NCBI RefSeq assembly: GCF_000423125.1
Contig: NZ_AUHJ01000004.1
Coordinates: 1-64,000, forward strand
DNA length: 64,000 bases
Direction: 5' to 3'
Source: Haliea salexigens DSM 19537
GTDB taxonomy: Bacteria > Pseudomonadota > Gammaproteobacteria > Pseudomonadales > Halieaceae
The notes under the pieces were generated by a model. The model was not told the origin of the DNA, did not search any database, and saw only the letters and a list, made by a program, of their open reading frames with translations. Of the stretch, positions 1 through 64,000 are shown piece after piece; within the stretch, counting starts at the first letter, position 1; each line of letters opens with the position of its first letter. Position numbers and translations under genes: made by a program.

Positions 1-164
1 AGCGGCCATTCCAAACCGGCCTCGGCGGCACGACGCAGATACTCGCTGACGGTGGGGCGGCCAATGCCACAGGCGGTGGCAATCTGCCGGTTGCTCAGGC
101 CCTGGGCCCATTTGAGGCGCAGCACCTCTTTGATTTTACGCATGGATAACCTCTTCGCTGGCAT
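1..164 (-). CDS. istA: IS21-family transposase IstA, N-terminal part (cut by window start)
   Basis: The minus strand from the ATG at 164 reads MPAKRLSMRKIKEVLRLKWA and continues QGLSNRQIATACGIGRPTVSEYLRRAAEAG to the window edge (about 54 residues). This is the N-terminal helix-turn-helix of IstA-type transposases, which bind the terminal repeats and work with the IstB ATPase. The rest of istA and any istB lie to the left of the window. The tandem repeats just upstream (255-349) are the expected binding sites. The family is secure from the HTH; subgroup and intactness cannot be judged. Confidence 0.85.
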   Translation of the reverse strand, partial: MPAKRLSMRKIKEVLRLKWAQGLSNRQIATACGIGRPTVSEYLRRAAEAGLEWP

Positions 165-254
165 CTGTTCCCCTCCGTGTGGAAAGGCTCAGAGTACCGG
201 TTAGTTATCCCGCGTCGGGGCGCTCCGTTGGGTGACCTCAGACTGCCTGCCGGG

Positions 255-349
255 GTGGCAGGCTTCGTCTGGAATCAGTGGCAGCTTTGCTGTGGAATGG
301 GTGGCAGGCTTCGCGTGGAATCAGTGGCAGGCTTGGTCTGGAATACGCA
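255..349. repeat. IS21-type terminal repeats: four tandem 23-bp units and element tip
   Basis: Four head-to-tail units lie at 255-277, 278-300, 301-323 and 324-346. Each begins GTGGCAG and carries TGGAAT near its end, with exact 23-bp periodicity. IS21-family elements carry several such transposase-binding repeats at each end. The element probably ends near 349, where the minus strand would begin TGCGTATTCCAGACC (5'-TG...). The other end is outside the window, so the target duplication cannot be seen. Confidence 0.75.
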
Positions 350-527
350 GCAGGAAGCTTCCCAGGCCCAGCGCGGTCAAAAAGATGTTGAAAACCAGCA
401 GAACTACCGGAGCGATATGAGAAAAGTCACGGTTTTCAATCGGCCCGCCTGGCACGAGGGACGACAACGCAATACCTGATAAAACCAATAGCACACTGAG
501 CACGCGCACCCGTTTATCTACTTTCAT
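350..527 (-). pseudogene. Small membrane protein gene, 3' end removed by the IS21 element
   Basis: From the ATG at 527 the frame reads MKVDKRVRVLSVLLVLSGIA, then a loop, then a second hydrophobic segment (VVLLVFNIFLTALGLGSFLL). The frame then runs straight into the insertion-sequence tip near 349. It had two predicted membrane helices and about 59 native residues before truncation. The start at 527 has GGAGGGAG upstream; an alternative ATG at 548 overlaps the stop of the preceding peptidase gene. It was probably translated together with that gene. Function unknown. Confidence 0.6.
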
Positions 528-544
528 GATGTGACTCCCTCCAA

Positions 545-2026
545 TCATTGGTCGAGCATGGTGATTACGGCATCGATGCCTGAGTCTGTACCCAGTAGAC
601 GCGCTTCGCGCTGCAGCTGTGGTACCTCGACGTCAACGGGCACGCCCTCGGTCTCGAACTCTTCGCCTTCGGAAGACAGATAAAACTCGTTTGCCAGTGA
701 TGCTCTCCAGCCATTACTTAGCCGCTTGTCGAGCTGGTCTGAAAATCCACCCTGGGTGGCCTCCCCGATGATCGTCACCTGGGGCAGCGCACGCATCGCG
801 AGCGTGAAAGTCTCAGCGGCGCTGGCGGTCTGACTACTGGTTAGCAAAAACACGGGGGCGAGGTACTGAAACGCGCCCCTCGGGCTCAGAAAAACATCGA
901 TGAGTGCCGTGCGAGAACTGCCCAGTCGTGCCTGCTTACTATAGGCTTGCGTCTCGTTAGCGACGAAACGGCTGGCGATAGCCAGGCTCAAAAAGTCCTT
1001 GCCGCCGCCATTGCGCCGTAGATCGACAATCAACGCCTGCGTATCGCGTAGATCGCTCATTGCTTGATCGAGTGCGCTTTCAAGGCTGGCTAGTTCGTCG
1101 TCGTTATCTTCAACATCTCCAAAGCCGAGCATGGCATCGATAGCAAGATAACCAATGCCATCCACTGCATACCATGTGAGCAGGTCATTCGCTGCGCTTT
1201 GGATATCCGAGCTGTTGTCGGCGTAGCCAAGGGTTATCGCGCGCTCGAGTTCCAGCTGCTCACCGATGTAGGTGTTTGCGCTGTCTGTCTGCGCTGGTGT
1301 CAGTGGTGGTGTGATGTCGTTCTGATCGAGCCACTCAATAAAAAGGCGATCTGAATACACCGGTTTGTTCAGGACTTTCACCAGCCCGAGACTGGTTTCC
1401 ACCGTAGTGTGAATGTCGCGGTAGGCCGTTGCGATGTTAAACAACGCCTCTGCGAGCGCCTCGTCGCCGCTTGAGGCGCTCAACTGGCTCAGCTGCTCTT
1501 CAACCAATGGTGTGACGGGCAGCTCGCGAAGGGCCGGGTAAATCGAATACTCCTCTAACAACTGCGCGAAGAGACGAAGCTCAGCCCGCGCGTCCGCGCT
1601 ATAACCAGCTTGCCCCTGCTGGGGGTCGACACCATCGGCACAGCTTGCAGGCACAGTCTCAGCGCTATCAAATCGCGTGCTCGGAGCGCCGAAGGATGCC
1701 GTGCCCGAAGCGGAGTACCAATCCAACCGTTCTTCACGGACACGAAAAAGCCTCTCAACGTCGCTAGTGTCAAGATCAGAGGCTTCTTCAACGAGAAAGC
1801 AGTAGTCGCTTGTGTAGTCAAGAAGCCGCAAAGTGCTCGCGCCAATCTCGATGACCTGCCCGTAGGCTTCGGCAATCCAAGTGCCCTGAAATTCCTCGGC
1901 GATGGCAGTCCCGATGGGGGCAGGCGATGCGCCGGATCCGTCCCCCGAACCCCCGCCGCCGCTACAGGCGACCAGATTAATGCTGAGGCTTAGGGCGATG
2001 AGAGTTTTCGTACAGTTGGTAGTCAT
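545..2026 (-). CDS. Lipoprotein with S41-family (C-terminal-processing type) peptidase domain
   Basis: A 493-residue protein with a lipoprotein signal (LSINLVAC, acylated Cys21) followed by a Gly/Ser-rich linker. The C-terminal third has the S41 peptidase core: LIVDLRRNGGGKD, then LTSSQTASAAETF with the probable nucleophile Ser402, then IGEATQGG. No PDZ domain is evident, so it resembles interphotoreceptor/tricorn-like S41 lipoproteins more than classical Tsp. ATG at 2026 has GGAG six bases upstream. It is expected in the envelope. It precedes a truncated small membrane protein gene by 17 bp, so the two probably formed an operon. Substrate unknown. Confidence 0.75.
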   Translation of the reverse strand: MTTNCTKTLIALSLSINLVACSGGGGSGDGSGASPAPIGTAIAEEFQGTWIAEAYGQVIEIGASTLRLLDYTSDYCFLVEEASDLDTSDVERLFRVREERLDWYSASGTASFGAPSTRFDSAETVPASCADGVDPQQGQAGYSADARAELRLFAQLLEEYSIYPALRELPVTPLVEEQLSQLSASSGDEALAEALFNIATAYRDIHTTVETSLGLVKVLNKPVYSDRLFIEWLDQNDITPPLTPAQTDSANTYIGEQLELERAITLGYADNSSDIQSAANDLLTWYAVDGIGYLAIDAMLGFGDVEDNDDELASLESALDQAMSDLRDTQALIVDLRRNGGGKDFLSLAIASRFVANETQAYSKQARLGSSRTALIDVFLSPRGAFQYLAPVFLLTSSQTASAAETFTLAMRALPQVTIIGEATQGGFSDQLDKRLSNGWRASLANEFYLSSEGEEFETEGVPVDVEVPQLQREARLLGTDSGIDAVITMLDQ

Positions 2027-2193
2027 GTTTGGCTCCGGAATCCTTGGTGTGTTGATGGTCGTTTTAGCGTGCAGGGCGCTATCGGCCGCTCGTCATGAGA
2101 CGGCCGGTGGGGCACTTTGCGGGTTTTATCGGGCCGAGCACTGAGTGAGGTTGACTCGCTAGGCCTGGCGGCCTCATGCCGCGGCTGAACTAA

Positions 2194-2649
2194 CTAGTGC
2201 ATTGGTCGCGCAGGTTTCATTAGTGGCGATGCAACCAGATCGTACTCAGTACCTGCGGGACCCTCCGAGCACGGCACCTGGCGTAATTGATAACCTGGAA
2301 CAAACCAGTTGAGACCCACGATATTGTCCGGATTCACCTCCGCCATCAGGCAGGCGGGTTCGCCTGGATCCAGGGATAAGGTGAGCTCATTCCGCAGGTC
2401 CGCGTGAGCTCTTATGCGGAAGGTTGTTAGCCCCGAAGGAACATTGACAGTGGTGCCTTGTTTTGGCGCCAGGGTCAGGTAGTAGTCGCCGTTCCAGCCA
2501 ATAAAGGTATTGGTCAAGCTACCCTGGAGCTGTGCTGACCTATAGATTTTCACGGGCGTCGACGGTGCCGTGGCCTGATCTGGAAGTGAGCTCACAGACG
2601 CGCAGCCTGTCATCGCTGCCATTACGCTTACTACGAATAGAGATTTCAC
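2194..2649 (-). CDS. Small lipoprotein, DUF2846-like
   Basis: A 151-residue protein starting with GTG at 2649, with AGGAG six bases upstream. The signal ends in a lipobox (MTGC). The mature part has VKIYRS, a GWNGDYY segment, PSGLTTFRIRAH and LTLSLDPGEPACLMAEV, in an order reminiscent of DUF2846 (short beta-rich lipoproteins of unknown function). It follows the small barrel gene by about 33 bp on the same strand, so co-transcription is likely. The domain label is tentative; lipoprotein status is well supported. Confidence 0.6.
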   Translation of the reverse strand: MKSLFVVSVMAAMTGCASVSSLPDQATAPSTPVKIYRSAQLQGSLTNTFIGWNGDYYLTLAPKQGTTVNVPSGLTTFRIRAHADLRNELTLSLDPGEPACLMAEVNPDNIVGLNWFVPGYQLRQVPCSEGPAGTEYDLVASPLMKPARPMH

Positions 2650-2682
2650 ATCTGACTCCTGTTTCCGGTGAAGATGACGTTG

Positions 2683-3282
2683 TTAAAAGCTGTAACGTAA
2701 GACGAGATTAATGGCGTCTGAATCTGAGTATTTGGTGTACTCAGCACCCAGCGTCAGTCGATCAAAGCGATAGTTACTTCCCAGGTGATAGGCTTTCTGG
2801 TCAAAGTCCTTGTCCCAGCTCTGGTATTCAAGTCCAGCAAAGAGGTCCACACGGGCAGACACAGCGTGATGTATGAAAGTGCTAACGCCGCTGTAGTCAG
2901 AGGATTGTTGCAACGTCCGCTGACTCTTCGAAAGCGTTAGTTCCACATCACCAAAGTTGGCGCGAACATCAACCCTCGTGCGCTCTGAAATGGGTATGGC
3001 GTAGCCAAGGGAGGCATTCCAGCGCTTTTCCTCCATATCAAGGCCCTGACTGTCATCAGTCAAATCCCGATATCGCAGCTCCGTGAAAAAATTTCTCCAT
3101 CCTTTGCTGGCACGCAGCTCTACGCCACGGAAGGTGAACATCGGGTGAGCGGCGTATTCCGCTTGCACAGCGTTAACTTGAATAAAATCGTAGTCCTCCG
3201 ATTGCACGGGGCTCGAAAGCAATAAGCCCACCGAGGCCGCTGTGATGAGAGCGCGAACAGAAGTCGGTACATTGGTTTTCAT
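2683..3282 (-). CDS. Small outer-membrane beta-barrel protein
   Basis: The ATG at 3282 gives a 199-residue protein with a type I signal peptide ([20 protein letters not shown], cleavage near SPVQSE). Alternating amphipathic beta strands follow, and the C-terminus is LVLRYSF, the aromatic ending typical of outer-membrane barrels. AAAGGGC precedes the start. The frame stays open upstream to 3462, but that 60-residue stretch is Cys-rich and precedes a good signal peptide, so it is not part of the protein. It resembles OmpA/OmpW-size barrels; transport role unknown. Confidence 0.6.
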   Translation of the reverse strand: MKTNVPTSVRALITAASVGLLLSSPVQSEDYDFIQVNAVQAEYAAHPMFTFRGVELRASKGWRNFFTELRYRDLTDDSQGLDMEEKRWNASLGYAIPISERTRVDVRANFGDVELTLSKSQRTLQQSSDYSGVSTFIHHAVSARVDLFAGLEYQSWDKDFDQKAYHLGSNYRFDRLTLGAEYTKYSDSDAINLVLRYSF

Positions 3283-3644
3283 GGTGTTTTTGCCCTTTGG
3301 ATATTGCGATAAGTCGTTGCAGACAAACTTCTGCCTTGGCGCAGAACAACACGTGCAAGCAAGTCTCAGCAGCTCTTCACGCGAAGTCGGGAATGACCCC
3401 GTTCGGGAATGTGATGACATTTCCAGTCCGTCCGTTGTGATGACGAAACCAGTTTTATGCATGGCTGGAGGCGGGTCGTCCCGACCTGCAAGTTAGAACG
3501 CGAAGGCTGAGTGATGTATCGGGGAGTGGAGAAAAAAAGCCATTGAGAACAGCGGGTTGCAGGAAGGACCGGGAGGCGAGAATGTGGCGATACGGGGAGT
3601 ACTGTCCTGTAGGGCGGGAGCATCCGCCCTAACGTAGGTGCCGC
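3283..3644. other. Intergenic region between barrel protein and AraC regulator genes
   Basis: About 360 bp without a convincing gene. It must hold the promoter of the barrel gene and the 3' end of the AraC-gene transcript. Apart from the hairpin at 3610-3631 I see no recognisable element. Confidence 0.5.
3610..3631 (-). terminator. Hairpin just past the AraC-regulator stop
   Basis: TAGGGCGG, a six-base loop and CCGCCCTA form a perfect 8-bp stem 14 bases beyond the stop of the AraC gene. There is no T-run after it, so it may be a weak terminator or an RNA-stabilising hairpin. Confidence 0.4.
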
Positions 3645-4874
3645 CTAGGCCACTTGCTTGCGGTATGTGCCGGGTGTCATACCCTGATGCTTGCGAAAGG
3701 CGGTGTAAAACGCTGACTTGCTGTTGAATCCGGAGTCCATGGCAATCTCCAGCACAGTTTTCGACGACTGTGCCAGCAAGGGCAACGAATGGCGTACCCG
3801 GTAGCCGTTTACACAGTCAAAGAAATTCAACTTGAGTTGGTCGTTGATCGCCTGCGACAGGTAGTTGGTAGACACGGACAATGCTTGCGCAAGGTTTGAC
3901 AGAGAAAGATTGGGATCGAGAAACGGCGATTTGTTCGCCATAAGCGCCTCAAGCTCCTCTACGAGGCTCGACGCAAGCTCGGGAGATAAGGCCGAGCGCT
4001 GGTACTTCTGCGGCGGCGGGTCCACCGTTTTTTCGATAGGAGGCTGTTGCCTGTGTGCGTTTACGTCCGAGCCGCCAGACACGTCGGCAGCCGCTGCCTC
4101 GCGCTCGACTACCGGGGCCCTAGACCGGGTGCTGAAGATAGCCGGCTGTCGCAGTCCCAAAAGCCCCATCGTGTAAATGAGAACAACCATGCTGACGGCC
4201 AGCGTAACGTCAAGCCACTCGCGTCCCGATAGCAGATCGGCACTGAAAATCTCTTCAGCAAGCCACAGTGCATACACCAGCATCGTGCCAATCAACAGAT
4301 TGCGGAGCCAGTCCAGACTGATGCGATCGAGATTTGAATACCTACTCTCCAAGCGCCTTCGGTGCTGCGTTACCAATCGCAAGCAGATCACGATAAAGAC
4401 GCTGAGGTGAGCGATGGTTACAACAAGTTCAAAGTCTCCGAGCATGAACCGCCAGGCATTGTAGAGCGGAGGAAGACCACTTTCGTTTAGTAGAATCTTG
4501 TACTGCAGTTCTGCAGGGAGCCAGAGCAGGGGCCAGCTTGCGCAACAGTGAATTGCCAACGGCAACCACAGCAGAACCGCAAGGGATGGTGGTATGGGGC
4601 GGTTAGGCTGCGTTAGCTCTCGGCAATAGAGGAAAAGAAATACACCGTAAAGAAACTCCTTAGGCCAGAGCAGGGTGCGTAGCCAAACCAACCGCTCCGT
4701 AAGGCCAGCGGCATCCAAGAAGTAGTCGATCAGGGCCAGTACAAATACCAGCAGGTAACAGGCAAGATAGTAGTTGGCTTTGCGGTTTCCACCGGCGCTG
4801 GTAAACAGCGCGAATGCCAAAAATCCGCCCTGCGCGGCGCCGATCAGAAACAGCAGGGGCAAAAAATCAAACAT
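3645..4874 (-). CDS. Membrane-anchored AraC-family transcriptional regulator
   Basis: About 409 residues from the ATG at 4874 (MFDFLPLLFLIGAAQGGFLA). A GTG at 4919 would add 15 residues but is a less typical start. The N-terminal half has about seven hydrophobic helices. A Pro/Arg-rich linker follows, and the last ~100 residues are an AraC DNA-binding domain with two HTHs (LSLSNLAQALSVSTNYLSQ and VLEIAMDSGFNSKSAFYTAF, ending GMTPGTYRK). Regulators with this 7TM-AraC layout are thought to sense signals at the inner membrane. The target is unknown; the neighbouring barrel and lipoprotein genes are the nearest candidates. Confidence 0.8.
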   Translation of the reverse strand: MFDFLPLLFLIGAAQGGFLAFALFTSAGGNRKANYYLACYLLVFVLALIDYFLDAAGLTERLVWLRTLLWPKEFLYGVFLFLYCRELTQPNRPIPPSLAVLLWLPLAIHCCASWPLLWLPAELQYKILLNESGLPPLYNAWRFMLGDFELVVTIAHLSVFIVICLRLVTQHRRRLESRYSNLDRISLDWLRNLLIGTMLVYALWLAEEIFSADLLSGREWLDVTLAVSMVVLIYTMGLLGLRQPAIFSTRSRAPVVEREAAAADVSGGSDVNAHRQQPPIEKTVDPPPQKYQRSALSPELASSLVEELEALMANKSPFLDPNLSLSNLAQALSVSTNYLSQAINDQLKLNFFDCVNGYRVRHSLPLLAQSSKTVLEIAMDSGFNSKSAFYTAFRKHQGMTPGTYRKQVA

Positions 4875-4983
4875 GCATATGAGAATGCCAGCACCGTGTA
4901 GGAAAACAAGCCGATACACGTATTAAGCGGTAACAATGGGCTCCACTACAGCTCACGGACCGCTCTGAAAAACGTCCCACGTC

Positions 4984-5067
4984 TCCAGATGTCACCCGCG
5001 ACCGGTGTTGCGATCACATTCGGCCTCACATGCTGTCAGTGTCAGCGCCACGAGCCTACCCCCCCAT
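4984..5067 (-). pseudogene. Remnant of the start of a P4-type integrase gene
   Basis: The minus strand from the ATG at 5067 matches the first ~25 codons of the intact integrase at 13164-14402. It hits a stop at codon 4 and carries about 13 extra bases, so it cannot be expressed. The match ends at 4984. With the adjacent arm and att half-site it marks an older related element at the same tRNA locus. Confidence 0.75.
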
Positions 5068-5215
5068 TTACCCCCCACGCCAAAGAAGCACAGCGCAACA
5101 GGATGAAACAGTCGAGGTGAGTTGTCACGAGTTTTGAGGCCTTACTAGCAGCTAATTGCGCCACCTTAGCGTGTTGCGCAATGTTTCACTACGATGCAAA
5201 AAAGTTGGCGGAGCG
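4984..5215. repeat. Left copy of the integrase-arm/att direct repeat
   Basis: This stretch aligns along its whole length with 14332-14550 in the same orientation. It covers the integrase 5' end, the run TTTACCCCCCA, the block GATGAAACAGTCGAGGTGAG, TTGCGCAATGTTTCACTAC, and ends with TGGCGGAGCG at 5206-5215. That last 10-mer equals the 3' end of tRNA-Asp plus CCA. By eye the match is high but imperfect, so this is a diverged relative and not a recent duplication. It is the distal att site of the element ending at tRNA-Asp. Confidence 0.8.
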
Positions 5216-5786
5216 CTCCTCGCTCGGCTTGTGTGTGCGCTTCTTTTTCACGCAAGGACCTCCGATTCCCATATGGACGGACTCGTCAGTCCGGAAACAT
5301 ACAGAACGCGCGCCTGATGGTCAAACAGATCGGCGGCAGACTGTTGAAACTCAATGCACGCTGAAAGTTGCGTCTAATGTTTTCGGCACGAATCCGGTCT
5401 TGCGCGTCTGAACGTGACCAAACGCCCCGATGGATTTACCCCCGGTGCTGATCAATTTGCGTGATGGTTGGCGGTGAGGACCCCTCAGCCAGCGTATCCG
5501 TTATTTTTCTGCAAGCATCGTGTGTTGTTTCACCGTGGTCCGTGACCGACCGGCCGGGACACGCTGATCCGGCGGTTTACGCACAAGGTCGACACGCGGC
5601 GTGCTGAGACTTCGAACGTAAAACGTTCGACGATACTTGTGCACCGGCCGGGCGTGATGTCTCTTGGGTTTGCCACAACACGAGAGACACCGACAGCGAG
5701 TCAGAATGCCCCCGAGAAGAGTGCGCCGGTTTTTCTCGGGATATCGCAAAGGGTGTCTACCGCGCTGGAGCACCTGGATTTCAACT
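5216..5786. other. Gene-poor stretch at the distal end of the element
   Basis: About 570 bp with only short unrecognised reading frames rich in Arg, Cys and His. Apart from the inverted repeat at 5612-5630 nothing identifiable is present. It probably is decayed element DNA. Confidence 0.5.
5612..5630. repeat. Perfect inverted repeat, 8-bp arms
   Basis: TCGAACGT, AAA spacer, ACGTTCGA. It is symmetric enough to be a dimeric-repressor site, but no recognised gene starts beside it. Role unknown. Confidence 0.4.
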
Positions 5787-6470
5787 TCAACCTGCACACC
5801 CCTCAACAATCACGCCGTCTAGAGTGATCTGCCAGATAAATTCGCTGATGTCGTCGAGTGTATAGGCACCCTCTGGATCAAACCACGTTGCAACCCAATT
5901 TAGCGCCCCCAGGCCGATCAGGCGAAGCAAACGATCATCGACACCCCGCCGAATAACACCCTGTTGAATCATCTCTGCGAGTATATGGGCCCAAAGGGAC
6001 TCATAACGATCACGCAGCTCAATAATCTCCTCCCGCGCCTCGCGGGTCAGAGCCCGCCATTCAAACAGCAGTACGTAAACCGTGTCTGAATCAACCAGCA
6101 GAGCGCGCAGATGCGCGTCAATGCACAGACGTAACCGCTCTACCGGATTGTCCGAGCTCACGCGCGCGGTTTCGACCTCTGCCGTAACCTGACCGACCCC
6201 CTGTCGCATCAGTTCAACCAGGAGGGCTTCCTTCGTGCTGTATCGATAGTGAAGACTTCCGGGCAGCATTTCGCAAGCCTCGGCGATTTCCTTGAGTGAA
6301 GTCTTGTCGAATCCCTTCTCACGAAAAAGCCTCGCCGCGTTGGACAAAACGTTGTCCCGGTCTTCCAGCTTGCGTCCGGGGACAACCTGCTTGTGATCCA
6401 CCCTTTCAGTACCTCCCGCAATGGCCGGTGCGTTGTTCAGCACCTCGGCGATAACCCGATTATCTGGCAT
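5787..6470 (-). CDS. TetR-family transcriptional regulator
   Basis: About 227 residues from the ATG at 6470. The HTH lies at about residues 40-90 (NVLSNAARLFREKGFDKTSL, KEIAEACEMLPGSLHYRYS, TKEALLVELM), followed by an all-helical ligand/dimer domain resembling TetR_C domains of fatty-acid or aromatic-acyl regulators. The frame stays open upstream to 6578, but that stretch covers the 24-bp palindrome at 6522-6545, so the downstream start is preferred. No strong ribosome-binding site is visible. It is divergent from the thioesterase/hydrolase/efflux genes, which it probably represses. Ligand unknown. Confidence 0.85.
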   Translation of the reverse strand: MPDNRVIAEVLNNAPAIAGGTERVDHKQVVPGRKLEDRDNVLSNAARLFREKGFDKTSLKEIAEACEMLPGSLHYRYSTKEALLVELMRQGVGQVTAEVETARVSSDNPVERLRLCIDAHLRALLVDSDTVYVLLFEWRALTREAREEIIELRDRYESLWAHILAEMIQQGVIRRGVDDRLLRLIGLGALNWVATWFDPEGAYTLDDISEFIWQITLDGVIVEGCAG

Positions 6471-6521
6471 TGATGGTACGCCATCACAGCGATAGCCGTC
6501 ATTTTCACGTGACCGACACTC

Positions 6522-6545
6522 ATTTGGTTGGTCGACCAACCAAAT
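6522..6545. promoter_or_regulatory. 24-bp perfect palindrome, probable TetR operator
   Basis: Half-site ATTTGGTTGGTC followed by its exact complement, centred on GTCGAC. It lies between the divergent tetR-type gene (start 6470) and the first thioesterase (start 6655). TTGGT-N-ACCAA-type dyads are common TetR-family operators. It could control both directions. Confidence 0.75.
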
Positions 6546-6654
6546 ATACGATAGGATAGCGAACATCAAGTGCAACAACCTAGCAGTCGCCTATGCGCAA
6601 CACCGGTGTTCAGCTCAATCTTACGCTCGCGCAAAGTCGCAGGGCGGTTTGGCC

Positions 6655-7104
6655 ATGTTGACTGCGTCGCAGTTCATAGAACACGTCCCCCATAGCCGGG
6701 ATCTGGGTATGGAGGTCGTCTCAGTAAAGGGAAAGCGTGTTTGTATGCGACTGACGCCAAAGCCGTGGATGCTTGCCGACGACGGAGGAGAGGAAATCTG
6801 TTCCAGCATCATGTATTCGCTGGCAGATTCGACCTGTGGGCTGGCGGTCTTCGCAGAGGTACAGAGATTGAGCCCTGTCGCCACGCTGGATTTGCGTCTG
6901 GATTACCTGCAGCCTGCCAACGGCAAACGGCCGTTGTTGGCGGTTGCCAGCTGCCGCCATCTGACGGACGACATCGCATTCATCGAATGCGAGATCCATT
7001 CCGAGGGTGAGGGCGAGCCCGTGGCAACGGGAAGCGCCACCTTCATGCGCAATACCCACGGCCCACGGTTCCAGGCAACTGGAGGCAAAAGGCCGGAAAC
7101 ATGA
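6655..7104 (+). CDS. Hotdog-fold thioesterase, PaaI-like (first of two)
   Basis: 149 residues from the ATG at 6655, with AGGG ten bases upstream; a TTG at 6649 is less likely. The hotdog core is visible in SSIMYSLADSTCGLAVFAEV (central helix), RLSPVATLDLRLDYLQPANG (strand) and the C-terminal EPVATGSATFM. PaaI-type enzymes hydrolyse aryl- or acyl-CoA thioesters in the cytoplasm. The usual HGG before the helix is absent, so substrate handling may differ from the next gene. The stop overlaps the next start (ATGA), so the two are translationally coupled and may form a heteromer. Confidence 0.75.
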   Translation: MLTASQFIEHVPHSRDLGMEVVSVKGKRVCMRLTPKPWMLADDGGEEICSSIMYSLADSTCGLAVFAEVQRLSPVATLDLRLDYLQPANGKRPLLAVASCRHLTDDIAFIECEIHSEGEGEPVATGSATFMRNTHGPRFQATGGKRPET

Positions 7105-7571
7105 GCGATATGATCGATTCAGTGCAATCACGCCCCGACTTGAGCGAAGACCCGGGAAAAGGCTGCGCATGGCAGGCCCTTCTGGACCGCTTTCCGTACG
7201 CCCGGCACCTTGGACTGCAGGCTCAGCAACACGATGAGGGCATGGTGGTTGCCTTGCCTTATCGCGAGTCGTTCATTGGCAACTTTATGCTGCCAGCCCT
7301 GCATGGAGGCGTTCTTGGCGCGGTGATCGAGATCACCGCGCGGGCGGCTGCGCAAAACGCAGATGAAGATGCGCGTTGCACGCGCATTGTCGACAGCAAC
7401 ATCAATTATCTTCGTTCAGCGAGGGCAGTAACCACCTTCGCCAAGGCGAGTATTGTTCGCCAAGGCGGGCGTACCAGCCTGATAGAGGTCACTTGTTGGC
7501 AGGAGAACAAGAACCGACCCGTTACCAGCGGACGTGTTCAGTTGCTGTTCACAGCCACGGTGGCCACGTGA
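7101..7571 (+). CDS. Hotdog-fold thioesterase, PaaI-like (second of two)
   Basis: 156 residues. It has the PaaI signature LHGGVLGAVIEITARAAA on the hotdog helix and DSNINYLRSARAVTTFAKAS for the substrate strand. Expected reaction: hydrolysis of an acyl- or aryl-CoA. The start overlaps the previous stop by four bases. It is followed by the hydrolase gene after 28 bp. The pair most likely descends from a duplication, but the two are now clearly different in sequence. Confidence 0.8.
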   Translation: MSDMIDSVQSRPDLSEDPGKGCAWQALLDRFPYARHLGLQAQQHDEGMVVALPYRESFIGNFMLPALHGGVLGAVIEITARAAAQNADEDARCTRIVDSNINYLRSARAVTTFAKASIVRQGGRTSLIEVTCWQENKNRPVTSGRVQLLFTATVAT

Positions 7572-7599
7572 CAATCCAGCCATTGAGGATGGGTACGAC

Positions 7600-8487
7600 A
7601 TGCCCGAACGCGACACATTTCAAGCCCCGGACGGCCAGGAAATAGCACTGTGGCGCTGGCCGCACGCGCAAGGCCGCCCCACCCTTCACTGGGCACATGC
7701 CACGGGATTCCACGGCCGCCTGTATCAACCCCTTCTTGACGCGCTTTCCACCGATATCAACGTCCTGGCGTGGGATATGCGGGGTCACGGGGCGAGTGCC
7801 AGTGCGGCGAAAAGCTCAGCATTACGAGGCTGGGAACCTTACTATCGGGACATGACCGCCCTGCTGGAAAGCTTTGATGAGCCGGTCTGGCTTGCCGGCC
7901 ATTCCATTGGGGCTACCACCAGCGTCATGGCCGCAGCCAGGCGGCCAGACAACGTCCTGGGTCTCATTCTGGCGGAGCCCGTCATCATGGATCCCCGGCA
8001 GGGCCGGAAATTGTGGCTGAGCAAGTTGCTTCGCCAATCACACCGGATTCCTCTGGCCGCTGGCGCGGCGCGCCGGCGAGCGGTATTCGACTCACGGGAC
8101 GATGCGCTGGACAGTTATCGCGGCCGCGGTGGCTTCAAGAGTTGGCCCGAAACATGGTTGGAAGCCTATGTTCGTCACGCCTTTGTATCTGACGGGGATC
8201 ATGTGCGCCTGGCCTGTTCGCCAGAGTGGGAGAGCGCCACCTTCGCCCATACCGAACACAAACCCTGGTCCGGTATTCGCCAGTTGCAATGTGAAGTTGT
8301 TGCGCTCGCCGCAGAACAGGCGTCAACTTTCTCGCCAGCTGCGCGCGAGCGTTTCAGTGCCTTACTACCAGCCGCCGAAGTAACCGTCGTTGCCGGAACA
8401 ACCCATTTCCTGCCTATGGAGCGCCCGGATGCGATTCGCGATACCGTGCGACAAAAAATGTCGATCACAGTCTGCGAATCGCAGTGA
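7600..8487 (+). CDS. Alpha/beta hydrolase
   Basis: 295 residues from the ATG at 7600, with GAGGAT upstream. Motifs: oxyanion region HATGFHG (about 34-40), WDMRGHGAS (59-66), nucleophile elbow AGHSIGA with Ser102, and the late catalytic His in GTTHFLPMERP. The family covers esterases, lactonases and C-C hydrolases; the substrate cannot be read from sequence. The frame is open upstream to 7534 but overlaps the thioesterase without a ribosome site. It belongs to the TetR-controlled cargo. Confidence 0.8.
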   Translation: MPERDTFQAPDGQEIALWRWPHAQGRPTLHWAHATGFHGRLYQPLLDALSTDINVLAWDMRGHGASASAAKSSALRGWEPYYRDMTALLESFDEPVWLAGHSIGATTSVMAAARRPDNVLGLILAEPVIMDPRQGRKLWLSKLLRQSHRIPLAAGAARRRAVFDSRDDALDSYRGRGGFKSWPETWLEAYVRHAFVSDGDHVRLACSPEWESATFAHTEHKPWSGIRQLQCEVVALAAEQASTFSPAARERFSALLPAAEVTVVAGTTHFLPMERPDAIRDTVRQKMSITVCESQ

Positions 8488-8699
8488 GTAGTCCTGGGGT
8501 GTGGGTGCCGTCCGTCGAGTTAGCAACACCCGCCTATTCGGTCATTTATGCCGTCCTGGTATTCATCATTAAGGCAGGAAACGTACGCTCGCCCTGCCTA
8601 AACCCTGGCCACTCCCGCAAAGTTGGGGTTTGCAGACTTTGGATCAATGTCATCAATGGCTCCGCGTGTCGGAATGACCGTTTCTCTCTTTCATCCATT

Positions 8700-9722
8700 A
8701 TGGTGCTTTTTGCCATAACGATGGGCCTGATCGGCTGCACCAAAGGCGACCAGCAGGCCCCCGCGCGGGTACCACCGGTGGTACGCACAGTAATCGTGGC
8801 ACCAGACGATCCGGAAGCGCTGCGCCTCTCGGCAGTGATCCGCGCCCGGGTCGAGGCACCGCTCACTTTCCCGCGTGCAGGGCGCATCGTCGCGCGGCAC
8901 GTCGACGCCGGCGAGACTGTCTCGGCAGACCAGCTCCTGTTCAGCCTCGATGACCGCAGCGAACGCCTTGAGCTGGCACGCGCCGAGGCCGCGCTGGATG
9001 CGACGACCGCTGAGGCCGAGAATGCGGCGACCGAGCTTGCGCGCCAGCGTGACCTCATGGCCCGTGAGTTGACCAGCAGGCAGGCCCAGGACAGGGCGGC
9101 GCTGCTGGAAAGGGCAACCGCGGCGCGGCGCACCGTGGCCGAGAACGAACTGCGACTTGCGCGCCTGGGCCTCGGGGAAACGGAGCTACGCGCCCCCACC
9201 GCCGGTACCGTCATGCGCCTCGAGACCGAGGTCGGCGCCGTGCTGCGTCAGGAGGCACCGGCTCTGCTCTTCGCCGAGGACGGCCCGCGGGAGGCGGAGG
9301 TATTTCTCGGCAGCCCGGCGGCCCCGGCGATGGCGACCCTGTGGCACGGCGGTAAGGACATCACCGTCGAGCTTGGCGAGCGTGACGGGGTAGCTGATCC
9401 GACAAGCCGCGGCTGGCGCACGCGCTACCGCTTGCCGCCACACCTGCAGCTGCCCCTGGGCAGCGTCGCCAGCCTGTCTTTCGCCGGCGCCGGCGACGCC
9501 GCGACCTTCACCGTGCCCTTGGCCGCCGTCGACGAACGCGGCGAGGGGCCACAGCTTTGGCGGGTCGTGGATGGCCGCAGCGAGCCGACACCGGTAACCG
9601 TCGTCGCCGTGGACCGGGAGCAGGCGCGGGTACGCGGGGAGCTCCGCGCGGGCGATGCCGTCGTAGCCTTGGGAACGCATCTGCTGTCCCCGGGCATGAG
9701 GGTCAGGGAACGGCGGCAATGA
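8700..9722 (+). CDS. RND efflux periplasmic adaptor (membrane-fusion) lipoprotein
   Basis: 340 residues from the ATG at 8700. The N-terminus MVLFAITMGLIGC is a lipoprotein signal, and the mature protein has the HlyD/AcrA layout: barrel-lipoyl half (PRAGRIVARHVDAGETVSAD), an alpha-helical hairpin (about 85-150), second lipoyl half (LRAPTAGTVMRLETEVGAVL) and C-terminal beta domains. It links the inner-membrane pump to an outer-membrane channel, not encoded nearby. The frame is open back to 8484, but that part lacks signal features and differs in composition. Its stop overlaps the pump start (ATGA). Confidence 0.85.
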   Translation: MVLFAITMGLIGCTKGDQQAPARVPPVVRTVIVAPDDPEALRLSAVIRARVEAPLTFPRAGRIVARHVDAGETVSADQLLFSLDDRSERLELARAEAALDATTAEAENAATELARQRDLMARELTSRQAQDRAALLERATAARRTVAENELRLARLGLGETELRAPTAGTVMRLETEVGAVLRQEAPALLFAEDGPREAEVFLGSPAAPAMATLWHGGKDITVELGERDGVADPTSRGWRTRYRLPPHLQLPLGSVASLSFAGAGDAATFTVPLAAVDERGEGPQLWRVVDGRSEPTPVTVVAVDREQARVRGELRAGDAVVALGTHLLSPGMRVRERRQ

Positions 9723-12700
9723 TGGGCGTCAACCTGTCTGCGCTGGCGGTCAGACAGCGTTCCGTCACCCGATTTTTCATTATCCTGGCCGCCCTCGGCG
9801 GCCTTAGCGCCTTCCTGTCCATGGGCCGCGCTGAAGACCCGGCCTTTGTGGTCCGCTCCCTGGTGGTGTCCGTGCTCTGGCCCGGCGCCAGCGCTGAAGA
9901 GGTGGACCAGCAACTGGTGCACCGGCTGGAAAAGCGCCTGCAGGAGGTAGCCTACCTGTACCGGCTGGAGACGGTGGCTCGCCCCGGGCGCGCCGACATC
10001 ACCGTCGAGTTCGAGGACTTCACTCCGGCGGAGAAGATTCCCGAGCTGCAGTATCAGGTGCGCAAGCGTATGCTTGACGAGATGCCGCTGCTGCCGCAGG
10101 GCGTGGTCGGCCCGATCGTCAACGACGATTACTCGGACGTATTCTTCAGCCTGCTCGCCCTCACCGCCCCGGGACTGCCGCTGCGCGACCTGACCCGGGA
10201 GGTCGAGGCGATCCGCGATCGGCTGCGGCTGGTGCCCGGGGTGCACAAGGCGCTGATCCTGGGCGAGCGGCCGGAACGTATCTACGTTGACGTGGATAAT
10301 GCTCTGCTGAACAACCTCGGGGTCTCCTCCCAGGCACTCATCGATGCCATAAACACGCACGTCCGCCTACTGCCTGCCGGCGAGCGCCAGGCCAGCGGCC
10401 CGTTGCTGCGCATGCGCGTGGGCGACAACCACGCGGAACTCGACAACCTTCGCTCCATCCCCGTACGCCTTGGCAACCACCTGATGCGCCTGGACCAGCT
10501 GGCCGAGGTCTACGCCGGCTACGAGGACCCGCCCGGCTACGTGGTGCGCGCCCAGGGCGAAGACGCTCTGCTGCTCGGCGTGGTCATGACGCAGGGCGCC
10601 AACGGCCTCGACCTCGGCGAGCGGCTGGACACCTTCCTCGCCGAGGAACGCGAACGGCTGCCTCTTGGCATGTCTCTCCTGCGCCACACCAATCAGGCGG
10701 AAGCCATCGCCGACGCTGTGAACCTGTTCCAGATCAAATTTCTGGTGGCAGTGCTCGTCGTGATGCTGGTCAGCTTCGCCGCTCTCGGTCTGCGTGCCGG
10801 CATCGTTGTCGGCATCAGCATCCCGCTGACCCTCGGAATCACCTTCCTGGCCATGAAACTGTCGGGGATCAACCTCGACCGTATCACACTCGGCGCCCTG
10901 ATCATCGCCCTCGGGCTGCTAGTGGACGACGCCATCATCGCGATCGAGATTATGCTGGTGAAAATGGAGGCAGGAATGCCCCGGGTCGAGGCTGCGGCCC
11001 AGGCCTGGCACATCACAGCCGCGCCGATGCTCTTCGGCACGCTGGTTACAGTCTCGGGGTTCGTGCCGATTGGTTTCGCCCGTTCCAGCGTAGGCGAATA
11101 CGCCGGCAATATCTTCTGGGTACTGGCATACGCCCTCATAATCTCCTGGCTGGTTGCGGTCACCTTCACACCCTACCTGGGCGTGCGTCTGCTGCGCGAG
11201 CCCGGCGGTACCGGGCACGGGGGCGATCCCTATGACACACCGCGCTACCGACGCCTGCGCGCCCTGGTTCGCGCCTGCGTCAGTCATCGCGTGCTTGTGG
11301 TGGCCGGCACAGTTCTCCTGCTGGTGCTCGCCGGGGTCGCCATGAACGGCTTCGTCCAGAAGCAGTTCTTCCCAGGTTCGGACCGCCTCGAGGTCATCGT
11401 GTCGCTTTGGCACCCCCAAGGCACCTCCATCGCTGAGACCGGGGAAACCGTGCGTGCCGTCGAGGCTCTGCTCGAGGCGCAACCGGGCGTAGTCAATCAA
11501 GTCAGCTATGTCGGTGCCGGCGCGCCGCGCTTCTTCATCTCCTCCAATCCGGAGCAGCCCTCCCCGGCCTTCGGCAAAGTGGTTGCCGTGGCCCGTGACA
11601 AGCGGGCCCGCGACGCGATCATGGCTGCGGTGCGCGAGCAGGTGACCGCCGGCGCCTTCGCACAGGCGCGGGTGCGTGTGTCGCGGCTGCTTTACGGACC
11701 GCCGGTGGTGTGGCCTCTGGCCTTCCGCATCGTCGGCCCCGACCCGGTCGTATTGCGGAACATCGGCCGTGAACTGGTGGTCCTCATGAACGCCAACCCG
11801 CACATCAAAGACCCTCACCTCGAGTGGGACGAACGCATCCCGATACAGCGGCTGATCTACGACGAGCACGCACTGGCCCGCTACGGCCTTACGCCGGCCT
11901 CAGTGGCCCGCTCCCTTCAGGTCAACCTCCACGGTGAAGCTGTCGGCGAGCTGCGCCAGGGAATCCGCACGGTCCCTATCTGGCTACGCGGCCGAGACCG
12001 CGGCGGGCTCGAACCGGGTGACGCATCGCGGCACGAGTTACGTGCGGCAGACGGTGGCAAGGTGTCGCTTGCGCAGATCGGCCGGCTGGCAGTGGAATAC
12101 GAGGAGCCAGTGATCATGCGTTATAACCGCGAGCGCTTCCTGCCCGTCGTTGCGAACATCCGCAGCGGGCAGCCGAACAGCGTCACCGACGAGGTATGGG
12201 AGGCCGCCGCGGGACTTCGCGAAGAGCTGCCTCCCGGCTACCGGATAGATATCGGCGGCTCGGTGGAGAAATCAGGCAAGGCGAACGCCTCCCTATCGGC
12301 CCTCCAGCCGGTGATGGTCGCTCTCATGCTGATCTTCGTGATGCTGCAGATGCGCAGCTTCCGCGGCACCTTCATGGTGGTGGCAACGGCGCCCCTGGGG
12401 CTGATCGGGGCCGTCGCGGCACTGCTCCTGTTCAACCAGCCCTTCGGCTTCGTGGCGCTTCTCGGGCTCATCGGCCTCGCCGGGATCCTCATGCGCAACA
12501 CGCTGATCCTGGCGCAGCAGGTGGAAGACAACCGCGCCGACGGCATGGACGGCGCCGAGGCGGTCATCGAGGCCACGGTGCGCCGGGCGCGGCCAGTCAT
12601 CCTGACGGCACTGGCAGCAGTCTTCGCCTTCGTCCCCCTGACTCTCGACGGCTTCTGGGGTCCAATGGCCTATGTGCTCATCGGCGGTCTGGCCGTGGGC

Positions 12701-12772
12701 ACGGCGATCACCCTCCTGTTCGTGCCGGCGCTCTATGCGCTCTGGTATCGCCTGCCGCCGCTGGCTCGGTGA
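9719..12772 (+). CDS. RND-family efflux pump (inner-membrane permease)
   Basis: 1017 residues from the ATG at 9719, with AGGGA upstream and four bases of overlap with the adaptor gene. The typical 12-helix RND plan with two large periplasmic loops is visible. The proton-relay motif GLLVDDAIIAIEIM in TM4 (Asp pair near residue 402) is intact, as are the TM8-TM12 segments starting near 860. It is of the HAE-1/multidrug type and not CusA, since no metal Met pairs stand out. It expels hydrophobic compounds driven by proton influx. Its GC-rich codon use differs from the genes just upstream. Confidence 0.9.
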   Translation: MMGVNLSALAVRQRSVTRFFIILAALGGLSAFLSMGRAEDPAFVVRSLVVSVLWPGASAEEVDQQLVHRLEKRLQEVAYLYRLETVARPGRADITVEFEDFTPAEKIPELQYQVRKRMLDEMPLLPQGVVGPIVNDDYSDVFFSLLALTAPGLPLRDLTREVEAIRDRLRLVPGVHKALILGERPERIYVDVDNALLNNLGVSSQALIDAINTHVRLLPAGERQASGPLLRMRVGDNHAELDNLRSIPVRLGNHLMRLDQLAEVYAGYEDPPGYVVRAQGEDALLLGVVMTQGANGLDLGERLDTFLAEERERLPLGMSLLRHTNQAEAIADAVNLFQIKFLVAVLVVMLVSFAALGLRAGIVVGISIPLTLGITFLAMKLSGINLDRITLGALIIALGLLVDDAIIAIEIMLVKMEAGMPRVEAAAQAWHITAAPMLFGTLVTVSGFVPIGFARSSVGEYAGNIFWVLAYALIISWLVAVTFTPYLGVRLLREPGGTGHGGDPYDTPRYRRLRALVRACVSHRVLVVAGTVLLLVLAGVAMNGFVQKQFFPGSDRLEVIVSLWHPQGTSIAETGETVRAVEALLEAQPGVVNQVSYVGAGAPRFFISSNPEQPSPAFGKVVAVARDKRARDAIMAAVREQVTAGAFAQARVRVSRLLYGPPVVWPLAFRIVGPDPVVLRNIGRELVVLMNANPHIKDPHLEWDERIPIQRLIYDEHALARYGLTPASVARSLQVNLHGEAVGELRQGIRTVPIWLRGRDRGGLEPGDASRHELRAADGGKVSLAQIGRLAVEYEEPVIMRYNRERFLPVVANIRSGQPNSVTDEVWEAAAGLREELPPGYRIDIGGSVEKSGKANASLSALQPVMVALMLIFVMLQMRSFRGTFMVVATAPLGLIGAVAALLLFNQPFGFVALLGLIGLAGILMRNTLILAQQVEDNRADGMDGAEAVIEATVRRARPVILTALAAVFAFVPLTLDGFWGPMAYVLIGGLAVGTAITLLFVPALYALWYRLPPLAR

Positions 12773-13163
12773 CGGGCCGCCTGAGGTATTCCGCATTTTT
12801 GGCTGCCAATGTTCGGCTGGGCTGTAGATCATGCAGTGAGATCCGGATCAGCTTTTGACGACGCAATGGCTTTTAGACAGGTGAGGAAGTCATCGGGCAA
12901 CTTTGTCCAAAAACGGCGGGAGACAAGCCGATCTGGGCGAACCTCACGAATAGTTAAGTTGAGGTATTCACATGACGCCGCTTAGGTCGCGCGCTGACGC
13001 ATTGCTACCAACACGCCCGGCACTTGTTCGATCCGAGACTCCATGTCTGATGACATATCGCTACCGCCCCAACCGCGATCCGGTAGCCGGCGCCATGCAG
13101 CTCACGTCTCGGTCACCATCGAAAGAACCAAAGAGGCCGAGCATGTCGGTTGACGGCGTGACA
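12773..13163. other. Intergenic region between RND pump and integrase genes
   Basis: About 390 bp lying between converging genes. A 68-codon frame at 12972-13178 has no recognisable features and overlaps the integrase end. The 10-mer TGAGGTATTC occurs at 12782 and 12960, possibly by chance. No terminator hairpin with a T-run is seen. Confidence 0.5.
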
Positions 13164-14402
13164 CTAGGCAACAACTGAATCACATCCGAGGAATGCGGCC
13201 CACTCATTCATCATCTCTCGCCGCTGCTCCATAAGGTCGGCGCGAAAATAGGCCGCCTGAACTTTGTCGGTAAGTTGATGCGCTAGCGCCACCTCGGCCA
13301 TGCGTTCGGGGTAGCGTGTCTTCTCACCCACCCAGTCACGAAAGGTGCTTCGAAGGCCGTGGACACTCGTTCGTTCCAGCCAGTCCGTACGCTTCAGCAC
13401 ATTCGTCATGGCCATATTGCTCAGGCATTTACCGCGCTTTTGTCCGGGGAAGACCCAGTCTCCCCTCTCGCCCTGATGAACTGACTGGGTCTTCAGCACG
13501 GCAACGGCTGCATCACAGAGCGGTATGCGGTGCTCCTTGCCCGCTTTCATGCGCACAGCGGGAATACGCCATTCCTTCCGATCAAGGTCGATTTCCGACC
13601 AGGTCGCTTCCAGGGTTTCACTGGTCCGGGTCGCACACAGTAGTGTCAGCAGAAGAGCGCGACCCGCGGCGGTATCGACATCCGTGAGTTTCGCCGCGAG
13701 CTCGGGGGCCTCTAGATATGGCAGCGCCCGCTGGTGCTCCACGCGGTGAACCTTGCCGGGCCTGGGCAGCACGTTGTCGAGGTGCCCCCGCCAGCGAGCA
13801 GGATTATCACCCTCACGATGGCCCTTTGTCGTCGCGTAGTCCAGAACGCGTTCGATGCGGCCCTGCAACCGTTTCGCGGTTTCGGTCTTCTCGGTCCAGA
13901 TGGGGGTGAGCACCTGCAGCACCTGATCCGTGGTGACTTCACCTACGGGCACGACACCCAATATCGGAAAGGCATACGTCTTCAGCGTATTGCGCCACTG
14001 CTGCCCGTGCTTCCGGTTCGTCCAACCCGCCGCGTTGTTGTCGATAAACTCATCGGCGACGCGCAGGAAGGTCATGGCGGCACGCTCTCGCTCTGCCGTT
14101 TCAGCAGCCATCTGCGCGCGTAGCTGGGCCCTCTGACGATCGCGGACCTCAAGCGGGTCGTGGCCTTGCTGGCGCTGATCCCGCGCTGCGTCTCGGCGCA
14201 TCCGCGCCTTGGCCAAACTCACCGCCGGATAGCCGCCTAACCCAAGCTCTCGCCGACGCCCTTCATGTTGGTAGCGATAGATCCAGTTTTTGCTGCCGCC
14301 TCTGGCAACCAGGAGGTACAGTCCTTCAGCATCCAGATGTCGCCCGCGACGGGTGATGCGGTCACAGTCTGCCGGTGTCAGCGCCACGCTCTTACCCCCC
14401 AT
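13164..14402 (-). CDS. P4-type tyrosine recombinase/integrase
   Basis: 412 residues. The N-terminal arm-binding domain (DUF4102-like: LTPADCDRITRRGRHLDAEG, NWIYRYQHEGRRRELGLGGY) is followed by the core-binding and catalytic domains. The catalytic set is complete: Arg259 (LCATRTSETLEATW), Lys near 287, His348-x-x-Arg351 (HGLRSTF), His375 (ALAHQ) and Tyr385 (AAYFRADL). It reads away from tRNA-Asp with its start about 140 bp from the tRNA end. It should catalyse integration and excision at the tRNA 3' end. The gene looks intact. Confidence 0.92.
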   Translation of the reverse strand: MGGKSVALTPADCDRITRRGRHLDAEGLYLLVARGGSKNWIYRYQHEGRRRELGLGGYPAVSLAKARMRRDAARDQRQQGHDPLEVRDRQRAQLRAQMAAETAERERAAMTFLRVADEFIDNNAAGWTNRKHGQQWRNTLKTYAFPILGVVPVGEVTTDQVLQVLTPIWTEKTETAKRLQGRIERVLDYATTKGHREGDNPARWRGHLDNVLPRPGKVHRVEHQRALPYLEAPELAAKLTDVDTAAGRALLLTLLCATRTSETLEATWSEIDLDRKEWRIPAVRMKAGKEHRIPLCDAAVAVLKTQSVHQGERGDWVFPGQKRGKCLSNMAMTNVLKRTDWLERTSVHGLRSTFRDWVGEKTRYPERMAEVALAHQLTDKVQAAYFRADLMEQRREMMNEWAAFLGCDSVVA

Positions 14403-14550
14403 TTACCCCCCACTCCAAACGAAGCGTAGCGCAACGGGATGAAACAGTCGAGGTGAGATGTCGCGTGTTTTGAGGCTTTACTAGCAGGTAATTGCGCTAT
14501 TTCAGCGTGTTGCGCAATGTTTCACTACAATACAAAAAGGTGGCGGAGCG
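14332..14550. repeat. Right copy of the integrase-arm/att direct repeat
   Basis: This is the counterpart of 4984-5215. It covers the first codons of the integrase gene, the non-coding arm and the 10-bp core TGGCGGAGCG (14541-14550) inside tRNA-Asp. Confidence 0.8.
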
Positions 14551-14617
14551 GACGGGACTCGAACCCGCGACCCCCGGCGTGACAGGCCGGTATTCTAACC
14601 AACTGAACTACCGCTCC
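14541..14617 (-). tRNA. tRNA-Asp (GTC), integration target
   Basis: The minus strand folds as a cloverleaf: acceptor GGAGCGG/CCGCTCC, D arm AGTTCAGTTGGTTAGAAT, anticodon arm CCGGCCTGTCACGCCGG (anticodon GTC), T arm GCGGGTTCGAGTCCCGT, with genomically encoded CCA. The 3' decamer is duplicated at 5206-5215 as the distal att site. It is transcribed with tRNA-Val from the promoter at 14728-14755. Confidence 0.97.
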
Positions 14618-14634
14618 AAAACTTTCTCGATAAA

Positions 14635-14710
14635 TGGTGGGTGGTGACGGGATCGAACCGCCGACCCTCTGCTTGTAAGGCAGATGCTCTCCCAGCTGAG
14701 CTAACCACCC
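14635..14710 (-). tRNA. tRNA-Val (TAC)
   Basis: Cloverleaf: acceptor GGGTGGT/ACCACCC, D arm AGCTCAGCTGGGAGAGC, anticodon arm CTGCCTTACAAGCAG (anticodon TAC), T arm GGCGGTTCGATCCCGTC, encoded CCA. It lies 17 bp ahead of tRNA-Asp on the same transcript. Confidence 0.97.
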
Positions 14711-14727
14711 CCTGACCGAGAACGCGC

Positions 14728-14755
14728 ATTATAGAGATAAAAAAAAGGCTGTCAA
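14728..14755 (-). promoter_or_regulatory. Sigma-70 promoter of the tRNA-Val/tRNA-Asp operon
   Basis: The minus strand has TTGACA (14755-14750), a 16-bp spacer and TATAAT (14733-14728), followed by a GC-rich discriminator and the tRNA-Val 5' end 17 bp on. Both hexamers match consensus, as expected for a stable-RNA promoter. Confidence 0.85.
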
Positions 14756-14904
14756 ACGTTCCGGAATAAAAAGTCGCGGATTTTTTCCAACGCTGAAAAA
14801 ACCCGTGTTTGGTAGTACTATTTCGCGTTTCCCCGATCCGGTGGCCGCGTCAGTGGGCAAGACCGGTCACTCGCCACGCAACAGAACAAACGGGCACTGC
14901 GACC

Positions 14905-15297
14905 ATGGAGATCTTCAAGGAGTTTCACTTCGAAGCCGCGCACCGGCTACCCAACGTGCCGGCTGGCCATAAGTGTGCCCGCCTGCACGGCCACTCATTC
15001 CAGGTGCGCCTTGTCGTTTCGGGCGAGGCCTGCGAGCCCAGCGGCTGGGTAATGGATTTTGGTGATATCAAGGCTGCGTTCAAGCCGGTACTCGACCGCC
15101 TGGACCACTATTACCTCAACGACATCCCCGGACTGGAAAACCCGACCAGCGAGAACATTGCCCGCTGGATATGGGACGAGCTGAAGCCACAGCTAACCAG
15201 CCTGTCGCAGATCGAGATTCGCGAGACCTGCACCTCGGGTTGTATCTACCGCGGCCCCCAGGGTGTCACCAAACCGTTACTAGCCGGTAACATGTAA
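14905..15297 (+). CDS. queD: 6-carboxy-5,6,7,8-tetrahydropterin synthase
   Basis: 130 residues from the ATG at 14905. It closely matches E. coli QueD as I recall it: [26 protein letters not shown] (zinc histidines), the nucleophile Cys in [26 protein letters not shown] and [11 protein letters not shown]. It converts dihydroneopterin triphosphate to carboxytetrahydropterin, the second committed step of queuosine/preQ0 synthesis. No other queuosine gene is nearby. The frame is open upstream to 14809, but the family length and motif position fix the start at 14905. Confidence 0.95.
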
Positions 15298-15372
15298 GAA
15301 TTCGAGTGGCCTTTGTCTGGAGACTAGCGGCAAAGGGTTCTGCCTCGGGTTTGTGGGGTGTTACCCAAAGCG

Positions 15373-15407
15373 ACCCGGGCGGGCTGTTTCCAACAGCCCT
15401 GCCGGGT
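15373..15407. repeat. Long imperfect hairpin downstream of queD
   Basis: Two 16-base arms (15373-15388 and 15392-15407) around a TCC loop, with mismatches only at arm positions 7-8. There is no T-run, so it is not a classical terminator. It could be an RNA-processing hairpin or a REP-like unit. Confidence 0.5.
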
Positions 15408-15433
15408 TACGTTCGGTAGCACAAAAGAAAAGG

Positions 15434-15645
15434 TTATGCACATCGACACCGCGAGACACGGCCCCCTCTCGCTTAGCGATCAAACCCGATGTATGGCATT
15501 AGGAGTCAATCTTAACTTAATGTATTTAAAGGGTTTTTACGATTTGTTTGTTTTTTAACCAATCTGTAACACCCCCCCCGACTACTGGCTTTGGGACGGC
15601 GCTAAACAAATTGTTCACCGACTTATCCACAGAATCTGTGGAAAA
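15434..15645. promoter_or_regulatory. Cluster of three DnaA-box-like 9-mers
   Basis: Two sites match TTATNCACA exactly (15434-15442 and 15623-15631), and an inverted TTTTCCACA (15637-15645) differs at one base. An AT-rich tract lies between them. This is a candidate DnaA-binding locus. The neighbours (queD, lysE-type gene) are not the usual oriC neighbours, so a secondary DnaA site is more likely than the origin. Confidence 0.35.
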
Positions 15646-15691
15646 AAGATGAGAGAAACGGGATGTTACCCTACCCCCTACCGGAGCGCAG

Positions 15692-16333
15692 ATGAGCCTT
15701 GTAACCTGGTTATCGCTCGCCGGCATCTGCCTGCTCGGCGCGATGGCACCGGGCCCCAGCCTGGCCGTGGTTCTGCGCAATACTGTGCGCAATGGGCGGG
15801 CAGGCGGGCTGGTGACCGCCATTGCCCATGGTATAGCCGTGGGCTGCTACGCCCTGTTGACGGTGGGTGGCCTGGCCCTGGCACTGCGGGAGTCACCTGC
15901 ACTATTCACCGCCCTGCAGTTGGCGGGAGCCGCCTGGCTCCTGCACCTGGGACTCAGGGGCCTGCGTGAAGCAGTGCCCGGGGTGACGGCCACGCTGGAC
16001 GACACTCTCCCGCCGGGGCCGCTGGCGCGCGACGCGGCTGAGGGCTTTCTGATTGCATTCCTCAATCCGAAGATTGCGCTGTTCATGCTCGCCCTCTTCA
16101 GCCAGTTCCTGCCGGCGACTGCGAACCTGGGAACACACACGCTGATGGTCGCAACAATCGTGTGTACAGATGCCGGCTGGTACAGCCTCGTGGCAATGTT
16201 GCTCAGCCGACCGCGCTGGTTGCAAGGCCTGCGCAGCAGGGCCTGGCTGATTGATCGGCTGCTCAGTACAACCCTCGCCCTCCTCGGCGCTGGCATGTTA
16301 CTGCACACGGCCTGGCAGCTTGTCGCCCTTTAA
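15692..16333 (+). CDS. LysE/RhtB-family amino-acid exporter
   Basis: 213 residues and about six hydrophobic helices. The family signature GAMAPGPSLAVVLRNTVRNGRAGGLVTAIAH is near the N-terminus, and FLIAFLNPKIALFMLALFSQF is in the middle. These permeases export amino acids or related small solutes from the cytoplasm. The stop codon lies inside the stop of the converging DUF3301 gene (four-base overlap). The substrate cannot be assigned. Confidence 0.88.
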   Translation: MSLVTWLSLAGICLLGAMAPGPSLAVVLRNTVRNGRAGGLVTAIAHGIAVGCYALLTVGGLALALRESPALFTALQLAGAAWLLHLGLRGLREAVPGVTATLDDTLPPGPLARDAAEGFLIAFLNPKIALFMLALFSQFLPATANLGTHTLMVATIVCTDAGWYSLVAMLLSRPRWLQGLRSRAWLIDRLLSTTLALLGAGMLLHTAWQLVAL

Positions 16334-16656
16334 TGCAGCGTGGTTTCGGGCTCGCGCACAATGACCGCCTGCAGGCGCTGCCCGAGCATGATGACGTATC
16401 CTTCGTGACGCTCTACCCCGTCGAAGCTGTAGTCAAACCGGTATTGGCGCCAGACGCGCCAGCGCCGCTGCTCGTCCCGGCTCAGGGAGATTCTGTTCAA
16501 GTGGACGTTCTGATCCAGCAGCTGAAAGTCATCCCGCTTGCCCGCGCGAGCAACCGCGGCAACCGCAAGCTCACGTACACGAATGGACGCCAGAAACCAG
16601 CCGCAGAGCAACCCGAGCAGCATCAATGCAACCACATCGCCCAAAGTAAAGACCAT
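16330..16656 (-). CDS. DUF3301 family small membrane protein
   Basis: 108 residues. One N-terminal helix (VVALMLLGLLCGWFLASIRV) is followed by a cytoplasmic domain with LLDQNVHLNRISLSRDEQRR and WRQYRFDYSFDGVERHEGYV, which matches the DUF3301 pattern of gammaproteobacteria. Function unknown. It lies 39 bp after the esterase gene on the same strand, so probably co-transcribed, and converges with the LysE-type gene with overlapping stops. Confidence 0.75.
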   Translation of the reverse strand: MVFTLGDVVALMLLGLLCGWFLASIRVRELAVAAVARAGKRDDFQLLDQNVHLNRISLSRDEQRRWRVWRQYRFDYSFDGVERHEGYVIMLGQRLQAVIVREPETTLH

Positions 16657-16695
16657 GGTCAGCGGTGCCTGCGGCGGAGGCCGCTACGCGGCGAC

Positions 16696-17466
16696 TCAGC
16701 CATCGAGAAAGGCCACCACCTGCTGGTTGAAACGCGCTGGCTGCTCGGCGTGCAACCAGTGGCCACACCCGGCGAGCGTCACGATGTCCGCCTGCGGGAA
16801 CAGCGCCTCAATCTGCGGGCGGTAGTCGTCATGCACGTAGTCGGATAGTTCACCGCGAATGAAGCGTGTGCGACCGTCAAAGGGTGCAACCGGTTCGGGG
16901 GCGGCGAGCAGTGCATCGTATTGCGCCTGCAATACAGGATGATTGAAACGCCAGCGATAGATGCCGGCGGCATCGCGCTGCAAGCTGAGCAGCAGGAACT
17001 GTATAACGTTCTCTTCCTTGAGGTACTGCGCCATCACCTCCGCGGCTTCGCTGCGACTTCCGCAGCCCGCCTCGGCCACTGCGGTAACAGCAGCAAATAC
17101 CGCCTGATGAGACGGTGGATAAGCAACCGGGGCGATATCGGCGACGACGAGAGCGTCGACACGATAAGGGGTGTCCAGGGCCAACTGCATTGCCACCTTG
17201 CCCCCCAGCGAATGCCCAACGAAGTGCGCGGTTTCCAGATGCCTGTGCTCCATCCAGCGCTGCACAGCCTGCGCCATAGCGGGCAACGACATGCGGGTGG
17301 TCCAGCCCGAGCGCCCGTGATTGGGCAAATCAAGACTGTGTACCCGATAGTGATCCTGAAGGGCCCGGGAAACGCCCCCGAGGTTACTGCCCATGCCGAA
17401 CAACCCGTGCAAAAGCACCACATCGGGGCCCTCGCCTGCCACCGAGTCGAATACTTCAGCTGCCAT
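16696..17466 (-). CDS. YbfF-like alpha/beta hydrolase (esterase)
   Basis: 256 residues. LLHGLFGMGSNLG (oxyanion), LDLPNHGRSGW, nucleophile elbow FVGHSLGGKVAMQ with Ser86, and GCGHWLHAEQP with the late catalytic His near 235. This order and length match E. coli YbfF, an acyl-CoA/esterase-like enzyme of loosely defined role. Cytoplasmic. Same-strand neighbour of the DUF3301 gene. Confidence 0.85.
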   Translation of the reverse strand: MAAEVFDSVAGEGPDVVLLHGLFGMGSNLGGVSRALQDHYRVHSLDLPNHGRSGWTTRMSLPAMAQAVQRWMEHRHLETAHFVGHSLGGKVAMQLALDTPYRVDALVVADIAPVAYPPSHQAVFAAVTAVAEAGCGSRSEAAEVMAQYLKEENVIQFLLLSLQRDAAGIYRWRFNHPVLQAQYDALLAAPEPVAPFDGRTRFIRGELSDYVHDDYRPQIEALFPQADIVTLAGCGHWLHAEQPARFNQQVVAFLDG

Positions 17467-17529
17467 TGTCGCTGTCTCTCCCTCGAGATTTTGCTAACAT
17501 GCCCGCACTATAAACGAAGTGGAGACAGT

Positions 17530-18315
17530 ATGCGTTATTTCCGGAGCGTGAGCCGCGTGAGCACACTGCTGCTACTGGTGCTCGGCCTTGCCGCCTGCAG
17601 CGGCACCACCTATAACCCCACGGTGTTCCCCTACGAAGTAGATCAGGAGCGCCTCGCCCAGTCGACGGTGAAGACCGTCGTCATTGCCCACGTCAATCTG
17701 GGGCCACCGTCGCGCAGCTATCTGGAAAAAGAAGCCCCGCGCATTGATGGCATGGTGGCGACCTATCTCAAGAAGAATGGCTACAAAGTACTCCCGCAAC
17801 GTGATTTCACACAGCACTGGAACACGGCGGTGCGCGCCTTCGGCGACCCTGTGGACCCGACCACCGGGCGCATGAATATGAACACCTTCGTGCAGATCAT
17901 GCAGAGCGTTCGCGACCAGTTGCGAGAAGACACTGACGTGGACGCGGTCATTTTCACCGACCTGCTGGAATCCGAGGTGCCATTTTCGTCCGGCCTGAAT
18001 CGGGTTGCGCGCTGGCACGGAGTCACGCGGAAACCCTCGCTGCAGGGGCCTGGCAGCGGTGTTTCCACCGATTTCGACTGGAATCAGGGTGCCGCTGTGG
18101 CCTCACTGCAGATCAGCATTTACGATATGGATCTCAAGCGCTTGTTTGCCAGCGTGGGCGGCCTCGACGTTACCGATGCGATTGATGCACGCTCTTCCGG
18201 CGGACGCTTTGTCCGCCGGCGCAACATTCTGGAAAGTGACGCATTCGTCAACGAGGGCATCGCCCTCGCGCTGCATCCGTTTGTGGAAATGGAAGACTGG
18301 CCCGGCAACCCCTGA
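17530..18315 (+). CDS. Hypothetical lipoprotein
   Basis: 261 residues from the ATG at 17530, with GGAGAC upstream. The signal MRYFRSVSRVSTLLLLVLGLAAC ends in a clear lipobox. The mature part has alternating beta/alpha pattern (TVKTVVIAHVNLG, VDAVIFTDLLESEV, SLQISIYDMDLKRLFASVGGLDV) and could be a periplasmic TolB-N/CsgG-like fold, but I do not recognise the family. The frame is open upstream to 16921 through the antisense of the esterase gene; that part is not coding. Confidence 0.7.
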   Translation: MRYFRSVSRVSTLLLLVLGLAACSGTTYNPTVFPYEVDQERLAQSTVKTVVIAHVNLGPPSRSYLEKEAPRIDGMVATYLKKNGYKVLPQRDFTQHWNTAVRAFGDPVDPTTGRMNMNTFVQIMQSVRDQLREDTDVDAVIFTDLLESEVPFSSGLNRVARWHGVTRKPSLQGPGSGVSTDFDWNQGAAVASLQISIYDMDLKRLFASVGGLDVTDAIDARSSGGRFVRRRNILESDAFVNEGIALALHPFVEMEDWPGNP

Positions 18316-18333
18316 CGGCATCGGGCAGGCGCT

Positions 18334-19149
18334 TCAGTCCTCGAAAGACGCCTGCTGTTTGCTCGCCTGGGCCTGAACGCCCGCCATCAGGTCGACCTCG
18401 CTGAGCATGCCGGCGTTCCAGGTCGCGATGTAGTTGAGCCCGTCACGCACGCTGTGATCACGCGCGTACAGGATCATCTCCTTGGTGCCACGCACCGCCA
18501 GTGGCGCCTTGCGGGCGATGCCGCGAGCAATAATGGTCACCTCGCGCAGCAGGGTTTCCCGATCCGGAAAAACACGGTTCACGAAGCCGAGTTCCCGGGC
18601 TTCTTTCGCATCCATATTCCGGCCCGTGTAGGCCAGCTCGCGCACGATGCCGTCCGCCACCAGCTTCGGCATGCGCTGTAAGGTGCCGACATCCGCGGTC
18701 ATGCCGATATCGATTTCCCGAATAGCGAACCAGGCGTCTTCCGTGGCATAGCGCATGTCGCAGCAGCAGACCAGATCCACTCCGCCACCGATACAGGTGT
18801 TGTGAATAGCAGCCAGCACCGGCTTGCGACACTGCTCAATCGCGCTCAGGTTGTCCTGCATGCGCAGTACATTGCGCCGAAACGCTTCTGCCCGACGAGC
18901 CGGATCACCGGACTCGCCACCGAGACCACTGAACATGGCGAGATCCAGACCCGAGCAAAAGTGCTTACCGTTGCCCGCCAGCACCACGGCCCGCACGCCC
19001 GGCTCTGCATCGAGCCACTCGAAACACGCCTGCAACTCGGGCCACATCACCGCGTTCATCGAGTTGGCCTTGTCTGGACGATTCAGAGCAACGGTAGCCA
19101 CCTGTTCCTCCACGCTCAGGGTCAGTGTTTCAAATTCAGGGATCGCCAT
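18334..19149 (-). CDS. Delta3,5-Delta2,4-dienoyl-CoA isomerase (ECH1-like crotonase)
   Basis: 271 residues from the ATG at 19149. Crotonase fold with FCSGLDLAMF (oxyanion) and IGGGVDLVCCCDMRY...IREIDIGMTADVGTLQRMPK. Asp125, Glu145 and Asp153 have the same 20- and 8-residue spacing as the catalytic Asp/Glu/Asp of rat ECH1, which distinguishes it from hydratases. It would shift double bonds of 3,5-dienoyl-CoA during oxidation of unsaturated fatty acids. It lies 35 bp after the nitroreductase gene on the same strand. Confidence 0.85.
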   Translation of the reverse strand: MAIPEFETLTLSVEEQVATVALNRPDKANSMNAVMWPELQACFEWLDAEPGVRAVVLAGNGKHFCSGLDLAMFSGLGGESGDPARRAEAFRRNVLRMQDNLSAIEQCRKPVLAAIHNTCIGGGVDLVCCCDMRYATEDAWFAIREIDIGMTADVGTLQRMPKLVADGIVRELAYTGRNMDAKEARELGFVNRVFPDRETLLREVTIIARGIARKAPLAVRGTKEMILYARDHSVRDGLNYIATWNAGMLSEVDLMAGVQAQASKQQASFED

Positions 19150-19184
19150 GGGCACTTCGCTCCTGTTCAAAGTATGCGCCGGTT

Positions 19185-19742
19185 TCACCAGCGATTGACA
19201 AAATCAGCCGTATTCAGGGTGGGTAAGGTCTTCGGGTTGCCATCCCGAGTACCGAGATACAGAAATGACACCACCTCTTCACCCGGATCAAGGCCCAGTG
19301 CCGCACCGACAAAGGGGTCGAACGCTGCATTGCCAGTGCGCCATATACCGGCGTAGCCCAGGGCCTCCGCCGCCAGCAGGATGGCATGTGCGGCGCACCC
19401 CGCAGACAGCCGCTGCTCGGATTGCGGCACCTTCGGATGTTCCTGCAGGCGCGCTACCACCACCAGCAACAACGGTGCACGCAACGGCGCACCACGGGCT
19501 TTCTCCCGGGCTGAGCTGTGAGCTGCCGGGTCGCGCTGGAGCAGGCAGCGCTCGAGCACTTCGCCGAAGTCCTCGCGACGTTCGCCTTCGATAACGATGA
19601 AACGCCAGGGTCGCAGCCAGGCGTGGTCAGGCGCGCGCAAGCCTGCCTGGAAGATTTGCTCCAGTTCCTCCGCACTGGGCGCAGGCGCCTGAAGACGGGG
19701 AGCAGAGTTTCGGGTCTGGAGATGGTGTAGCACATCGCTCAT
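19185..19742 (-). CDS. YdjA-like nitroreductase
   Basis: 185 residues from the ATG at 19742. The short FMN-dependent nitroreductase plan of YdjA is visible: LQTRNSAPRL (N-terminal FMN contacts), AGLRAPDHAWLRPWRFIVIEG, and LLAAEALGYAGIWRTGNAAFDP, with GTRDGNP near the end. An in-frame ATG at 19790 would add 16 residues without signal features. It presumably reduces nitro or quinone compounds with NAD(P)H in the cytoplasm. Upstream member of a likely two-gene unit with the isomerase. Confidence 0.82.
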   Translation of the reverse strand: MSDVLHHLQTRNSAPRLQAPAPSAEELEQIFQAGLRAPDHAWLRPWRFIVIEGERREDFGEVLERCLLQRDPAAHSSAREKARGAPLRAPLLLVVVARLQEHPKVPQSEQRLSAGCAAHAILLAAEALGYAGIWRTGNAAFDPFVGAALGLDPGEEVVSFLYLGTRDGNPKTLPTLNTADFVNRW

Positions 19743-20047
19743 GGGATAACTCGGGGCAGCTCTTTTTGCAGGCATATATGATAACAGCAATCAGGGAGCC
19801 TCTGACAAAAGTGGGAAGCTGCAGCGGGGTGGTGCTTTTTCCCCGGACTGGCGGTACTATAAACGGGCGGATGTGTCTGGTGTAAACTTGGATCAGAAGG
19901 GTAGCAAAAAACCGGTAATAATTTGGTTGTTAGCGGCTCAGGAAAGCACGACACTTCAGCAAACATAACTACAGCGCAGCGCACGCACGGGGAAATGCGC
20001 GCAATGAGTGAAAGACCTGCATTTTTATAATTACAAGGAGCACCACC
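19743..20047. other. Divergent intergenic region, nitroreductase / TonB receptor
   Basis: About 305 bp that should hold both promoters and the receptor's leader. AAGGAG precedes the receptor start. The -10-like TACTATAAAC near 19855 has no convincing -35. No riboswitch or repressor dyad was recognised. Confidence 0.4.
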
Positions 20048-22327
20048 ATGAAACGCGACAGCGTACCTCACCGCATGAAAAAAACCCCACTCGCCATCGG
20101 CGTGTCAGCACTGCTGGGCACCGTGATGGCGGCTTCCTTTTCCACCGCTTCCCAGGCACAGCAAGAAGCCCGACGCAGCACCTCGGCGCTGCTGGAAGAA
20201 GTGGTTGTCACCGCACGCAAGCGTGAAGAAGGTTCACAGGAAGTACCGCTGTCGATCTCTGCTCTCGGTGCAGACCAGCTCGATGCATTGAAAATTCGTG
20301 ACCTCACCAACCTCTCCGTGCGGCTGCCCAACGTGGCGCTGGATGACGTGGGTACGGCGCGTGGTACGGCAAACTTCTCCATCCGCGGCCTGGGTGTGAA
20401 CAGCTCCATTCCCGGCATCGACCCCACCGTGGGCGTTGTGGTCGACGGCGTTTACATCGGGCTGAACAGCGGCATTCTGTTTGACACCTTTGACCTGGAA
20501 AGCGTTGAAGTACTGCGCGGACCGCAGGGCACCCTGTTCGGGCGCAACGTCACCGGTGGCGCCGTGTTGCTGAACAGCAAAAAACCGGGCGACGAATTCG
20601 AGTTCAGCGCGCGCGCCGCCATTGACCAGGGGCCCGAGGGCGGCCCCAGCCGCTATGCCATGGCCAGCGTGGGCGGCCCGATCAACGACATTGTTGCGGC
20701 ACGCCTGACGGCATACCACAACGACGATGACGGCTTCGTGGAAAACCAGTTCGATGGCGAAGACATCGGCGTGATTCGCCAAACCATGGTGCGCCCGGTG
20801 GTGGTACTGACTCCCACCGATGAACTCGAACTCATCATGCGCTATGAATACGGCAAAGTGACCGGTGACGGGCCTGTCGGCCAAAGCCACACCAACGGCT
20901 CGGGCGTACCGGGCACTCCCTTCAATGCCGACCGTGAAAGCTTCGATGTCTCCATCGATGAACCCGGTTCGCAGGACAACGAAACCAACGCCCTCACTAT
21001 TGAATTAAACTACGACGTGGCCTTCGGTGAGGGCACCATCACCAATATCTACGGTGTGCGCGACTACCACGGCAAGGGTGTCGGCGACATTGACTCTCAG
21101 CCGGTGTGGCTATTCCACGCACCGTCCTGGATCGATTATCGTCAGGTCAGCAACGAGTTGCGCTATAACGGCTTGTTCGCCAACCGCTATAACGTGACTA
21201 CCGGTGTATTTTACTTCGACAGCGAGATTAACTACCACGAGCGAAGAGAACTCGCCGGCGTTCTCACCGGCGGTGTCGCACCCGCCGCACAGTTCGACGG
21301 TGGCGGCAACCTGCTGACGGAAACCTGGGCCGTATTCGCCTCCGTGGACATCGACCTGAACGAGAAGTTGGTTTTGAGTCTGGGTGGGCGCTACTCCGAA
21401 GAAGACAAGGAAGCGGAAATCGCCTCGCTGAGCCAGAATATCAACAGCCCCTGCAACATCGTGACCATGAATGACTGCGACTTCGACTTCGTCGACGACG
21501 ACAGCTGGAGCAGCTTCTCACCCAAAGTCGGCTTGACCTACACCCTCTCGGACGACGCCTTTGTCTATGCCAACTACAGCCAGGGCACCCGCTCGGGTGG
21601 CTACAATATGCGCAATACGTCCTTCGACCCCGCTGACACCCCCGGGCCCTTTGACCAGGAAACGGTGGACAGCATCGAGCTGGGCTACAAGTCCTCCTTC
21701 GGTGGGCGTGGCATCCTCAACGCTGCCGTGTTCTACAACCAGATCGACGATATGCAGCGGGAAATCAACCTCCCCGGCCCCATCGGTGTCATTCAGCTGG
21801 TGCGCAACACCGCCGAAGCCACCATCATGGGGCTCGAGGTGGATGCCACCTGGGGCCTGACCGACAACCTGGTTGCGATTGCTTCCATCGGGGTGCTGGA
21901 CGCCAGCTACGACAAGGTGCTGGTGGACCTCAACGGCGATGGCGTGATTGACGGCGCAGACAAGGATCTCGACCTGCCGCGTGCGGCGGACCTGACCTAC
22001 ACCGTTGGCTTGAATCACGACCTGGAACTGGGCAGCTGGGGTTTCCTCGGCTCGCGTATCAGCTACTCTTACCGCGACGAGTCGGCCTATACCGACAATA
22101 ACCTGGGCTTCATCAACGAGCAGAACCGCGTTGACGCCGGCCTGGACTTCTACAGCAACGACGGCCACTGGGTATTCTCGGTGTACGGCCGCAACCTGCT
22201 GGACGAAGTGCTGAACGGCAACGACACGCAGCTGCCTGATGATATCTTGGGCGTTCCTTTGGGTGGCACGTTAGCGCCCCTGTCGAAAGGGCGTCGTATC
22301 GGCCTGGAAGTCACCTACAACCTGTAG
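20048..22327 (+). CDS. TonB-dependent outer-membrane receptor
   Basis: 759 residues. After a signal peptide (MKKTPLAIGVSALLGTVMAA, cleavage near SQAQQ; an internal ATG at 20075 is also possible) comes a TonB box (LLEEVVVTARKRE), a plug domain (about 60-170 with VEVLRGPQGTLFGRNVTGGA) and a 22-strand-type barrel ending RIGLEVTYNL. It imports a large or scarce ligand using TonB energy. The absence of nearby siderophore or vitamin genes leaves the ligand open; Halieaceae often use such receptors for lipids, steroids or glycans (inference). AAGGAG precedes the start. Confidence 0.93.
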   Translation: MKRDSVPHRMKKTPLAIGVSALLGTVMAASFSTASQAQQEARRSTSALLEEVVVTARKREEGSQEVPLSISALGADQLDALKIRDLTNLSVRLPNVALDDVGTARGTANFSIRGLGVNSSIPGIDPTVGVVVDGVYIGLNSGILFDTFDLESVEVLRGPQGTLFGRNVTGGAVLLNSKKPGDEFEFSARAAIDQGPEGGPSRYAMASVGGPINDIVAARLTAYHNDDDGFVENQFDGEDIGVIRQTMVRPVVVLTPTDELELIMRYEYGKVTGDGPVGQSHTNGSGVPGTPFNADRESFDVSIDEPGSQDNETNALTIELNYDVAFGEGTITNIYGVRDYHGKGVGDIDSQPVWLFHAPSWIDYRQVSNELRYNGLFANRYNVTTGVFYFDSEINYHERRELAGVLTGGVAPAAQFDGGGNLLTETWAVFASVDIDLNEKLVLSLGGRYSEEDKEAEIASLSQNINSPCNIVTMNDCDFDFVDDDSWSSFSPKVGLTYTLSDDAFVYANYSQGTRSGGYNMRNTSFDPADTPGPFDQETVDSIELGYKSSFGGRGILNAAVFYNQIDDMQREINLPGPIGVIQLVRNTAEATIMGLEVDATWGLTDNLVAIASIGVLDASYDKVLVDLNGDGVIDGADKDLDLPRAADLTYTVGLNHDLELGSWGFLGSRISYSYRDESAYTDNNLGFINEQNRVDAGLDFYSNDGHWVFSVYGRNLLDEVLNGNDTQLPDDILGVPLGGTLAPLSKGRRIGLEVTYNL

Positions 22328-22344
22328 GCCTTCGGTACTCGCTG

Positions 22345-22371
22345 AAAGGCGGCCTCAGGGCCGCCTTTTTT
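22345..22371 (+). terminator. Rho-independent terminator after the TonB receptor gene
   Basis: AAAGGCGGCC, TCAG loop, GGCCGCCTTT and a further run of T, 18 bp beyond the stop. Canonical; the flanking A-run also allows function for the converging ketosynthase gene. Confidence 0.9.
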
Positions 22372-22402
22372 ATGCGCGTGACAGTGGGGATTCGCTGTTG
22401 CG

Positions 22403-24250
22403 TCAGCGGCACATATCACTGTAGGGATTGGCCAGGTCCAGGTCGATTTCGTACTCGCCCACCCGCATGGACTGCGGGGCATGCTGCACATCCGCATCAC
22501 CGAGCACACCGAAGTCGAAGCGGTAGGTGGGCGCAACACGTCCGGCAATAGCGTCATCGTCATACTCGCGCTGCTTTGCCAGCACCGCCTCGTTGCGCTG
22601 CTCCCAGTCCTGCCAGGCGCGACTGCCATGCCGTGCTTGCAACATTTTCGCCGTTGCCGTCGGGCTGAGCAGTGTGGCCGATGCGTTATTGCCGCCAAAC
22701 CCCTTGGAGTTGATGATGGCATACCCCTGGGCGGACGGATCGATCGCCTGGTGCTGCAGGGCAAAGCTCAGGTTGTCGCGGCATACATCGTCGGCAAGTG
22801 CATTTATCGTGGTGATGCCGGGTATGACACCCTCCGCCCATATACCGAGGGTTGCATTGACCTGATCCCCTGACGCGGAACCCAGGGAATGGCCCAGGTA
22901 ACACTTGAGTGCCGCTACCGGCCAGGCGGAAATACCGAAGGCTTTCGCGGTTTCTGACAGTATTCTCGACTCGCTGGTGCGGTTCTGCGGTGTGCCCGTG
23001 CCGTGTGCCTGCACCAGCCCGCCATTGCGCAGCATACGTTCACCGAGCATTGCACGCGCTGCGGCGGTGGCCTTGGCCATGGTGATGTAGTTGCCCACAC
23101 CCGGCCCCGAAATGGACTTTTTATAGCCATCGGCATTGACGAAAACATCCGTGGCTGCGCCGAACACGGTCGCGCCCAGCTCAAGCGCCAGGGCATCGTC
23201 AAACAACACAACCATTTGCGCCGACTCGGCAATGGTAAAGCCGCAGTTCTCGGCGAACGGGCGACAGGCGCGCCGATGGTCCGCATTGGCCACTCCGTCC
23301 AGGTCGCGCAGGCCCTTGTCCGTCGCCAGCGCCCCCATCGCCGCATAGCCATCCATGACCTCCGGGTTGACGGGCGCCTCTGCCGAACCAATAAAGGCCA
23401 CGCGCGCCCGGCCGCTGCGGATATCTTCAATACCCTGACGCAAGTTGTAGAGGAAAGAGGCGCAAGCGCCGAGGCTGGCACCGGTCGCACCCAGACTGCC
23501 CAGTACGTAGGCATTCACAAAATCCGCCGGCATTTCCGCCAGCGACAGGGGGCAGAACTTCGAGGTCACGCGCTGCCCGTTGTGGCGTGCACGCAACATG
23601 CCGCCCGCGCCAGCCGCATCCAGCTGTCCCATGGCACTGCCCGCGTAGACGCTCACCTGGTCTGCGGGTACCCGCTGCTGTATCTGTTCCCAGGGAATCC
23701 CCAGGCTTTGCAGGGCATCGGATGCGGCGTAGACCATCATTTGCAGGCCGCGCGGATGATTGCGCGAGGCGTAGAGCATACCGGGCTCAAACCCCGTGGG
23801 CAGCTGCCCCGCTGCCTTGACCTCAAAATCCCGCACCGTGGGCAACAGCACATCCAGCCCACCTGCAATACTGACTTCCACATCCTCGGCACTCACCGGT
23901 TTCACTTCCCATCCGGTGGGGATCACGGCGGGCAGGTGTTGACGGCGCAGCCGCATCACAAGAGGGCTTTGCCCGGCACGGGCCGGAAGGCGCTGGTTCC
24001 AGCTGACCGCGTCAGGGTTGAAATGCTGCGGTTCCACCCGCCGAATCAGCGTGTGCGCCAGCAGATAGTCCTCCTGCCCACGCACCTGCTCGACACCCAT
24101 CAGGCGGGCGAGGGCCGCGAGCGTGCGTGCTTGAGTCGACGTCGGCAATGCATCATGCACCAGCCGTCGATAGGCATGGTGCGACGACGCCCGCCCGGCA
24201 CCGTTAATGCCACCGAACCCTACTATCACCGGCAACCGCGCCTGCCCCAT
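22403..24250 (-). CDS. Beta-ketoacyl synthase-like enzyme with extended termini
   Basis: 615 residues, about 200 more than FabF/FabB. The ketosynthase core has the full Cys-His-His set: Cys263 (SLGACASFL), His416 (QAHGTGT) and His454 (LGHSLGSA), so Claisen condensation is likely. The first ~115 residues and the last ~70 (PTYRFDFGVLGDADVQHAPQ onward) are not part of the standard fold. No acyl-carrier protein or other fatty-acid genes are adjacent. Divergent from a GlxA-type regulator, 125 bp between starts, which suggests specific regulation. Product unknown. Confidence 0.85.
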   Translation of the reverse strand: MGQARLPVIVGFGGINGAGRASSHHAYRRLVHDALPTSTQARTLAALARLMGVEQVRGQEDYLLAHTLIRRVEPQHFNPDAVSWNQRLPARAGQSPLVMRLRRQHLPAVIPTGWEVKPVSAEDVEVSIAGGLDVLLPTVRDFEVKAAGQLPTGFEPGMLYASRNHPRGLQMMVYAASDALQSLGIPWEQIQQRVPADQVSVYAGSAMGQLDAAGAGGMLRARHNGQRVTSKFCPLSLAEMPADFVNAYVLGSLGATGASLGACASFLYNLRQGIEDIRSGRARVAFIGSAEAPVNPEVMDGYAAMGALATDKGLRDLDGVANADHRRACRPFAENCGFTIAESAQMVVLFDDALALELGATVFGAATDVFVNADGYKKSISGPGVGNYITMAKATAAARAMLGERMLRNGGLVQAHGTGTPQNRTSESRILSETAKAFGISAWPVAALKCYLGHSLGSASGDQVNATLGIWAEGVIPGITTINALADDVCRDNLSFALQHQAIDPSAQGYAIINSKGFGGNNASATLLSPTATAKMLQARHGSRAWQDWEQRNEAVLAKQREYDDDAIAGRVAPTYRFDFGVLGDADVQHAPQSMRVGEYEIDLDLANPYSDMCR

Positions 24251-24375
24251 TCTTCGCTCCTCGTTGTTTGTTCATTAGCACGCGGCGTAGTGTAGGCGGC
24301 GAACGCGCCCGCACATTATGTTTTTTACGCCATCAATCGTGGTATTTTGGCCACAAAGCCCTGACCCTGCTGCCC

Positions 24376-25386
24376 ATGTATACCGTTGCCGCCCTGATAT
24401 ACCCCGATGCGCTGGCCACCAGCGTGACACTGCCCATGGAAATTCTCTCCGCCGCCGCGCAAACTGCCCGCAGCCGGAGACGCACGGCGCCGGGGGTGAG
24501 ATTCCTGCTGGCGGCGGAAACCGCGGGGGCGGTCACCCTGGATAACGGGCTGACGCTGGAATGCCCTGTGTCGCAGTGGGAACTGCCCGCTCTGGACCTG
24601 CTCATACTGCCCGCAATCTGGCGCACACCCTTGCCTACCGTGCGCCGCTGCGCGGCCTGGCTGCCGCAGCTGCAGGCGATAGCCGCCGCCGGAACACGTA
24701 TCTGCAGTGTGGGGACGGCCAGCAGCCTGCTGGCTGAGGCAGGCCTGCTCGACGGACGACCAGCCACTACACACTGGAACTACTTTGAGCGTTTTCTCCG
24801 TCGCTATCCACAGGTACACCTGAAAACTCGCCATCTCATCACCCAGAGTGACAATATCTACTGCGTCGGCAGCGTGAACTCGATCGCTGACCTGTGCGTG
24901 CACCTTGCGGAGGACTGGTACGGCAGCGGCATCGCCCGGGCCGTGGAGCACCAGTTTTCCCCGGAAATACGCCAGCCCTTCCAGAGCGCGGCCTGGCAGG
25001 ACACACCACAGCGCCGTCACCACGATGAAACCGTGTTGTTGGCCCAGCAATGGTTACAGGACCACATGCACTGCGCAGTATCCCTGCAGGACATGGGACC
25101 CGCATTCGGCGTCAGTGCGCGGACACTGCATCGCCGCTTTCGCCAGGCCACTGGAATGGCTCCGCAGGCCTACCTGACTGCGCTGCGCATGAATACCGCG
25201 CGCGAGCTATTGCGCCGCAGTAACCTCAGTATCGCCGAAATTGCCTGGCAGATCGGACTCCAGGACGCCAGCTACTTCTCGCAACTGTTCCGGCGCAGCA
25301 ACGGTGTCACACCGGGGCAATACCGCGAGGCTGTGCGGGGCAAACTGTTTGATCCGCCCGGGAAGCCTGCGCCGGCGCCGCCTTGA
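24376..25386 (+). CDS. GlxA-family transcriptional regulator (DJ-1/PfpI-like + AraC HTH)
   Basis: 336 residues from the ATG at 24376. The N-terminal half is a DJ-1/PfpI-like domain (VAALIYPDALATSVTLPMEI, DLLILPAIW, AAAGTRICSVGTASSLLAEAGLLDGRPATTHW). Residues about 225-325 are an AraC-type double HTH ending DASYFSQLFRRSNGVTPGQYRE. In the nucleophile-elbow loop the Cys is present but shifted (ICSVGTAS), so it probably senses and does not catalyse. Likely regulator of the divergent ketosynthase gene. Confidence 0.85.
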   Translation: MYTVAALIYPDALATSVTLPMEILSAAAQTARSRRRTAPGVRFLLAAETAGAVTLDNGLTLECPVSQWELPALDLLILPAIWRTPLPTVRRCAAWLPQLQAIAAAGTRICSVGTASSLLAEAGLLDGRPATTHWNYFERFLRRYPQVHLKTRHLITQSDNIYCVGSVNSIADLCVHLAEDWYGSGIARAVEHQFSPEIRQPFQSAAWQDTPQRRHHDETVLLAQQWLQDHMHCAVSLQDMGPAFGVSARTLHRRFRQATGMAPQAYLTALRMNTARELLRRSNLSIAEIAWQIGLQDASYFSQLFRRSNGVTPGQYREAVRGKLFDPPGKPAPAPP

Positions 25387-25486
25387 GTCCAGCCCACGAG
25401 TATGGCCTAATACGCCCCCGCTTCAACACGCGCCCGACACCACACGGGCATGTCCACCGCAGTAAACAGCAGTCGGGAATGTCATC

Positions 25487-26668
25487 ATGAGCAAAGAGTC
25501 AGTTGTCATCGTCAACGGTGCACGCACGCCAATGGGTGGTTTGCAGGGCAGCCTCGCTGCGCTGACCGCCGCACAACTCGGCAGCACCGCCATCGCCGCG
25601 GCACTTGAGCGCAGTGGCGTCGAAGCATCCGCAATCGACGAAATTTTCATGGGTTGCGTACTGCCCGGTGGCCTCAAGCAGGGCCCCGCCCGGCAGGCCG
25701 CGCGCGGCGCCGGCATCCCCGATGCGGCCGGTGCGGTGACGCTGAACAAACTCTGCGGCAGTGGCATGCAGGCCACGATATTCGGCTTCGACAGCATTGC
25801 CGCGGGCACTAACCAGGCCGTGGTCTGCGGCGGCATGGAAAGCATGAGCAACGCCCCGCACCTTATCCCGGGCGCCCGCGGCGGTGTGCGCACAGGGCAC
25901 GCCAAACTGCTGGATCACATGTTCGTGGATGGACTGGAAGACGCCGACACGGGCCGTGCCATGGGCAGTTTCGCCCAGGAAACAGCGAACCAGCGGGGCC
26001 TCACGCGTGAACAGATGGACGCGTTTGCCGTTGAATCCCTCACCCGCGCCAAGCGCGCCATTGAGGATGGATCACTGCAGGCGGAAACCGCGCCTGTTAC
26101 CGTCTCCGGTCGCAAAGGCGACACCGTGGTAAGCGACGACGAGCAGCCACACAAAGCAGCGCTGGACAAAATTCCCAACCTGCGCCCGGCCTTTGCCGCC
26201 GACGGCACCATCACCGCCGCCAACAGCAGCTCGATTTCCGACGGCGCCAGCGCCCTGGTGCTCATGAACGAGAGTACGGCAGAGGCCCAGGGCTTGAAGC
26301 CCATGGCCCGCATCGTGGCGCACGCCCGCCACAGCCAGCATCCTTCCGAGTTCACCATTGCTCCTATCGGTGCCATGGAAAAGCTGCTGGCAAAAACGGG
26401 CTGGAGCATCGACGATATTGACCTGTTTGAAATCAACGAAGCCTTCGCAATGGTCACCATGCTCGCCATTACTGACCTCGGCCTCGACCACAGCAAAGTG
26501 AACATCCACGGCGGCGCCTGCGCACAGGGCCACCCCATCGGCTCAACCGGCTCACGCATCATTGTCAGCCTGATGTACGCGCTGCAGAAACTGGGGAAAC
26601 AGCGCGGGGTTGCCGCGCTGTGCATCGGCGGCGGCGAGGCCACCGCTGTCGCCATTGAAATGATCTGA
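25487..26668 (+). CDS. Acetyl-CoA C-acyltransferase (thiolase)
   Basis: 393 residues, the usual thiolase length. The active-site set is complete: Cys90 (LNKLCGSGMQ), NEAFA, His349 (GGACAQGHPIGSTGSR) and Cys379 (LCIGGGEATA). It catalyses thiolytic cleavage of 3-ketoacyl-CoA or the reverse condensation. ATG at 25487. It is followed 43 bp later by ribB on the same strand and neighbours the crotonase operon, so a role in the same acyl-CoA pathway is plausible. No partner 3-hydroxyacyl-CoA dehydrogenase is adjacent. Confidence 0.92.
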   Translation: MSKESVVIVNGARTPMGGLQGSLAALTAAQLGSTAIAAALERSGVEASAIDEIFMGCVLPGGLKQGPARQAARGAGIPDAAGAVTLNKLCGSGMQATIFGFDSIAAGTNQAVVCGGMESMSNAPHLIPGARGGVRTGHAKLLDHMFVDGLEDADTGRAMGSFAQETANQRGLTREQMDAFAVESLTRAKRAIEDGSLQAETAPVTVSGRKGDTVVSDDEQPHKAALDKIPNLRPAFAADGTITAANSSSISDGASALVLMNESTAEAQGLKPMARIVAHARHSQHPSEFTIAPIGAMEKLLAKTGWSIDDIDLFEINEAFAMVTMLAITDLGLDHSKVNIHGGACAQGHPIGSTGSRIIVSLMYALQKLGKQRGVAALCIGGGEATAVAIEMI

Positions 26669-26711
26669 TACCGATACGGTGGGTCCTGCCCACCGCATCA
26701 CGAGGCAATAC

Positions 26712-27824
26712 ATGGCACTGAGCAGCATTCCAGACATTCTCGACGACATTCGCGCGGGCAAGATGGTCATCCTGATGGATGACGAGGACCGTGAGAACGA
26801 GGGCGATCTCATTGTTGCCGCCGAGGCTGTGACACCGGAAATCATCACGTTTTTTTCCAGTGAAGCCTGCGGCCTGATCTGCATGCCCATCACGGAGGAA
26901 CGCGCGCGTCGCCTGCAACTCCCCCTGATGGTGAGAGACAATCGCTCACAGCATGAGACCAATTTCACGGTATCAATAGATGCCGCCGAAAAACTGGGCC
27001 CCGGCATCAGTTCGATACAGCGCGCACATACAGTGCGTCAGGCGGTCGCCCCCAATGCCAAGCCCGGCGATATCATTCAGCCCGGCCACATCTTCCCCTT
27101 GGTTGCCAAGGCTGGTGGCGTGCTGCGCCGGGCCGGGCACACCGAGGCCGGCGTCGATCTGGCGAGAATGGCCGGCTTTGAGCCCGCATCCCTGATCGTG
27201 GAGATCATGAATGAAGACGGCACCATGGCACGGCGCCCGCAACTCGAGGTTTTTGCCGAACGCCACGGGCTGCGCATGGGTACCATTGCCGACCTCATCG
27301 AGTACCGCTCGCTGCATGAGCAGTCAATCGAGCTGCGCGACACGAAAACGGTCAATACGGAGTTCGGCGAATTTACGCTCTACACGTTTAGCGACCTCAT
27401 AGACGACACGCTGCACTTTGCCCTGACTCGCGGTGAACTGAGCGAAGACAATGCCTCACTCGTGCGTGTACAGACGGTGAATTTGCTGCGCGATGTGGTG
27501 GGCACTCTGATCGGTGACGATACACCCGGCTGGTCATCGCGCCGTGCACTGGAACGCATAGCGGCGGAAAACCTCGGCGCTCTGGTACTGATCGGCCAGC
27601 CAGTCTCATCGACACAGGCGCTGGCCGACGTGATTCAATACCCGAATGCCCCGGCCATCACCAACAGCAAAAACGGCGGTATCGGTAACTACCGGGTCAT
27701 CGGTACCGGCGCGCAGATCCTCAAGCGCCTCGGGGTGGGCAAGATGCGCCTGATGTCGGCGCCGATACGCTTCAACGCGCTGTCGGGCTTTAGCCTGGAA
27801 GTGACCGAGTTCGTGCAACCCTGA
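26712..27824 (+). CDS. ribB: 3,4-dihydroxy-2-butanone-4-phosphate synthase with degenerate GTP cyclohydrolase II domain
   Basis: 370 residues from the ATG at 26712. The N-terminal ~200 residues are RibB with the acidic motif MDDEDRENEGDL (22-33), the CGLICMPIT segment and GHTEAGVDLAR. The C-terminal half occupies the place of RibA but lacks its zinc cysteines and the RCDCG motif; the equivalent stretch reads VRVQTVNLLRDVVGTLIGDD. So it should make dihydroxybutanone phosphate from ribulose 5-phosphate for riboflavin synthesis but not open GTP. Such RibBX proteins are known in gammaproteobacteria; a separate RibA is expected elsewhere. Confidence 0.9.
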   Translation: MALSSIPDILDDIRAGKMVILMDDEDRENEGDLIVAAEAVTPEIITFFSSEACGLICMPITEERARRLQLPLMVRDNRSQHETNFTVSIDAAEKLGPGISSIQRAHTVRQAVAPNAKPGDIIQPGHIFPLVAKAGGVLRRAGHTEAGVDLARMAGFEPASLIVEIMNEDGTMARRPQLEVFAERHGLRMGTIADLIEYRSLHEQSIELRDTKTVNTEFGEFTLYTFSDLIDDTLHFALTRGELSEDNASLVRVQTVNLLRDVVGTLIGDDTPGWSSRRALERIAAENLGALVLIGQPVSSTQALADVIQYPNAPAITNSKNGGIGNYRVIGTGAQILKRLGVGKMRLMSAPIRFNALSGFSLEVTEFVQP

Positions 27825-27837
27825 CACAGAACGGCGT

Positions 27838-28599
27838 TTAGTCGAACCTGGGCGCCCGCTTTTCAAAGAATGCGGTGAGCGCTTCCAGGTTATCGGGCGA
27901 GCCCGCCTGCCGGGCCATTCCCGCCTGCTCCGCCACAAACGCTGCATCGATGGCCGCCGTGTGGTGCATGCGCAGACAGCTCTTGATCTCACGCAGGGCG
28001 CTCACAGGCCATTGCGCTACGGCCGCAGCGCGTTGCAGGGCATGCGCCAGCAGCTGCTCGTCAGGTATAACCTGCGCGACGATTCCCAATTCCAGTGCGC
28101 GTGGCGCGTCAATCCACTCTGCCGTATAGAACAGCTCCGCGGCGCGCTGGGCGCCAATATTTGCCTGCAGCATGTAACTGCTCGCCCACTCCGGAACCAG
28201 GCCCAACGCCGCGAACGGCAAGCGCATGCGAAATGTTTCGCCGGCATACACCATGTCGGCATGAAACAATACGGTAGCGCCACCCCCGATGGCGGCACCC
28301 CTGGCCGCTGCTACCAGCGGTTTGTCGAAATCGGCCACGGCACGGGCGGCACTTTCAAACGGGTGCGGGGCATCAGATTCCGTGCCGGCAAAGCTGGCGA
28401 GATCGACGCCCGCGCTAAAACTGTCACCGGCGCCGGTGAGCACAACGCAGGCGACGCTGTCATCCTGCGCTGCCGCCTGGAACGCCTCACGCAGCGCAAT
28501 CCACAGGGGGTCATTGATAGCGTTTTTCTTAGCGGGGCGATTAAGCGTAAGCAAGCGCACGCGGCCCAGTTGCTCCTGCAGCAATACGTTGTCATTCAT
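27838..28599 (-). CDS. Crotonase-family enoyl-CoA isomerase-like protein
   Basis: 253 residues from the ATG at 28599. Crotonase fold with SFSAGVDLASF (oxyanion) and GAAIGGGATVLFHADMVYAG. The hydratase Glu in the first loop is Ala (GGGATV), while a Glu is present in LGLVPEWASS, the place of the single catalytic Glu of Delta3-Delta2-enoyl-CoA isomerases. So an isomerase is more likely than a hydratase. Last gene of the minus-strand catabolic operon, 102 bp after the hydratase gene. It converges with ribB, 13 bp apart. Confidence 0.78.
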   Translation of the reverse strand: MNDNVLLQEQLGRVRLLTLNRPAKKNAINDPLWIALREAFQAAAQDDSVACVVLTGAGDSFSAGVDLASFAGTESDAPHPFESAARAVADFDKPLVAAARGAAIGGGATVLFHADMVYAGETFRMRLPFAALGLVPEWASSYMLQANIGAQRAAELFYTAEWIDAPRALELGIVAQVIPDEQLLAHALQRAAAVAQWPVSALREIKSCLRMHHTAAIDAAFVAEQAGMARQAGSPDNLEALTAFFEKRAPRFD

Positions 28600-28701
28600 C
28601 GGCTCAGGGCTCCTCGTGGAATACGACAAATTCGTCGAGTGCGGCAAAGCTGGTGGGCACCAGCACCGGCGTGCCAGCGGCAACAGCGACGCACCGACGG
28701 C

Positions 28702-29520
28702 TTACTCACCGCGGAACTGCGCGGGACGTTTTTCCTTGAAAGCACGCATGCCTTCTCTGGCATCAGCCGATGCGAATACCGGCCCTGCCAGCGCATCGGA
28801 GGCGAGCATGGCATCCTCCTCGGCCATACACTCCTGATGCTCGCGCAGCGAGCGCGTGACGGCGGCAACGGCGAGTGGCGCATTGGCGCAGATTCTCGCG
28901 GCGTATTCCCGTGCCGCCTGCAGGGTTGAGCCCGGTGTTACCAGCTTGTTCACCAGCCCCCAGTCAAGCGCCTGCTGCGCACTGATGTGCTCGCCACAGA
29001 GCAGCATTTCGGCGGCCAGGCAATAGGGTATCTGACGTCGCAAGCGCACGGTGGAGCCCGCCATCGGATAGAGCCCGCGGGCCACTTCGGTCACACCAAA
29101 CACGGCATCCTCAGCCGCGACGCGAATATCGGTGCCCTGCAGAATCTCGGTACCACCCGCAAGCGCGTAACCCTCCACCGCGAGGATCAATGGTTTGGCC
29201 GGCCGGTTGTCACGCAGCAGCGCTTGCCAGTGCAGGTTCGGCACCTCTGCCATCAGGGCCATGAACTCGTCGCTGGCACCCTGGTCGCCCTCGGCGCCCG
29301 CTTTCAAATCCATGCCGGCGCAGAAGGTGTTGCCGCGCGCGGTGAGAATGGCGCAACGCAGCGCCGGGTCCTCATCCAGCCGGCGCCATGCGCGATACAT
29401 GCCCAGCAGCATGGCCGGGTTGAAGGCGTTTTTCGCCTCCGGACGATTCAGGGTAACGAAGAGTACGCCCTCCTCCTGCTCGACCAGGCAACTCGGGGTG
29501 CTGATATCCAGTTCTTGCAC
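28702..29520 (-). CDS. Enoyl-CoA hydratase (crotonase family)
   Basis: 272 residues with a GTG start at 29520; AAGGAG lies seven bases upstream. Oxyanion loop FCAGMDLKAG. Both hydratase glutamates are present: Glu125 (AGGTEILQGTD) and Glu145 (FGVTEVARG), spaced 20 residues as in rat mitochondrial hydratase, so water addition to enoyl-CoA is expected. Lies 29 bp after the acyl-CoA synthetase gene in the catabolic operon. Confidence 0.87.
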   Translation of the reverse strand: MQELDISTPSCLVEQEEGVLFVTLNRPEAKNAFNPAMLLGMYRAWRRLDEDPALRCAILTARGNTFCAGMDLKAGAEGDQGASDEFMALMAEVPNLHWQALLRDNRPAKPLILAVEGYALAGGTEILQGTDIRVAAEDAVFGVTEVARGLYPMAGSTVRLRRQIPYCLAAEMLLCGEHISAQQALDWGLVNKLVTPGSTLQAAREYAARICANAPLAVAAVTRSLREHQECMAEEDAMLASDALAGPVFASADAREGMRAFKEKRPAQFRGE

Positions 29521-29549
29521 GATGTGGCTCCTTGTGTGCTTACGAGCAT

Positions 29550-31178
29550 CTACTCTGCGCGGTGTGCACCCGACAACGCGATATCGAGTGCTTTGGGATA
29601 GGCTGGCTTGCCGCTGGGTGCGCGCGGCACCTCCGTCACCAGGTGCAGCTCGCGCGGCACTTTATAGCCGGCAATGTGCTTGCGTGCTTCATCCTGCAAC
29701 GATGCCAGGCACAGGGACTGCCCATCCCGCGCCGCCACCACCGCGGTAACCCGGCTACCCAGCCGCTGATCTGGCGTGCCCACTACCAGGCAGTCAAATA
29801 CCGCCGGGTGATTTTTCAAGGCCTGCTCAACCTCCTCCGGGAACACCTTTTCGCCCCCCGTGTTGATGCAGTTCGACCCGCGGCCGTACACGGTAATCGT
29901 GTCGTCATCCTCCAGTTTGGCCTCATCTCCGGTGAGCAACCAGACCTGGCCTTCAACCGGCACAAAGGTCTTCGCAGTCTTCTCGGGGTCGTTGTAATAG
30001 CCGACCGGAATGTGGCCACAGCGTGCGAAAATGCCTTTTTCTCCGGGGCGGACCTCGCGGTAACTGCCATCAGCATTCTGCGCGAGAACCGACATGAACT
30101 CGCTGCGGGTGACATTGCCAAGCCCCTCGCCTGCCCTGCCGCCGCCATCTGCCCCCATTGCGCCAGACTCAGATGAACCGAAGCTGTTACGCACCATGAT
30201 ATTCGGCAAAAGCTCACGAAACGCGTCCTGCTTGCTGGCAGAAAACACGGCCCCTCCGGAACCCACGGCGAACACCGAGCTCAGGTCCCAGCGCCCGGGA
30301 TGTGCCCGCAGCGCATCCAGCAGTGGCACCGCCATGGCATCGCCCACGATGGTCAAGGAGTTAACGCGCTCACGTTCAACAATGTCCCACACATCCTCGG
30401 CGACCAGATGGTGCGCCGGGTTGAGCACCAGCGCGTTTCCCGACAGCAGCTGTATGCAGGCGTACCACCAACAGGCGCCGTGCATCAGGGGCGCCAGCGC
30501 TATGCCAACTATCGCGAAATCGCCAATGCGCTCGGCAATCTGTTCCGGTTCGGTGATCACGCCGTCAGGGTGAAAATAGCCCCCGCCGCCCATCGCCGCG
30601 TAAAACACGTGTTTGTGCGGCCACATGACCCCCTTGGGCATGCCGGTAGTGCCGCCGGTGTACAGGATGAACAGATCATCATCGGCGCGCTCGGCGAAAT
30701 CCCGCGCTGCGCTCTCGCCCGCAAGCGCCTGTTCATAGGCGATGCTGCCAATGCTCTCGGGGTTCACACCACTGTCGTCCTCGACGTAGACAAATGTGGT
30801 CAGTGCCGGCGCTGTGCTATGGACCGCGGCGATATGGGGCGCAAACTCGCGGTGATGAATACACGCCACCAAATCCGCGTTACTGAGGATATAAGCCAGC
30901 TCCTCCTCCACATAGCGGTAGTTGATGTTGATGGGCACCGCGCGCAACTTGAAGCACGCGAGCATACCTTCCAGGTACTCGTTACAGTTGTAGAGGTACA
31001 AGCCCACGTGCTGGCCCGCTTGCACGCCCCGTGCAGCGAGAAAGTGCGCAAGCCGGTTGGCGCGCTGCTCCAGCTGCTCATAGGTCGAGCGCTGTTGACC
31101 ACACACCAGCGCTGTGCGCTCTGGCACCCGGTCGGCCACCAGTTCGAACAGGTCGGCGATGTTGAAATGTCGCGGCAT
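29550..31178 (-). CDS. Acyl-CoA synthetase (AMP-forming)
   Basis: 542 residues. ANL-superfamily motifs: P-loop ILYTGGTTGMPKGVMWPH (about 175-192), A5 region SFGSSESGAMG, A7 WLLTGDEAKLEDDD, A8 VYGRGSNCINTGGEKVFPEEVE and A10 PSGKPAYPK. It activates a carboxylic acid to its CoA thioester with ATP. Closest in pattern to the FadD3/FadD17-like acyl-CoA synthetases of steroid and branched-acid metabolism; that closeness is judged from memory. ATG at 31178 with GGAG upstream, 24 bp after the aldolase-like gene. Confidence 0.9.
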   Translation of the reverse strand: MPRHFNIADLFELVADRVPERTALVCGQQRSTYEQLEQRANRLAHFLAARGVQAGQHVGLYLYNCNEYLEGMLACFKLRAVPININYRYVEEELAYILSNADLVACIHHREFAPHIAAVHSTAPALTTFVYVEDDSGVNPESIGSIAYEQALAGESAARDFAERADDDLFILYTGGTTGMPKGVMWPHKHVFYAAMGGGGYFHPDGVITEPEQIAERIGDFAIVGIALAPLMHGACWWYACIQLLSGNALVLNPAHHLVAEDVWDIVERERVNSLTIVGDAMAVPLLDALRAHPGRWDLSSVFAVGSGGAVFSASKQDAFRELLPNIMVRNSFGSSESGAMGADGGGRAGEGLGNVTRSEFMSVLAQNADGSYREVRPGEKGIFARCGHIPVGYYNDPEKTAKTFVPVEGQVWLLTGDEAKLEDDDTITVYGRGSNCINTGGEKVFPEEVEQALKNHPAVFDCLVVGTPDQRLGSRVTAVVAARDGQSLCLASLQDEARKHIAGYKVPRELHLVTEVPRAPSGKPAYPKALDIALSGAHRAE

Positions 31179-31202
31179 GGTGTGTCTCCGTTTCAGCGTG
31201 AT

Positions 31203-32363
31203 TCAGTTCTTGTGGGCACCGACAACCCACATGGAAAAAAATTGTGCGCCACCGCCATACGCGTGGCCAAGGGCCAGACGGGCATTCTCGACCTGATGCG
31301 CGCCGGCATCACCGCGCACCTGACGGGCGGCTTCCGCGAAACGGATCATGCCGGACGCTCCGATGGGATTGGAACTGAGCACACCGCCGGAGCAGTTCCA
31401 GGGGATATCGCCCCCATCGTCGAGCGACGTGGCACCGTCCAGGGTCAGCTTCCAGCCCTCCCCTGGCGGCGCAAAGCCCAGATTCTCCAGCCACATGGGT
31501 TCGTACCAGCTAAACGGTACGTACACCTCTGCACAATCGAAATCGCGGCGTGGGTCCATGACTCCGGCCTGCGCATAGACGTCGGCCGCGCAGTCGCGAC
31601 CGGCCTGGGGGCTCACTTCATCGCGCCCCGCGTACATGGTGGGCTCGGAGCGCATGGCGACCCCGCGAATCCAGGCGGGCGGCTTGTTGCCGCTAATGCT
31701 GTCAGCGGCGGCGATCACCATCGCGCAGGCGCCATCAGAGGAGGGACAGGCCTCGAGGAAGCGCAGTGGATCCCAGAGCATCATCGAGTCGCGCACCTCC
31801 TGCTCGGTAATGTCGGGTAGCTGCAGGTGTGCCAACGGGTTGCGGGCTCCGTGGCGCCGATCCTTCACCGCAACGCGTATGCCGACACCCTCGGGTGCGT
31901 TGGTACGGCGTATGTATTCGCGAATGATGGGTGCGAAATACCCCCCGGCGCCGGCGTTCAGGTGCACGGAAAAAGGCTGCGGTGTCGACAGCGCCCACAT
32001 GGCGTTGGACTCGGATTGTTTTTCGTAGGTGACGGTGAGCACCCGTTTGAACGTACCGCTCTGGACGTGCGAGGCGGCGACGATGGCGGTGGAACCACCC
32101 ACCGACCCGGCAGTGTGCACCCGCAGCATAGGCTTGCCGCTGGCCCCGAGTGCATCGGCGAGATAGCTCTCGGGCATAACCACGCCCTCAAACATGTCCG
32201 GCGCTTTGCCAATCACCACGGCATCGATGTCGTCAAAGCCCACACCGGCGTCCGCCAGTGCCCTGTCGACCGCTTCCCGCAGCAGGCCGGCTATCGACAC
32301 ATCGGAGCGCCGGGTCTTGTATCGGGTCTGGCCTATGCCAACCACCGCAGCCCATTCAGCCAT
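31203..32363 (-). CDS. Thiolase-fold acyl-CoA aldolase/lipid-transfer-type protein (Ltp-like), Cys replaced
   Basis: 386 residues of SCP-x/Ltp type (VGIGQTRYKTRRSD at the N-terminus, LALGHAYGGGAQFFS near the C-terminus). In the nucleophile loop RVHTAGSVGGSTAI the position of the thiolase Cys aligns to Ser87, so normal thiolysis is unlikely. The related steroid aldolases Ltp2, Ltp3 and Ltp4 of actinobacteria also lack the thiolase Cys, cleave C-C bonds by retro-aldol chemistry, and Ltp2 needs a DUF35 partner. The start shares one base with the preceding stop (TAATG). Aldolase activity is inferred. Confidence 0.75.
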   Translation of the reverse strand: MAEWAAVVGIGQTRYKTRRSDVSIAGLLREAVDRALADAGVGFDDIDAVVIGKAPDMFEGVVMPESYLADALGASGKPMLRVHTAGSVGGSTAIVAASHVQSGTFKRVLTVTYEKQSESNAMWALSTPQPFSVHLNAGAGGYFAPIIREYIRRTNAPEGVGIRVAVKDRRHGARNPLAHLQLPDITEQEVRDSMMLWDPLRFLEACPSSDGACAMVIAAADSISGNKPPAWIRGVAMRSEPTMYAGRDEVSPQAGRDCAADVYAQAGVMDPRRDFDCAEVYVPFSWYEPMWLENLGFAPPGEGWKLTLDGATSLDDGGDIPWNCSGGVLSSNPIGASGMIRFAEAARQVRGDAGAHQVENARLALGHAYGGGAQFFSMWVVGAHKN

Positions 32364-33421
32364 TACGCACCCTCCAGTACCGCCACAAGGTTGTGTTGCA
32401 GACAGGGGCCACTCGTGGCGTGGGCCACCCCGCGGCGCGCGTCTCCGTTGACGATACGCTGGAATACTTCACCCACCCGGGCAAGGCCCGAGGCCATCAT
32501 CAGGTTTCCGGCAAGCACGCCACCGCTGGGGTTGACCACGGTGGCCTCATCCAGCCCGAGTGCGCGGGTCAGGATAATTTCCTGATGGCTGAACGGGGCG
32601 TAGATTTCCGCAACGTCAAGCGCTGCCTCGTGCACCCCGGCCGCCGCCGCAGCCTGGCGTGTCGATACCGAGTCGGTGAGGTCGCGCATACAGGGGTTGT
32701 GGCTCTCGATACGCTGGTCAATGCCGGTGAGCCGAACATAGGGCACACCCCAGCGGCGCGCCTGTTCGACGGTCGCGATAATCATCGCCGCCGCGCCATC
32801 CGATACCGGCGCGCAGTCGCCGCGGCGCAGTGGCGCCAACAGGTAGTCATCCTGCAACAACGCTGCCACGCCGACATCCCCCGCCAGCTGTGCCAGGGGG
32901 TTGGCCTGCGCATTCTGCCGCGAGCGTGACACAACCGCTGCCATATCGCTTTCAGTGATCGACCCACTATCGAGCAGCATCCTCGCCTGCAAGGCCGCGA
33001 GCGATACAGTATCAAGCCAGAGTGGCGCGAGGTAATAAGGATCGAGCCGCTGCGACAGCACCGCAGGTAACTCGCCCGGCGAGGATTTACCGAAACCGTA
33101 GAGCAACGCGGAGTCCGCATGCCCCGTACGAATCTTCAGCACCGCTTCATAGAGCGCCCAGGCAGCGTCCATTTCCACATGCGACTCTTTCAATGGGGGC
33201 ACGGCCCCCAGCGCATCGACCCCCGCGACGAAGGCGAAAGCGGCGCCCTGCAGATAGTCGCAACTGCCCGAACAGACAAAGTCGACATCCTGGGCGCTGT
33301 TCAACCCCACCTGGGCGTACACAGCCTGCAACTGGGGCATGATAAGCTCGACTTCATTGACGGCGCCGATATCGGCGACACAGGCGCTCTGGCTGAAAGC
33401 AACAACCGCGATTTCCCTCAT
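32363..33421 (-). CDS. Second thiolase-fold protein lacking the catalytic Cys (Ltp3/Ltp4-like)
   Basis: 352 residues, shorter than true thiolases. The nucleophile loop reads KESHVEMDAAWALYEAV with no Cys, and the C-terminal half keeps APFSHQEIILTRALGL, NPSGGVLAGNL and GLARVGEVFQRI, the pattern of Ltp-type proteins. It is coupled on both sides (ATGA with the DUF35 gene before, shared base with the aldolase-like gene after). It probably forms a hetero-oligomer with the other thiolase-fold protein and the DUF35 proteins. The exact reaction is unknown. Confidence 0.72.
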   Translation of the reverse strand: MREIAVVAFSQSACVADIGAVNEVELIMPQLQAVYAQVGLNSAQDVDFVCSGSCDYLQGAAFAFVAGVDALGAVPPLKESHVEMDAAWALYEAVLKIRTGHADSALLYGFGKSSPGELPAVLSQRLDPYYLAPLWLDTVSLAALQARMLLDSGSITESDMAAVVSRSRQNAQANPLAQLAGDVGVAALLQDDYLLAPLRRGDCAPVSDGAAAMIIATVEQARRWGVPYVRLTGIDQRIESHNPCMRDLTDSVSTRQAAAAAGVHEAALDVAEIYAPFSHQEIILTRALGLDEATVVNPSGGVLAGNLMMASGLARVGEVFQRIVNGDARRGVAHATSGPCLQHNLVAVLEGA

Positions 33422-33939
33422 CGCGGCACCCCCGGGCCGGACACCGGCAGCGTGCCAATACGCTCCACCGGCACATCGGGCTCATCGAGCGGCCGGAAAT
33501 GACGGATATTATCCATGGCGTAATCCCACTCCTCCGGCGGCCGCCACACCGCCTGTACCCGCTGCCCGATACGCACCGCCTCGTTGACACAGTCACTGAG
33601 CAGGTGAATAAAGGATATATTGGCCCCGTCCAGCACAATGTTCGCCACGACGTACGGGGGTTCAATGGGATTGCCCGGAATGGGGATGTGCACAATGGTG
33701 AACGACTGCACGGTGCCCCGGTCGGGCAGCAATACTTCCTCCGTTGTGGGCACGCCGCAGGCTGGGCAGGAGCCGCGAGCAGGAATATAGACATTGCCAC
33801 AGCGCGGACAGCGCTGGCCACTGAGCAGCCCTTCCCTGAGGCGCGCAAGAAACCGGGCGGGGGCCGTTCCGGCGGTAAAATGGTAGTGCAGGTAAACCGG
33901 AGCTTCGATGCCTGTCACATCCGGGCGTGCTGCGCTCAT
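33418..33939 (-). CDS. DUF35 OB-fold protein with zinc ribbon
   Basis: 173 residues from the ATG at 33939. An N-terminal helix is followed by a rubredoxin-like zinc ribbon (Cys44, Cys47, Cys58, Cys61: QRCPRCGN and SCPACG) and an OB fold (GTVQSFTIVHIPIPGNPIEP, YVVANIVLDG). DUF35 proteins bind and stabilise thiolase-fold aldolases or act as acyl-CoA chaperones, as ChsH2 does for Ltp2. It overlaps both neighbouring genes by four bases, pointing to stoichiometric production. Confidence 0.85.
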   Translation of the reverse strand: MSAARPDVTGIEAPVYLHYHFTAGTAPARFLARLREGLLSGQRCPRCGNVYIPARGSCPACGVPTTEEVLLPDRGTVQSFTIVHIPIPGNPIEPPYVVANIVLDGANISFIHLLSDCVNEAVRIGQRVQAVWRPPEEWDYAMDNIRHFRPLDEPDVPVERIGTLPVSGPGVPR

Positions 33940-34391
33940 GATGCACCTCCCGGCACGGGTACGAAGCAGCGAATATCCGTGATATGCCCGCGCGGCTCTG
34001 CCACCCAGGCCACGCGCACGCGCCCCCCGGTGCTTACCGCCTCGGCCGAGGACGCTTGCAAGCAATGAATCATCGGTACGTCGGCACCGTCGAGGCGCAC
34101 CATCACCCAGGCGAAGGGCTGCTGCAGCGGATGCGAGGCTCGCGGCTCTGACACCCAGCACCAGCTGACCACGGTGCCCTCCTGGCCCACTTCCACCCAG
34201 TCCGACAGGGCGGCTGCCGTGGCAGGGTCATACTCCGGTGGCGGCACCAGCACGCGGCCGTCGCTGCCGCGGATGCCGAGCACCCGACTGTCGCGCAAGC
34301 CGGTGAGGAATCTGCCTACCACCGGCCCCGTAGAGCGTGTATAGGTGAATCCGAGCTCAAATTCCTGGCTTAATTTTTCTGTTATGGCCAT
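33936..34391 (-). CDS. DUF35-like OB-fold protein without zinc ribbon
   Basis: 151 residues. It has the OB-fold part of DUF35 (GTVVSWCWVSEPRASHPLQQ, PFAWVMVRLDGADVPMIHCL, GGRVRVAWVAEPRG) and an N-terminal helix region with RFLTGLRDSRVLGIRGSDG, but no CxxC pairs, so it should not bind zinc. First gene of the catabolic operon. It is likely a paired subunit to the zinc-bearing DUF35 protein, one per thiolase-fold partner (inference). Confidence 0.75.
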   Translation of the reverse strand: MAITEKLSQEFELGFTYTRSTGPVVGRFLTGLRDSRVLGIRGSDGRVLVPPPEYDPATAAALSDWVEVGQEGTVVSWCWVSEPRASHPLQQPFAWVMVRLDGADVPMIHCLQASSAEAVSTGGRVRVAWVAEPRGHITDIRCFVPVPGGAS

Positions 34392-34619
34392 TGGCAGACG
34401 CTCCCGACTGAACCGTGCGCTGAGTATTCAACAGCGGGGGCCTGATCTCAATGACACAATGCGGCAGCCAGGAGTGACATTTCTGATCACCGCTGCCCCC
34501 AGCTGAGGGTTTCCCTGCTTATACCAGTTACCCCCGTCTGCTGCGGCGACCCTGTGCCTGTGGGCCAATCACCCTTACTATGGTGACAGGTACATCTTTC
34601 ACTCCGAGGAGAACAGCAC
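34392..34619. promoter_or_regulatory. Divergent promoter region, catabolic operon / extradiol dioxygenase
   Basis: 228 bp between the divergent starts at 34391 and 34620. It should carry both promoters. GAGGAG precedes the dioxygenase start. I see no long dyad, and no regulator gene is adjacent. Confidence 0.45.
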
Positions 34620-35525
34620 ATGAGTATCGCCGCCATTGGCTACCTGAGAATCGCCGCGACCGATACGGACGCGTGGATGACGTTCGGCACCAGCACACTG
34701 GGCCTGATGGACGCGGCACGCGAGGACTCTGCCGGCGCACGCTTTCTGCGCATGGACAATCACCCGTTCCGCTTTATGCTGGAGCCGGCCGACCACGACG
34801 GGCTGATTGCGGCGGGCCTCGAATGCCGCGGCCGCAGCGAGTGGGAAGAGCTCTGCAACCGCCTGGACAGCAACGGCCACACACTGCAGCAGGGTACGCC
34901 AGCCGAAGCCGCGCGTCGCTGCGTCACGGCGTTTGTCAGTGTTGATGACCCCTGCGGCAACACGCTGGAGATCTACTACGGCCGGCGTCTGGACTACGCG
35001 CCGCTGATTTCACCGACCGGGGTCAAGGAGTTCATCACGGGGGATGAGTACACCGGCGACATGGGCTTCGGCCACGCGGTACTGCCAACGCCCGACCTCG
35101 ACACAGCCGCCAGCTTTTACACCGACCTGCTGGGCCTCGGCGTGAGTGACACGCTGCATCCGCCGCTGCCCGAAGGCGCACCGGAAACCACCATCCTGTT
35201 CCTGCATGCCGACAATCCGCGCCAGCACTCGCTGGCACTGTACAACCACCCCTACACTGGCGACGTTGTGCATATCATGGTGGAAGTGAGCTCCCTGGAC
35301 GAGGTTGGCCGCGCCATGGATCGCGCCAAGGCCGGCGGTTACCCCATACTCGCCAGCCTGGGCAGGCACGTGAACGACAACATGTGCTCATTCTACGTGG
35401 TGGCGCCGGGCGGTATCGCCGTAGAGTACGGCTACGATGGCCTGCTGGTGGACTGGGATACCTACACACCCACGGTCAGCACCGAGGGTGACCACTGGGG
35501 CCACGAGTACAACTTCCCCGGCTAG
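34620..35525 (+). CDS. Type I extradiol dioxygenase (BphC/HsaC-like)
   Basis: 301 residues, the usual two-domain vicinal-oxygen-chelate length. All active-site positions of BphC are present with matching spacing: iron ligands His152 (FGHAVL), His218 (VVHIMVEV) and Glu269 (IAVEYG), acid-base His203 (RQHSLALYN) and Tyr259 (MCSFYV). It should cleave a catechol ring next to the hydroxyls with O2 and Fe(II). HsaC and TesB do this on catecholic steroids, BphC on dihydroxybiphenyl; the neighbouring Ltp/DUF35 genes favour a steroid-like substrate, but this is inference. Confidence 0.88.
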   Translation: MSIAAIGYLRIAATDTDAWMTFGTSTLGLMDAAREDSAGARFLRMDNHPFRFMLEPADHDGLIAAGLECRGRSEWEELCNRLDSNGHTLQQGTPAEAARRCVTAFVSVDDPCGNTLEIYYGRRLDYAPLISPTGVKEFITGDEYTGDMGFGHAVLPTPDLDTAASFYTDLLGLGVSDTLHPPLPEGAPETTILFLHADNPRQHSLALYNHPYTGDVVHIMVEVSSLDEVGRAMDRAKAGGYPILASLGRHVNDNMCSFYVVAPGGIAVEYGYDGLLVDWDTYTPTVSTEGDHWGHEYNFPG

Positions 35526-35529
35526 GGTT

Positions 35530-36279
35530 TCAGGGCACCTCGACCGTCACCGGTATCCAGCGGTCGATAATGTACTCCAGGGTGCCATTGCCGCGCATGG
35601 TCGCCAGAGCACGGTTGAGCTCGGCGGCCAGCGCGGGCGCGTCCCGGCGCACTGCCCAGGCGAGCTGTTCTTCAGTGAGAAAGTGGTACTGACTAATCAG
35701 GTCACCATAGTCGTCAGAGGTGGCCAGCAACCAACTGGTTGGGGCATCGTGCACGAACAGGTCAATTGCACCCGCGCGCAGTGCGGCCAGTCCCGCGGAC
35801 ACGTCCGCAAATGGCGTAAGCTGCGCGTCGGGGAGTTCAGTGTTTGCCCAGGCCTCGCCCGTGGTACTCGCCTCTATACCCACCCGGACTCCATCGCGAT
35901 AAACCGACCAGGGTTGGCCAAACCGGGCCACGCTGTCGATACGCATGATCGCCATCTGGCCGGCGTTCAGATAAGGATCTATAAACTTTACCTGCTGTTC
36001 ACGTTCCGGGGTAACACTCATGCCGGACATGATGACGTCTATGCGCCCGGCCTGCAGCGCCTCCAGCAACGCATCGAATGGCATGGGCACCCACTGCACC
36101 GGGCGACCGACAATCTCACCCAGTGCTTTCGCACTATCCGCTTCAACACCGACAATACGCTCGCCATCATAGAAGGCCAGCGGCGGCCGATCGGGCGCCA
36201 CGCCAACACGCAGGGCCTCAGCCAGGGCAGCGGAGCTGCACAACACAAGCGAGCATAGCAGCAGGAAAAGTCTATTCAT
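35530..36279 (-). CDS. Periplasmic solute-binding protein, family 3
   Basis: 249 residues from the ATG at 36279, with GTGAGG upstream. A signal peptide (MNRLFLLLCSLVLCSSAALA) is followed by the SBP_bac_3 fold: LRVGVAPDRPPLAFYDGERI, GVEADSAKALGEIVGR, GRIDVIMSGMSVTPEREQQV. Such proteins bind amino acids or act as sensors. No permease or ATPase genes are nearby, so it may be an orphan binding protein. It is downstream of the MFS gene on the same strand, 38 bp away. Confidence 0.85.
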   Translation of the reverse strand: MNRLFLLLCSLVLCSSAALAEALRVGVAPDRPPLAFYDGERIVGVEADSAKALGEIVGRPVQWVPMPFDALLEALQAGRIDVIMSGMSVTPEREQQVKFIDPYLNAGQMAIMRIDSVARFGQPWSVYRDGVRVGIEASTTGEAWANTELPDAQLTPFADVSAGLAALRAGAIDLFVHDAPTSWLLATSDDYGDLISQYHFLTEEQLAWAVRRDAPALAAELNRALATMRGNGTLEYIIDRWIPVTVEVP

Positions 36280-36317
36280 CAGGGGCCTCACAGGGGCGAC
36301 AGTCAACAGGACAGGAT

Positions 36318-37655
36318 TCATCCGGAAACAGAGGGTAACCTCAGGCATCGGTAGGTGGCCAGTATCCCCCCCACCATCAGCAGGGCGAGAACCGCCACAA
36401 TACCGTAGGCTGCTTCAATAACGCCAAGGCCGGCACCTGCAAACAACAGTACCCCCATGGCGGTGTTACTGACTGCGGTGTACTGCGCCCGGTTCTCGCC
36501 CGAGGCCATGTCCACGAGGTAGGTCTTACGCCCTACCCTTGCGCCCTGATGCGCAACGGCGGCAGTGAAAACCAGTACCGCGCCCGTCAGGCCGTGGCCC
36601 AGTATTACCGGGTTCACCACCTGCAACATGACGGCCACGGCGACCGCCAGAGTTGCCAGGGCGGCAGCCGCCGCCATGACGTGGTGGGCACCGCTATCCG
36701 ACCAACGTCCCCAGAACGCGGCAGACAGCAACCCCGCCGCGCCCTCCGCCACCAGCAAGGCCGCAAAGCTGAGCATTTGCGTCTCCGCCGCTCGCTGCAC
36801 CAGTACCACGAGATAGGGTATGGCGAATGCGGTGCTGACAAGTAACGCCCGGGCGACCACAAAACGACGCAACTGCGCGTCCGTGTACAACAGGGTGAGG
36901 CTGCGCAGCGCCTCGGCGAAGGCGTTGCCACCACCTGAGGTGGCACCTGGCAGCTCCGGCACCCCGGCATACACGGCTGCAGCGAGAAACCACAGGCAGG
37001 CTGCGGCCGCCAGAATGCCGGCGAACAGTGCGGCTCCGGCATGGCCCTGACTTTCGATGTAGTCCGGGAAAAACAACAGCGCCAGTGCAACAAGCAGCGC
37101 GACCGCACCCGCGGCAGCGGCTGCCAGCCCCGTCAGCCGGCCCCGGCGCGCCTTGGACACCGTTTTTCCCAGCACGTCCTTGGCGGCTATCGAGCACACA
37201 CCCCGGGCTAAACTGAAGCAGGCCAGCAGAACCACAATAGCCCAACCCAGTGACGCACCCTCCAGCAGCAATACGGCGACCATCATGCCCAGCAGTGCCA
37301 TCCCCTGCGCGACACTGCCCCACACCCAGAAGAACTTGCGCAGCGCATGCTCGCGCACCCACTGGGCGACAAACAGCTGTGGCAGCAGGGACAGTGACTC
37401 GCGAACGGGCACCAGCAACGCGACGAAAAAAGGCGGTGCGCCCAACGCGGCAAGCATCCAGGCCAGTACCAATCGACTGCTGGTGAGGGTATCGCCTATT
37501 TTGGTGAGTGTTTGCGCCAGCCATTGCAGCAGGAAAGCTCGCGGCTGCTCCTTACAGGCAGAATCGGGGATGTCGCGGCACACGCGGGCATCTTCGTCCT
37601 CAACCAACAGACCGTAGATCCGGTCCGGAAATGCCTGGGGGCCGCTCGGTGCCAC
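36318..37655 (-). CDS. MFS-type transporter
   Basis: 445 residues with a GTG start at 37655, which lies 3 bp after the RIO kinase stop and has GAGGA upstream. About 12 hydrophobic helices; an unusual ~45-residue soluble N-terminus precedes TM1 (VLAWMLAALGAPPFFVALLV). The helix 2-3 MFS motif is weak (SLLPQLFVAQWVREHALRKF). Substrate unknown. Confidence 0.78.
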   Translation of the reverse strand: MAPSGPQAFPDRIYGLLVEDEDARVCRDIPDSACKEQPRAFLLQWLAQTLTKIGDTLTSSRLVLAWMLAALGAPPFFVALLVPVRESLSLLPQLFVAQWVREHALRKFFWVWGSVAQGMALLGMMVAVLLLEGASLGWAIVVLLACFSLARGVCSIAAKDVLGKTVSKARRGRLTGLAAAAAGAVALLVALALLFFPDYIESQGHAGAALFAGILAAAACLWFLAAAVYAGVPELPGATSGGGNAFAEALRSLTLLYTDAQLRRFVVARALLVSTAFAIPYLVVLVQRAAETQMLSFAALLVAEGAAGLLSAAFWGRWSDSGAHHVMAAAAALATLAVAVAVMLQVVNPVILGHGLTGAVLVFTAAVAHQGARVGRKTYLVDMASGENRAQYTAVSNTAMGVLLFAGAGLGVIEAAYGIVAVLALLMVGGILATYRCLRLPSVSG

Positions 37656-37658
37656 GTA

Positions 37659-38513
37659 TCAGTCGTCCTCTGCGTCGCGCATGCGCTCGCGACGCTCTTC
37701 CTCTTCACGCAAAACGGCGCGAATTTCGAGCATCACGCTGTCAACATCGGCGGGGTCCGCGGCTTCCGCAAAGAGGCCAGTCAGGGCATGCTCCGGCGTC
37801 AGCTCGCCGTCCTCGAACAACTGCCAGATTTCCTCGCCGTAGCGTGTTTCCAACACCTCGGGCGCAAACAACCCGTAGTAGTCGGTAACGCGCTCCACGT
37901 CGCGCAGCAGCATGGCACGCGCGTTGTTGTTCGCGGATGCGTCGACTGCCTGTGGCAGATCAATGATGACCGGCCCATCCGGATCAACCAGGATATTAAA
38001 TTCGGAGAGGTCGCCGTGCACCAGCCCTGCACAGAGCATACGCACGATATAACGCAGCACCTGGGCGTGATCCTCGAGGGCCTGTTCCTCGGACATGAGC
38101 ACATCCGCGAGGCGCGGCGCCACATCACCTGTCTCGTCGGTCACGAGTTCCATGAGGAGGACGCCGTCATAACACCCGTAGGGCTCGGGCACTCGCACAT
38201 CGGCGCGGTCGAGGCGATAGAGCGCATCCACTTCCGCGTTCTGCCAGGTCTCTTCCTGCTGTTTGCGCCCGTAGCGCGAGCCTTTCTCCATCGCGCGGGC
38301 ACGCCGGGTGTTGCGCACCTTGCGCCCTTCAGTGTAGGCGGCTGCCTTTTTGAAGCTGCGCTTGTACGCCTCTTTGTACACCTTTGCACAGCGTGTGCTG
38401 GTGCCGCTACGAACCACGAATATGTCGGCCTCTTTCCCGCTCATCAGCGGAAACAGAACCTCGTCGATCAGGCCGTCCTCTACCAGGGGCTGCAGGCGAG
38501 GCGGTACTTTCAT
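37659..38513 (-). CDS. RIO1-family serine protein kinase
   Basis: 284 residues. Kinase core: GKEADIFVV (nucleotide loop), CAKVYKEAYKRSFKKA (Lys), VLLMELVTDETG (hinge), LVHGDLSEFNILVD (catalytic Asp and metal Asn) and VIIDLPQAVD (metal Asp). The charged C-terminal tail ends EEEERRERMRDAEDD. Bacterial RIO proteins are little studied; eukaryotic relatives act in ribosome maturation. It heads a three-gene unit with the MFS transporter and solute-binding protein. Divergent from the antiporter operon. Confidence 0.9.
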   Translation of the reverse strand: MKVPPRLQPLVEDGLIDEVLFPLMSGKEADIFVVRSGTSTRCAKVYKEAYKRSFKKAAAYTEGRKVRNTRRARAMEKGSRYGRKQQEETWQNAEVDALYRLDRADVRVPEPYGCYDGVLLMELVTDETGDVAPRLADVLMSEEQALEDHAQVLRYIVRMLCAGLVHGDLSEFNILVDPDGPVIIDLPQAVDASANNNARAMLLRDVERVTDYYGLFAPEVLETRYGEEIWQLFEDGELTPEHALTGLFAEAADPADVDSVMLEIRAVLREEEERRERMRDAEDD

Positions 38514-38660
38514 AGGATGATATCCAGCGCAAACTTTCCCGGCAGTCTAGCATGAAACACCGGCGCGCCATGCGATCCTCATCGCGCGAAAGCGGGCTGT
38601 GGCAATTCCGCGCAGCGTTAAGGTATGATTCGGCCCAAGTCCTGAAGAGCCACTCTGAAT

Positions 38661-39140
38661 ATGCCCCTGATGCGGTACCTGCTCGCAATTATCGCCCTGT
38701 TCGCAGTCTGGTTGTTGTGGGGGGGGTTATACAAAACACCCGTGCTGCAGCTGGGCATTGCCTCCTGTGCACTGGTCGCCTGGCTTACCCACCGCATGGC
38801 ACTGCCCGATCAGCAGGAACACCGTTTCGCGCTGCTGTACCGGGTGCCCCGCTACTGGCTCTGGTTGCTCTGGGAAATGGTGGTCACCAATATACAGGTC
38901 CTGCGCCTTGTGCTGGGTCCGAAGTCGGCGCTGTCCCCCACCATCGTGGACATCGACGCTGCCGCTTCCAGCAAGTTCGCCCTCACACTGCTGGGCAATT
39001 CAATCACACTGACCCCGGGGACTCTCACCATCAACATCGACGACACCCGCATCACCACTCACTGCCTGACACGCGCCGCCGCTGAAGACCTGCGCGGTGG
39101 CGCCATGAGCCGCCGCGTCGCCGCCGTGGACCCTGACTGA
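38661..39140 (+). CDS. mrpE: Mrp-type cation/H+ antiporter subunit E
   Basis: 159 residues. Two or three N-terminal helices and the MnhE/MrpE domain (WLLWEMVVTNIQVLRLVLGP, LTLLGNSITLTPGTLTINID). First gene of a nine-gene plus-strand operon in which almost every stop overlaps the next start. MrpE supports assembly or stability of the antiporter. The stop shares one base with mrpF. Confidence 0.88.
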   Translation: MPLMRYLLAIIALFAVWLLWGGLYKTPVLQLGIASCALVAWLTHRMALPDQQEHRFALLYRVPRYWLWLLWEMVVTNIQVLRLVLGPKSALSPTIVDIDAAASSKFALTLLGNSITLTPGTLTINIDDTRITTHCLTRAAAEDLRGGAMSRRVAAVDPD

Positions 39141-39442
39141 TGTTGCTGGTTGCTGCTATCGGCATTCTGGTGACCATGGCGTTAGCCTTGACCCGCGCCC
39201 TGCTGGGTCCAAGCGTCTATGACCGTGTGCTGGCGGTCAACATGTTCGGCACCAAGACCGTGCTGCTCATTGCCGTCATGGCGTTCATCATGGGCCGCAC
39301 TGATTTCCTGGATCTCGCACTGGCCTACGCACTGATCAACTTCATCGGGGTTATGGCTGTACTCTGGTTTGTGCAGGAAAGCCGTCGACGCCAGCGGTCG
39401 CAGAGCACGTCAGAAGCGCCCGCGGAGAACACTATCGAATGA
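39140..39442 (+). CDS. mrpF: Mrp-type antiporter subunit F
   Basis: 100 residues, three helices, with the MrpF pattern LTRALLGPSVYDRVLAVNMF and LALAYALINFIGVMAVLWFV. Small membrane subunit required for complex formation. Overlaps mrpE by one base and mrpG by four. Confidence 0.88.
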   Translation: MLLVAAIGILVTMALALTRALLGPSVYDRVLAVNMFGTKTVLLIAVMAFIMGRTDFLDLALAYALINFIGVMAVLWFVQESRRRQRSQSTSEAPAENTIE

Positions 39443-39774
39443 ATGAGATTCTCGACCTGATCGCCGGCCTGCTGGTGGTGGCAGGCAGCGTGTTCGTGCT
39501 TGCCGGCGGCATTGGCGCGCTGCGCATGCCCGACTTCTACACCCGCATTCACGGGGCCAGCCTGACCGACTCCCTGGGCCCGGTGCTGGTGCTCGGTGGC
39601 CTGATGATCTATGCCGGCTTGTCCCTGATTGCAGTGAAACTGGCCGCCGTCATGCTGTTTTTGCTGGTGACCTCCCCCACCGCCACCTACGCGCTGGCCA
39701 ACGCCGCGTTGCTGTCCGGGCTCCGGCCCGAGGGCGTGGAGAAAACATCAACAGACCCGGAGACTCCCGCGTGA
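39439..39774 (+). CDS. mrpG: Mrp-type antiporter subunit G
   Basis: 111 residues, three helices, with the MrpG signature GGIGALRMPDFYTRIHGASL and SPTATYALANAALLSGLRPE. Overlaps the next gene by four bases. Confidence 0.9.
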   Translation: MNEILDLIAGLLVVAGSVFVLAGGIGALRMPDFYTRIHGASLTDSLGPVLVLGGLMIYAGLSLIAVKLAAVMLFLLVTSPTATYALANAALLSGLRPEGVEKTSTDPETPA

Positions 39775-40748
39775 CGACGCTGCTGATTGGCATATTCCTG
39801 CTGTCCCTGCTGGTCATCACGGCGGTCGCCATTGTGCGCTCTGAGGACCTGTTCTCGGCGGTAATGTTGAGCGGCATCTTCAGCCTGCTGATGGCTCTGA
39901 ACTTCTTCCTGCTTGACGCCGCAGACGTTGCGCTGACCGAGGCTGCCGTGGGCGCCGGGGTTGCCACCGTACTCTTGCTGGCCGGCCTGAAGCTCACACC
40001 GCCGACGGAAGCCAGGGGGCGCTCGCTGCGCAAGCTGTCCGTTGCGGTCATCGCGGCGACCACCCTGCTGATGATTTACGCCTCCTTCGGCCAACCCACA
40101 TTAGGTGACCCGAATGCGCCTGCGCAACAGCATGTGGCCCAGTGGTACATCGAGAAGACACCGGAGCTGATCGACATACCCAACATCGTCACAGCCGTGC
40201 TCAGCAGTTTTCGCGGCTATGACACGCTGGGTGAGGTGTTCGTGGTGTTGACCGCCGGTATTGGCGTGATGTTCCTGCTTGGCGGTGGACGTGGAAAGCC
40301 ATTTTCCCGCCTCGACAGCCGGGTTGAAGAAGGTCTCAGCGGTCACTTGATCCCCAAGGTCATGGCGCGCTTGCTCATTCCCTTCATTCTGCTGTTCGCG
40401 CTGTTTATCCAGTTCCATGGCGAATACAGCCCGGGAGGGGGGTTTCAGGCGGGTGCCATCTTCGTTGCCGGCATTATTCTCTACTCCCTGGTACGGGGTG
40501 AGGGGCTTGCCCTGTCCGTCATTCCGCCCCGGGTGCTGCTCTGGATGAGTGCGGGAGGCGCGCTGCTTTACGGCTCTGTCGGGCTCGCCGGAATTCTCAT
40601 GGGTGGCCAGTTCCTGGAGTATTCCGTGCTCGCGGACAATCCGGTTACCGGCCAGCATATCGGTATTATTGTGATCGAGCTGGGCGTGGGCCTGACCGTC
40701 ACCGGCGTGCTGCTCTCCATTTTCCACGCCTTCGCTGCCCGGGACTGA
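39771..40748 (+). CDS. mrpB: Fused MbhD/MbhE-like (MrpA C-terminal) and MrpB subunit
   Basis: 325 residues. The N-terminal ~85 residues match the DUF4040/MbhD piece of MrpA (LDAADVALTEAAVGAGVATV). The middle carries the MbhE-like stretch NIVTAVLSSFRGYDTLGEVF. From about 200 it is MnhB (FALFIQFHGEYSPGGGFQAG). In Bacillus-type Mrp the first two parts are the tail of MrpA; here they are joined to MrpB and no full MrpA exists in the operon, a layout closer to Mbh-like complexes. Confidence 0.85.
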   Translation: MTTLLIGIFLLSLLVITAVAIVRSEDLFSAVMLSGIFSLLMALNFFLLDAADVALTEAAVGAGVATVLLLAGLKLTPPTEARGRSLRKLSVAVIAATTLLMIYASFGQPTLGDPNAPAQQHVAQWYIEKTPELIDIPNIVTAVLSSFRGYDTLGEVFVVLTAGIGVMFLLGGGRGKPFSRLDSRVEEGLSGHLIPKVMARLLIPFILLFALFIQFHGEYSPGGGFQAGAIFVAGIILYSLVRGEGLALSVIPPRVLLWMSAGGALLYGSVGLAGILMGGQFLEYSVLADNPVTGQHIGIIVIELGVGLTVTGVLLSIFHAFAARD

Positions 40749-40754
40749 TCCTGC

Positions 40755-41114
40755 ATGAAGCTTCTTGGTCTTTTCAATTACTGGGTTTTTGCCGTGCTCC
40801 TGATGATCGGCCTGTACGCCCTGATCAGCAAACAGAACCTGGTGAAGAAGATCATGGCGCTGGCCATTTTCCAGTCAGCCGTGTTCCTGTTTTTCATTAC
40901 CATGAGCCGGGTAGACGGCGGTACCGCGCCCATTATCCAGGCGGGCGTCTCCGGGCAGATTTTCTCCAACCCGCTGCCCCAGGTGCTGATTCTCACAGCT
41001 ATCGTCGTCGGCATCTCCACCACGGCGCTGGGTCTCGCCATTGTCGTGCGGCTCTATGAAGAGTACGGCACGGTAGAAGACAACGAAATACTGGCGATGG
41101 ACCGCGAGTCATGA
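40755..41114 (+). CDS. mrpC: Mrp-type antiporter subunit C (NuoK-like)
   Basis: 119 residues, three helices, MnhC/NuoK family: LYALISKQNLVKKIMALAIF and the Pro/Gly-rich loop before LPQVLILTAIVVGISTTALG. Homologous to complex I NuoK. Six bases after mrpB, four-base overlap with the next gene. Confidence 0.9.
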   Translation: MKLLGLFNYWVFAVLLMIGLYALISKQNLVKKIMALAIFQSAVFLFFITMSRVDGGTAPIIQAGVSGQIFSNPLPQVLILTAIVVGISTTALGLAIVVRLYEEYGTVEDNEILAMDRES

Positions 41115-42601
41115 ATCTGGCGGATCATCTCCCGGCACTGCAGGTTGCACTGCCGCTTCTCACCGCGCCGCTGGTCATTCTCCTGCGCAACGGCTTCCTC
41201 GCCTGGCTCGCCGCACTGGTCGCCAGCCTGGCATCGTTCGGCCTCGCCATTCTGCTGACGCAGGCGGTGCTCGCCGGTGGCGTACCGGAGTATGCCGTCG
41301 GCGGCTGGCAACCCCCCTTCGGTATCAGCCTGAACATCGACGGACTGAGCGCGCTCATGCTGTTGCTGGTCACCGGAGCATCGAGCCTGGGCCTGGCGGG
41401 GGGACGTCTTTCCCTGCGCCGCGACATCGACAACCGCCGCGCGCCCATGTTCTATGGCGCCTGGCTTATCGCACTGGCTGGGCTGTGTGGTATTGCCGTG
41501 GCTGGCGACGCATTCAACGTCTTCGTCTTCATGGAAATCTCGTCCCTGGCAACGTATATACTGATCGCTGCCGGGCGCGACCGCCGGGCGCTGTCGGCGG
41601 TCTTCAAGTACCTCATCATCGGCACGATCGGGGCGACGTTCTACCTGATCGGGGTCGGCTTCATCTACATGATGACGGGCACCCTCAATTTTGAGGACAT
41701 GGCGCTGCGTCTTGGCGAGGTGATTGAAACACGTCCGGTGATCATAGCCGCCGGCTTCATCACTATCGGCCTCGCGCTGAAGGCGGCGATATTCCCGCTG
41801 CACATATGGCTGCCCCGCGCCTACACCTACGCACCGAACGCCGTAACCGTTTTCATCGCCGCCTGTTCCACCAAGGTATCGATCTACGTCTTGCTGCGCT
41901 TCAACTACGGTGTGTTCCATGGCAATCTGCTCGGACATTCCGACCTGTTCAGCGTCTTTATCGTGCCCCTGGCGTTGTCCGGCATCCTGCTGGCGTCGGC
42001 CATCGCTATCTATCAGGGCAATATCAAGAAGCTGTTGGCATTTTCGTCGGTAGCGCAGATCGGCTACATCGCGCTCGCCGCCGGACTGGCCACTCAGGCT
42101 GGGCTGATGGCCGCGCAATTGCACATGTTCAACCATGCACTGGCGAAAGGTACGCTGTTTCTCTGCGTCTCCGCCTTTGTTCTGACCTCCCGCAGCACCC
42201 GCATCAGCAACCTCGCCGGTATCGGTCGACGCATGCCCTGGACGATGGGCGCCTTCGTGATTGCCGGGCTCAGCCTGATTGGCGTACCCGGCACCGCGGG
42301 CTTTGTCAGCAAATGGTATTTGGTTGTGGCCGTGATGAGTGTTCCCGGATGGGGCATACCCTTGGTCATCGCCATCGTTATCAGCTCGCTGCTCGCGGTT
42401 GTTTACCTGTGGAAATTTGTGGAAACAGCCTATTACGGCACCCCGCCCGACGGTGATGTTTCGGCGATGGAGGTGCCCTTGCCACTGCGTGCCCTGATCT
42501 GGTTTGCCGCGCTCGCCAACATCTACTTCGGTCTCGCACCACAACTGCCGATCGCACTGGCTGAAAGTGGCACCGGCACACTGCTCGGGGGGCTGCTGTG
42601 A
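41111..42601 (+). CDS. mrpD: Mrp-type antiporter subunit D, first copy
   Basis: 496 residues, about 14 helices, proton-antiporter family shared with NuoL/M/N. Key charged residues are in place: Glu142 in TM5 (FVFMEISSLATYIL) and Lys224 in TM7 (LALKAAIFPLHIWLPRAY). This is a proton-pumping subunit. Overlaps the second D-type gene by four bases. Confidence 0.92.
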   Translation: MNLADHLPALQVALPLLTAPLVILLRNGFLAWLAALVASLASFGLAILLTQAVLAGGVPEYAVGGWQPPFGISLNIDGLSALMLLLVTGASSLGLAGGRLSLRRDIDNRRAPMFYGAWLIALAGLCGIAVAGDAFNVFVFMEISSLATYILIAAGRDRRALSAVFKYLIIGTIGATFYLIGVGFIYMMTGTLNFEDMALRLGEVIETRPVIIAAGFITIGLALKAAIFPLHIWLPRAYTYAPNAVTVFIAACSTKVSIYVLLRFNYGVFHGNLLGHSDLFSVFIVPLALSGILLASAIAIYQGNIKKLLAFSSVAQIGYIALAAGLATQAGLMAAQLHMFNHALAKGTLFLCVSAFVLTSRSTRISNLAGIGRRMPWTMGAFVIAGLSLIGVPGTAGFVSKWYLVVAVMSVPGWGIPLVIAIVISSLLAVVYLWKFVETAYYGTPPDGDVSAMEVPLPLRALIWFAALANIYFGLAPQLPIALAESGTGTLLGGLL

Positions 42602-44070
42602 TGATGGCCACATCAACTCTGCCAATCATCCTGGCATTGCCCTTGTTGGGTGCCATCGGCATTGCCTTTACCGGGCGCTGGCCCAACCTGCGGGAAGCGA
42701 TCAGCCTGCTGACCGCGGTGACACTCGCCGTGCTGGTATTCTCCTGGTTCCCCGAGGTTAGCGACGGTGCACGTCCGCGCTTCCTGCTCTCCGAGCCACT
42801 TCCCGGCCTGGTACTGGCGCTTTCACTGGAACCGCTGGGGATGATGTTTGCCTGTATTGCCTCTTTCCTGTGGATCATCAACACCATCTACTCGATTGGC
42901 TACATGCGCGGCAACAACGAAAAGCACCAGACCCGCTTCTACATCTGTTTTGCGCTTGCCATTGCCGCCGCCATGGGGATTGCCCTGGCCGACAACCTGT
43001 TCACCCTGTTCCTGTTCTACGAACTGCTCACGCTCTCCACCTATCCACTGGTGGCACACAAGGGCGACGCCAAAACCATCGCCTCGGCGCGGGTCTACCT
43101 CGGCGTGTTGCTCGCCACTTCCATCGGCTTGCTCTTGCCCGCCATCATCTGGACCTGGGTTGCAACGGGCACCACCACCTTCACCCTGGGCGGTATTATC
43201 GAGGGCAAGCTTGCAGGGCCCGCAGTCGGGCTGCTGCTGGGGCTGTTTGTATTCGGCATCGGCAAGGCCGCGGTCATGCCCGTACACCGCTGGCTGCCCG
43301 CGGCCATGGTGGCACCCACACCAGTCAGTGCCCTGCTGCACGCGGTAGCGGTGGTCAAGGCGGGCGTGTTCAGCATCACCAAGATCATCATTTACATCTT
43401 CGGCGTTGATTTCCTGTTCAACGAGCCCAGTGCCCAGTGGCTGCAGTTCGCGGCTGCGTTCACCATCATCACGGCGAGTATCATCGCGCTCTACCAGACC
43501 AACCTGAAACGTATGCTGGCCTACTCGACCATCGGCCAACTCTCCTATGTGATCATGGCTACGGTGATTCTCAAGCCGCTGGCAGAGGTGGGCGCCGCGG
43601 TACATATTGCGGCGCACGCCTTCGGCAAGATCACGCTGTTTTTCGCTGCCGGGGCAATCTACACCGCAGCGCACAAGACCGAGCTGTGGCAGCTCGCCGG
43701 CATCGGTCGCCGTATGCCCATCACCATGGCCGCGTTCACTATCGGCGCGCTGAGCATGATTGGCGTACCACCAACCGCGGGCTTCGTGTCCAAGTGGTTT
43801 ATATTGGCAGGAGCCTTCCAGGCGGAAAACTACATCGCCATTTTCACGATTATCGGCAGCACGGTACTCAACGCCATGTATTTCCTGCCCATCATCTATT
43901 TTGCCTGGCTGGCACCGCCAGCAGACGGCGTGGATATGAACCATGGCGAGGCGCCGAAAGCAATTTTGCTGGCGCTGTCGGTAACGGCCACGCTCACCAT
44001 TGTGTTTTTCTTCTTCAACCAGCCACTGCTGGACCTCGAGAGTCAGTTGGTGGAGAGCCTGCCGTTATGA
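42598..44070 (+). CDS. Mrp-type antiporter subunit D, second copy
   Basis: 490 residues of the same family, with Glu142 (LFLFYELLTLSTYPL) and Lys223 (FGIGKAAVMPVHRWLPAAMV), then VVKAGVFSITKIIIY. It keeps the charged pair needed for proton translocation. Its sequence is well diverged from the first copy, so the duplication is old. It may fill the place of MrpA's antiporter half. Confidence 0.9.
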   Translation: MMMATSTLPIILALPLLGAIGIAFTGRWPNLREAISLLTAVTLAVLVFSWFPEVSDGARPRFLLSEPLPGLVLALSLEPLGMMFACIASFLWIINTIYSIGYMRGNNEKHQTRFYICFALAIAAAMGIALADNLFTLFLFYELLTLSTYPLVAHKGDAKTIASARVYLGVLLATSIGLLLPAIIWTWVATGTTTFTLGGIIEGKLAGPAVGLLLGLFVFGIGKAAVMPVHRWLPAAMVAPTPVSALLHAVAVVKAGVFSITKIIIYIFGVDFLFNEPSAQWLQFAAAFTIITASIIALYQTNLKRMLAYSTIGQLSYVIMATVILKPLAEVGAAVHIAAHAFGKITLFFAAGAIYTAAHKTELWQLAGIGRRMPITMAAFTIGALSMIGVPPTAGFVSKWFILAGAFQAENYIAIFTIIGSTVLNAMYFLPIIYFAWLAPPADGVDMNHGEAPKAILLALSVTATLTIVFFFFNQPLLDLESQLVESLPL

Positions 44071-44315
44071 CGCAACCCGACAATCACTGGCTGACCCGCC
44101 CCACCACCATTCGCTGGTTGTGGATTATCGGCTACAGCGTGCTGGCTATGACTGTGCTCCTGCAGTTGCTGATTCCCATCAAGGGCTATTTCGGTGTAGA
44201 CAGCTGGTTCGGCTTTGGTGCCCTGTTTGGCTTCCTCAGCTGTGTGCTGATGGTGTTCGGCGCGAAATTCATCGGCAAGCTGCTGAAACGGCCGGAAGAC
44301 TACTACGATGTTTGA
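44067..44315 (+). CDS. Small two-helix membrane protein of the antiporter operon
   Basis: 82 residues from the ATG at 44067, overlapping the stop before it (ATGA) and the start after it by eight bases. Two predicted helices (WIIGYSVLAMTVLLQLLIPI and FGALFGFLSCVLMVFGAKFI), with a charged C-terminus (KRPEDYYDV). I do not recognise a family. The tight coupling makes it a likely structural subunit of this antiporter. Confidence 0.78.
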   Translation: MTQPDNHWLTRPTTIRWLWIIGYSVLAMTVLLQLLIPIKGYFGVDSWFGFGALFGFLSCVLMVFGAKFIGKLLKRPEDYYDV

Positions 44316-45996
44316 GATGCTTCCCCCCGCCCTTGCGCTCATTGGCGGAGCCCTGCTCACGGCACTGATCAGCTCGCGCCAGTTGCGCGCGGTGGTGGTC
44401 ATCGTCGCACCGCTGATCTGCCTGTACTTGATCTGGCAGGTCCCCGACGGCGTCGTCCTGCGCGGAGAGTTCCTGGGCTACCCGCTGGAACTGGTGGAAG
44501 GCGGCCCGGTACGACGCCTGTTCGCAACTATATTTGCCATCATGTCCGCCACCGGCGCCGTGTTCGCGTTCAATCACGCGCGGCGCACGGAACTGGTCGC
44601 GGCACAGCTCTACGCGGCGGGCGCGGTGGGCGTATCCTTTGCCGGCGACCTGCTGACGCTGTTTGTATTCTGGGAAATCATGGCGCTGTTCTCCACCGTC
44701 GTGGTGTGGTGTGGGGGCACAGAAAATGCCCGCGCCGCCGGCGTGCGCTATGCCATCATGCACCTGCTGGGTGGCGTCATCCTGAAGGTAGGCATTGAAG
44801 GCTTGTTGGTCACCACCGGCTCGCTGGACATTCGCCCTCTGGCCGCTGAGGACTTCAGCACCTGGATGATCCTCATAGGCATATTGATCAATGCGGCAGC
44901 GCCACCGCTATCGTCGTGGCTGTCAGATGCCTACCCGACGGCCAGCCCGACCGGTTCCGTATTCCTCTCGGCCTTTACCACCAAGACCGCGATTCTGGCC
45001 TTGATACTGCTGTTCCCCGGCGAATCGATACTGGTAGGTATCGGCCTGTTCATGGTGTTTTACGGCATTTTCTACGCGCTGCTGGAAAATGATATTCGCC
45101 GCATTCTGGCGTTCTCCATCGTCAACCAGGTGGGGTTCATGGTCGTCGCTGTGGGCATAGGCACAGAAACGGCAATCAACGGCGCTTCGGCTCACGCGTT
45201 CGCCCACATCATCTACAAGGCACTGCTGTTCATGAGTGCGGGCGTTGTGGTGATGCGCACGGGCAAGCACTTGTGCACCGATGTTGGCGGCCTGTTTCGC
45301 ACCATGCCGGTGACCATGTGGTGCGGTGTGATTGGCGCCCTCGCGATCTCAAGCTTTCCGCTTACCTCTGGCTTCACCACCAAAACCCTGATTTCCCAGG
45401 CCGCAGTGGATGAAGGACTGGTAACGGTGTACTTCCTGCTGGCGGCCGCCTCGGCTGGCGTATTCCTGCATGCCGGGATCAAGTTTCCCTGGTTCGTTTT
45501 CTTCCAGAAGGATTCGGGCCTGCGCCCCGACGATGCCCCCTGGAACATGCGTATCGCCATGCTGTTCTTCGCGTTCCTCTGTATTCTGATCGGCGTCTAC
45601 CCGCAGTTGCTTTATCCGCTGCTGCCCTATGCCGTGGACTACCATCCCTACAAGCCAGGCAAGGTGTTGTTCTACCTGCAGCTGCTGCTGTTCTCCGGGC
45701 TCGCGTTCTTCCTGCTGTTGCCGTGGATGAAACGCACACTCACCATTTCGCTCGACGTGGACTGGCTCTGGCGTCGGGGCATGCCGGTGCTTGTGCAATT
45801 CGTGGCGCGGATCGGGAAGCCGCCAGTGGTGGCCGCGCGACGCCGGCTCCAGCACGGTGTTGATCTGCTCACCGCATCGGCGCGCCACACCATGGGCCAC
45901 ACAGGCCCTCTGGGGCGTTCCTGGGAAATCGGCACCACCGCGCTGTGGATCGTGCTGCTACTGATGATCTACGTCTTCGCCTACTACCTGTTCTAG
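44308..45996 (+). CDS. Mrp-type antiporter D-like subunit, third copy, altered TM7
   Basis: 562 residues, proton-antiporter family. The TM5 Glu is present (Glu123, FVFWEIMALFSTVVV), but the TM7 Lys position is Asn195 (ILINAAAPPLSSWLSDAYPT). The TM8 Lys in FTTKTAIL remains. A ~70-residue C-terminal extension includes two more helices (LLLFSGLAFFLLLP and LWIVLLLMIYVFAYYLF). It may anchor or couple the complex without pumping the same way as the other two copies. Last gene of the operon. Confidence 0.87.
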   Translation: MFEMLPPALALIGGALLTALISSRQLRAVVVIVAPLICLYLIWQVPDGVVLRGEFLGYPLELVEGGPVRRLFATIFAIMSATGAVFAFNHARRTELVAAQLYAAGAVGVSFAGDLLTLFVFWEIMALFSTVVVWCGGTENARAAGVRYAIMHLLGGVILKVGIEGLLVTTGSLDIRPLAAEDFSTWMILIGILINAAAPPLSSWLSDAYPTASPTGSVFLSAFTTKTAILALILLFPGESILVGIGLFMVFYGIFYALLENDIRRILAFSIVNQVGFMVVAVGIGTETAINGASAHAFAHIIYKALLFMSAGVVVMRTGKHLCTDVGGLFRTMPVTMWCGVIGALAISSFPLTSGFTTKTLISQAAVDEGLVTVYFLLAAASAGVFLHAGIKFPWFVFFQKDSGLRPDDAPWNMRIAMLFFAFLCILIGVYPQLLYPLLPYAVDYHPYKPGKVLFYLQLLLFSGLAFFLLLPWMKRTLTISLDVDWLWRRGMPVLVQFVARIGKPPVVAARRRLQHGVDLLTASARHTMGHTGPLGRSWEIGTTALWIVLLLMIYVFAYYLF

Positions 45997-46112
45997 CAGG
46001 CCCGACCACTGTGAACTGGCGCACACTTCCTGTGCGCCGTGATTCGTGGCACGCACGCGCCAGACTACACTGTTACGCTCTGTTACCTTACCCCGAGAGC
46101 GTCAACCCCGCC

Positions 46113-47129
46113 ATGTACAAGATTATTGGTATTGCCCTACTCCTGTCCTCTATGACGCTGGCCGGCTGCAAGGTGCAGCTTTCCAGTCCAGCCGGCGGCT
46201 CCATCACGACCGCCTCCGGCAACTATGCTTGCGCCGCCAACGCCGCGTGTCCGGCAATCAACGTCAACGACATCTTCTTCGACGAAACCTTCATTGCCCG
46301 CCCTGCAGCGGGTTACGAATTCGCCGGCTGGAAAAAACGCCAGCGTGGCCTCTGCGGTGGCAGCACCAAGGATTGCAGGCTGTTTACCTCCGGATTCGCC
46401 GGCAATGACGACCTCCTGGGTTTCCTCGCCCGACCCAATGAAGTGTTTTACCTGGAGCCGGTGTTTATCCGCAGCGCCGGTGGCAGTGGTGATGCCCGCC
46501 GCTGCTTCAACAGCACACTGATGGCGGTCAACACCACCGTTGTCGCCAGCTACCGCAGCACGGACGCCAGCGGTGCCGTGGTGCCTTTCGACTACGACCA
46601 GGTGATTACCGGTGGTGCGACCTTCGAAGGCAAAAGCACCCTGAAGGCGACCACCAACACCCGGGCCAGGGGTGCCGCTCCCTCTACCTCAAAAGCCGAG
46701 GCCTACTTCCAGCCCCAGAGCAGCCAGTTCCGGGTGCTCGAATACGGTGTTGAGGTCGAATCGTTCACGCCTGAATCGTCCGACAGCCGGGTGGTCTTTG
46801 CCCCACAGCAGCTGGAGCGCTACGACCTCAGTGCAGGCCAGTCATACGAGCAACGCTACACGGTCAACCTGCGCACGCGCGTGCGCGGCTTCACCATCAA
46901 CGAGAGCAACACCGTGGACCGGCGCACAACTTTTGTCGGTATCGAACCTGTCACCGTGCCTGCTGGCCAGTTCCAGGCCTGCCGTTTTCAAACACGTGAA
47001 ACCGGAAGCGCGGGCACGCAGACCAATGAGGAGTGGTTCGGGGTGGGCAATGGCATGCTGCTGAAATCGACTGCCGACGGCGACAGCACTGTGCTGCTCA
47101 ACGCCAGCATCAATGGCGCCACTCTCTAA
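46113..47129 (+). CDS. Hypothetical lipoprotein with a B-repeat-like segment
   Basis: 338 residues from the ATG at 46113. Lipoprotein signal MYKIIGIALLLSSMTLAGC. Residues about 20-95 contain GGSITTASGNYACAANAACP and RPAAGYEFAGWKKRQ, resembling a single InlB-type B-repeat. The remainder is beta-rich and ends in QTNEEWFGVGNGMLLKSTAD, like surface lipoproteins of unknown role. Followed by a bidirectional terminator. The frame open upstream to 45945 is not coding. Confidence 0.7.
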   Translation: MYKIIGIALLLSSMTLAGCKVQLSSPAGGSITTASGNYACAANAACPAINVNDIFFDETFIARPAAGYEFAGWKKRQRGLCGGSTKDCRLFTSGFAGNDDLLGFLARPNEVFYLEPVFIRSAGGSGDARRCFNSTLMAVNTTVVASYRSTDASGAVVPFDYDQVITGGATFEGKSTLKATTNTRARGAAPSTSKAEAYFQPQSSQFRVLEYGVEVESFTPESSDSRVVFAPQQLERYDLSAGQSYEQRYTVNLRTRVRGFTINESNTVDRRTTFVGIEPVTVPAGQFQACRFQTRETGSAGTQTNEEWFGVGNGMLLKSTADGDSTVLLNASINGATL

Positions 47130-47136
47130 AGCAAAA

Positions 47137-47172
47137 AAAACCCTCTGCGCCAGCACGGTGCAGAGGGTTTGT
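47137..47172. terminator. Bidirectional rho-independent terminator
   Basis: AAACCCTCTGC, an 11-base loop, GCAGAGGGTTT, with A-run on the left and T-run on the right. It lies between the lipoprotein gene (plus) and tRNA-Ala (minus) and can end transcription from both. Confidence 0.88.
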
Positions 47173-47173
47173 T

Positions 47174-47249
<76 letters not shown>

Positions 47250-47268
47250 GTAAACTCTGAGGACGCGA

Positions 47269-47297
47269 ATTCTAGAGAGGCGGGATAACCCTGTCAA
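47269..47297 (-). promoter_or_regulatory. Sigma-70 promoter of tRNA-Ala
   Basis: Minus strand: TTGACA (47297-47292), 17-bp spacer, TAGAAT (47274-47269), with the tRNA 5' end 19 bp further on. Confidence 0.82.
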
Positions 47298-47321
47298 GCA
47301 GTGGCGGGGGTGAAAGTGTCT

Positions 47322-48725
47322 CTAGCAGTCGACAAAGTTGACCGGAACCTCCAACACGTTGACTGCCAGCCCGCCGCGTGCCGTTTCCTTGTACTTGTCC
47401 TGCATATCGCGGCCGGTATCGCGCATCGTCTTGATCACCTGATCGAGTGACACGTAGTGTTCTCCGCTGCCCCGCAAAGCCATGCGCGCCGCGCTGATGG
47501 CCTTGATCGCACCCATCGCATTGCGCTCTATGCAGGGCACCTGCACCAGGCCTCCTATAGGGTCGCAGGTCAGTCCCAGATTGTGCTCCATGGCGATCTC
47601 GGCGGCGTTCTCCACCTGCTCCGGGGTGCCACCCAGGGCGTCCGCCAGCGCGCCTGCAGCCATCGAACAGGCCGAGCCCACCTCCCCCTGGCAACCGACT
47701 TCCGCACCGGAAATGGACGCGTTGATCTTGTACAGGGTGCCAATCGCCGCAGCCGTGAGTAAAAAACGTACTGCGTCCTCTTCCACTGCACCCTGGCAAC
47801 GTGTGAGGTAATACTTGAGAACCGCGGGAATGATGCCCGCCGCACCGTTGGTTGGTGCGGTCACAATGCGCCCGCCCACCGCATTTTCCTCATTCACCGC
47901 CAACGCATACAGGGTGACCCAGTCCATGGTGTTGAGGGAGTCGTCTCCCAGTCCCCCCTGGCGACCCTTGAGCTGGCGGTAGAGCTGCGCGGCGCGCCGT
48001 TTGACCTTGAGTCCGCCGGGAAGAATGCCTTCGGCCTCGCAGCCGCGGGTGATCGATGCATCCATCACTCGCCACAGCTGTAGCAAACCGTCATGGATGT
48101 CCTCCCGCGAACGCCACGCTTTTTCGTTTTCCAACATCAGGCTGCTGATGGAGAGACCGCTTTCGTCGCAGCGGCGCAGCAACTCCTCCCCCGTACTGAA
48201 GGGGAACGGCACTGCGGTCGGGTCGTCGACAATCAGTTCGCCCCCCTCGGCGGCCGCCTCGTCCACCACAAAACCGCCGCCCACCGAGTAATACACGGCC
48301 TCCTGGAAGCAATGGCCTTGCTGGTCAAACGCGCGAAACCGCATGCCGTTGGCGTGCTGTGGCAATGTTTCGCTGCGGTGCATGATCAAGTCGTCGCGGT
48401 AACTGAAGGGTATCTCGTGCTCACCGAGCAACTGCAGTACGCCATGTTCGCGCACCGCCGCAATACGCTGGGGAATATCTTCCACAACAACGGTATCCGG
48501 CGCTTCCCCCGCGAGGCCGAGGATCACCGCTTTGGGCGATCCGTGGCCGGCTCCGGTTGCACCCAGTGAGCCGTAGAGTTCGGCCGTGATGCGCCCGCAG
48601 CGCTGCAGGGCGCCCTGCTTCTGCAGTGTGTCGACGAAACGCTTTGCCGCATGCATCGGGCCAACCGTGTGTGAGCTGGAGGGGCCGATGCCTACCTTGA
48701 ACAAATCAAATGTGCTGATGGCCAC
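47322..48725 (-). CDS. sdaA: L-serine ammonia-lyase (L-serine deaminase)
   Basis: 467 residues, single-chain SdaA type. The N-terminus [20 protein letters not shown] is the family hallmark. [18 protein letters not shown] and [17 protein letters not shown] mark the C-terminal catalytic half, and [20 protein letters not shown] holds [4Fe-4S] cysteines. It converts L-serine to pyruvate and ammonia in the cytoplasm. ATG at 48725. It stands alone. Confidence 0.95.
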
Positions 48726-48796
48726 GCCCGCGACCTCCGTAAGCTTCCACGCTGTTGAGTGTAGACGTATTCAGGCGCAGGGGCACAGGCTGTGCG

Positions 48797-49534
48797 CTAG
48801 GCGTAACCCGCACGTTGCAGGGCGTCCTCAATGAGAGGCACGCAGGGATGGCTGACGTTGATGTCGCGACCACGTGCCGCATCGATACCCGCACGCCGAT
48901 AGGCCGGCGGCATGCCGGGGTGCATGGTGCTGTGCTCAGAAACGATCGATGACTCAAAAGTGAGGCCGAGAAAATCGAGTACACGCGCCAGCTCTGCCTG
49001 TGGATCTGCCACCAGTTCCTCAAAACGCAGAAAAAGTGTGTTTGGGCGGGTCTGCAGAAACGTGTATACCTCGACCGCATAGCGCCAGCTCTCGCAGGCT
49101 TGCTCCAGGCTCTGCGCGGTGCGCGACAGTTTCGACTGGACGCAGGCGCGACCGTCGCGCAACAGATAGATGACTTTCAGCCCTGCCAGCGTCTCGTTGA
49201 AGAATGCGTCGAGAATATCCAGTGCCGGCACATGGTAGAGGTTATGCTTGTTGAGCCCGGCCAGCTGCTCCGTTGTCACCTTGTTACCCCACAGTGCCGC
49301 GTCGCTGTCCGCTGCGGCCTGCAGGCAACAATCGACAAAAGCCCCGGTGCGTTGCGCGAACAGCCGCTGTGGCTCGTCATCCAGTTCGCGGCCACGCAAG
49401 TACGCAATGCTGCCGACCTCAAAACCCACTTCCAACTGCGAATGCTGGTCAAGGAGTGCGGTGAGCAGGCTGGTGCCCGAGCGCCCGGCCCCCACAATGA
49501 GAAAACGAAAACGCGTATCGTCGGGGAGCGCCAT
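48797..49534 (-). CDS. Sulfotransferase family protein
   Basis: 245 residues. The PAPS-binding 5' phosphate loop is FLIVGAGRSGTSLLTALLDQ at the N-terminus, and the 3' phosphate motif is VIYLLRDGRACVQSKL with FEELVADPQAELARVLDFLG after it. It would transfer sulfate from PAPS to an unknown acceptor. It directly follows gltX on the same strand (6 bp), which is probably positional and not functional. Confidence 0.83.
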   Translation of the reverse strand: MALPDDTRFRFLIVGAGRSGTSLLTALLDQHSQLEVGFEVGSIAYLRGRELDDEPQRLFAQRTGAFVDCCLQAAADSDAALWGNKVTTEQLAGLNKHNLYHVPALDILDAFFNETLAGLKVIYLLRDGRACVQSKLSRTAQSLEQACESWRYAVEVYTFLQTRPNTLFLRFEELVADPQAELARVLDFLGLTFESSIVSEHSTMHPGMPPAYRRAGIDAARGRDINVSHPCVPLIEDALQRAGYA

Positions 49535-49540
49535 GGCGTT

Positions 49541-51037
49541 TCAGTGGCCCGAGGGCTGCAGCTCGGCATAGGCTTTTTCAAGCCGCTTCGCCGCTTTCTT
49601 CGACACGCCGCCCAACACCTCAATGGCGTGACGCAGGCGCGCCCGGCTCATGTCCGGGCCCAGCAACGCCATGGAATCGACCACCGAGAATGACGCACTG
49701 GAACCGGCAATCGCCACGAACATCGGTGCCAGGAAATCCTTTATCTTCACTCCCTGTGCGTCCGCCAGCGCTTTAAGCGCGTTCCAGACCGCGTCGCGTT
49801 CCCAGTCACTCAGTGCCTCCAGGCGCCACAGGGCGAACTGCAGATTGGCGACCAGCGCCTCACGCTCCATTTTGATGCCGGCGAAGGAGTCCTCGCTGAT
49901 CGGCAGCGTACCGGACACCAGAAAGGCGGCGAGCGGGGCGAAATCACTGAGGGTTTCCATGCGCTTCTGGGCGTGGGGCAGCACCTTGCGCAGGTTTTCC
50001 GCGTTGTAGGCCCATGTGATCAGCCGCGTGGCCAGCTCTGCCTCGCTCAGGTCCTCACGAATCCACAGACCATTCAACCAGCGCAGCTTTTCCTGGTCAA
50101 AAATGGGCCCGCCCAGGGATACCCGCGTGATGTCAAAGTGTTCCTGCATGTCTGCCAGCGAGAATTTTTCCCGCTCGTCAGGCATCGACCAGCCCATCCG
50201 CCCGAGATAGTTCAACAGGGCTTCCGGCAGAAAACCCATGCGCTGGTAGTAGAGGATACTGGTGGGATTCTTGCGCTTGCTGAGCTTCGATTTATCCGGG
50301 TTCCGCAGTAGAGGCAAATGGCAGAGCACTGGCATGTCCCAGCCAAAGTATTGATAGAGGAGCTTGTGTTTGGGGGCGGAATTGATCCACTCCTCGCCGC
50401 GCAGCACGTGGGTAATACCCATCAGGTGATCATCGACAACATTGGCCAGATGATAGGTGGGCATGCCGTCCGACTTCAGCAGAATCTGGGCATCAACCAT
50501 GCTCCAGTCGAGTTCGATATCCCCCCGCAACAGGTCGTGCACGACACAGGCCCCGTCTTCATCGGGCACATGCATACGCACCACATAGGGCATACCGGCC
50601 GCCTCGCGCTGCGCCACTTCCGCTTCCGGCAATACAAGATCCGCCGGTTTCAATGCCGTACTGTTGCCCGCAGCCCGTCGAGCCTCGCGCAGCGCATCCA
50701 GCTCCTCCGGCGTGCGATAGCACAGGAACGCCTTACCCTCACGCACCAGTTGCAGAGCATACTCGCCGTACAGCGCCATACGTTCGCTCTGTCGGTAGGG
50801 GCCACAGTCACCGCCCACGTCGGGCCCTTCATCCCACTCCAGGCCAAGCCAACGCAGGGAATCCAGAATCGCCTGTTCGGAAGCCGCGGTGCTTCTGGCC
50901 TGGTCCGTGTCTTCAATGCGCAGGATGAATTCCCCGCCGTGCGCGCGCGCAAAGCAGTAATTGAACAGCGCGATGTACGCCGTGCCGACATGCGGGTCAC
51001 CCGTGGGTGAAGGCGCGATACGTGTGCGAACAGTCAT
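49541..51037 (-). CDS. gltX: Glutamate--tRNA ligase
   Basis: 498 residues from the ATG at 51037. HIGH-type motif [30 protein letters not shown], the [18 protein letters not shown] segment, and [10 protein letters not shown] (KMSKS equivalent). It is very similar to Pseudomonas GltX. It charges tRNA-Glu. The frame continues upstream to 51154, but the family N-terminus is at 51037. Confidence 0.96.
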
Positions 51038-51070
51038 GGGGCTTCCGGAACGAAACAATGTAGGGGCGGG

Positions 51071-51099
51071 ATTATACGGTCTCACCTTTCCGATTCCCA
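51071..51099 (-). promoter_or_regulatory. Possible gltX promoter
   Basis: A perfect TATAAT on the minus strand (51076-51071) lies about 33 bp ahead of the gltX start. The -35 region 17 bp further (TGGGAA) is poor. Confidence 0.4.
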
Positions 51100-51206
51100 C
51101 CAGAGGCGCGTTGAGCTGCGGCGCAGGCCTCGACACCAGCGTCGCTATAGCCAACCGGGCCGACGCACCAAATGCGCCAGCACGCAGACTTGCCTTGTCC
51201 GCACTT

Positions 51207-51225
51207 AATGCGAATAATTAGCGTT
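51207..51225. promoter_or_regulatory. Possible Fur box before the ferric-iron ABC operon
   Basis: AATGCGAATAATTAGCGTT is partly symmetric and matches the Fur 19-mer at most but not all positions. It lies 28 bp before the substrate-binding-protein start, where an iron-responsive operator would be expected. Confidence 0.5.
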
Positions 51226-51253
51226 TTCACATTATTCCACTCGCGAGGTTCCC

Positions 51254-52291
51254 ATGGTACGTCTCCACACCCGCATCCGCCGGGCCACCCTGCTGCTCAC
51301 CCTGCTGGCACTGAGCGGGCTCACTGCCTGCGGCGCACCGGATGCGGTGAACGTGTACTCGGCCCGCCAGGAGGCGCTTATCCAACCCCTGCTGGAGAAG
51401 TTCACGGCAGAAACCGGAATTCCCGTCAACCTGGTGACCGGGAACGGCGATGCGCTGCTGGCCCGTCTTGAAAACGAAGGCGACAACTCACCCGCCGACC
51501 TGTTCCTGACCAGCGACGCCGGCAATCTTTACCGCGCGCAGGCGGAGAACCTGCTGCAACCCGTAACATCCCCGGCACTGCAGGCCGGCGCCCCCGCCCA
51601 CCTGCGCAGCGACGAGAACTACTGGTATGGTCTGTCAGTGCGGGCCCGGGTACTGGTATACGCCGCTGAACGCGTGGATGCCGCGGACCTCAGCGACTAT
51701 ACATCGCTGGCCGACCCTGTCTGGCGCGGTCGCATCTGCGTTCGCTCGTCGGGCAACATTTATAACCAGTCTCTGGTCGCAGGCATGCTTGCCACCGATG
51801 GCCCCGCAGCTACAGCAACCTGGCTCGACGGGTTTGTTGCGAACTTCGCGCGCACGCCCCAGGGCGGCGACCGCGACCAGATCAAGGCGGTGGCCGCCGG
51901 GCAATGCGATGTCGCCCTGGTCAACAGCTACTACCTGGGGGGAATGCTGCAATCCGATAACCTCGAGGAGCGCGAAGCCGCCGAGCAGGTCACCCTGTTC
52001 TGGCCCAACCAGGCAGGCCGCGGCACGCACATCAATATCAGCGGTGCCGGCGTCACCCGGGCGGCAAGCAAACCGGAAGCGGCACGCCAACTCATGGAAT
52101 TCATGCTGCGTGAGGAAAGCCAGCGTTGGTATGCCCAGGTCAACAACGAGTTTCCTGTACGTGAAGACGTAGAGCCCTCGGCGCTGTTGCAATCGTGGGG
52201 GTCCTTCAAGGCCGATGCGCTGAATGTGAGTGAGCTCGGACGCCTCAACGCGGAAGCCGTGAAAGCGATGGATCGCGCAGGTTGGAAGTAG
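51254..52291 (+). CDS. Ferric-iron ABC transporter substrate-binding lipoprotein (FbpA/FutA type)
   Basis: 345 residues. Lipoprotein signal ending LSGLTAC; the mature part begins VNVYSARQEALIQPLLEKFT, typical of FutA/FbpA. NSYYLGGML carries the adjacent tyrosines that bind Fe(III), and RARVLVYAAERV and SSGNIYNQSLVAGM are family segments. It captures ferric iron in the periplasm. The gene overlaps the permease frame by about 10 bp. Confidence 0.9.
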   Translation: MVRLHTRIRRATLLLTLLALSGLTACGAPDAVNVYSARQEALIQPLLEKFTAETGIPVNLVTGNGDALLARLENEGDNSPADLFLTSDAGNLYRAQAENLLQPVTSPALQAGAPAHLRSDENYWYGLSVRARVLVYAAERVDAADLSDYTSLADPVWRGRICVRSSGNIYNQSLVAGMLATDGPAATATWLDGFVANFARTPQGGDRDQIKAVAAGQCDVALVNSYYLGGMLQSDNLEEREAAEQVTLFWPNQAGRGTHINISGAGVTRAASKPEAARQLMEFMLREESQRWYAQVNNEFPVREDVEPSALLQSWGSFKADALNVSELGRLNAEAVKAMDRAGWK

Positions 52292-53943
52292 TCGCCACCA
52301 CGAAGCCCACGGTCGTGACCGCTGCAATGCTATGGCGTATTGCCATGGTCTTGAGCGCCGGCCTGGTCGCGATGCCGGTTGCGGTGATTGCCGCCAGCCT
52401 GCTGGGGCCCTACAGCACGGCATGGACGCACCTACTGGATACCGTGCTGCTCGACTACATCGTCAATTCGCTGCTGCTGATGCTCGGCGTCGGCGCTGGC
52501 ACGCTGCTGTTGGGCGCGAGTAGCGCGTGGCTCACGGCACTCTGCGAATTCCCCGGGCGGCGTGTGTTCTCCTGGGCATTGCTCCTGCCCCTGGCCATGC
52601 CTGCCTACATCATTGCCTACACGTACACCGGACTGCTCGACTTTGCAGGCCCGGTGCAGAGCGCCCTGCGCGAAGCCTTTGGCTGGCAATACGGTGACTA
52701 CTGGTTTCCGCCGATACGCTCGCTCGGTGGCGCAATCTGCATGTTATCTCTGGTCCTCTACCCCTACGTCTACCTGCTGGCGCGTATCGCCCTGCTGGAA
52801 CAATCACCCGCGCTGGTGGAAGCGAGCCGCAGCCTTGGCAGGTCCGCATGGCAAACGCTGTTCCGCGTGACCTTGCCGCTCGCCCGGCCGGCGCTCGCCG
52901 CGGGCGTAAGCCTGGCGCTGATGGAAACCCTGGCAGACTATGGCACCGTGGCGTACTTCGGTGTGAGTGCCTTCACCACTGGCATCTTCCGCACCTGGTA
53001 TGGCCTGGGAGAGCTGCACACCGCCGCGCAGCTGGCCGCCTTCCTGCTGATCTTTGTGCTGGTACTTTTCGCGCTGGAAAGACACTCCAGGGCCCGCCTG
53101 CGTTTCCATAAAATGCACAGCGCCCGGCCCCCGTCACGCATGCAACTGCGCGGATGGCGCGCGGCAGCAGCTTCGACAACCGCGCTGCTTATTCTCACAG
53201 CTGGTTTTCTGCTGCCCGCCGCGCAACTTGGGGTGTGGGCCGCGCAGCACTACAGCAGCGTGTTCAGTACCGCTTTCCTCGCACTGCTGGGCAACAGCTT
53301 TCTTCTTGCCGCACTCGCCTCTCTGGGTTGTCTGCTGCTGGCCCTCTTGCTGGGATACGGCAAACGCGCCTACCCCGGCCGTCTGGAAACTGGCGTCACG
53401 CGCCTTGCGAGCATGGGTTACGCGGTGCCCGGCACCGTGATTGCCGTCGGCGTGATGATCCCGTTCGCCTGGATGGACAATACGCTGGACGGCTGGCTAC
53501 AGCGAACCCTGGGGGTTTCCTCTGGACTGCTCATCAGCGGCACTCTCGGGGCACTGGTGTTTGCCTACGTTGTGCGCTTCCTCGCGGTGTCGCTGCAGTC
53601 GGTGGAGGCCGGCCTCACCCGCATCCGGCCGGCCATCGATGAATCCGCACGCTCACTCGGACAAACACCACTGGGCGTGCTGCGTCGCATACACCTTCCC
53701 ATGTTGCGCACCAGCCTGCTCAGTGCCCTGTTGCTGGTTTTTGTGGACGTACTCAAGGAGCTGCCGACAACCCTTATCCTGCGCCCTTTCAACTTCAACA
53801 CGCTGGCCGTGCGGGCCCACGAACTGGCTTCAGACGAACGTCTGGCCGAAGCGGCACTGCCAGCTCTTGCCATCGTGCTGATCGGGCTGCTGCCTGTTAT
53901 TCTTCTCACCCGCAGCATGTCAACGGAGCCCACAGAGGCATGA
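52282..53943 (+). CDS. Ferric-iron ABC transporter permease (FbpB type)
   Basis: About 553 residues if translated from the TTG at 52282; GTG (52315) or ATG (52327) are other possible starts and no strong ribosome site decides. Two fused permease halves give about 12 helices, each with an EAA-like loop (LVEASRSLGRSAWQTLFRVT and DESARSLGQTPLGVLRRIHL). This fused arrangement is usual for FbpB/SfuB. Overlaps the ATPase gene by four bases. Confidence 0.9.
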   Translation: MEVVATTKPTVVTAAMLWRIAMVLSAGLVAMPVAVIAASLLGPYSTAWTHLLDTVLLDYIVNSLLLMLGVGAGTLLLGASSAWLTALCEFPGRRVFSWALLLPLAMPAYIIAYTYTGLLDFAGPVQSALREAFGWQYGDYWFPPIRSLGGAICMLSLVLYPYVYLLARIALLEQSPALVEASRSLGRSAWQTLFRVTLPLARPALAAGVSLALMETLADYGTVAYFGVSAFTTGIFRTWYGLGELHTAAQLAAFLLIFVLVLFALERHSRARLRFHKMHSARPPSRMQLRGWRAAAASTTALLILTAGFLLPAAQLGVWAAQHYSSVFSTAFLALLGNSFLLAALASLGCLLLALLLGYGKRAYPGRLETGVTRLASMGYAVPGTVIAVGVMIPFAWMDNTLDGWLQRTLGVSSGLLISGTLGALVFAYVVRFLAVSLQSVEAGLTRIRPAIDESARSLGQTPLGVLRRIHLPMLRTSLLSALLLVFVDVLKELPTTLILRPFNFNTLAVRAHELASDERLAEAALPALAIVLIGLLPVILLTRSMSTEPTEA

Positions 53944-54992
53944 GCCAGCAACTTGAGCTGCAACAGGTCAGCGTGCGCTACGGTGCGACCACGGCGGTCG
54001 AAAATGCCTCAGTGACGCTGGAGTCGGGAGACATCGGCTGTCTGCTCGGCCCTTCAGGTTGTGGCAAGACAACGCTGCTGCGCGCGATCGCCGGCTTCGA
54101 GCCGCTCACCGCAGGCAGCATTGCACTGTGCGGCGAGACCTTGAGCACGCCGCAGCGGCGCACACCACCGGAGCAGCGTAAAGTCGGCATGGTGTTTCAG
54201 GATTTTGCCCTGTTTCCACACCTCAACGTGCGTGGCAACATCGCGTTCGGCCTGTCCGCCTTGTCCAGTAGAGCACGTCGTGACCGGGTTGAAAGCCTGC
54301 TGCAACTGGTTGCACTGAGCGAGCATGGCGATGCCTGGCCGCACGAACTGTCCGGTGGGCAACAACAGCGCGTCGCCCTGGCCCGTGCACTGGCACCGGA
54401 GCCGGAAATCCTGCTGCTGGACGAGCCATTCTCCAACCTGGATGCCGAGTTGCGCACGGCACTCGCCGCTGACGTTCGCGAGCTGCTCAAGCGTAGCGCC
54501 ATTACCGCTTTGCTGGTGACGCACGACCAGCACGAGGCGTTTGCCATGGCGGATCAGATTACCCTGCTCAATCAGGGCCGGATCGTGCAGACCGCCTCAC
54601 CCTACGATCTTTATCACCATCCGCTCAACCCTTTCGTTGCCGCATTCATTGGCGAGGGTGCAATCATCACGGCGACTATCAACCGGGCCGGCGAGGTCAC
54701 AGAGCCTTTCACGGGCGCCGGGAAGCCTGGCGAGACCGACGCTCGCTGTCAGTTGCTGGTGCGCCCCGGAGACATTACCTACGACGCGGGCAGCACCACA
54801 CGATTGCGCGTTGCACGACGGTCCTTTCGCGGCGCCCACTACCTCTACGAGCTGCTGTTACCCGACGGGCAGCGCGTCCCCTGTCTGGCTCCGGGGCACA
54901 TCGAGGTACCGGCAGGCGCAACGCTGCCGGTCAGCCTGCAACTGCAGACCCACCTGGCGTTTCGCGGGGGGCAAGCCAGCCGCGAGGCCTGA
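53940..54992 (+). CDS. Ferric-iron ABC transporter ATPase (FbpC type)
   Basis: 350 residues. Walker A LLGPSGCGKTTLLRA, Q-loop MVFQDFALFPHLNV, signature LSGGQQQRVALARAL, Walker B EILLLDEPFSNLD, switch His in LLVTHDQHEAF. A C-terminal TOBE-like regulatory domain follows (from about 240). It energises the iron transporter from the cytoplasm. End of the three-gene operon; it converges with the dioxygenase gene with only 4 bp between. Confidence 0.93.
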   Translation: MSQQLELQQVSVRYGATTAVENASVTLESGDIGCLLGPSGCGKTTLLRAIAGFEPLTAGSIALCGETLSTPQRRTPPEQRKVGMVFQDFALFPHLNVRGNIAFGLSALSSRARRDRVESLLQLVALSEHGDAWPHELSGGQQQRVALARALAPEPEILLLDEPFSNLDAELRTALAADVRELLKRSAITALLVTHDQHEAFAMADQITLLNQGRIVQTASPYDLYHHPLNPFVAAFIGEGAIITATINRAGEVTEPFTGAGKPGETDARCQLLVRPGDITYDAGSTTRLRVARRSFRGAHYLYELLLPDGQRVPCLAPGHIEVPAGATLPVSLQLQTHLAFRGGQASREA

Positions 54993-54996
54993 GGGG

Positions 54997-55869
54997 CTAA
55001 CCCCACACACGGGGACAGTCAGGGCCACCCAGCGGGTCATCTTCCTGCACCTGTTCATGGTGCGGTTTGCGCGGCGCGCCGGGGCGAAAGTGGTAGCGTA
55101 CATCCTCCCCGCAATAGCGAATGCTGATGGCCCGACGTCGCTGATGCTGGCTCAGGTTACCGCCGGCGGCGTGCAGGGTACGGGCGTGGTGAACGGTGAG
55201 GTCGCCGGGGCCAAGCGCGTACTGCAACACTTCAACGCGCTGTGCAGCCGCCAGGGCCGGAATATCAGGGACCTCCAGGCCTTCGGTGCCCTCCATGCTC
55301 TGCTGTGAGACAAACCAGTTGGGCCGGTAGAGCGCGCCGTCGCGATGCGAGCCGCGCACAAAACTCATTGCGCCGGTTTCGGCATCTGCCCTGTCCAGGG
55401 GTATCCAGGTCGTGCAGACCTGCTCACCGCGGGCATGAAAGTAGCCCATATCCTGATGCCAGGCCGTCTGCTCGACGGTATCCGGCTCCTTGACCAGAAT
55501 ACTGTCTTCCCACAGATAGACCTGCTGGCTGCGCAGCAACGTTCCGGCCAGCGCGCCGAGACCCGGGTCGAGGGCGAAGGCGCGGCAATCTGCGTCAACG
55601 CGCCAGTGATCCGTGCCAGACACAAAGCGCCCTTTGCCGGCGACACCCCCGGTCAATACGGTGCCCCCCGCTGCCGCCAGGCCGGCACCCAGTGCAGACA
55701 TGTCATGCATGGTCTCACCCACCGATTCCTGCAACAGCCGCTCCACGGCGGGTGCCATGGCCAGCACCGCATCGGGGTCCAGCGCCCCGCGCAGGCATAC
55801 AACACCGTCATCCCAGAAGGTATCGACTTCCTCCTGGGTGGGCAAACGAACGAGAAGAGGGCTATGCAT
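54997..55869 (-). CDS. Phytanoyl-CoA dioxygenase (PhyH) family oxygenase
   Basis: 290 residues from the ATG at 55869 (GGAG upstream). Fe(II)/2-oxoglutarate family: iron ligands His138 and Asp140 (TAWHQDMGYF) and the distal His, probably His233 (ARTLHAAGGN), with Arg near 247 for 2-oxoglutarate. It would hydroxylate an unknown acyl or small-molecule substrate. Confidence 0.85.
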   Translation of the reverse strand: MHSPLLVRLPTQEEVDTFWDDGVVCLRGALDPDAVLAMAPAVERLLQESVGETMHDMSALGAGLAAAGGTVLTGGVAGKGRFVSGTDHWRVDADCRAFALDPGLGALAGTLLRSQQVYLWEDSILVKEPDTVEQTAWHQDMGYFHARGEQVCTTWIPLDRADAETGAMSFVRGSHRDGALYRPNWFVSQQSMEGTEGLEVPDIPALAAAQRVEVLQYALGPGDLTVHHARTLHAAGGNLSQHQRRRAISIRYCGEDVRYHFRPGAPRKPHHEQVQEDDPLGGPDCPRVWG

Positions 55870-56064
55870 GTGCAGATACTCCGTTGGGTGGGCACCTGGC
55901 GCACACAGGGGAAGGGCGTGTACGCGCTTACGGCAGCGTAGATGAATCCGGCTCAATCCGCATATTTTTGTAACACATTTGTTGCCTTTTGCTACTATGT
56001 GGCTTCAAAGAATTCGTGCCTTGTGAAGGTGCGTGACACATAAGCCACCAGCCGGAATCCCTCC

Positions 56065-57219
56065 ATGACGACGTTGACGACCATTCTCCTCGCGATAGCA
56101 GGCGCGTGTGTTTTAGGGCTGCTCCTGTGGCGACGGAGACCGCCTGCCGGCCCCGACATGCAGCCAGCGGCCAAACCGGATGGCCCACTCAGGGTGCGCA
56201 CGGCGATCCAGTCATTTGGTGCCAACACCGAGTCCCTGGACGTCGCCCCGGTGGATGCAGCGCCCCCCGCCAGCGCCCCACCCGCCGCCCTGCAGTCCTT
56301 CACGCTTATGCGTCGCGACAGTGCCCGCGATGCAGAAGAGCCCAGCGTATTCCACACCCTGGTTGAGGCCATACCCGAGCCACATGCCATGTTCCTGCAG
56401 GTTACCGGGGAGCTTGATGACATTGATGAGATCACGGAAGCCGTGAAGAACGAGCCCGCGTTGGCCGCGGATGTGCTGCGCACGGTGAATTCAGCAGCCT
56501 TCGCCCTGACCACACCCATCGCGAGCGTACACCATGCCATTGCCTATCTTGGAGTGAGTTACGTCAAGGGCCTGATTGCGCAATCCGCCCTGGCACGCAC
56601 ACTGCCGGCAAGCGCGCCCGGGTCGGAGCAGGAAGCGGCAATGCGCCGGCTGTGGAAATCCAGCCAGGTTGCCAGCGCAACGGCATTCCTGTTGGCCCGT
56701 AACCTCAACCTCGAAAACCCCTCCGTCGCCTCCACGCAGGCCCTGCTGGCCAACCTGGGGGATATCAACCTGTTGTCCCTGCAACCGGAGCTCGCCCCGC
56801 TTTACGCACCGGGCTGCCTGCTGTTGGAGCGCGTGCAGGAACAACAGGCCGCACTGGGTGCCAATGCCGCCATGTTCGCGGCGCTGCTCGCACGGCGCTG
56901 GGGCCTGCCAGCCAATATCGAGGCCGCCCTGGAGCAGTCCTTGCTGCCACTGGCAGTGCCGCCTGCTGAGCACCCTCTGCAGGGGCCTGAGCTTGCCACT
57001 GCAGCGGTTGTCTATACCGCTTGTAGACTGGGCGATGCGGCCCTGTTTCAAGGCCTGAAAGACGTGGCCGGATTCTCGCTGGGAGATGAACGCGCGGTCG
57101 ACCTGCACTACATGCCCGCTTATCTCGAGGCCGCAGAAATTCCCCGACTGGAAGCCACGTTGCAGGACAGCGCAACGCGACGCGCTATAAACCGCACGCT
57201 CACCGCCGCCGCCAGCTAA
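56065..57219 (+). CDS. Membrane-anchored HDOD-domain protein
   Basis: 384 residues. An N-terminal helix (TTILLAIAGACVLGLLLWRR) is followed by a Pro/Ala-rich linker and an HDOD domain (about 105-300: EITEAVKNEPALAADVLRTV, ISSVHHAIAYLGVSYVKGL-like segment, LLANLGDINLL). HDOD domains lack the HD metal residues and usually act in signalling. The membrane anchor is uncommon. Output partner unknown. Confidence 0.82.
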   Translation: MTTLTTILLAIAGACVLGLLLWRRRPPAGPDMQPAAKPDGPLRVRTAIQSFGANTESLDVAPVDAAPPASAPPAALQSFTLMRRDSARDAEEPSVFHTLVEAIPEPHAMFLQVTGELDDIDEITEAVKNEPALAADVLRTVNSAAFALTTPIASVHHAIAYLGVSYVKGLIAQSALARTLPASAPGSEQEAAMRRLWKSSQVASATAFLLARNLNLENPSVASTQALLANLGDINLLSLQPELAPLYAPGCLLLERVQEQQAALGANAAMFAALLARRWGLPANIEAALEQSLLPLAVPPAEHPLQGPELATAAVVYTACRLGDAALFQGLKDVAGFSLGDERAVDLHYMPAYLEAAEIPRLEATLQDSATRRAINRTLTAAAS

Positions 57220-57223
57220 CGCC

Positions 57224-57535
57224 TCAGCCCTGCGGCACGACTTCCCATTCCGGGGCCTCGAACTCACCCAGCAGGTTGATCTCTACATGGGGTGTCTGCT
57301 CGGCGATGATATCCATCACCTGCTGCGGCAACCGCGACTCCATGGCATCCCGCGCGGACTTGCTTTCCCAGGTCGCGATGGCCAGCAACCGCGTGGGGTC
57401 GCCAATTTTGCGGTGCAAACGGGTCCCCTGGGCGCCCGGCGCCCGCTGGATGATTTCGCTCGCACGAATCCATGCCTCGGCGTACGCTTCCGCACTGTAG
57501 CCCGGGCTCAGGGTGACTTCGAAAATGTAATGCAC
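57224..57535 (-). CDS. Antibiotic-biosynthesis-monooxygenase-type (ABM) small protein
   Basis: 103 residues from a GTG at 57535, with GGAGGT four to five bases upstream; it begins MHYIFEVTLSPGYSAEAYAE. Ferredoxin-like dimeric alpha-beta barrel pattern: AWIRASEIIQRAPGAQGTRL, LLAIATWESKSARDAMESRL, VEINLLGEFEAPEWEVV. ABM proteins include quinone- and heme-acting oxygenases; the substrate cannot be told. It converges with the HDOD gene, 4 bp apart. Confidence 0.75.
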   Translation of the reverse strand: MHYIFEVTLSPGYSAEAYAEAWIRASEIIQRAPGAQGTRLHRKIGDPTRLLAIATWESKSARDAMESRLPQQVMDIIAEQTPHVEINLLGEFEAPEWEVVPQG

Positions 57536-57627
57536 GAACACCTCCTGCGGCCAGCTTTTCCCCAGTATAGCGAATTCAGGATGTATCTCCGGTACAATAG
57601 CTGCACCGCCCAAACACACCGCACTTC

Positions 57628-58641
57628 ATGACCGTGAACGCCCACCGTTTTTGCATAGCGCCCATGATGGACTGGAGTGACCGCCACTGCCGGTACTTCT
57701 GGCGCCTGCTGAGCAAACAGGCACGCCTGTACACGGAAATGGTCACCACCGGTGCGCTGATACACGGCGACCGGCAGCGCTTCCTCGGCTTCAGCCCTGT
57801 GGAGTCGCCGGTGGCCCTGCAGCTGGGTGGCAGCGAGCCTGCTGACCTTGCGCGCTGCGCGGCCTGGGCTGCTGACTGGGGTTATGACGAGGTGAACCTG
57901 AATTGCGGTTGTCCGTCAGACCGCGTGCAGTCGGGCGCTTTTGGCGCAGCACTGATGGCGCAGCCCGAACGTGTGGCGCATTGTATTGCCGCTATGCGAG
58001 AAGCCTGCGATCTACCGATTACCCTGAAGCACCGCATCGGCATTGACGACATGGAGAGCTACCAGCAACTGCTGGATTTCATCGGCCCCAGCGCCAGCGC
58101 CGGCTGCAGGGTTTTTATCGTGCACGCCCGCAAAGCCTGGCTGCAGGGGCTTTCGCCGAAAGAAAACCGGGAAATCCCACCGCTCAATTACCCCTGGGTA
58201 TACCAGCTGAAACGCGACCTGCCGGAACTGACCATCGTCATCAATGGTGGCATTACCAGCCTGGAAGCCAGCGCCGAGCACCTGCAGCATGTAGATGGCG
58301 TCATGCTCGGGCGCGCGGCGTACCACGATCCATGGCTACTCGCCAACGCAGACAGTGCCCTGTTCGGCGCGGCCAACCCGCTGGCCGACAAGCATGATGC
58401 TATCGTGCACATGCTGCCCTACGTGGAACAGGAGCTGCAGCGCGGCACAGCCCTCAATCACATCACGCGACACCTCCTCGGGCTTTATCAGGGCGTGCCG
58501 GGCGCGCGTCAATTCCGGCGCCACCTGAGCGAGAACGCACACCGCAAGGGTGCAGGTGTGACGGTACTGGAAGATGCCCTGAACAAGGTCAGACAGCACG
58601 AACCTGACCCAACCTGCACTGCTGAGACAGCCTGCGGGTAG
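57628..58641 (+). CDS. dusA: tRNA-dihydrouridine(20/20a) synthase
   Basis: 337 residues. Flavin-barrel Dus motifs: RFCIAPMMDWSDRHCRYFWR, LQLGGSEP, NLNCGCPSDRVQSGAFGA (catalytic Cys), IVHARKAWLQGLSPKENREI and NGGITSLE. These match E. coli DusA, not DusB or DusC. It reduces U20/U20a in tRNA with NADPH. ATG at 57628. Confidence 0.95.
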   Translation: MTVNAHRFCIAPMMDWSDRHCRYFWRLLSKQARLYTEMVTTGALIHGDRQRFLGFSPVESPVALQLGGSEPADLARCAAWAADWGYDEVNLNCGCPSDRVQSGAFGAALMAQPERVAHCIAAMREACDLPITLKHRIGIDDMESYQQLLDFIGPSASAGCRVFIVHARKAWLQGLSPKENREIPPLNYPWVYQLKRDLPELTIVINGGITSLEASAEHLQHVDGVMLGRAAYHDPWLLANADSALFGAANPLADKHDAIVHMLPYVEQELQRGTALNHITRHLLGLYQGVPGARQFRRHLSENAHRKGAGVTVLEDALNKVRQHEPDPTCTAETACG

Positions 58642-58731
58642 CACACCACGGGATTATCCTGCACACTTGTCCCAGCAGTCTGTTACCCGGCGGTTGCGTT
58701 TGTGCCGCACGTTTCACAAGGACCTCCCGAC

Positions 58732-59685
58732 ATGAGCAGTAAACTCGACCAACTGAAGTCGATGACTGATGTGGTCGCCGATACCGGTGATATTGAGGCG
58801 ATTCGCCGCTTCCACCCCCAGGACGCCACCACTAATCCCTCGCTGTTGCTGAAAGCCGCGGCTCTGCCGCACTACCGCAGCCAGCTCTCTGGCGCTCTCG
58901 ACTGGGCCACCCGGGCCGGGGGCAGCAGCGCTGAGCAAATGGCCAACTGCTGTGACCGCTTTGCAGTCGACATCGGGCGCGAAATCCTGGGCATCGTTCC
59001 CGGGCGTATCTCAACGGAAGTCGATGCACGGCTCTCGTTTGACACCCGCGCCACCATGGCGCGCGCGCGCAAGCTGATCAGGATGTACGAAGACGCCGGT
59101 ATCGTGCGCGAACGCGTGCTGATCAAGATCGCTGCCACATGGGAGGGCATTAACGCCGCCCGGGAGCTGGAGCGCGAGGGCATCAACTGCAACCTGACCC
59201 TGCTGTTCGGCTTTGCCCAGGCCAGCGCCTGCGCGGACGCCGGGGTCTACCTGATTTCACCCTTCGTGGGGCGTATTCTCGACTGGCATCTGGCCAACAC
59301 CGACATCACGATAGCGCACGCCGATGAGGACCCCGGCGTACAGTCCGTACGCCGGATATATCACTACTACAAAGCGCACGGCTACAACACCGTGGTCATG
59401 GGCGCCAGCTTCCGCAACGCGGGCGAGATCGAAGCACTCGCGGGCTGCGACCGGCTGACAATAAGCCCGGCACTGCTGGAAACGCTGGCAACGGATAGCG
59501 GCGAACTGCCGCGCCGGCTCAGTGCACAGGACAGCCGTGCAGACGACCCGCAATCCACCCTTGATGAGGGCAGCTTCCGCCTCGCGTTGAACGAGGATGC
59601 CATGGCAACGGAGAAACTTGCCGAAGGCATTCGCAACTTTATCGCGGACCAGAGGCGGCTTGAGGAGGTAATCAGCGCGGCATGA
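58732..59685 (+). CDS. tal: Transaldolase
   Basis: 317 residues from the ATG at 58732 (AAGGA upstream). Class I aldolase barrel of the TalB type: [12 protein letters not shown], Schiff-base Lys132 in [12 protein letters not shown] (same number as in E. coli TalB), [20 protein letters not shown]. It transfers dihydroxyacetone in the pentose-phosphate pathway. Its stop overlaps the start of the TerB-like gene by four bases. Confidence 0.95.
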
Positions 59686-60125
59686 TCAAGGCACTGAAAT
59701 CCCTGTTTATACTCCCCGAAGCGGAGACCCCGGAGCAGCTGGAGCACCGGCTGCAGGTAGCAGCAGCTGCACTGCTGATTGAAACAGCGCGTGCCGATTT
59801 CACCCAGGATGCCAGCGAGGAGGCGGCACTGGAACAGCTGCTCTGCAATGCCCTGTCGCTGCCCAGTCAGGAAGTGAGGGCGCTGATCACAGCAGCGAGC
59901 GAACGCGTCGACGAGGCCACCTCACTGTACGAATTCACCCGTGTGATTAACGACCACTATGGGCCTGAGGAAAAGCTCACCCTGATTGCCAGCATGTGGC
60001 AGGTGGCCTACGCCGACGGCGATCTGGATAAATACGAGGAACACCTGATTCGCCAGGTCGCGGAACTGACGTATGTGCCGCACCAGGACTACATTCGCTG
60101 CAAGCTGGACGCGCGAAAAAGCTGA
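59682..60125 (+). CDS. TerB-like domain protein
   Basis: 147 residues, all helical, with the TerB pattern: [20 protein letters not shown] (acidic metal-site-like helix), [40 protein letters not shown]. TerB-like proteins bind calcium or serve as stress adaptors; the tellurite link is not implied. Translationally coupled to transaldolase. Confidence 0.8.
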
Positions 60126-60131
60126 CCCGGT

Positions 60132-60614
60132 TCAGCTGCGCTCAAGTACGACCATCAGGTCCTTGAAGCGCGCGCGGTTTTCCTCCGAGAGCCCCATCAA
60201 CACCCGATGCGCCTCAATCACCTTGTCGCGCACAGAAGCCTCACTGCCCTTCACCAGGGGTATGCAATCAATGCACTCGGGGTTGGCGCAGGCATCTTCG
60301 TGTAAATCATACAATCGCTGGAAACCCATGCTCTTGATCAGGCGGGTGATGCTGGGGTTACTGGAGTAAATTGCCGGAGTGAAGCCGTAGCGCGTGCGGA
60401 CTTCCAGCGCCAGCTTTGCCAGCAAACCCAGGGTGGTACTGTCAATGCCCTCGGCATCGCACAGGTCCACCCAGACACTGGCAAAATCGGGGTTATCCAG
60501 CATCCGTTGTACATAATCATCAATGGTTGTGCACAAAGTGAGCCGCACATCACCCGTCAGGCGCACCACATAGGCGCCGTCCTGGCTCGCTGCAAGTATC
60601 CGGCCCTCTTCCAT
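60132..60614 (-). CDS. STAS-domain anti-sigma-factor-antagonist-like protein
   Basis: 160 residues. STAS core with the phosphorylatable loop GIDSTTLGLLAKLAL (Ser59) and VRLTGDVRLTLCTTIDDYVQ. An extra ~50-residue tail contains PECIDCIPL and a helix. It lies 1 bp after the phosphatase gene on the same strand, so the phosphatase probably dephosphorylates Ser59. The layout resembles the HsbR/HsbA pair of Pseudomonas. No kinase/anti-sigma gene is adjacent. Confidence 0.85.
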   Translation of the reverse strand: MEEGRILAASQDGAYVVRLTGDVRLTLCTTIDDYVQRMLDNPDFASVWVDLCDAEGIDSTTLGLLAKLALEVRTRYGFTPAIYSSNPSITRLIKSMGFQRLYDLHEDACANPECIDCIPLVKGSEASVRDKVIEAHRVLMGLSEENRARFKDLMVVLERS

Positions 60615-60615
60615 C

Positions 60616-61797
60616 TCAACTCCGCTTGCTGATAAACAGGGCAGCTATATCATCCGGTGCGGTTTCCACACGGTCCAGCCCCAGCCTGGTGACGATATCC
60701 TCAGGCGCCTCCGCAGACTCTTCGAACACCTTGAGAAAATATTTCTCCTTCTCGATCAGGTTCGTGGGCGGCAGTATTTCCAGAATACCGTCGGAGAAGA
60801 GCGCCAGCATAAACCGTTGCGGCAGATCAATCAGGTGCTCCTCGTAGGCCACATCCTCCATGATCCCGACCGCCGAGCCCTCGCCACGCAAATAGCGGGC
60901 CCCTTCTTCTGAGACCAGCACAGGTTGCGGCAGGTGACCGGCAACACTGTAGCGCAAGGTGTTAGCCTGGGTATCCAGCAGCCCCACCACCATCGTGGCA
61001 AATTTGCCCACGCCCAGATCAAGCAACTCCTGATTGGCCCGCTTCAACATGGCGACAGGGCTCAGCAGGGTGTCATCGTCACGGCGCAGGAAGTCGGAGC
61101 GCTTGCGTGCAAACAGGTTCTTGAGCAGCACCGTGGTAAAGGCCGACGAGCTGCCATGACCGGAAACGTCCGCCATGAAAAACGCAACGTGGTGCTGCCC
61201 CACCGTAAAATAATCGGTGAAGTCTCCACTCAGGTACAACGACGGAATTACCGTGTGGCTGAAAACGTAGGGCTCCATTACCATCGGGCTGACCGGCAAC
61301 ATACGCAACTGCACCTGCCGCCCCGCCTGCTGATCCTGCTCGAGCATTTTGACGGTGCCACGCAATTCCATGTTGGCCTGTTCGAGGCGCTGACGAGACT
61401 CTCGCAACTCGCGACGCATCTGCCGTTGTCGGACACAGCGTTCGATAGACTTGAACAGCGCTTCCTCATCCTCGATGGGCCGCACGAAAAAGTCGCTGGC
61501 CCCCAGGCGCAGCGCGGTCATCATCCTGCCCACCTCGGCGCGGTCGCTGAACATGATGGCGGGGATCTGCAGATCGAGCTCACGCAGGGAGCGGCGCGCC
61601 TCCTGCCAGGAAACGGCTTCCAGATCCAGCTCGCACAAGATGACATCGAGGTCCTGATTGTCGGCGAGGAAATGGTAGGCCTTGAGTACATCGGTGAACA
61701 CTTCAACCCGATACCCCTCACCGATAACTGTTTGCGCCAGCGCGGTGGCTCGGGCGGCATCGTCATCGATGAGCAGCACATAACCTTTGGATTTCAT
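60616..61797 (-). CDS. PP2C/SpoIIE phosphatase with degenerate receiver domain
   Basis: 393 residues from the ATG at 61797 (an ATG at 61800 is equally possible). Residues 5-120 are a receiver domain, but the phospho-acceptor position is Glu56 (LDVILCELDLEAV) and the conserved Lys is Arg (FFVRPIED), so ordinary phosphorylation is unlikely. A coiled coil (about 130-165) leads to a SpoIIE phosphatase with its metal aspartates (FFMADVSGHGSSSAF, ALFSDGIL, ETAPDDIAALF). It likely acts on the downstream STAS protein. Confidence 0.88.
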   Translation of the reverse strand: MKSKGYVLLIDDDAARATALAQTVIGEGYRVEVFTDVLKAYHFLADNQDLDVILCELDLEAVSWQEARRSLRELDLQIPAIMFSDRAEVGRMMTALRLGASDFFVRPIEDEEALFKSIERCVRQRQMRRELRESRQRLEQANMELRGTVKMLEQDQQAGRQVQLRMLPVSPMVMEPYVFSHTVIPSLYLSGDFTDYFTVGQHHVAFFMADVSGHGSSSAFTTVLLKNLFARKRSDFLRRDDDTLLSPVAMLKRANQELLDLGVGKFATMVVGLLDTQANTLRYSVAGHLPQPVLVSEEGARYLRGEGSAVGIMEDVAYEEHLIDLPQRFMLALFSDGILEILPPTNLIEKEKYFLKVFEESAEAPEDIVTRLGLDRVETAPDDIAALFISKRS

Positions 61798-61925
61798 CAT
61801 GCGGCACTTGCGGAGCGTGTGCTGAAGGACAGTACGCCCTTGATTTGGGGGGAGCAACCAATTTGCACCGGGTTTGGGCAGGATTTCACAGTTTTGGTGC
61901 AAACCACAGCGAGCGTCATGCGGCG

Positions 61926-62645
61926 CTAGAGTTCGTCCGGCCAGTCTTCGTCACTGAAGTCGGAAAAGCTGTCCTCTACCTCGCCATCACTCACCAGCGC
62001 GCGGCGCTGCTGGAGGTAGGCATCACGTATGAAAATGTAGCGATCGCCCGAGATCAGGTCCTCCGCTTTCAACAGTTCCACCCGGGAGCTGACCAGCTCC
62101 AGGCCGATCAATGAATTGCGCAGCCGCACGTCGTCAATCGCCACTTCAACCGAGGTGTAGGCATCAAACACCGTGCCGACACCACTGCGCATGGTCCGCG
62201 GCCCGAAAAGCGGCACCATCAGGTAAGGCCCCTCCGGTACACCCCACACTGCGAGGGTCTGTCCGAAGTCGGTTCTCAGGGGCTCTATACCCATGCGGGT
62301 GGCGACGTCGAACAGTCCGAGCATGCCGATGGTCGAGTTCAACAGGAAGCGCCCACCGGCCTGTGCCGCGCCCTGCAGACGTCCCTGCAGGATGGAGTTC
62401 AGCGTCGTGTTGACATCGCGCAGGTTGCGGAAGAAATTGTCGACCCCCGTCTCCAGCGGATCCGGCGTTACGGCGTGGTAGCCGCGCGCTGCCGGCTTCA
62501 GCAGATACTGGTCCATGCGCTCATTAAAGATGAAAATCGGCCGGTTAATTGCCTCCAGGGGGTCGGTATCCACAGGCTCTGCGGCCATCGCGGGTGCGAG
62601 GCCAAACAGGCAGAGCAATAGCACTATCGGATGCAAGAATTTCAT
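61926..62645 (-). CDS. mlaA: MlaA (VacJ) outer-membrane lipid-asymmetry protein
   Basis: 239 residues. The VacJ domain is clear: DPLEAINRPIFIFNERMDQY, VDNFFRNLRDVNTTLNSILQ, FLLNSTIGMLGLFDVATRMG, TFGQTLAVWGVPEGPYLMVP-type segment (here DFGQTLAVWG). The signal ends APAMAAEP with no lipobox Cys, so it is not a typical lipoprotein, unlike E. coli MlaA. With MlaB-F it returns phospholipids from the outer leaflet to the inner membrane; those genes are elsewhere. Confidence 0.92.
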   Translation of the reverse strand: MKFLHPIVLLLCLFGLAPAMAAEPVDTDPLEAINRPIFIFNERMDQYLLKPAARGYHAVTPDPLETGVDNFFRNLRDVNTTLNSILQGRLQGAAQAGGRFLLNSTIGMLGLFDVATRMGIEPLRTDFGQTLAVWGVPEGPYLMVPLFGPRTMRSGVGTVFDAYTSVEVAIDDVRLRNSLIGLELVSSRVELLKAEDLISGDRYIFIRDAYLQQRRALVSDGEVEDSFSDFSDEDWPDEL

Positions 62646-62720
62646 CGGTCGGTCGCGGTCAGGTTTAGCCGCGGAATATTACGCCTGTGGAGAGGGCTGA
62701 GCAACGGGGAAAAGTACCCG

Positions 62721-63455
62721 TCAGTGCGTGACAAGAATGCCGCGGGCCACGAAGTCCGCCAGCTGGGCCGCGCCGAAGCCGCTGACCGTGTCCTCCGGCA
62801 ATGACAGTTCCGCCGCCAGCGCCTGCAGCAGCGCGGCGCCTGGCTCGGGCCCGCGCTCCCTGACCAGTTCCAGCAGCCGCGCCGTGGCGGCGTTCAAGGC
62901 CATGAATTGCACCGCATCCCCGCGGTCGCGATAGACCACAAGATACACGGGGTCACCCGGTTCTGTGGGCCGGAAGTCCACACCGATCTGGTGCACAGGG
63001 TAGGCATAGGCGAGCGGCCACGCGAGTGGCGAGAGCGTCAACGGTGAACTCATGGGATCGCCACCCGCTTCCGGAGGTATATCGTCTTCCGCCACCGTGA
63101 GCGCCAGCTCCACCCATTCGTAGTGCGCGAGCTCGGCGATGAAAGGCGGGTCGTCCGGGTGTGGGCACGAACGCTCAAGCAGAAAACGTACGAACTCCTG
63201 ACTGATTTCAAGGAAATAGGGCGTGTGGCAGCGATGACCGTCAATGAACGCGCGCACCAGCCGATGCCAGGCTGCGTCAGCATAGAGGCGCCGCAACACA
63301 GGAAAACCGCCGCTGATAAAGCCCTCGATATTATTGTAGATCAGTGTTTCATACACCTGCAGACGGCGGCGCTCGACCCCCGCGGGCGGCTGTTGCGTTG
63401 CGGGGTCGCGCAGGTAGCGCGCCATGGCCAACTGCTGGGCGCGCAATTCAGCCAT
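62721..63455 (-). CDS. bufC: DUF2063 (HvfC/BufC-type) RiPP-maturation partner
   Basis: 244 residues. N-terminal DUF2063 domain (QQLAMARYLRDP, RRRLQVYETLIYNNIEGFIS, GGFPVLRRLYADAAWHRLVR, FLEISQEFVRFLL) with a C-terminal winged-helix-like part. In bufferin and related RiPP systems this protein recognises the precursor leader and presents it to the DUF692 enzyme. It overlaps the DUF692 gene by eight bases. The small precursor gene (BufA) would lie to the right, outside the window. Confidence 0.85.
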   Translation of the reverse strand: MAELRAQQLAMARYLRDPATQQPPAGVERRRLQVYETLIYNNIEGFISGGFPVLRRLYADAAWHRLVRAFIDGHRCHTPYFLEISQEFVRFLLERSCPHPDDPPFIAELAHYEWVELALTVAEDDIPPEAGGDPMSSPLTLSPLAWPLAYAYPVHQIGVDFRPTEPGDPVYLVVYRDRGDAVQFMALNAATARLLELVRERGPEPGAALLQALAAELSLPEDTVSGFGAAQLADFVARGILVTH

Positions 63456-64000
63456 GCGCTCGCCCAGGCACGACCGCTCGCGCCGTGTGCTGGAGCTCGC
63501 GTATCTGCTCTACTTCCAGAAACAATTCCGACAGTGGCGGGAGGTTGAAATCGCGTTCCAGCAGCGTTGGCAGCGGTCCGAGCAGGCTGTAGGCCTCGGC
63601 GAGCAGTGACCAGACCGGCGCAATCACGGAAGTCCCGTGCGTATCTACTTTCAGGTCGGGGGCTTCATCATAGTGGCCCGCCACATGAATGTAGCGCACC
63701 CGGTCTAGAGGCAGGGCCTGCAGGAATTCGCAGGGTGAATAGCTGTGATTGATGCTGTTGACGTAAATATTGTTTACGTCGAGGAGCAGGTCGCAGCCGG
63801 CACGCCGGACCACGCTGGTGATGAACTCTGCCTCGGACATATCGGCATGAGGCTGGGCATAGTATGACGCGTTCTCCAGCGCAATCGGTTCACCGATAAT
63901 ATCCTGCACGCGCTGTACGCGCTCGACGACGTGCGTCACAGCTTCCTCGGTGAAGGGTATCGGCAGCAGATCGTAGAGATGTCCGTCAGCGGCGCAATAG
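63448..64000 (-). CDS. bufB: DUF692 (MbnB/BufB-type) iron-dependent RiPP-modifying oxygenase, 5' end cut by window
   Basis: The last ~183 residues are present and the frame stays open to the window edge (YCAADGHLYDLLPIPFTEEA upstream of MTHVVERVQR). Family segments: PIALENASYYA, EAEFITSVVRRAGCDLLLDV-NNIYVNSINH and YIHVAGHYDEAP, holding the metal-binding Glu, Asp, Asn and His. DUF692 enzymes convert Cys in a precursor peptide to oxazolone-thioamide or thiooxazole groups that bind copper. The pairing with DUF2063 supports a bufferin-type system. Confidence 0.87.
   Translation of the reverse strand, partial: YCAADGHLYDLLPIPFTEEAVTHVVERVQRVQDIIGEPIALENASYYAQPHADMSEAEFITSVVRRAGCDLLLDVNNIYVNSINHSYSPCEFLQALPLDRVRYIHVAGHYDEAPDLKVDTHGTSVIAPVWSLLAEAYSLLGPLPTLLERDFNLPPLSELFLEVEQIRELQHTARAVVPGRAHG

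Follow-up and report, generated by a model that had tools for sequence, protein, structure and literature searches.

The four overlapping genes described here, located in a 64,000-nucleotide stretch of the Haliea salexigens DSM 19537 genome (hereafter, the window), probably encode a proteobacterial Ltp3/Ltp4 set, that is, a heteromeric lyase cleaving C24-branched sterol side chains by a retro-aldol reaction. The genes are arranged in tandem on the minus strand between positions 31203 and 34391, in the order DUF35a, DUF35b, TlpA, and TlpB, and their coordinates place 4, 4, and 1 nt of overlap between successive genes. A first-pass annotation, made from the window alone, had given the positions and order of these genes correctly. 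By sequence comparison, the set is a counterpart of actinobacterial Ltp3/Ltp4 and not a new kind of system.

Table 1. Genes of the putative Ltp3/Ltp4 set and their neighbors in the window.
Feature	Position	Strand	Basis
DUF35a, zinc-free OB-fold (OB_ChsH2_C), 151 aa	33936..34391	-	Pfam
DUF35b, zinc ribbon + OB-fold, 173 aa	33418..33939	-	Pfam
TlpA, short thiolase-fold, Ltp4-type, 352 aa	32363..33421	-	NCBIfam PRK07937
TlpB, long thiolase-fold, Ltp3-type, 386 aa	31203..32363	-	NCBIfam PRK08313
FadD19-type acyl-CoA synthetase, downstream	29550..31178	-	PRK07798, 657.8 (cut-off 543)
EchA19-type enoyl-CoA hydratase	28702..29520	-	PRK07799, 326.8 (cut-off 316)
Second enoyl-CoA hydratase/isomerase-family protein	27838..28683	-	Pfam ECH_1, 157.2 bits
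Divergent extradiol ring-cleavage dioxygenase, HsaC-like	34620..35525	+	NCBIfam, below cut-off

The four proteins and their actinobacterial counterparts

TlpB matched PRK08313 at 658.5 bits (cut-off 514) and TlpA matched PRK07937 at 470.7 bits (cut-off 419), where the corresponding Rhodococcus jostii proteins score 751.9 and 633.2. Structure models and fold matches agree with a thiolase-fold assignment for both proteins. Synteny with Rv3523 and Rv3522 allows PRK08313 to be equated with Ltp3 and PRK07937 with Ltp4. The available portion of PMC6429209 lists Rv3515c (fadD19), Rv3516 (echA19), Rv3521, Rv3522 (ltp4), and Rv3523 (ltp3), and gives the Rv3521 protein merely as a conserved hypothetical protein. 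The excerpts available from two other studies refer to a ‘heteromeric aldol-lyase (Ltp3-Ltp4)’ (PMC6678751) and report ltp3 and ltp4 as each being needed (PMC6273163).

TlpA and TlpB are orthologs of the actinobacterial proteins. In named actinobacteria, a fused DUF35 protein, TlpA, and TlpB are encoded with FadD19- and EchA19-type genes nearby; in the window, the Ltp3-family long protein likewise has the Ltp4-family short protein encoded just upstream and, ahead of that, two overlapping genes that carry the two DUF35 domains in the same arrangement; FadD19- and EchA19-type genes also lie close by. The likeness thus extends to four domains, their order, both thiolase-fold families, these neighbors, and the active-site substitutions. 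The window set differs in having its DUF35 domains on separate genes, in an additional hydratase-family gene and an HsaC-like gene, and in the phylum of its host. A proteobacterial host accords with matches in the genome such as Sal, a PA4780-type RIO kinase, and MnmH. Median identities to actinobacterial sets were 67% for TlpB, 52% for TlpA, 54% for DUF35a, and 49% for DUF35b, as calculated on 28 of 84 sets (every third row), with the TlpB rows still including one TlpA (L098). TlpB is 67–70% identical to actinobacterial Ltp3-type proteins.

A tree of 51 joined TlpA and TlpB alignments separated proteobacterial and actinobacterial groups by one branch (SH-aLRT 99). The tree, which was built with a quick method and midpoint-rooted for drawing only, comprised 19 proteobacterial rows and 32 of the 84 actinobacterial rows; it excluded L040 (contig end) and L042 (broken frame) and includes four long rows (L045, L049, L063, and L065). 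A recent transfer from actinobacteria is unsupported, given that this branch divides one group from the other. The connection to Ltp3/Ltp4 that the first-pass annotation had drawn was therefore right by synteny, family cut-offs, and tree. Its expectation that a proteobacterial version would be little described also agrees with our literature search, which found no description of proteobacterial Ltp3/Ltp4 in the portions of the sources that were accessible.

DUF35a matched OB_ChsH2_C at 48.6 bits (cut-off 27.1), with no zinc-ribbon match in Pfam and no CxxC in its sequence. DUF35b, whose start was placed at the ATG at 33939 (a longer listed reading frame from 34161 begins within the neighboring gene), matched OB_ChsH2_C at 56.8 bits and zf-ChsH2 at 33.9 bits (cut-off 23.2). 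A zinc-free DUF35 followed by a zinc-bearing one, as originally proposed, is thus borne out by a zf-ChsH2 match in the second gene only. DUF35a is 49–55% identical to the N-terminal half of a fused DUF35-DUF35 protein from four actinobacterial plasmid loci; DUF35a is the counterpart of that half and DUF35b of the C-terminal half. The two-plus-two composition with a zinc-free DUF35 had been put forward as a peculiarity, which did not hold: actinobacterial sets have both domains, on one fused protein in 83/83 informative loci. Among 21 proteobacterial sets the domains were split in 15 and fused in six, and the fused or split state requires at least three changes on the tree of TlpA and TlpB.

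CxxC was absent in 104 of 105 DUF35a sequences, the exception being L139, where the contig starts inside the DUF35a gene so that the search took the second domain. This rules out a zinc-free DUF35 peculiar to this genome. Rather, the zinc-free domain is a conserved part of the Ltp3/Ltp4 enzyme set. The four Cys of the DUF35b zinc site are complete in 12 of 21 proteobacterial sequences, the window included; the aligned columns of 84 actinobacterial sequences read CCCC in two and CCCD in 33, whereas the remaining 49 retain no more than a single one of these Cys. Zinc as a defining trait of DUF35b is ruled out by this frequent loss of the four-Cys site in both groups.

Distribution and link to steroid degradation genes

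Among 194 genomes from the order to which the window belongs, 35 had homologs of TlpA at E ≤ 1e-15, one of them (G088) with only half of TlpA. All 20 stretches retrieved, which come from 19 of these carriers, show the four parts in one and the same order, and six of the stretches have fused DUF35 domains; TlpB is truncated at a contig edge in L040 and split into two fragments in L042. Together, the number of carriers and the conserved order indicate that the locus is not a product of chance. An even draw of the phylum gave two matches in 398 genomes at E ≤ 1e-30 (this genome and a weak partial match), and one of the class gave two in 369 genomes at 1e-60 (again this genome, plus a match covering positions 54–350); both draws include genomes of the same order without a match and so show only rarity in even draws.

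The set is linked to genes of steroid ring degradation. Among the 194 genomes, HsaA-like proteins at 1e-90 were identified in 30 of 35 carriers versus 15 of 159 non-carriers, KshA_C in 32 of 35 versus 31 of 159, and relatives of the P450 whose gene neighbors that of a steroid thiolase in Tsukamurella in 31 of 35 versus eight of 159, in comparisons (Fisher tests) that count genomes as independent and ignore the kinship between them. HsaA at 1e-90, KshA_C, and the P450 were missing from five, three, and four of the 35 carriers, respectively, which weighs against the main reading. TlpA, KshA_C, and HsaA are jointly absent from G040, of the same family, and from G023, of a genus with five carriers; G023 has the P450 without the four-gene set. 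No match in the 194 genomes reached the cut-off of the HsaA model, and the best of seven KshA_C matches in the H. salexigens genome lay above no NCBIfam family cut-off. Sal was unsupported as a marker traveling with the set (10 of 194 genomes and four of 35 carriers, p = 0.08).

A FadD19-type gene directly follows TlpB in 11 of the 20 fetched stretches, and an EchA19-type gene comes after FadD in 11 of 20. The PRK07798 cut-off is also passed by the R. jostii gene adjoining echA19, and the EchA19 equivalog match of the window gene (323.0) falls below its cut-off of 400. No FadD19-type gene lies directly downstream in nine of the 20 stretches (the contig ends first in L040), an observation that counts against the main reading. 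The second hydratase/isomerase-family protein had no NCBIfam family above its cut-off among the matches listed (25 of 72). The HsaC-like gene, which adjoins the set in three of 20 stretches, scored below cut-off for both biphenyl-2,3-diol dioxygenase (262.9; cut-off 366.45) and HsaC (257.1; cut-off 450). Its best solved sequence is 2zi8, which we take to be HsaC (222.2 bits, with the next at 173.3).

Comparison with other thiolase-fold/DUF35 systems

The same genome encodes separate Sal-type (9myr, 591.6 bits) and Ltp2-type (6ok1, 242.3 bits) proteins, and the gene for each adjoins its own DUF35 gene. Known aldolases of this kind had been said to use one of each component, and the four other DUF35 genes of the genome, which each adjoin one thiolase-fold gene, agree with this, in a search that would have missed a second, more distant thiolase-fold gene. 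The window set, with two of each, departs from that composition. TlpB resembles the Ltp2 and Sal aldolases in that the nucleophilic Cys is gone and the position of the catalytic Tyr is kept.

Sal-Shy, the bile acid aldolase (9myr), has Gly at the nucleophile position and the Tyr of its YDCY motif in the same place, according to the portion of PMC12329534 available; it differs from the window set in its one-of-each composition and Cys3His1 zinc site. Ltp2-ChsH2 (6ok1) also combines a thiolase-fold protein lacking the nucleophilic Cys with a DUF35 protein, but has one of each and the motif YDHF where TlpB has YVPF (His to Pro). Structural alignment gave 28% identity between TlpB and Ltp2 across 360 residues. 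Neither known proton donor is present in TlpB, where the alignment places Asn332 at the second catalytic Tyr of Ltp2 (Tyr344) and Pro283 at the acid Cys304 of Sal.

HMG-CoA synthase and PhlA are thiolase-fold proteins, and BbsAB, the archaeal thiolase/HMG-CoA synthase, and PhlABC contain a single DUF35 species per complex. These three systems (7pxp, 6esq, and 5m3k, respectively) share with the window set thiolase-fold proteins that associate with DUF35, but have a chemistry other than the lysis proposed for it. The archaeal complex and PhlABC each hold a second protein (HMG-CoA synthase and PhlA), as given in the accessible part of PMC12329534.

Paired sets were also identified on proteobacterial plasmids and were examined by annotation, alignment, and Pfam. 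A weakly related set from a Simplicispira plasmid is encoded beside a zinc-ribbon DUF35 gene in a 15-kb stretch where no gene is annotated as steroid-related and where another thiolase-fold protein bears the Ltp2 motif YDHF. A related set is found on a Cupriavidus plasmid, the record of which is without annotation. Both are only 26–36% identical to the window set.

Active-site residues, proposed mechanism, and alternative readings

The nucleophilic Cys of thiolases is absent from both thiolase-fold proteins, as the first-pass annotation had noted. Its position is occupied by Gly86 in TlpB (103/103 rows) and by Glu83 in TlpA (105/105 rows). Counts for TlpB columns omit L098, a member of the 104-row set that is really the neighboring TlpA (its contig ends before TlpB). 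Tyr281 of TlpB, in YVPF, aligns with the catalytic Tyr of Ltp2 (Tyr294) and Sal (Tyr302) in 102/102 rows, and Asn332 replaces the His of the thiolase GHP motif in all 99 rows that are ungapped there. Tyr281 makes TlpB likelier than TlpA to be the catalytic subunit.

We propose that the proteins would form a heteromeric complex with a TlpA-TlpB thiolase-fold core and the two DUF35 domains on its flanks, a doubled form of the Sal/Shy and Ltp2/ChsH2 aldolases. FadD19 would activate a C24-branched sterol acid to its C26-CoA thioester, which a dehydrogenase and the EchA19-type hydratase would convert to a tertiary beta-hydroxyacyl-CoA that is not oxidizable to a ketone. The complex would then cleave a C-C bond of this intermediate by a retro-aldol step in which Tyr281 of TlpB accepts the hydroxyl proton, a role also proposed for the equivalent Tyr of Ltp2 and Sal. 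The presumed substrate and bond are carried over second-hand from work on actinobacteria. TlpA and the zinc-free DUF35a are probably a specialized, pocket-shaping half, by analogy with the heteromeric hydratase ChsH1-ChsH2, for which one active site per heterodimer is described in the part of PMC11321319 at hand.

Invariant residues of TlpA include His81, Glu83, and Asp85 (105/105), which belong to the loop that bears the nucleophile in thiolases, Cys50 (105/105), and His334 (104/104). A purely structural TlpA would not obviously need strictly conserved residues of its own, which counts against the main reading. Such residues, together with the reported need for both ltp3 and ltp4, suggest an unlikely alternative, namely two coupled lyases, with TlpB and TlpA each catalytic, each with its own DUF35, making two successive cuts (e.g., C24-C28 branch removal followed by C24-C25 chain-end release). 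The published stoichiometry, as far as the available text gives it, would also agree better with a cut at C24-C28 than with the one at C24-C25 that is named there. However, the TlpA column of the catalytic Tyr varies (of 105 rows, 61 have His, 33 Tyr, and 11 Cys), the median identities to actinobacteria indicate faster evolution of TlpA than of TlpB, and a heteromer equally explains the need for both genes. More speculatively, Ltp3/Ltp4 and the tandem DUF35 could be a single two-site machine that makes one cut per subunit, removing first the C24 branch and next the chain end, the TlpA site being built on His81-Glu83-Asp85, in a design common to a wider YxP(F/Y) and Asn-Pro subgroup on other proteobacterial plasmids; we consider this quite improbable.

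It is also doubtful that the set is an aldolase for other 2-methyl-branched or terpenoid acyl-CoA substrates instead of sterols. The Simplicispira paired set without steroid-annotated genes suggests that the paired design may extend beyond sterols, and KshA_C may cover other Rieske oxygenases, given its seven matches in one genome. However, the plasmid sets are far less similar to the window set than actinobacterial Ltp3-type proteins are to TlpB, and the co-occurrence with HsaA and the FadD19- and EchA19-type neighbors argue for a sterol substrate. A true thiolase or acyltransferase with its Cys elsewhere is very improbable, since the invariant Cys50 of TlpA sits in an early strand-loop, off both thiolase Cys positions, and TlpB has Gly86, Asn332, and Ala368 in place of the nucleophile, GHP His, and second Cys.

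With the Ltp3/Ltp4 assignment as the preferred reading, the comparison supplies a concrete four-part composition for this enzyme set, split versions of small size from proteobacteria, and a catalog of residues that do not vary. Our findings also suggest that C24-branched sterols, common compounds in plants and algae, can be used by some proteobacteria.

The four-gene set and its counterparts

The first-pass annotation described four tightly overlapping genes encoding two DUF35 proteins, one with and one without zinc (here DUF35b and DUF35a), and two thiolase-fold proteins (here TlpA and TlpB). The coordinates bear this out, with ends sharing 4, 4 and 1 nt; TlpA has 352 aa and TlpB 386 aa, and Pfam places zf-ChsH2 in DUF35b only. 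Elsewhere in the window, an integrase-like protein (13164-14402) matched PRK09692 at 166.7 bits, below that family's cut-off of 434, and the G+C content of the first 8 kb (0.56-0.57) is lower than the 0.60-0.66 found elsewhere.

Features of the window and of compared loci (L handles, fetched DNA stretches)
Feature	Location	Strand	Remarks
DUF35a	33936-34391	minus	OB_ChsH2_C by Pfam, no zf-ChsH2
DUF35b	33418-33939	minus	OB_ChsH2_C and zinc ribbon zf-ChsH2 by Pfam
TlpA	32363-33421	minus	thiolase fold by sequence and model
TlpB	31203-32363	minus	thiolase fold by sequence and model
FadD19-type acyl-CoA synthetase	downstream of TlpB, 24 nt gap	minus	
EchA19-type hydratase	downstream of FadD19-type gene, 29 nt gap	minus	
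Second enoyl-CoA hydratase-family gene	downstream of EchA19-type gene	minus	
HsaC-like dioxygenase gene	starts 34620		divergent from four-gene set
Family III CoA-transferase-type gene	L034 14927-16063; L041 14974-16131		also in six more loci
Sal homologue	L052 8634-9839		own genome, contig C8; close to Comamonas bile acid aldolase Sal
Distant paired thiolase-fold set	L067 6072-8663		Simplicispira suum plasmid; near DUF35 gene
Distant paired thiolase-fold set	L066 6787-10209		Cupriavidus necator pBB1; near DUF35 gene

TlpA was found in 35 of 194 searched genomes of the window's order. The order DUF35a, DUF35b, TlpA, TlpB was observed in all 20 stretches fetched from 19 of these carriers (in L040 the contig stops within TlpB, and in L042 TlpB is split in two pieces), and FadD19-type and EchA19-type genes directly follow the set in 11 of the 20 stretches. 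A family III CoA-transferase-type gene is common to 8 of 21 compared loci and sits between both hydratase genes in L034 and L041. This family includes alpha-methylacyl-CoA racemases, and the pathway could accommodate a racemase acting on the methyl group at C25. In L031, the two hydratase genes are separated by a nitroreductase-family gene (4612-5331); its cluster spans 11 loci and has no member in the window.

Among plasmid records, the closest sets were those of Nonomuraea, Streptomyces clavuligerus, Tsukamurella and Nocardia farcinica, with 67-70% identity to TlpB and 48-55% to TlpA. At least 583 relatives were confirmed among 592 candidates listed in the genome collection; the best 80 loci were all actinobacterial by title, an outcome attributed to the query alignment, headed by a Tsukamurella sequence, and to the retention of the 80 best loci. 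PMC6429209 gives the order fadD19 (Rv3515c), echA19 (Rv3516), Rv3521, ltp4 (Rv3522) and ltp3 (Rv3523). In the actinobacterial loci, FadD and ECH genes occur in this published arrangement, and therefore TlpA corresponds to Ltp4 and TlpB to Ltp3; the FadD and ECH genes were not detected in every stretch, some stretches being short. Proteins of R. jostii and of the window pass identical curated families. The set represents the Ltp3/Ltp4 kind in a proteobacterium. No description of it from proteobacteria was found in the searched literature, which covers few subscription journals; ltp and FadD19 do not occur in the main text of PMC5790920, nor ltp3 and ltp4 in PMC4810484.

Fusion and zinc site of the DUF35 pair

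Both DUF35 domains form one ORF in 6 (L035 to L040) of 21 proteobacterial sets, that of the window being counted among the 21, and at least three changes between the fused and split states are required on the tree. In the 84 actinobacterial loci (the best 80 of the collection and four plasmid loci), both matches fell within one ORF in 84/84, or 83/83 informative loci, given that the contig of L139 starts inside the gene. In Tsukamurella and R. jostii, Pfam identifies two OB domains in each fused protein, and a zinc ribbon only in that of Tsukamurella. Of the four Cys that bind zinc in DUF35b, the aligned columns retain no more than one in L039, L040, L042-L044 and L046-L049 and in 49 of 84 actinobacterial loci. 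In these loci the metal site was thus lost while the set was kept. The searched literature was not found to state that the set constantly includes a tandem DUF35 protein with a first domain free of the zinc ribbon, or that relatives from another phylum have this protein split or fused.

Active-site residues and proposed mechanism

The proposed absence of the nucleophilic Cys from both thiolase-fold proteins was confirmed by HMMER alignments, in which TlpB Gly86 and TlpA Glu83 lie opposite that residue of solved thiolases. In TlpB, a MAFFT alignment places Asn332 at the GHP His position and Ala368 at the second Cys position, and Tyr281, in a YVPF motif, lines up with the catalytic Tyr residues that PMC12329534 describes for Ltp2 (Tyr294, YDHF) and Sal (Tyr302, YDCY). 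Column counts over 103 rows (21 proteobacterial, 82 actinobacterial) gave Gly86 in 103/103, Tyr281 and Pro283 in 102/102 ungapped and Asn332 and Ala368 in 99/99 ungapped rows. With Pro283 and Asn332 invariant, the second catalytic residues of these one-plus-one aldolases (Ltp2 Tyr344, Sal Cys304) are therefore, in contrast to Tyr281, not conserved in TlpB.

In the proposed architecture, a TlpA-TlpB core would carry two DUF35 domains and TlpB Tyr281 would act as base. TlpA and DUF35a may form a specialised, perhaps non-catalytic half, by analogy with ChsH1-ChsH2, for which PMC11321319 reports a single active site per heterodimer. Unlike TlpB, TlpA varies at the Tyr position: of 21 proteobacterial rows, 14 have Tyr and 7 have His, and of 84 actinobacterial rows, 54 have His, 19 have Tyr and 11 have Cys. 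A putative second active site in TlpA is nonetheless possible, because other residues are strictly conserved (Cys50, His81, Glu83 and Asp85 in 105/105 rows, His334 in 104/104).

The genes ltp3, ltp4 and fadD19 are reported to be required for C24-branched but not straight side chains (PMC6273163), and Ltp3-Ltp4 has been termed a heteromeric aldol-lyase (PMC6678751). A review names C24-C25 as the bond cleaved and gives acetyl-CoA from campesterol and propionyl-CoA from sitosterol as products after C28 carboxylation; these products fit a putative C24-C28 cut better.

Association with steroid genes, and other aldolases

Carriers (TlpA at E <= 1e-15) are enriched in steroid-associated genes relative to the other searched genomes of the order: HsaA-like genes (E <= 1e-90; 30/35 versus 15/159), KshA_C (32/35 versus 31/159) and relatives of a P450 whose gene in Tsukamurella adjoins that of a steroid thiolase (31/35 versus 8/159). 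The P450 received no NCBIfam name at a 1e-60 threshold and is thus not labelled CYP125. No match among the 194 genomes reached the HsaA model cut-off; the HsaA-like gene of the own genome, located on contig C8 next to that genome's best KshA_C match, scored 409.8 bits, short of the required 450. Neither the set nor KshA_C, HsaA or the P450 occurs in G040, a genome of the window's family; of these four, G023, a genome of genus g28, has only the P450. PMC5790920 describes steroid degradation in two gammaproteobacterial families, Spongiibacteraceae and Halieaceae.

The own genome encodes four DUF35 genes beyond the window pair, each adjoining one thiolase-fold gene in searches with TlpB as query, from which a second, more distantly related one would escape. 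One-plus-one sets therefore coexist with the two-plus-two set. They include a Sal-type protein (591.6 bits to PDB 9myr), with matches at E <= 1e-100 in just 10 of the 194 searched genomes, and an Ltp2-type protein with YDHF (242.3 bits to PDB 6ok1; 361.9 bits to lipid-transfer family PRK07855, cut-off 469). The distant paired sets of L066 and L067 show 26-36% identity; in the Simplicispira pair, Asn replaces the GHP His in both proteins and the larger has a YDPY motif. The paired Cys-less design may extend beyond sterols.
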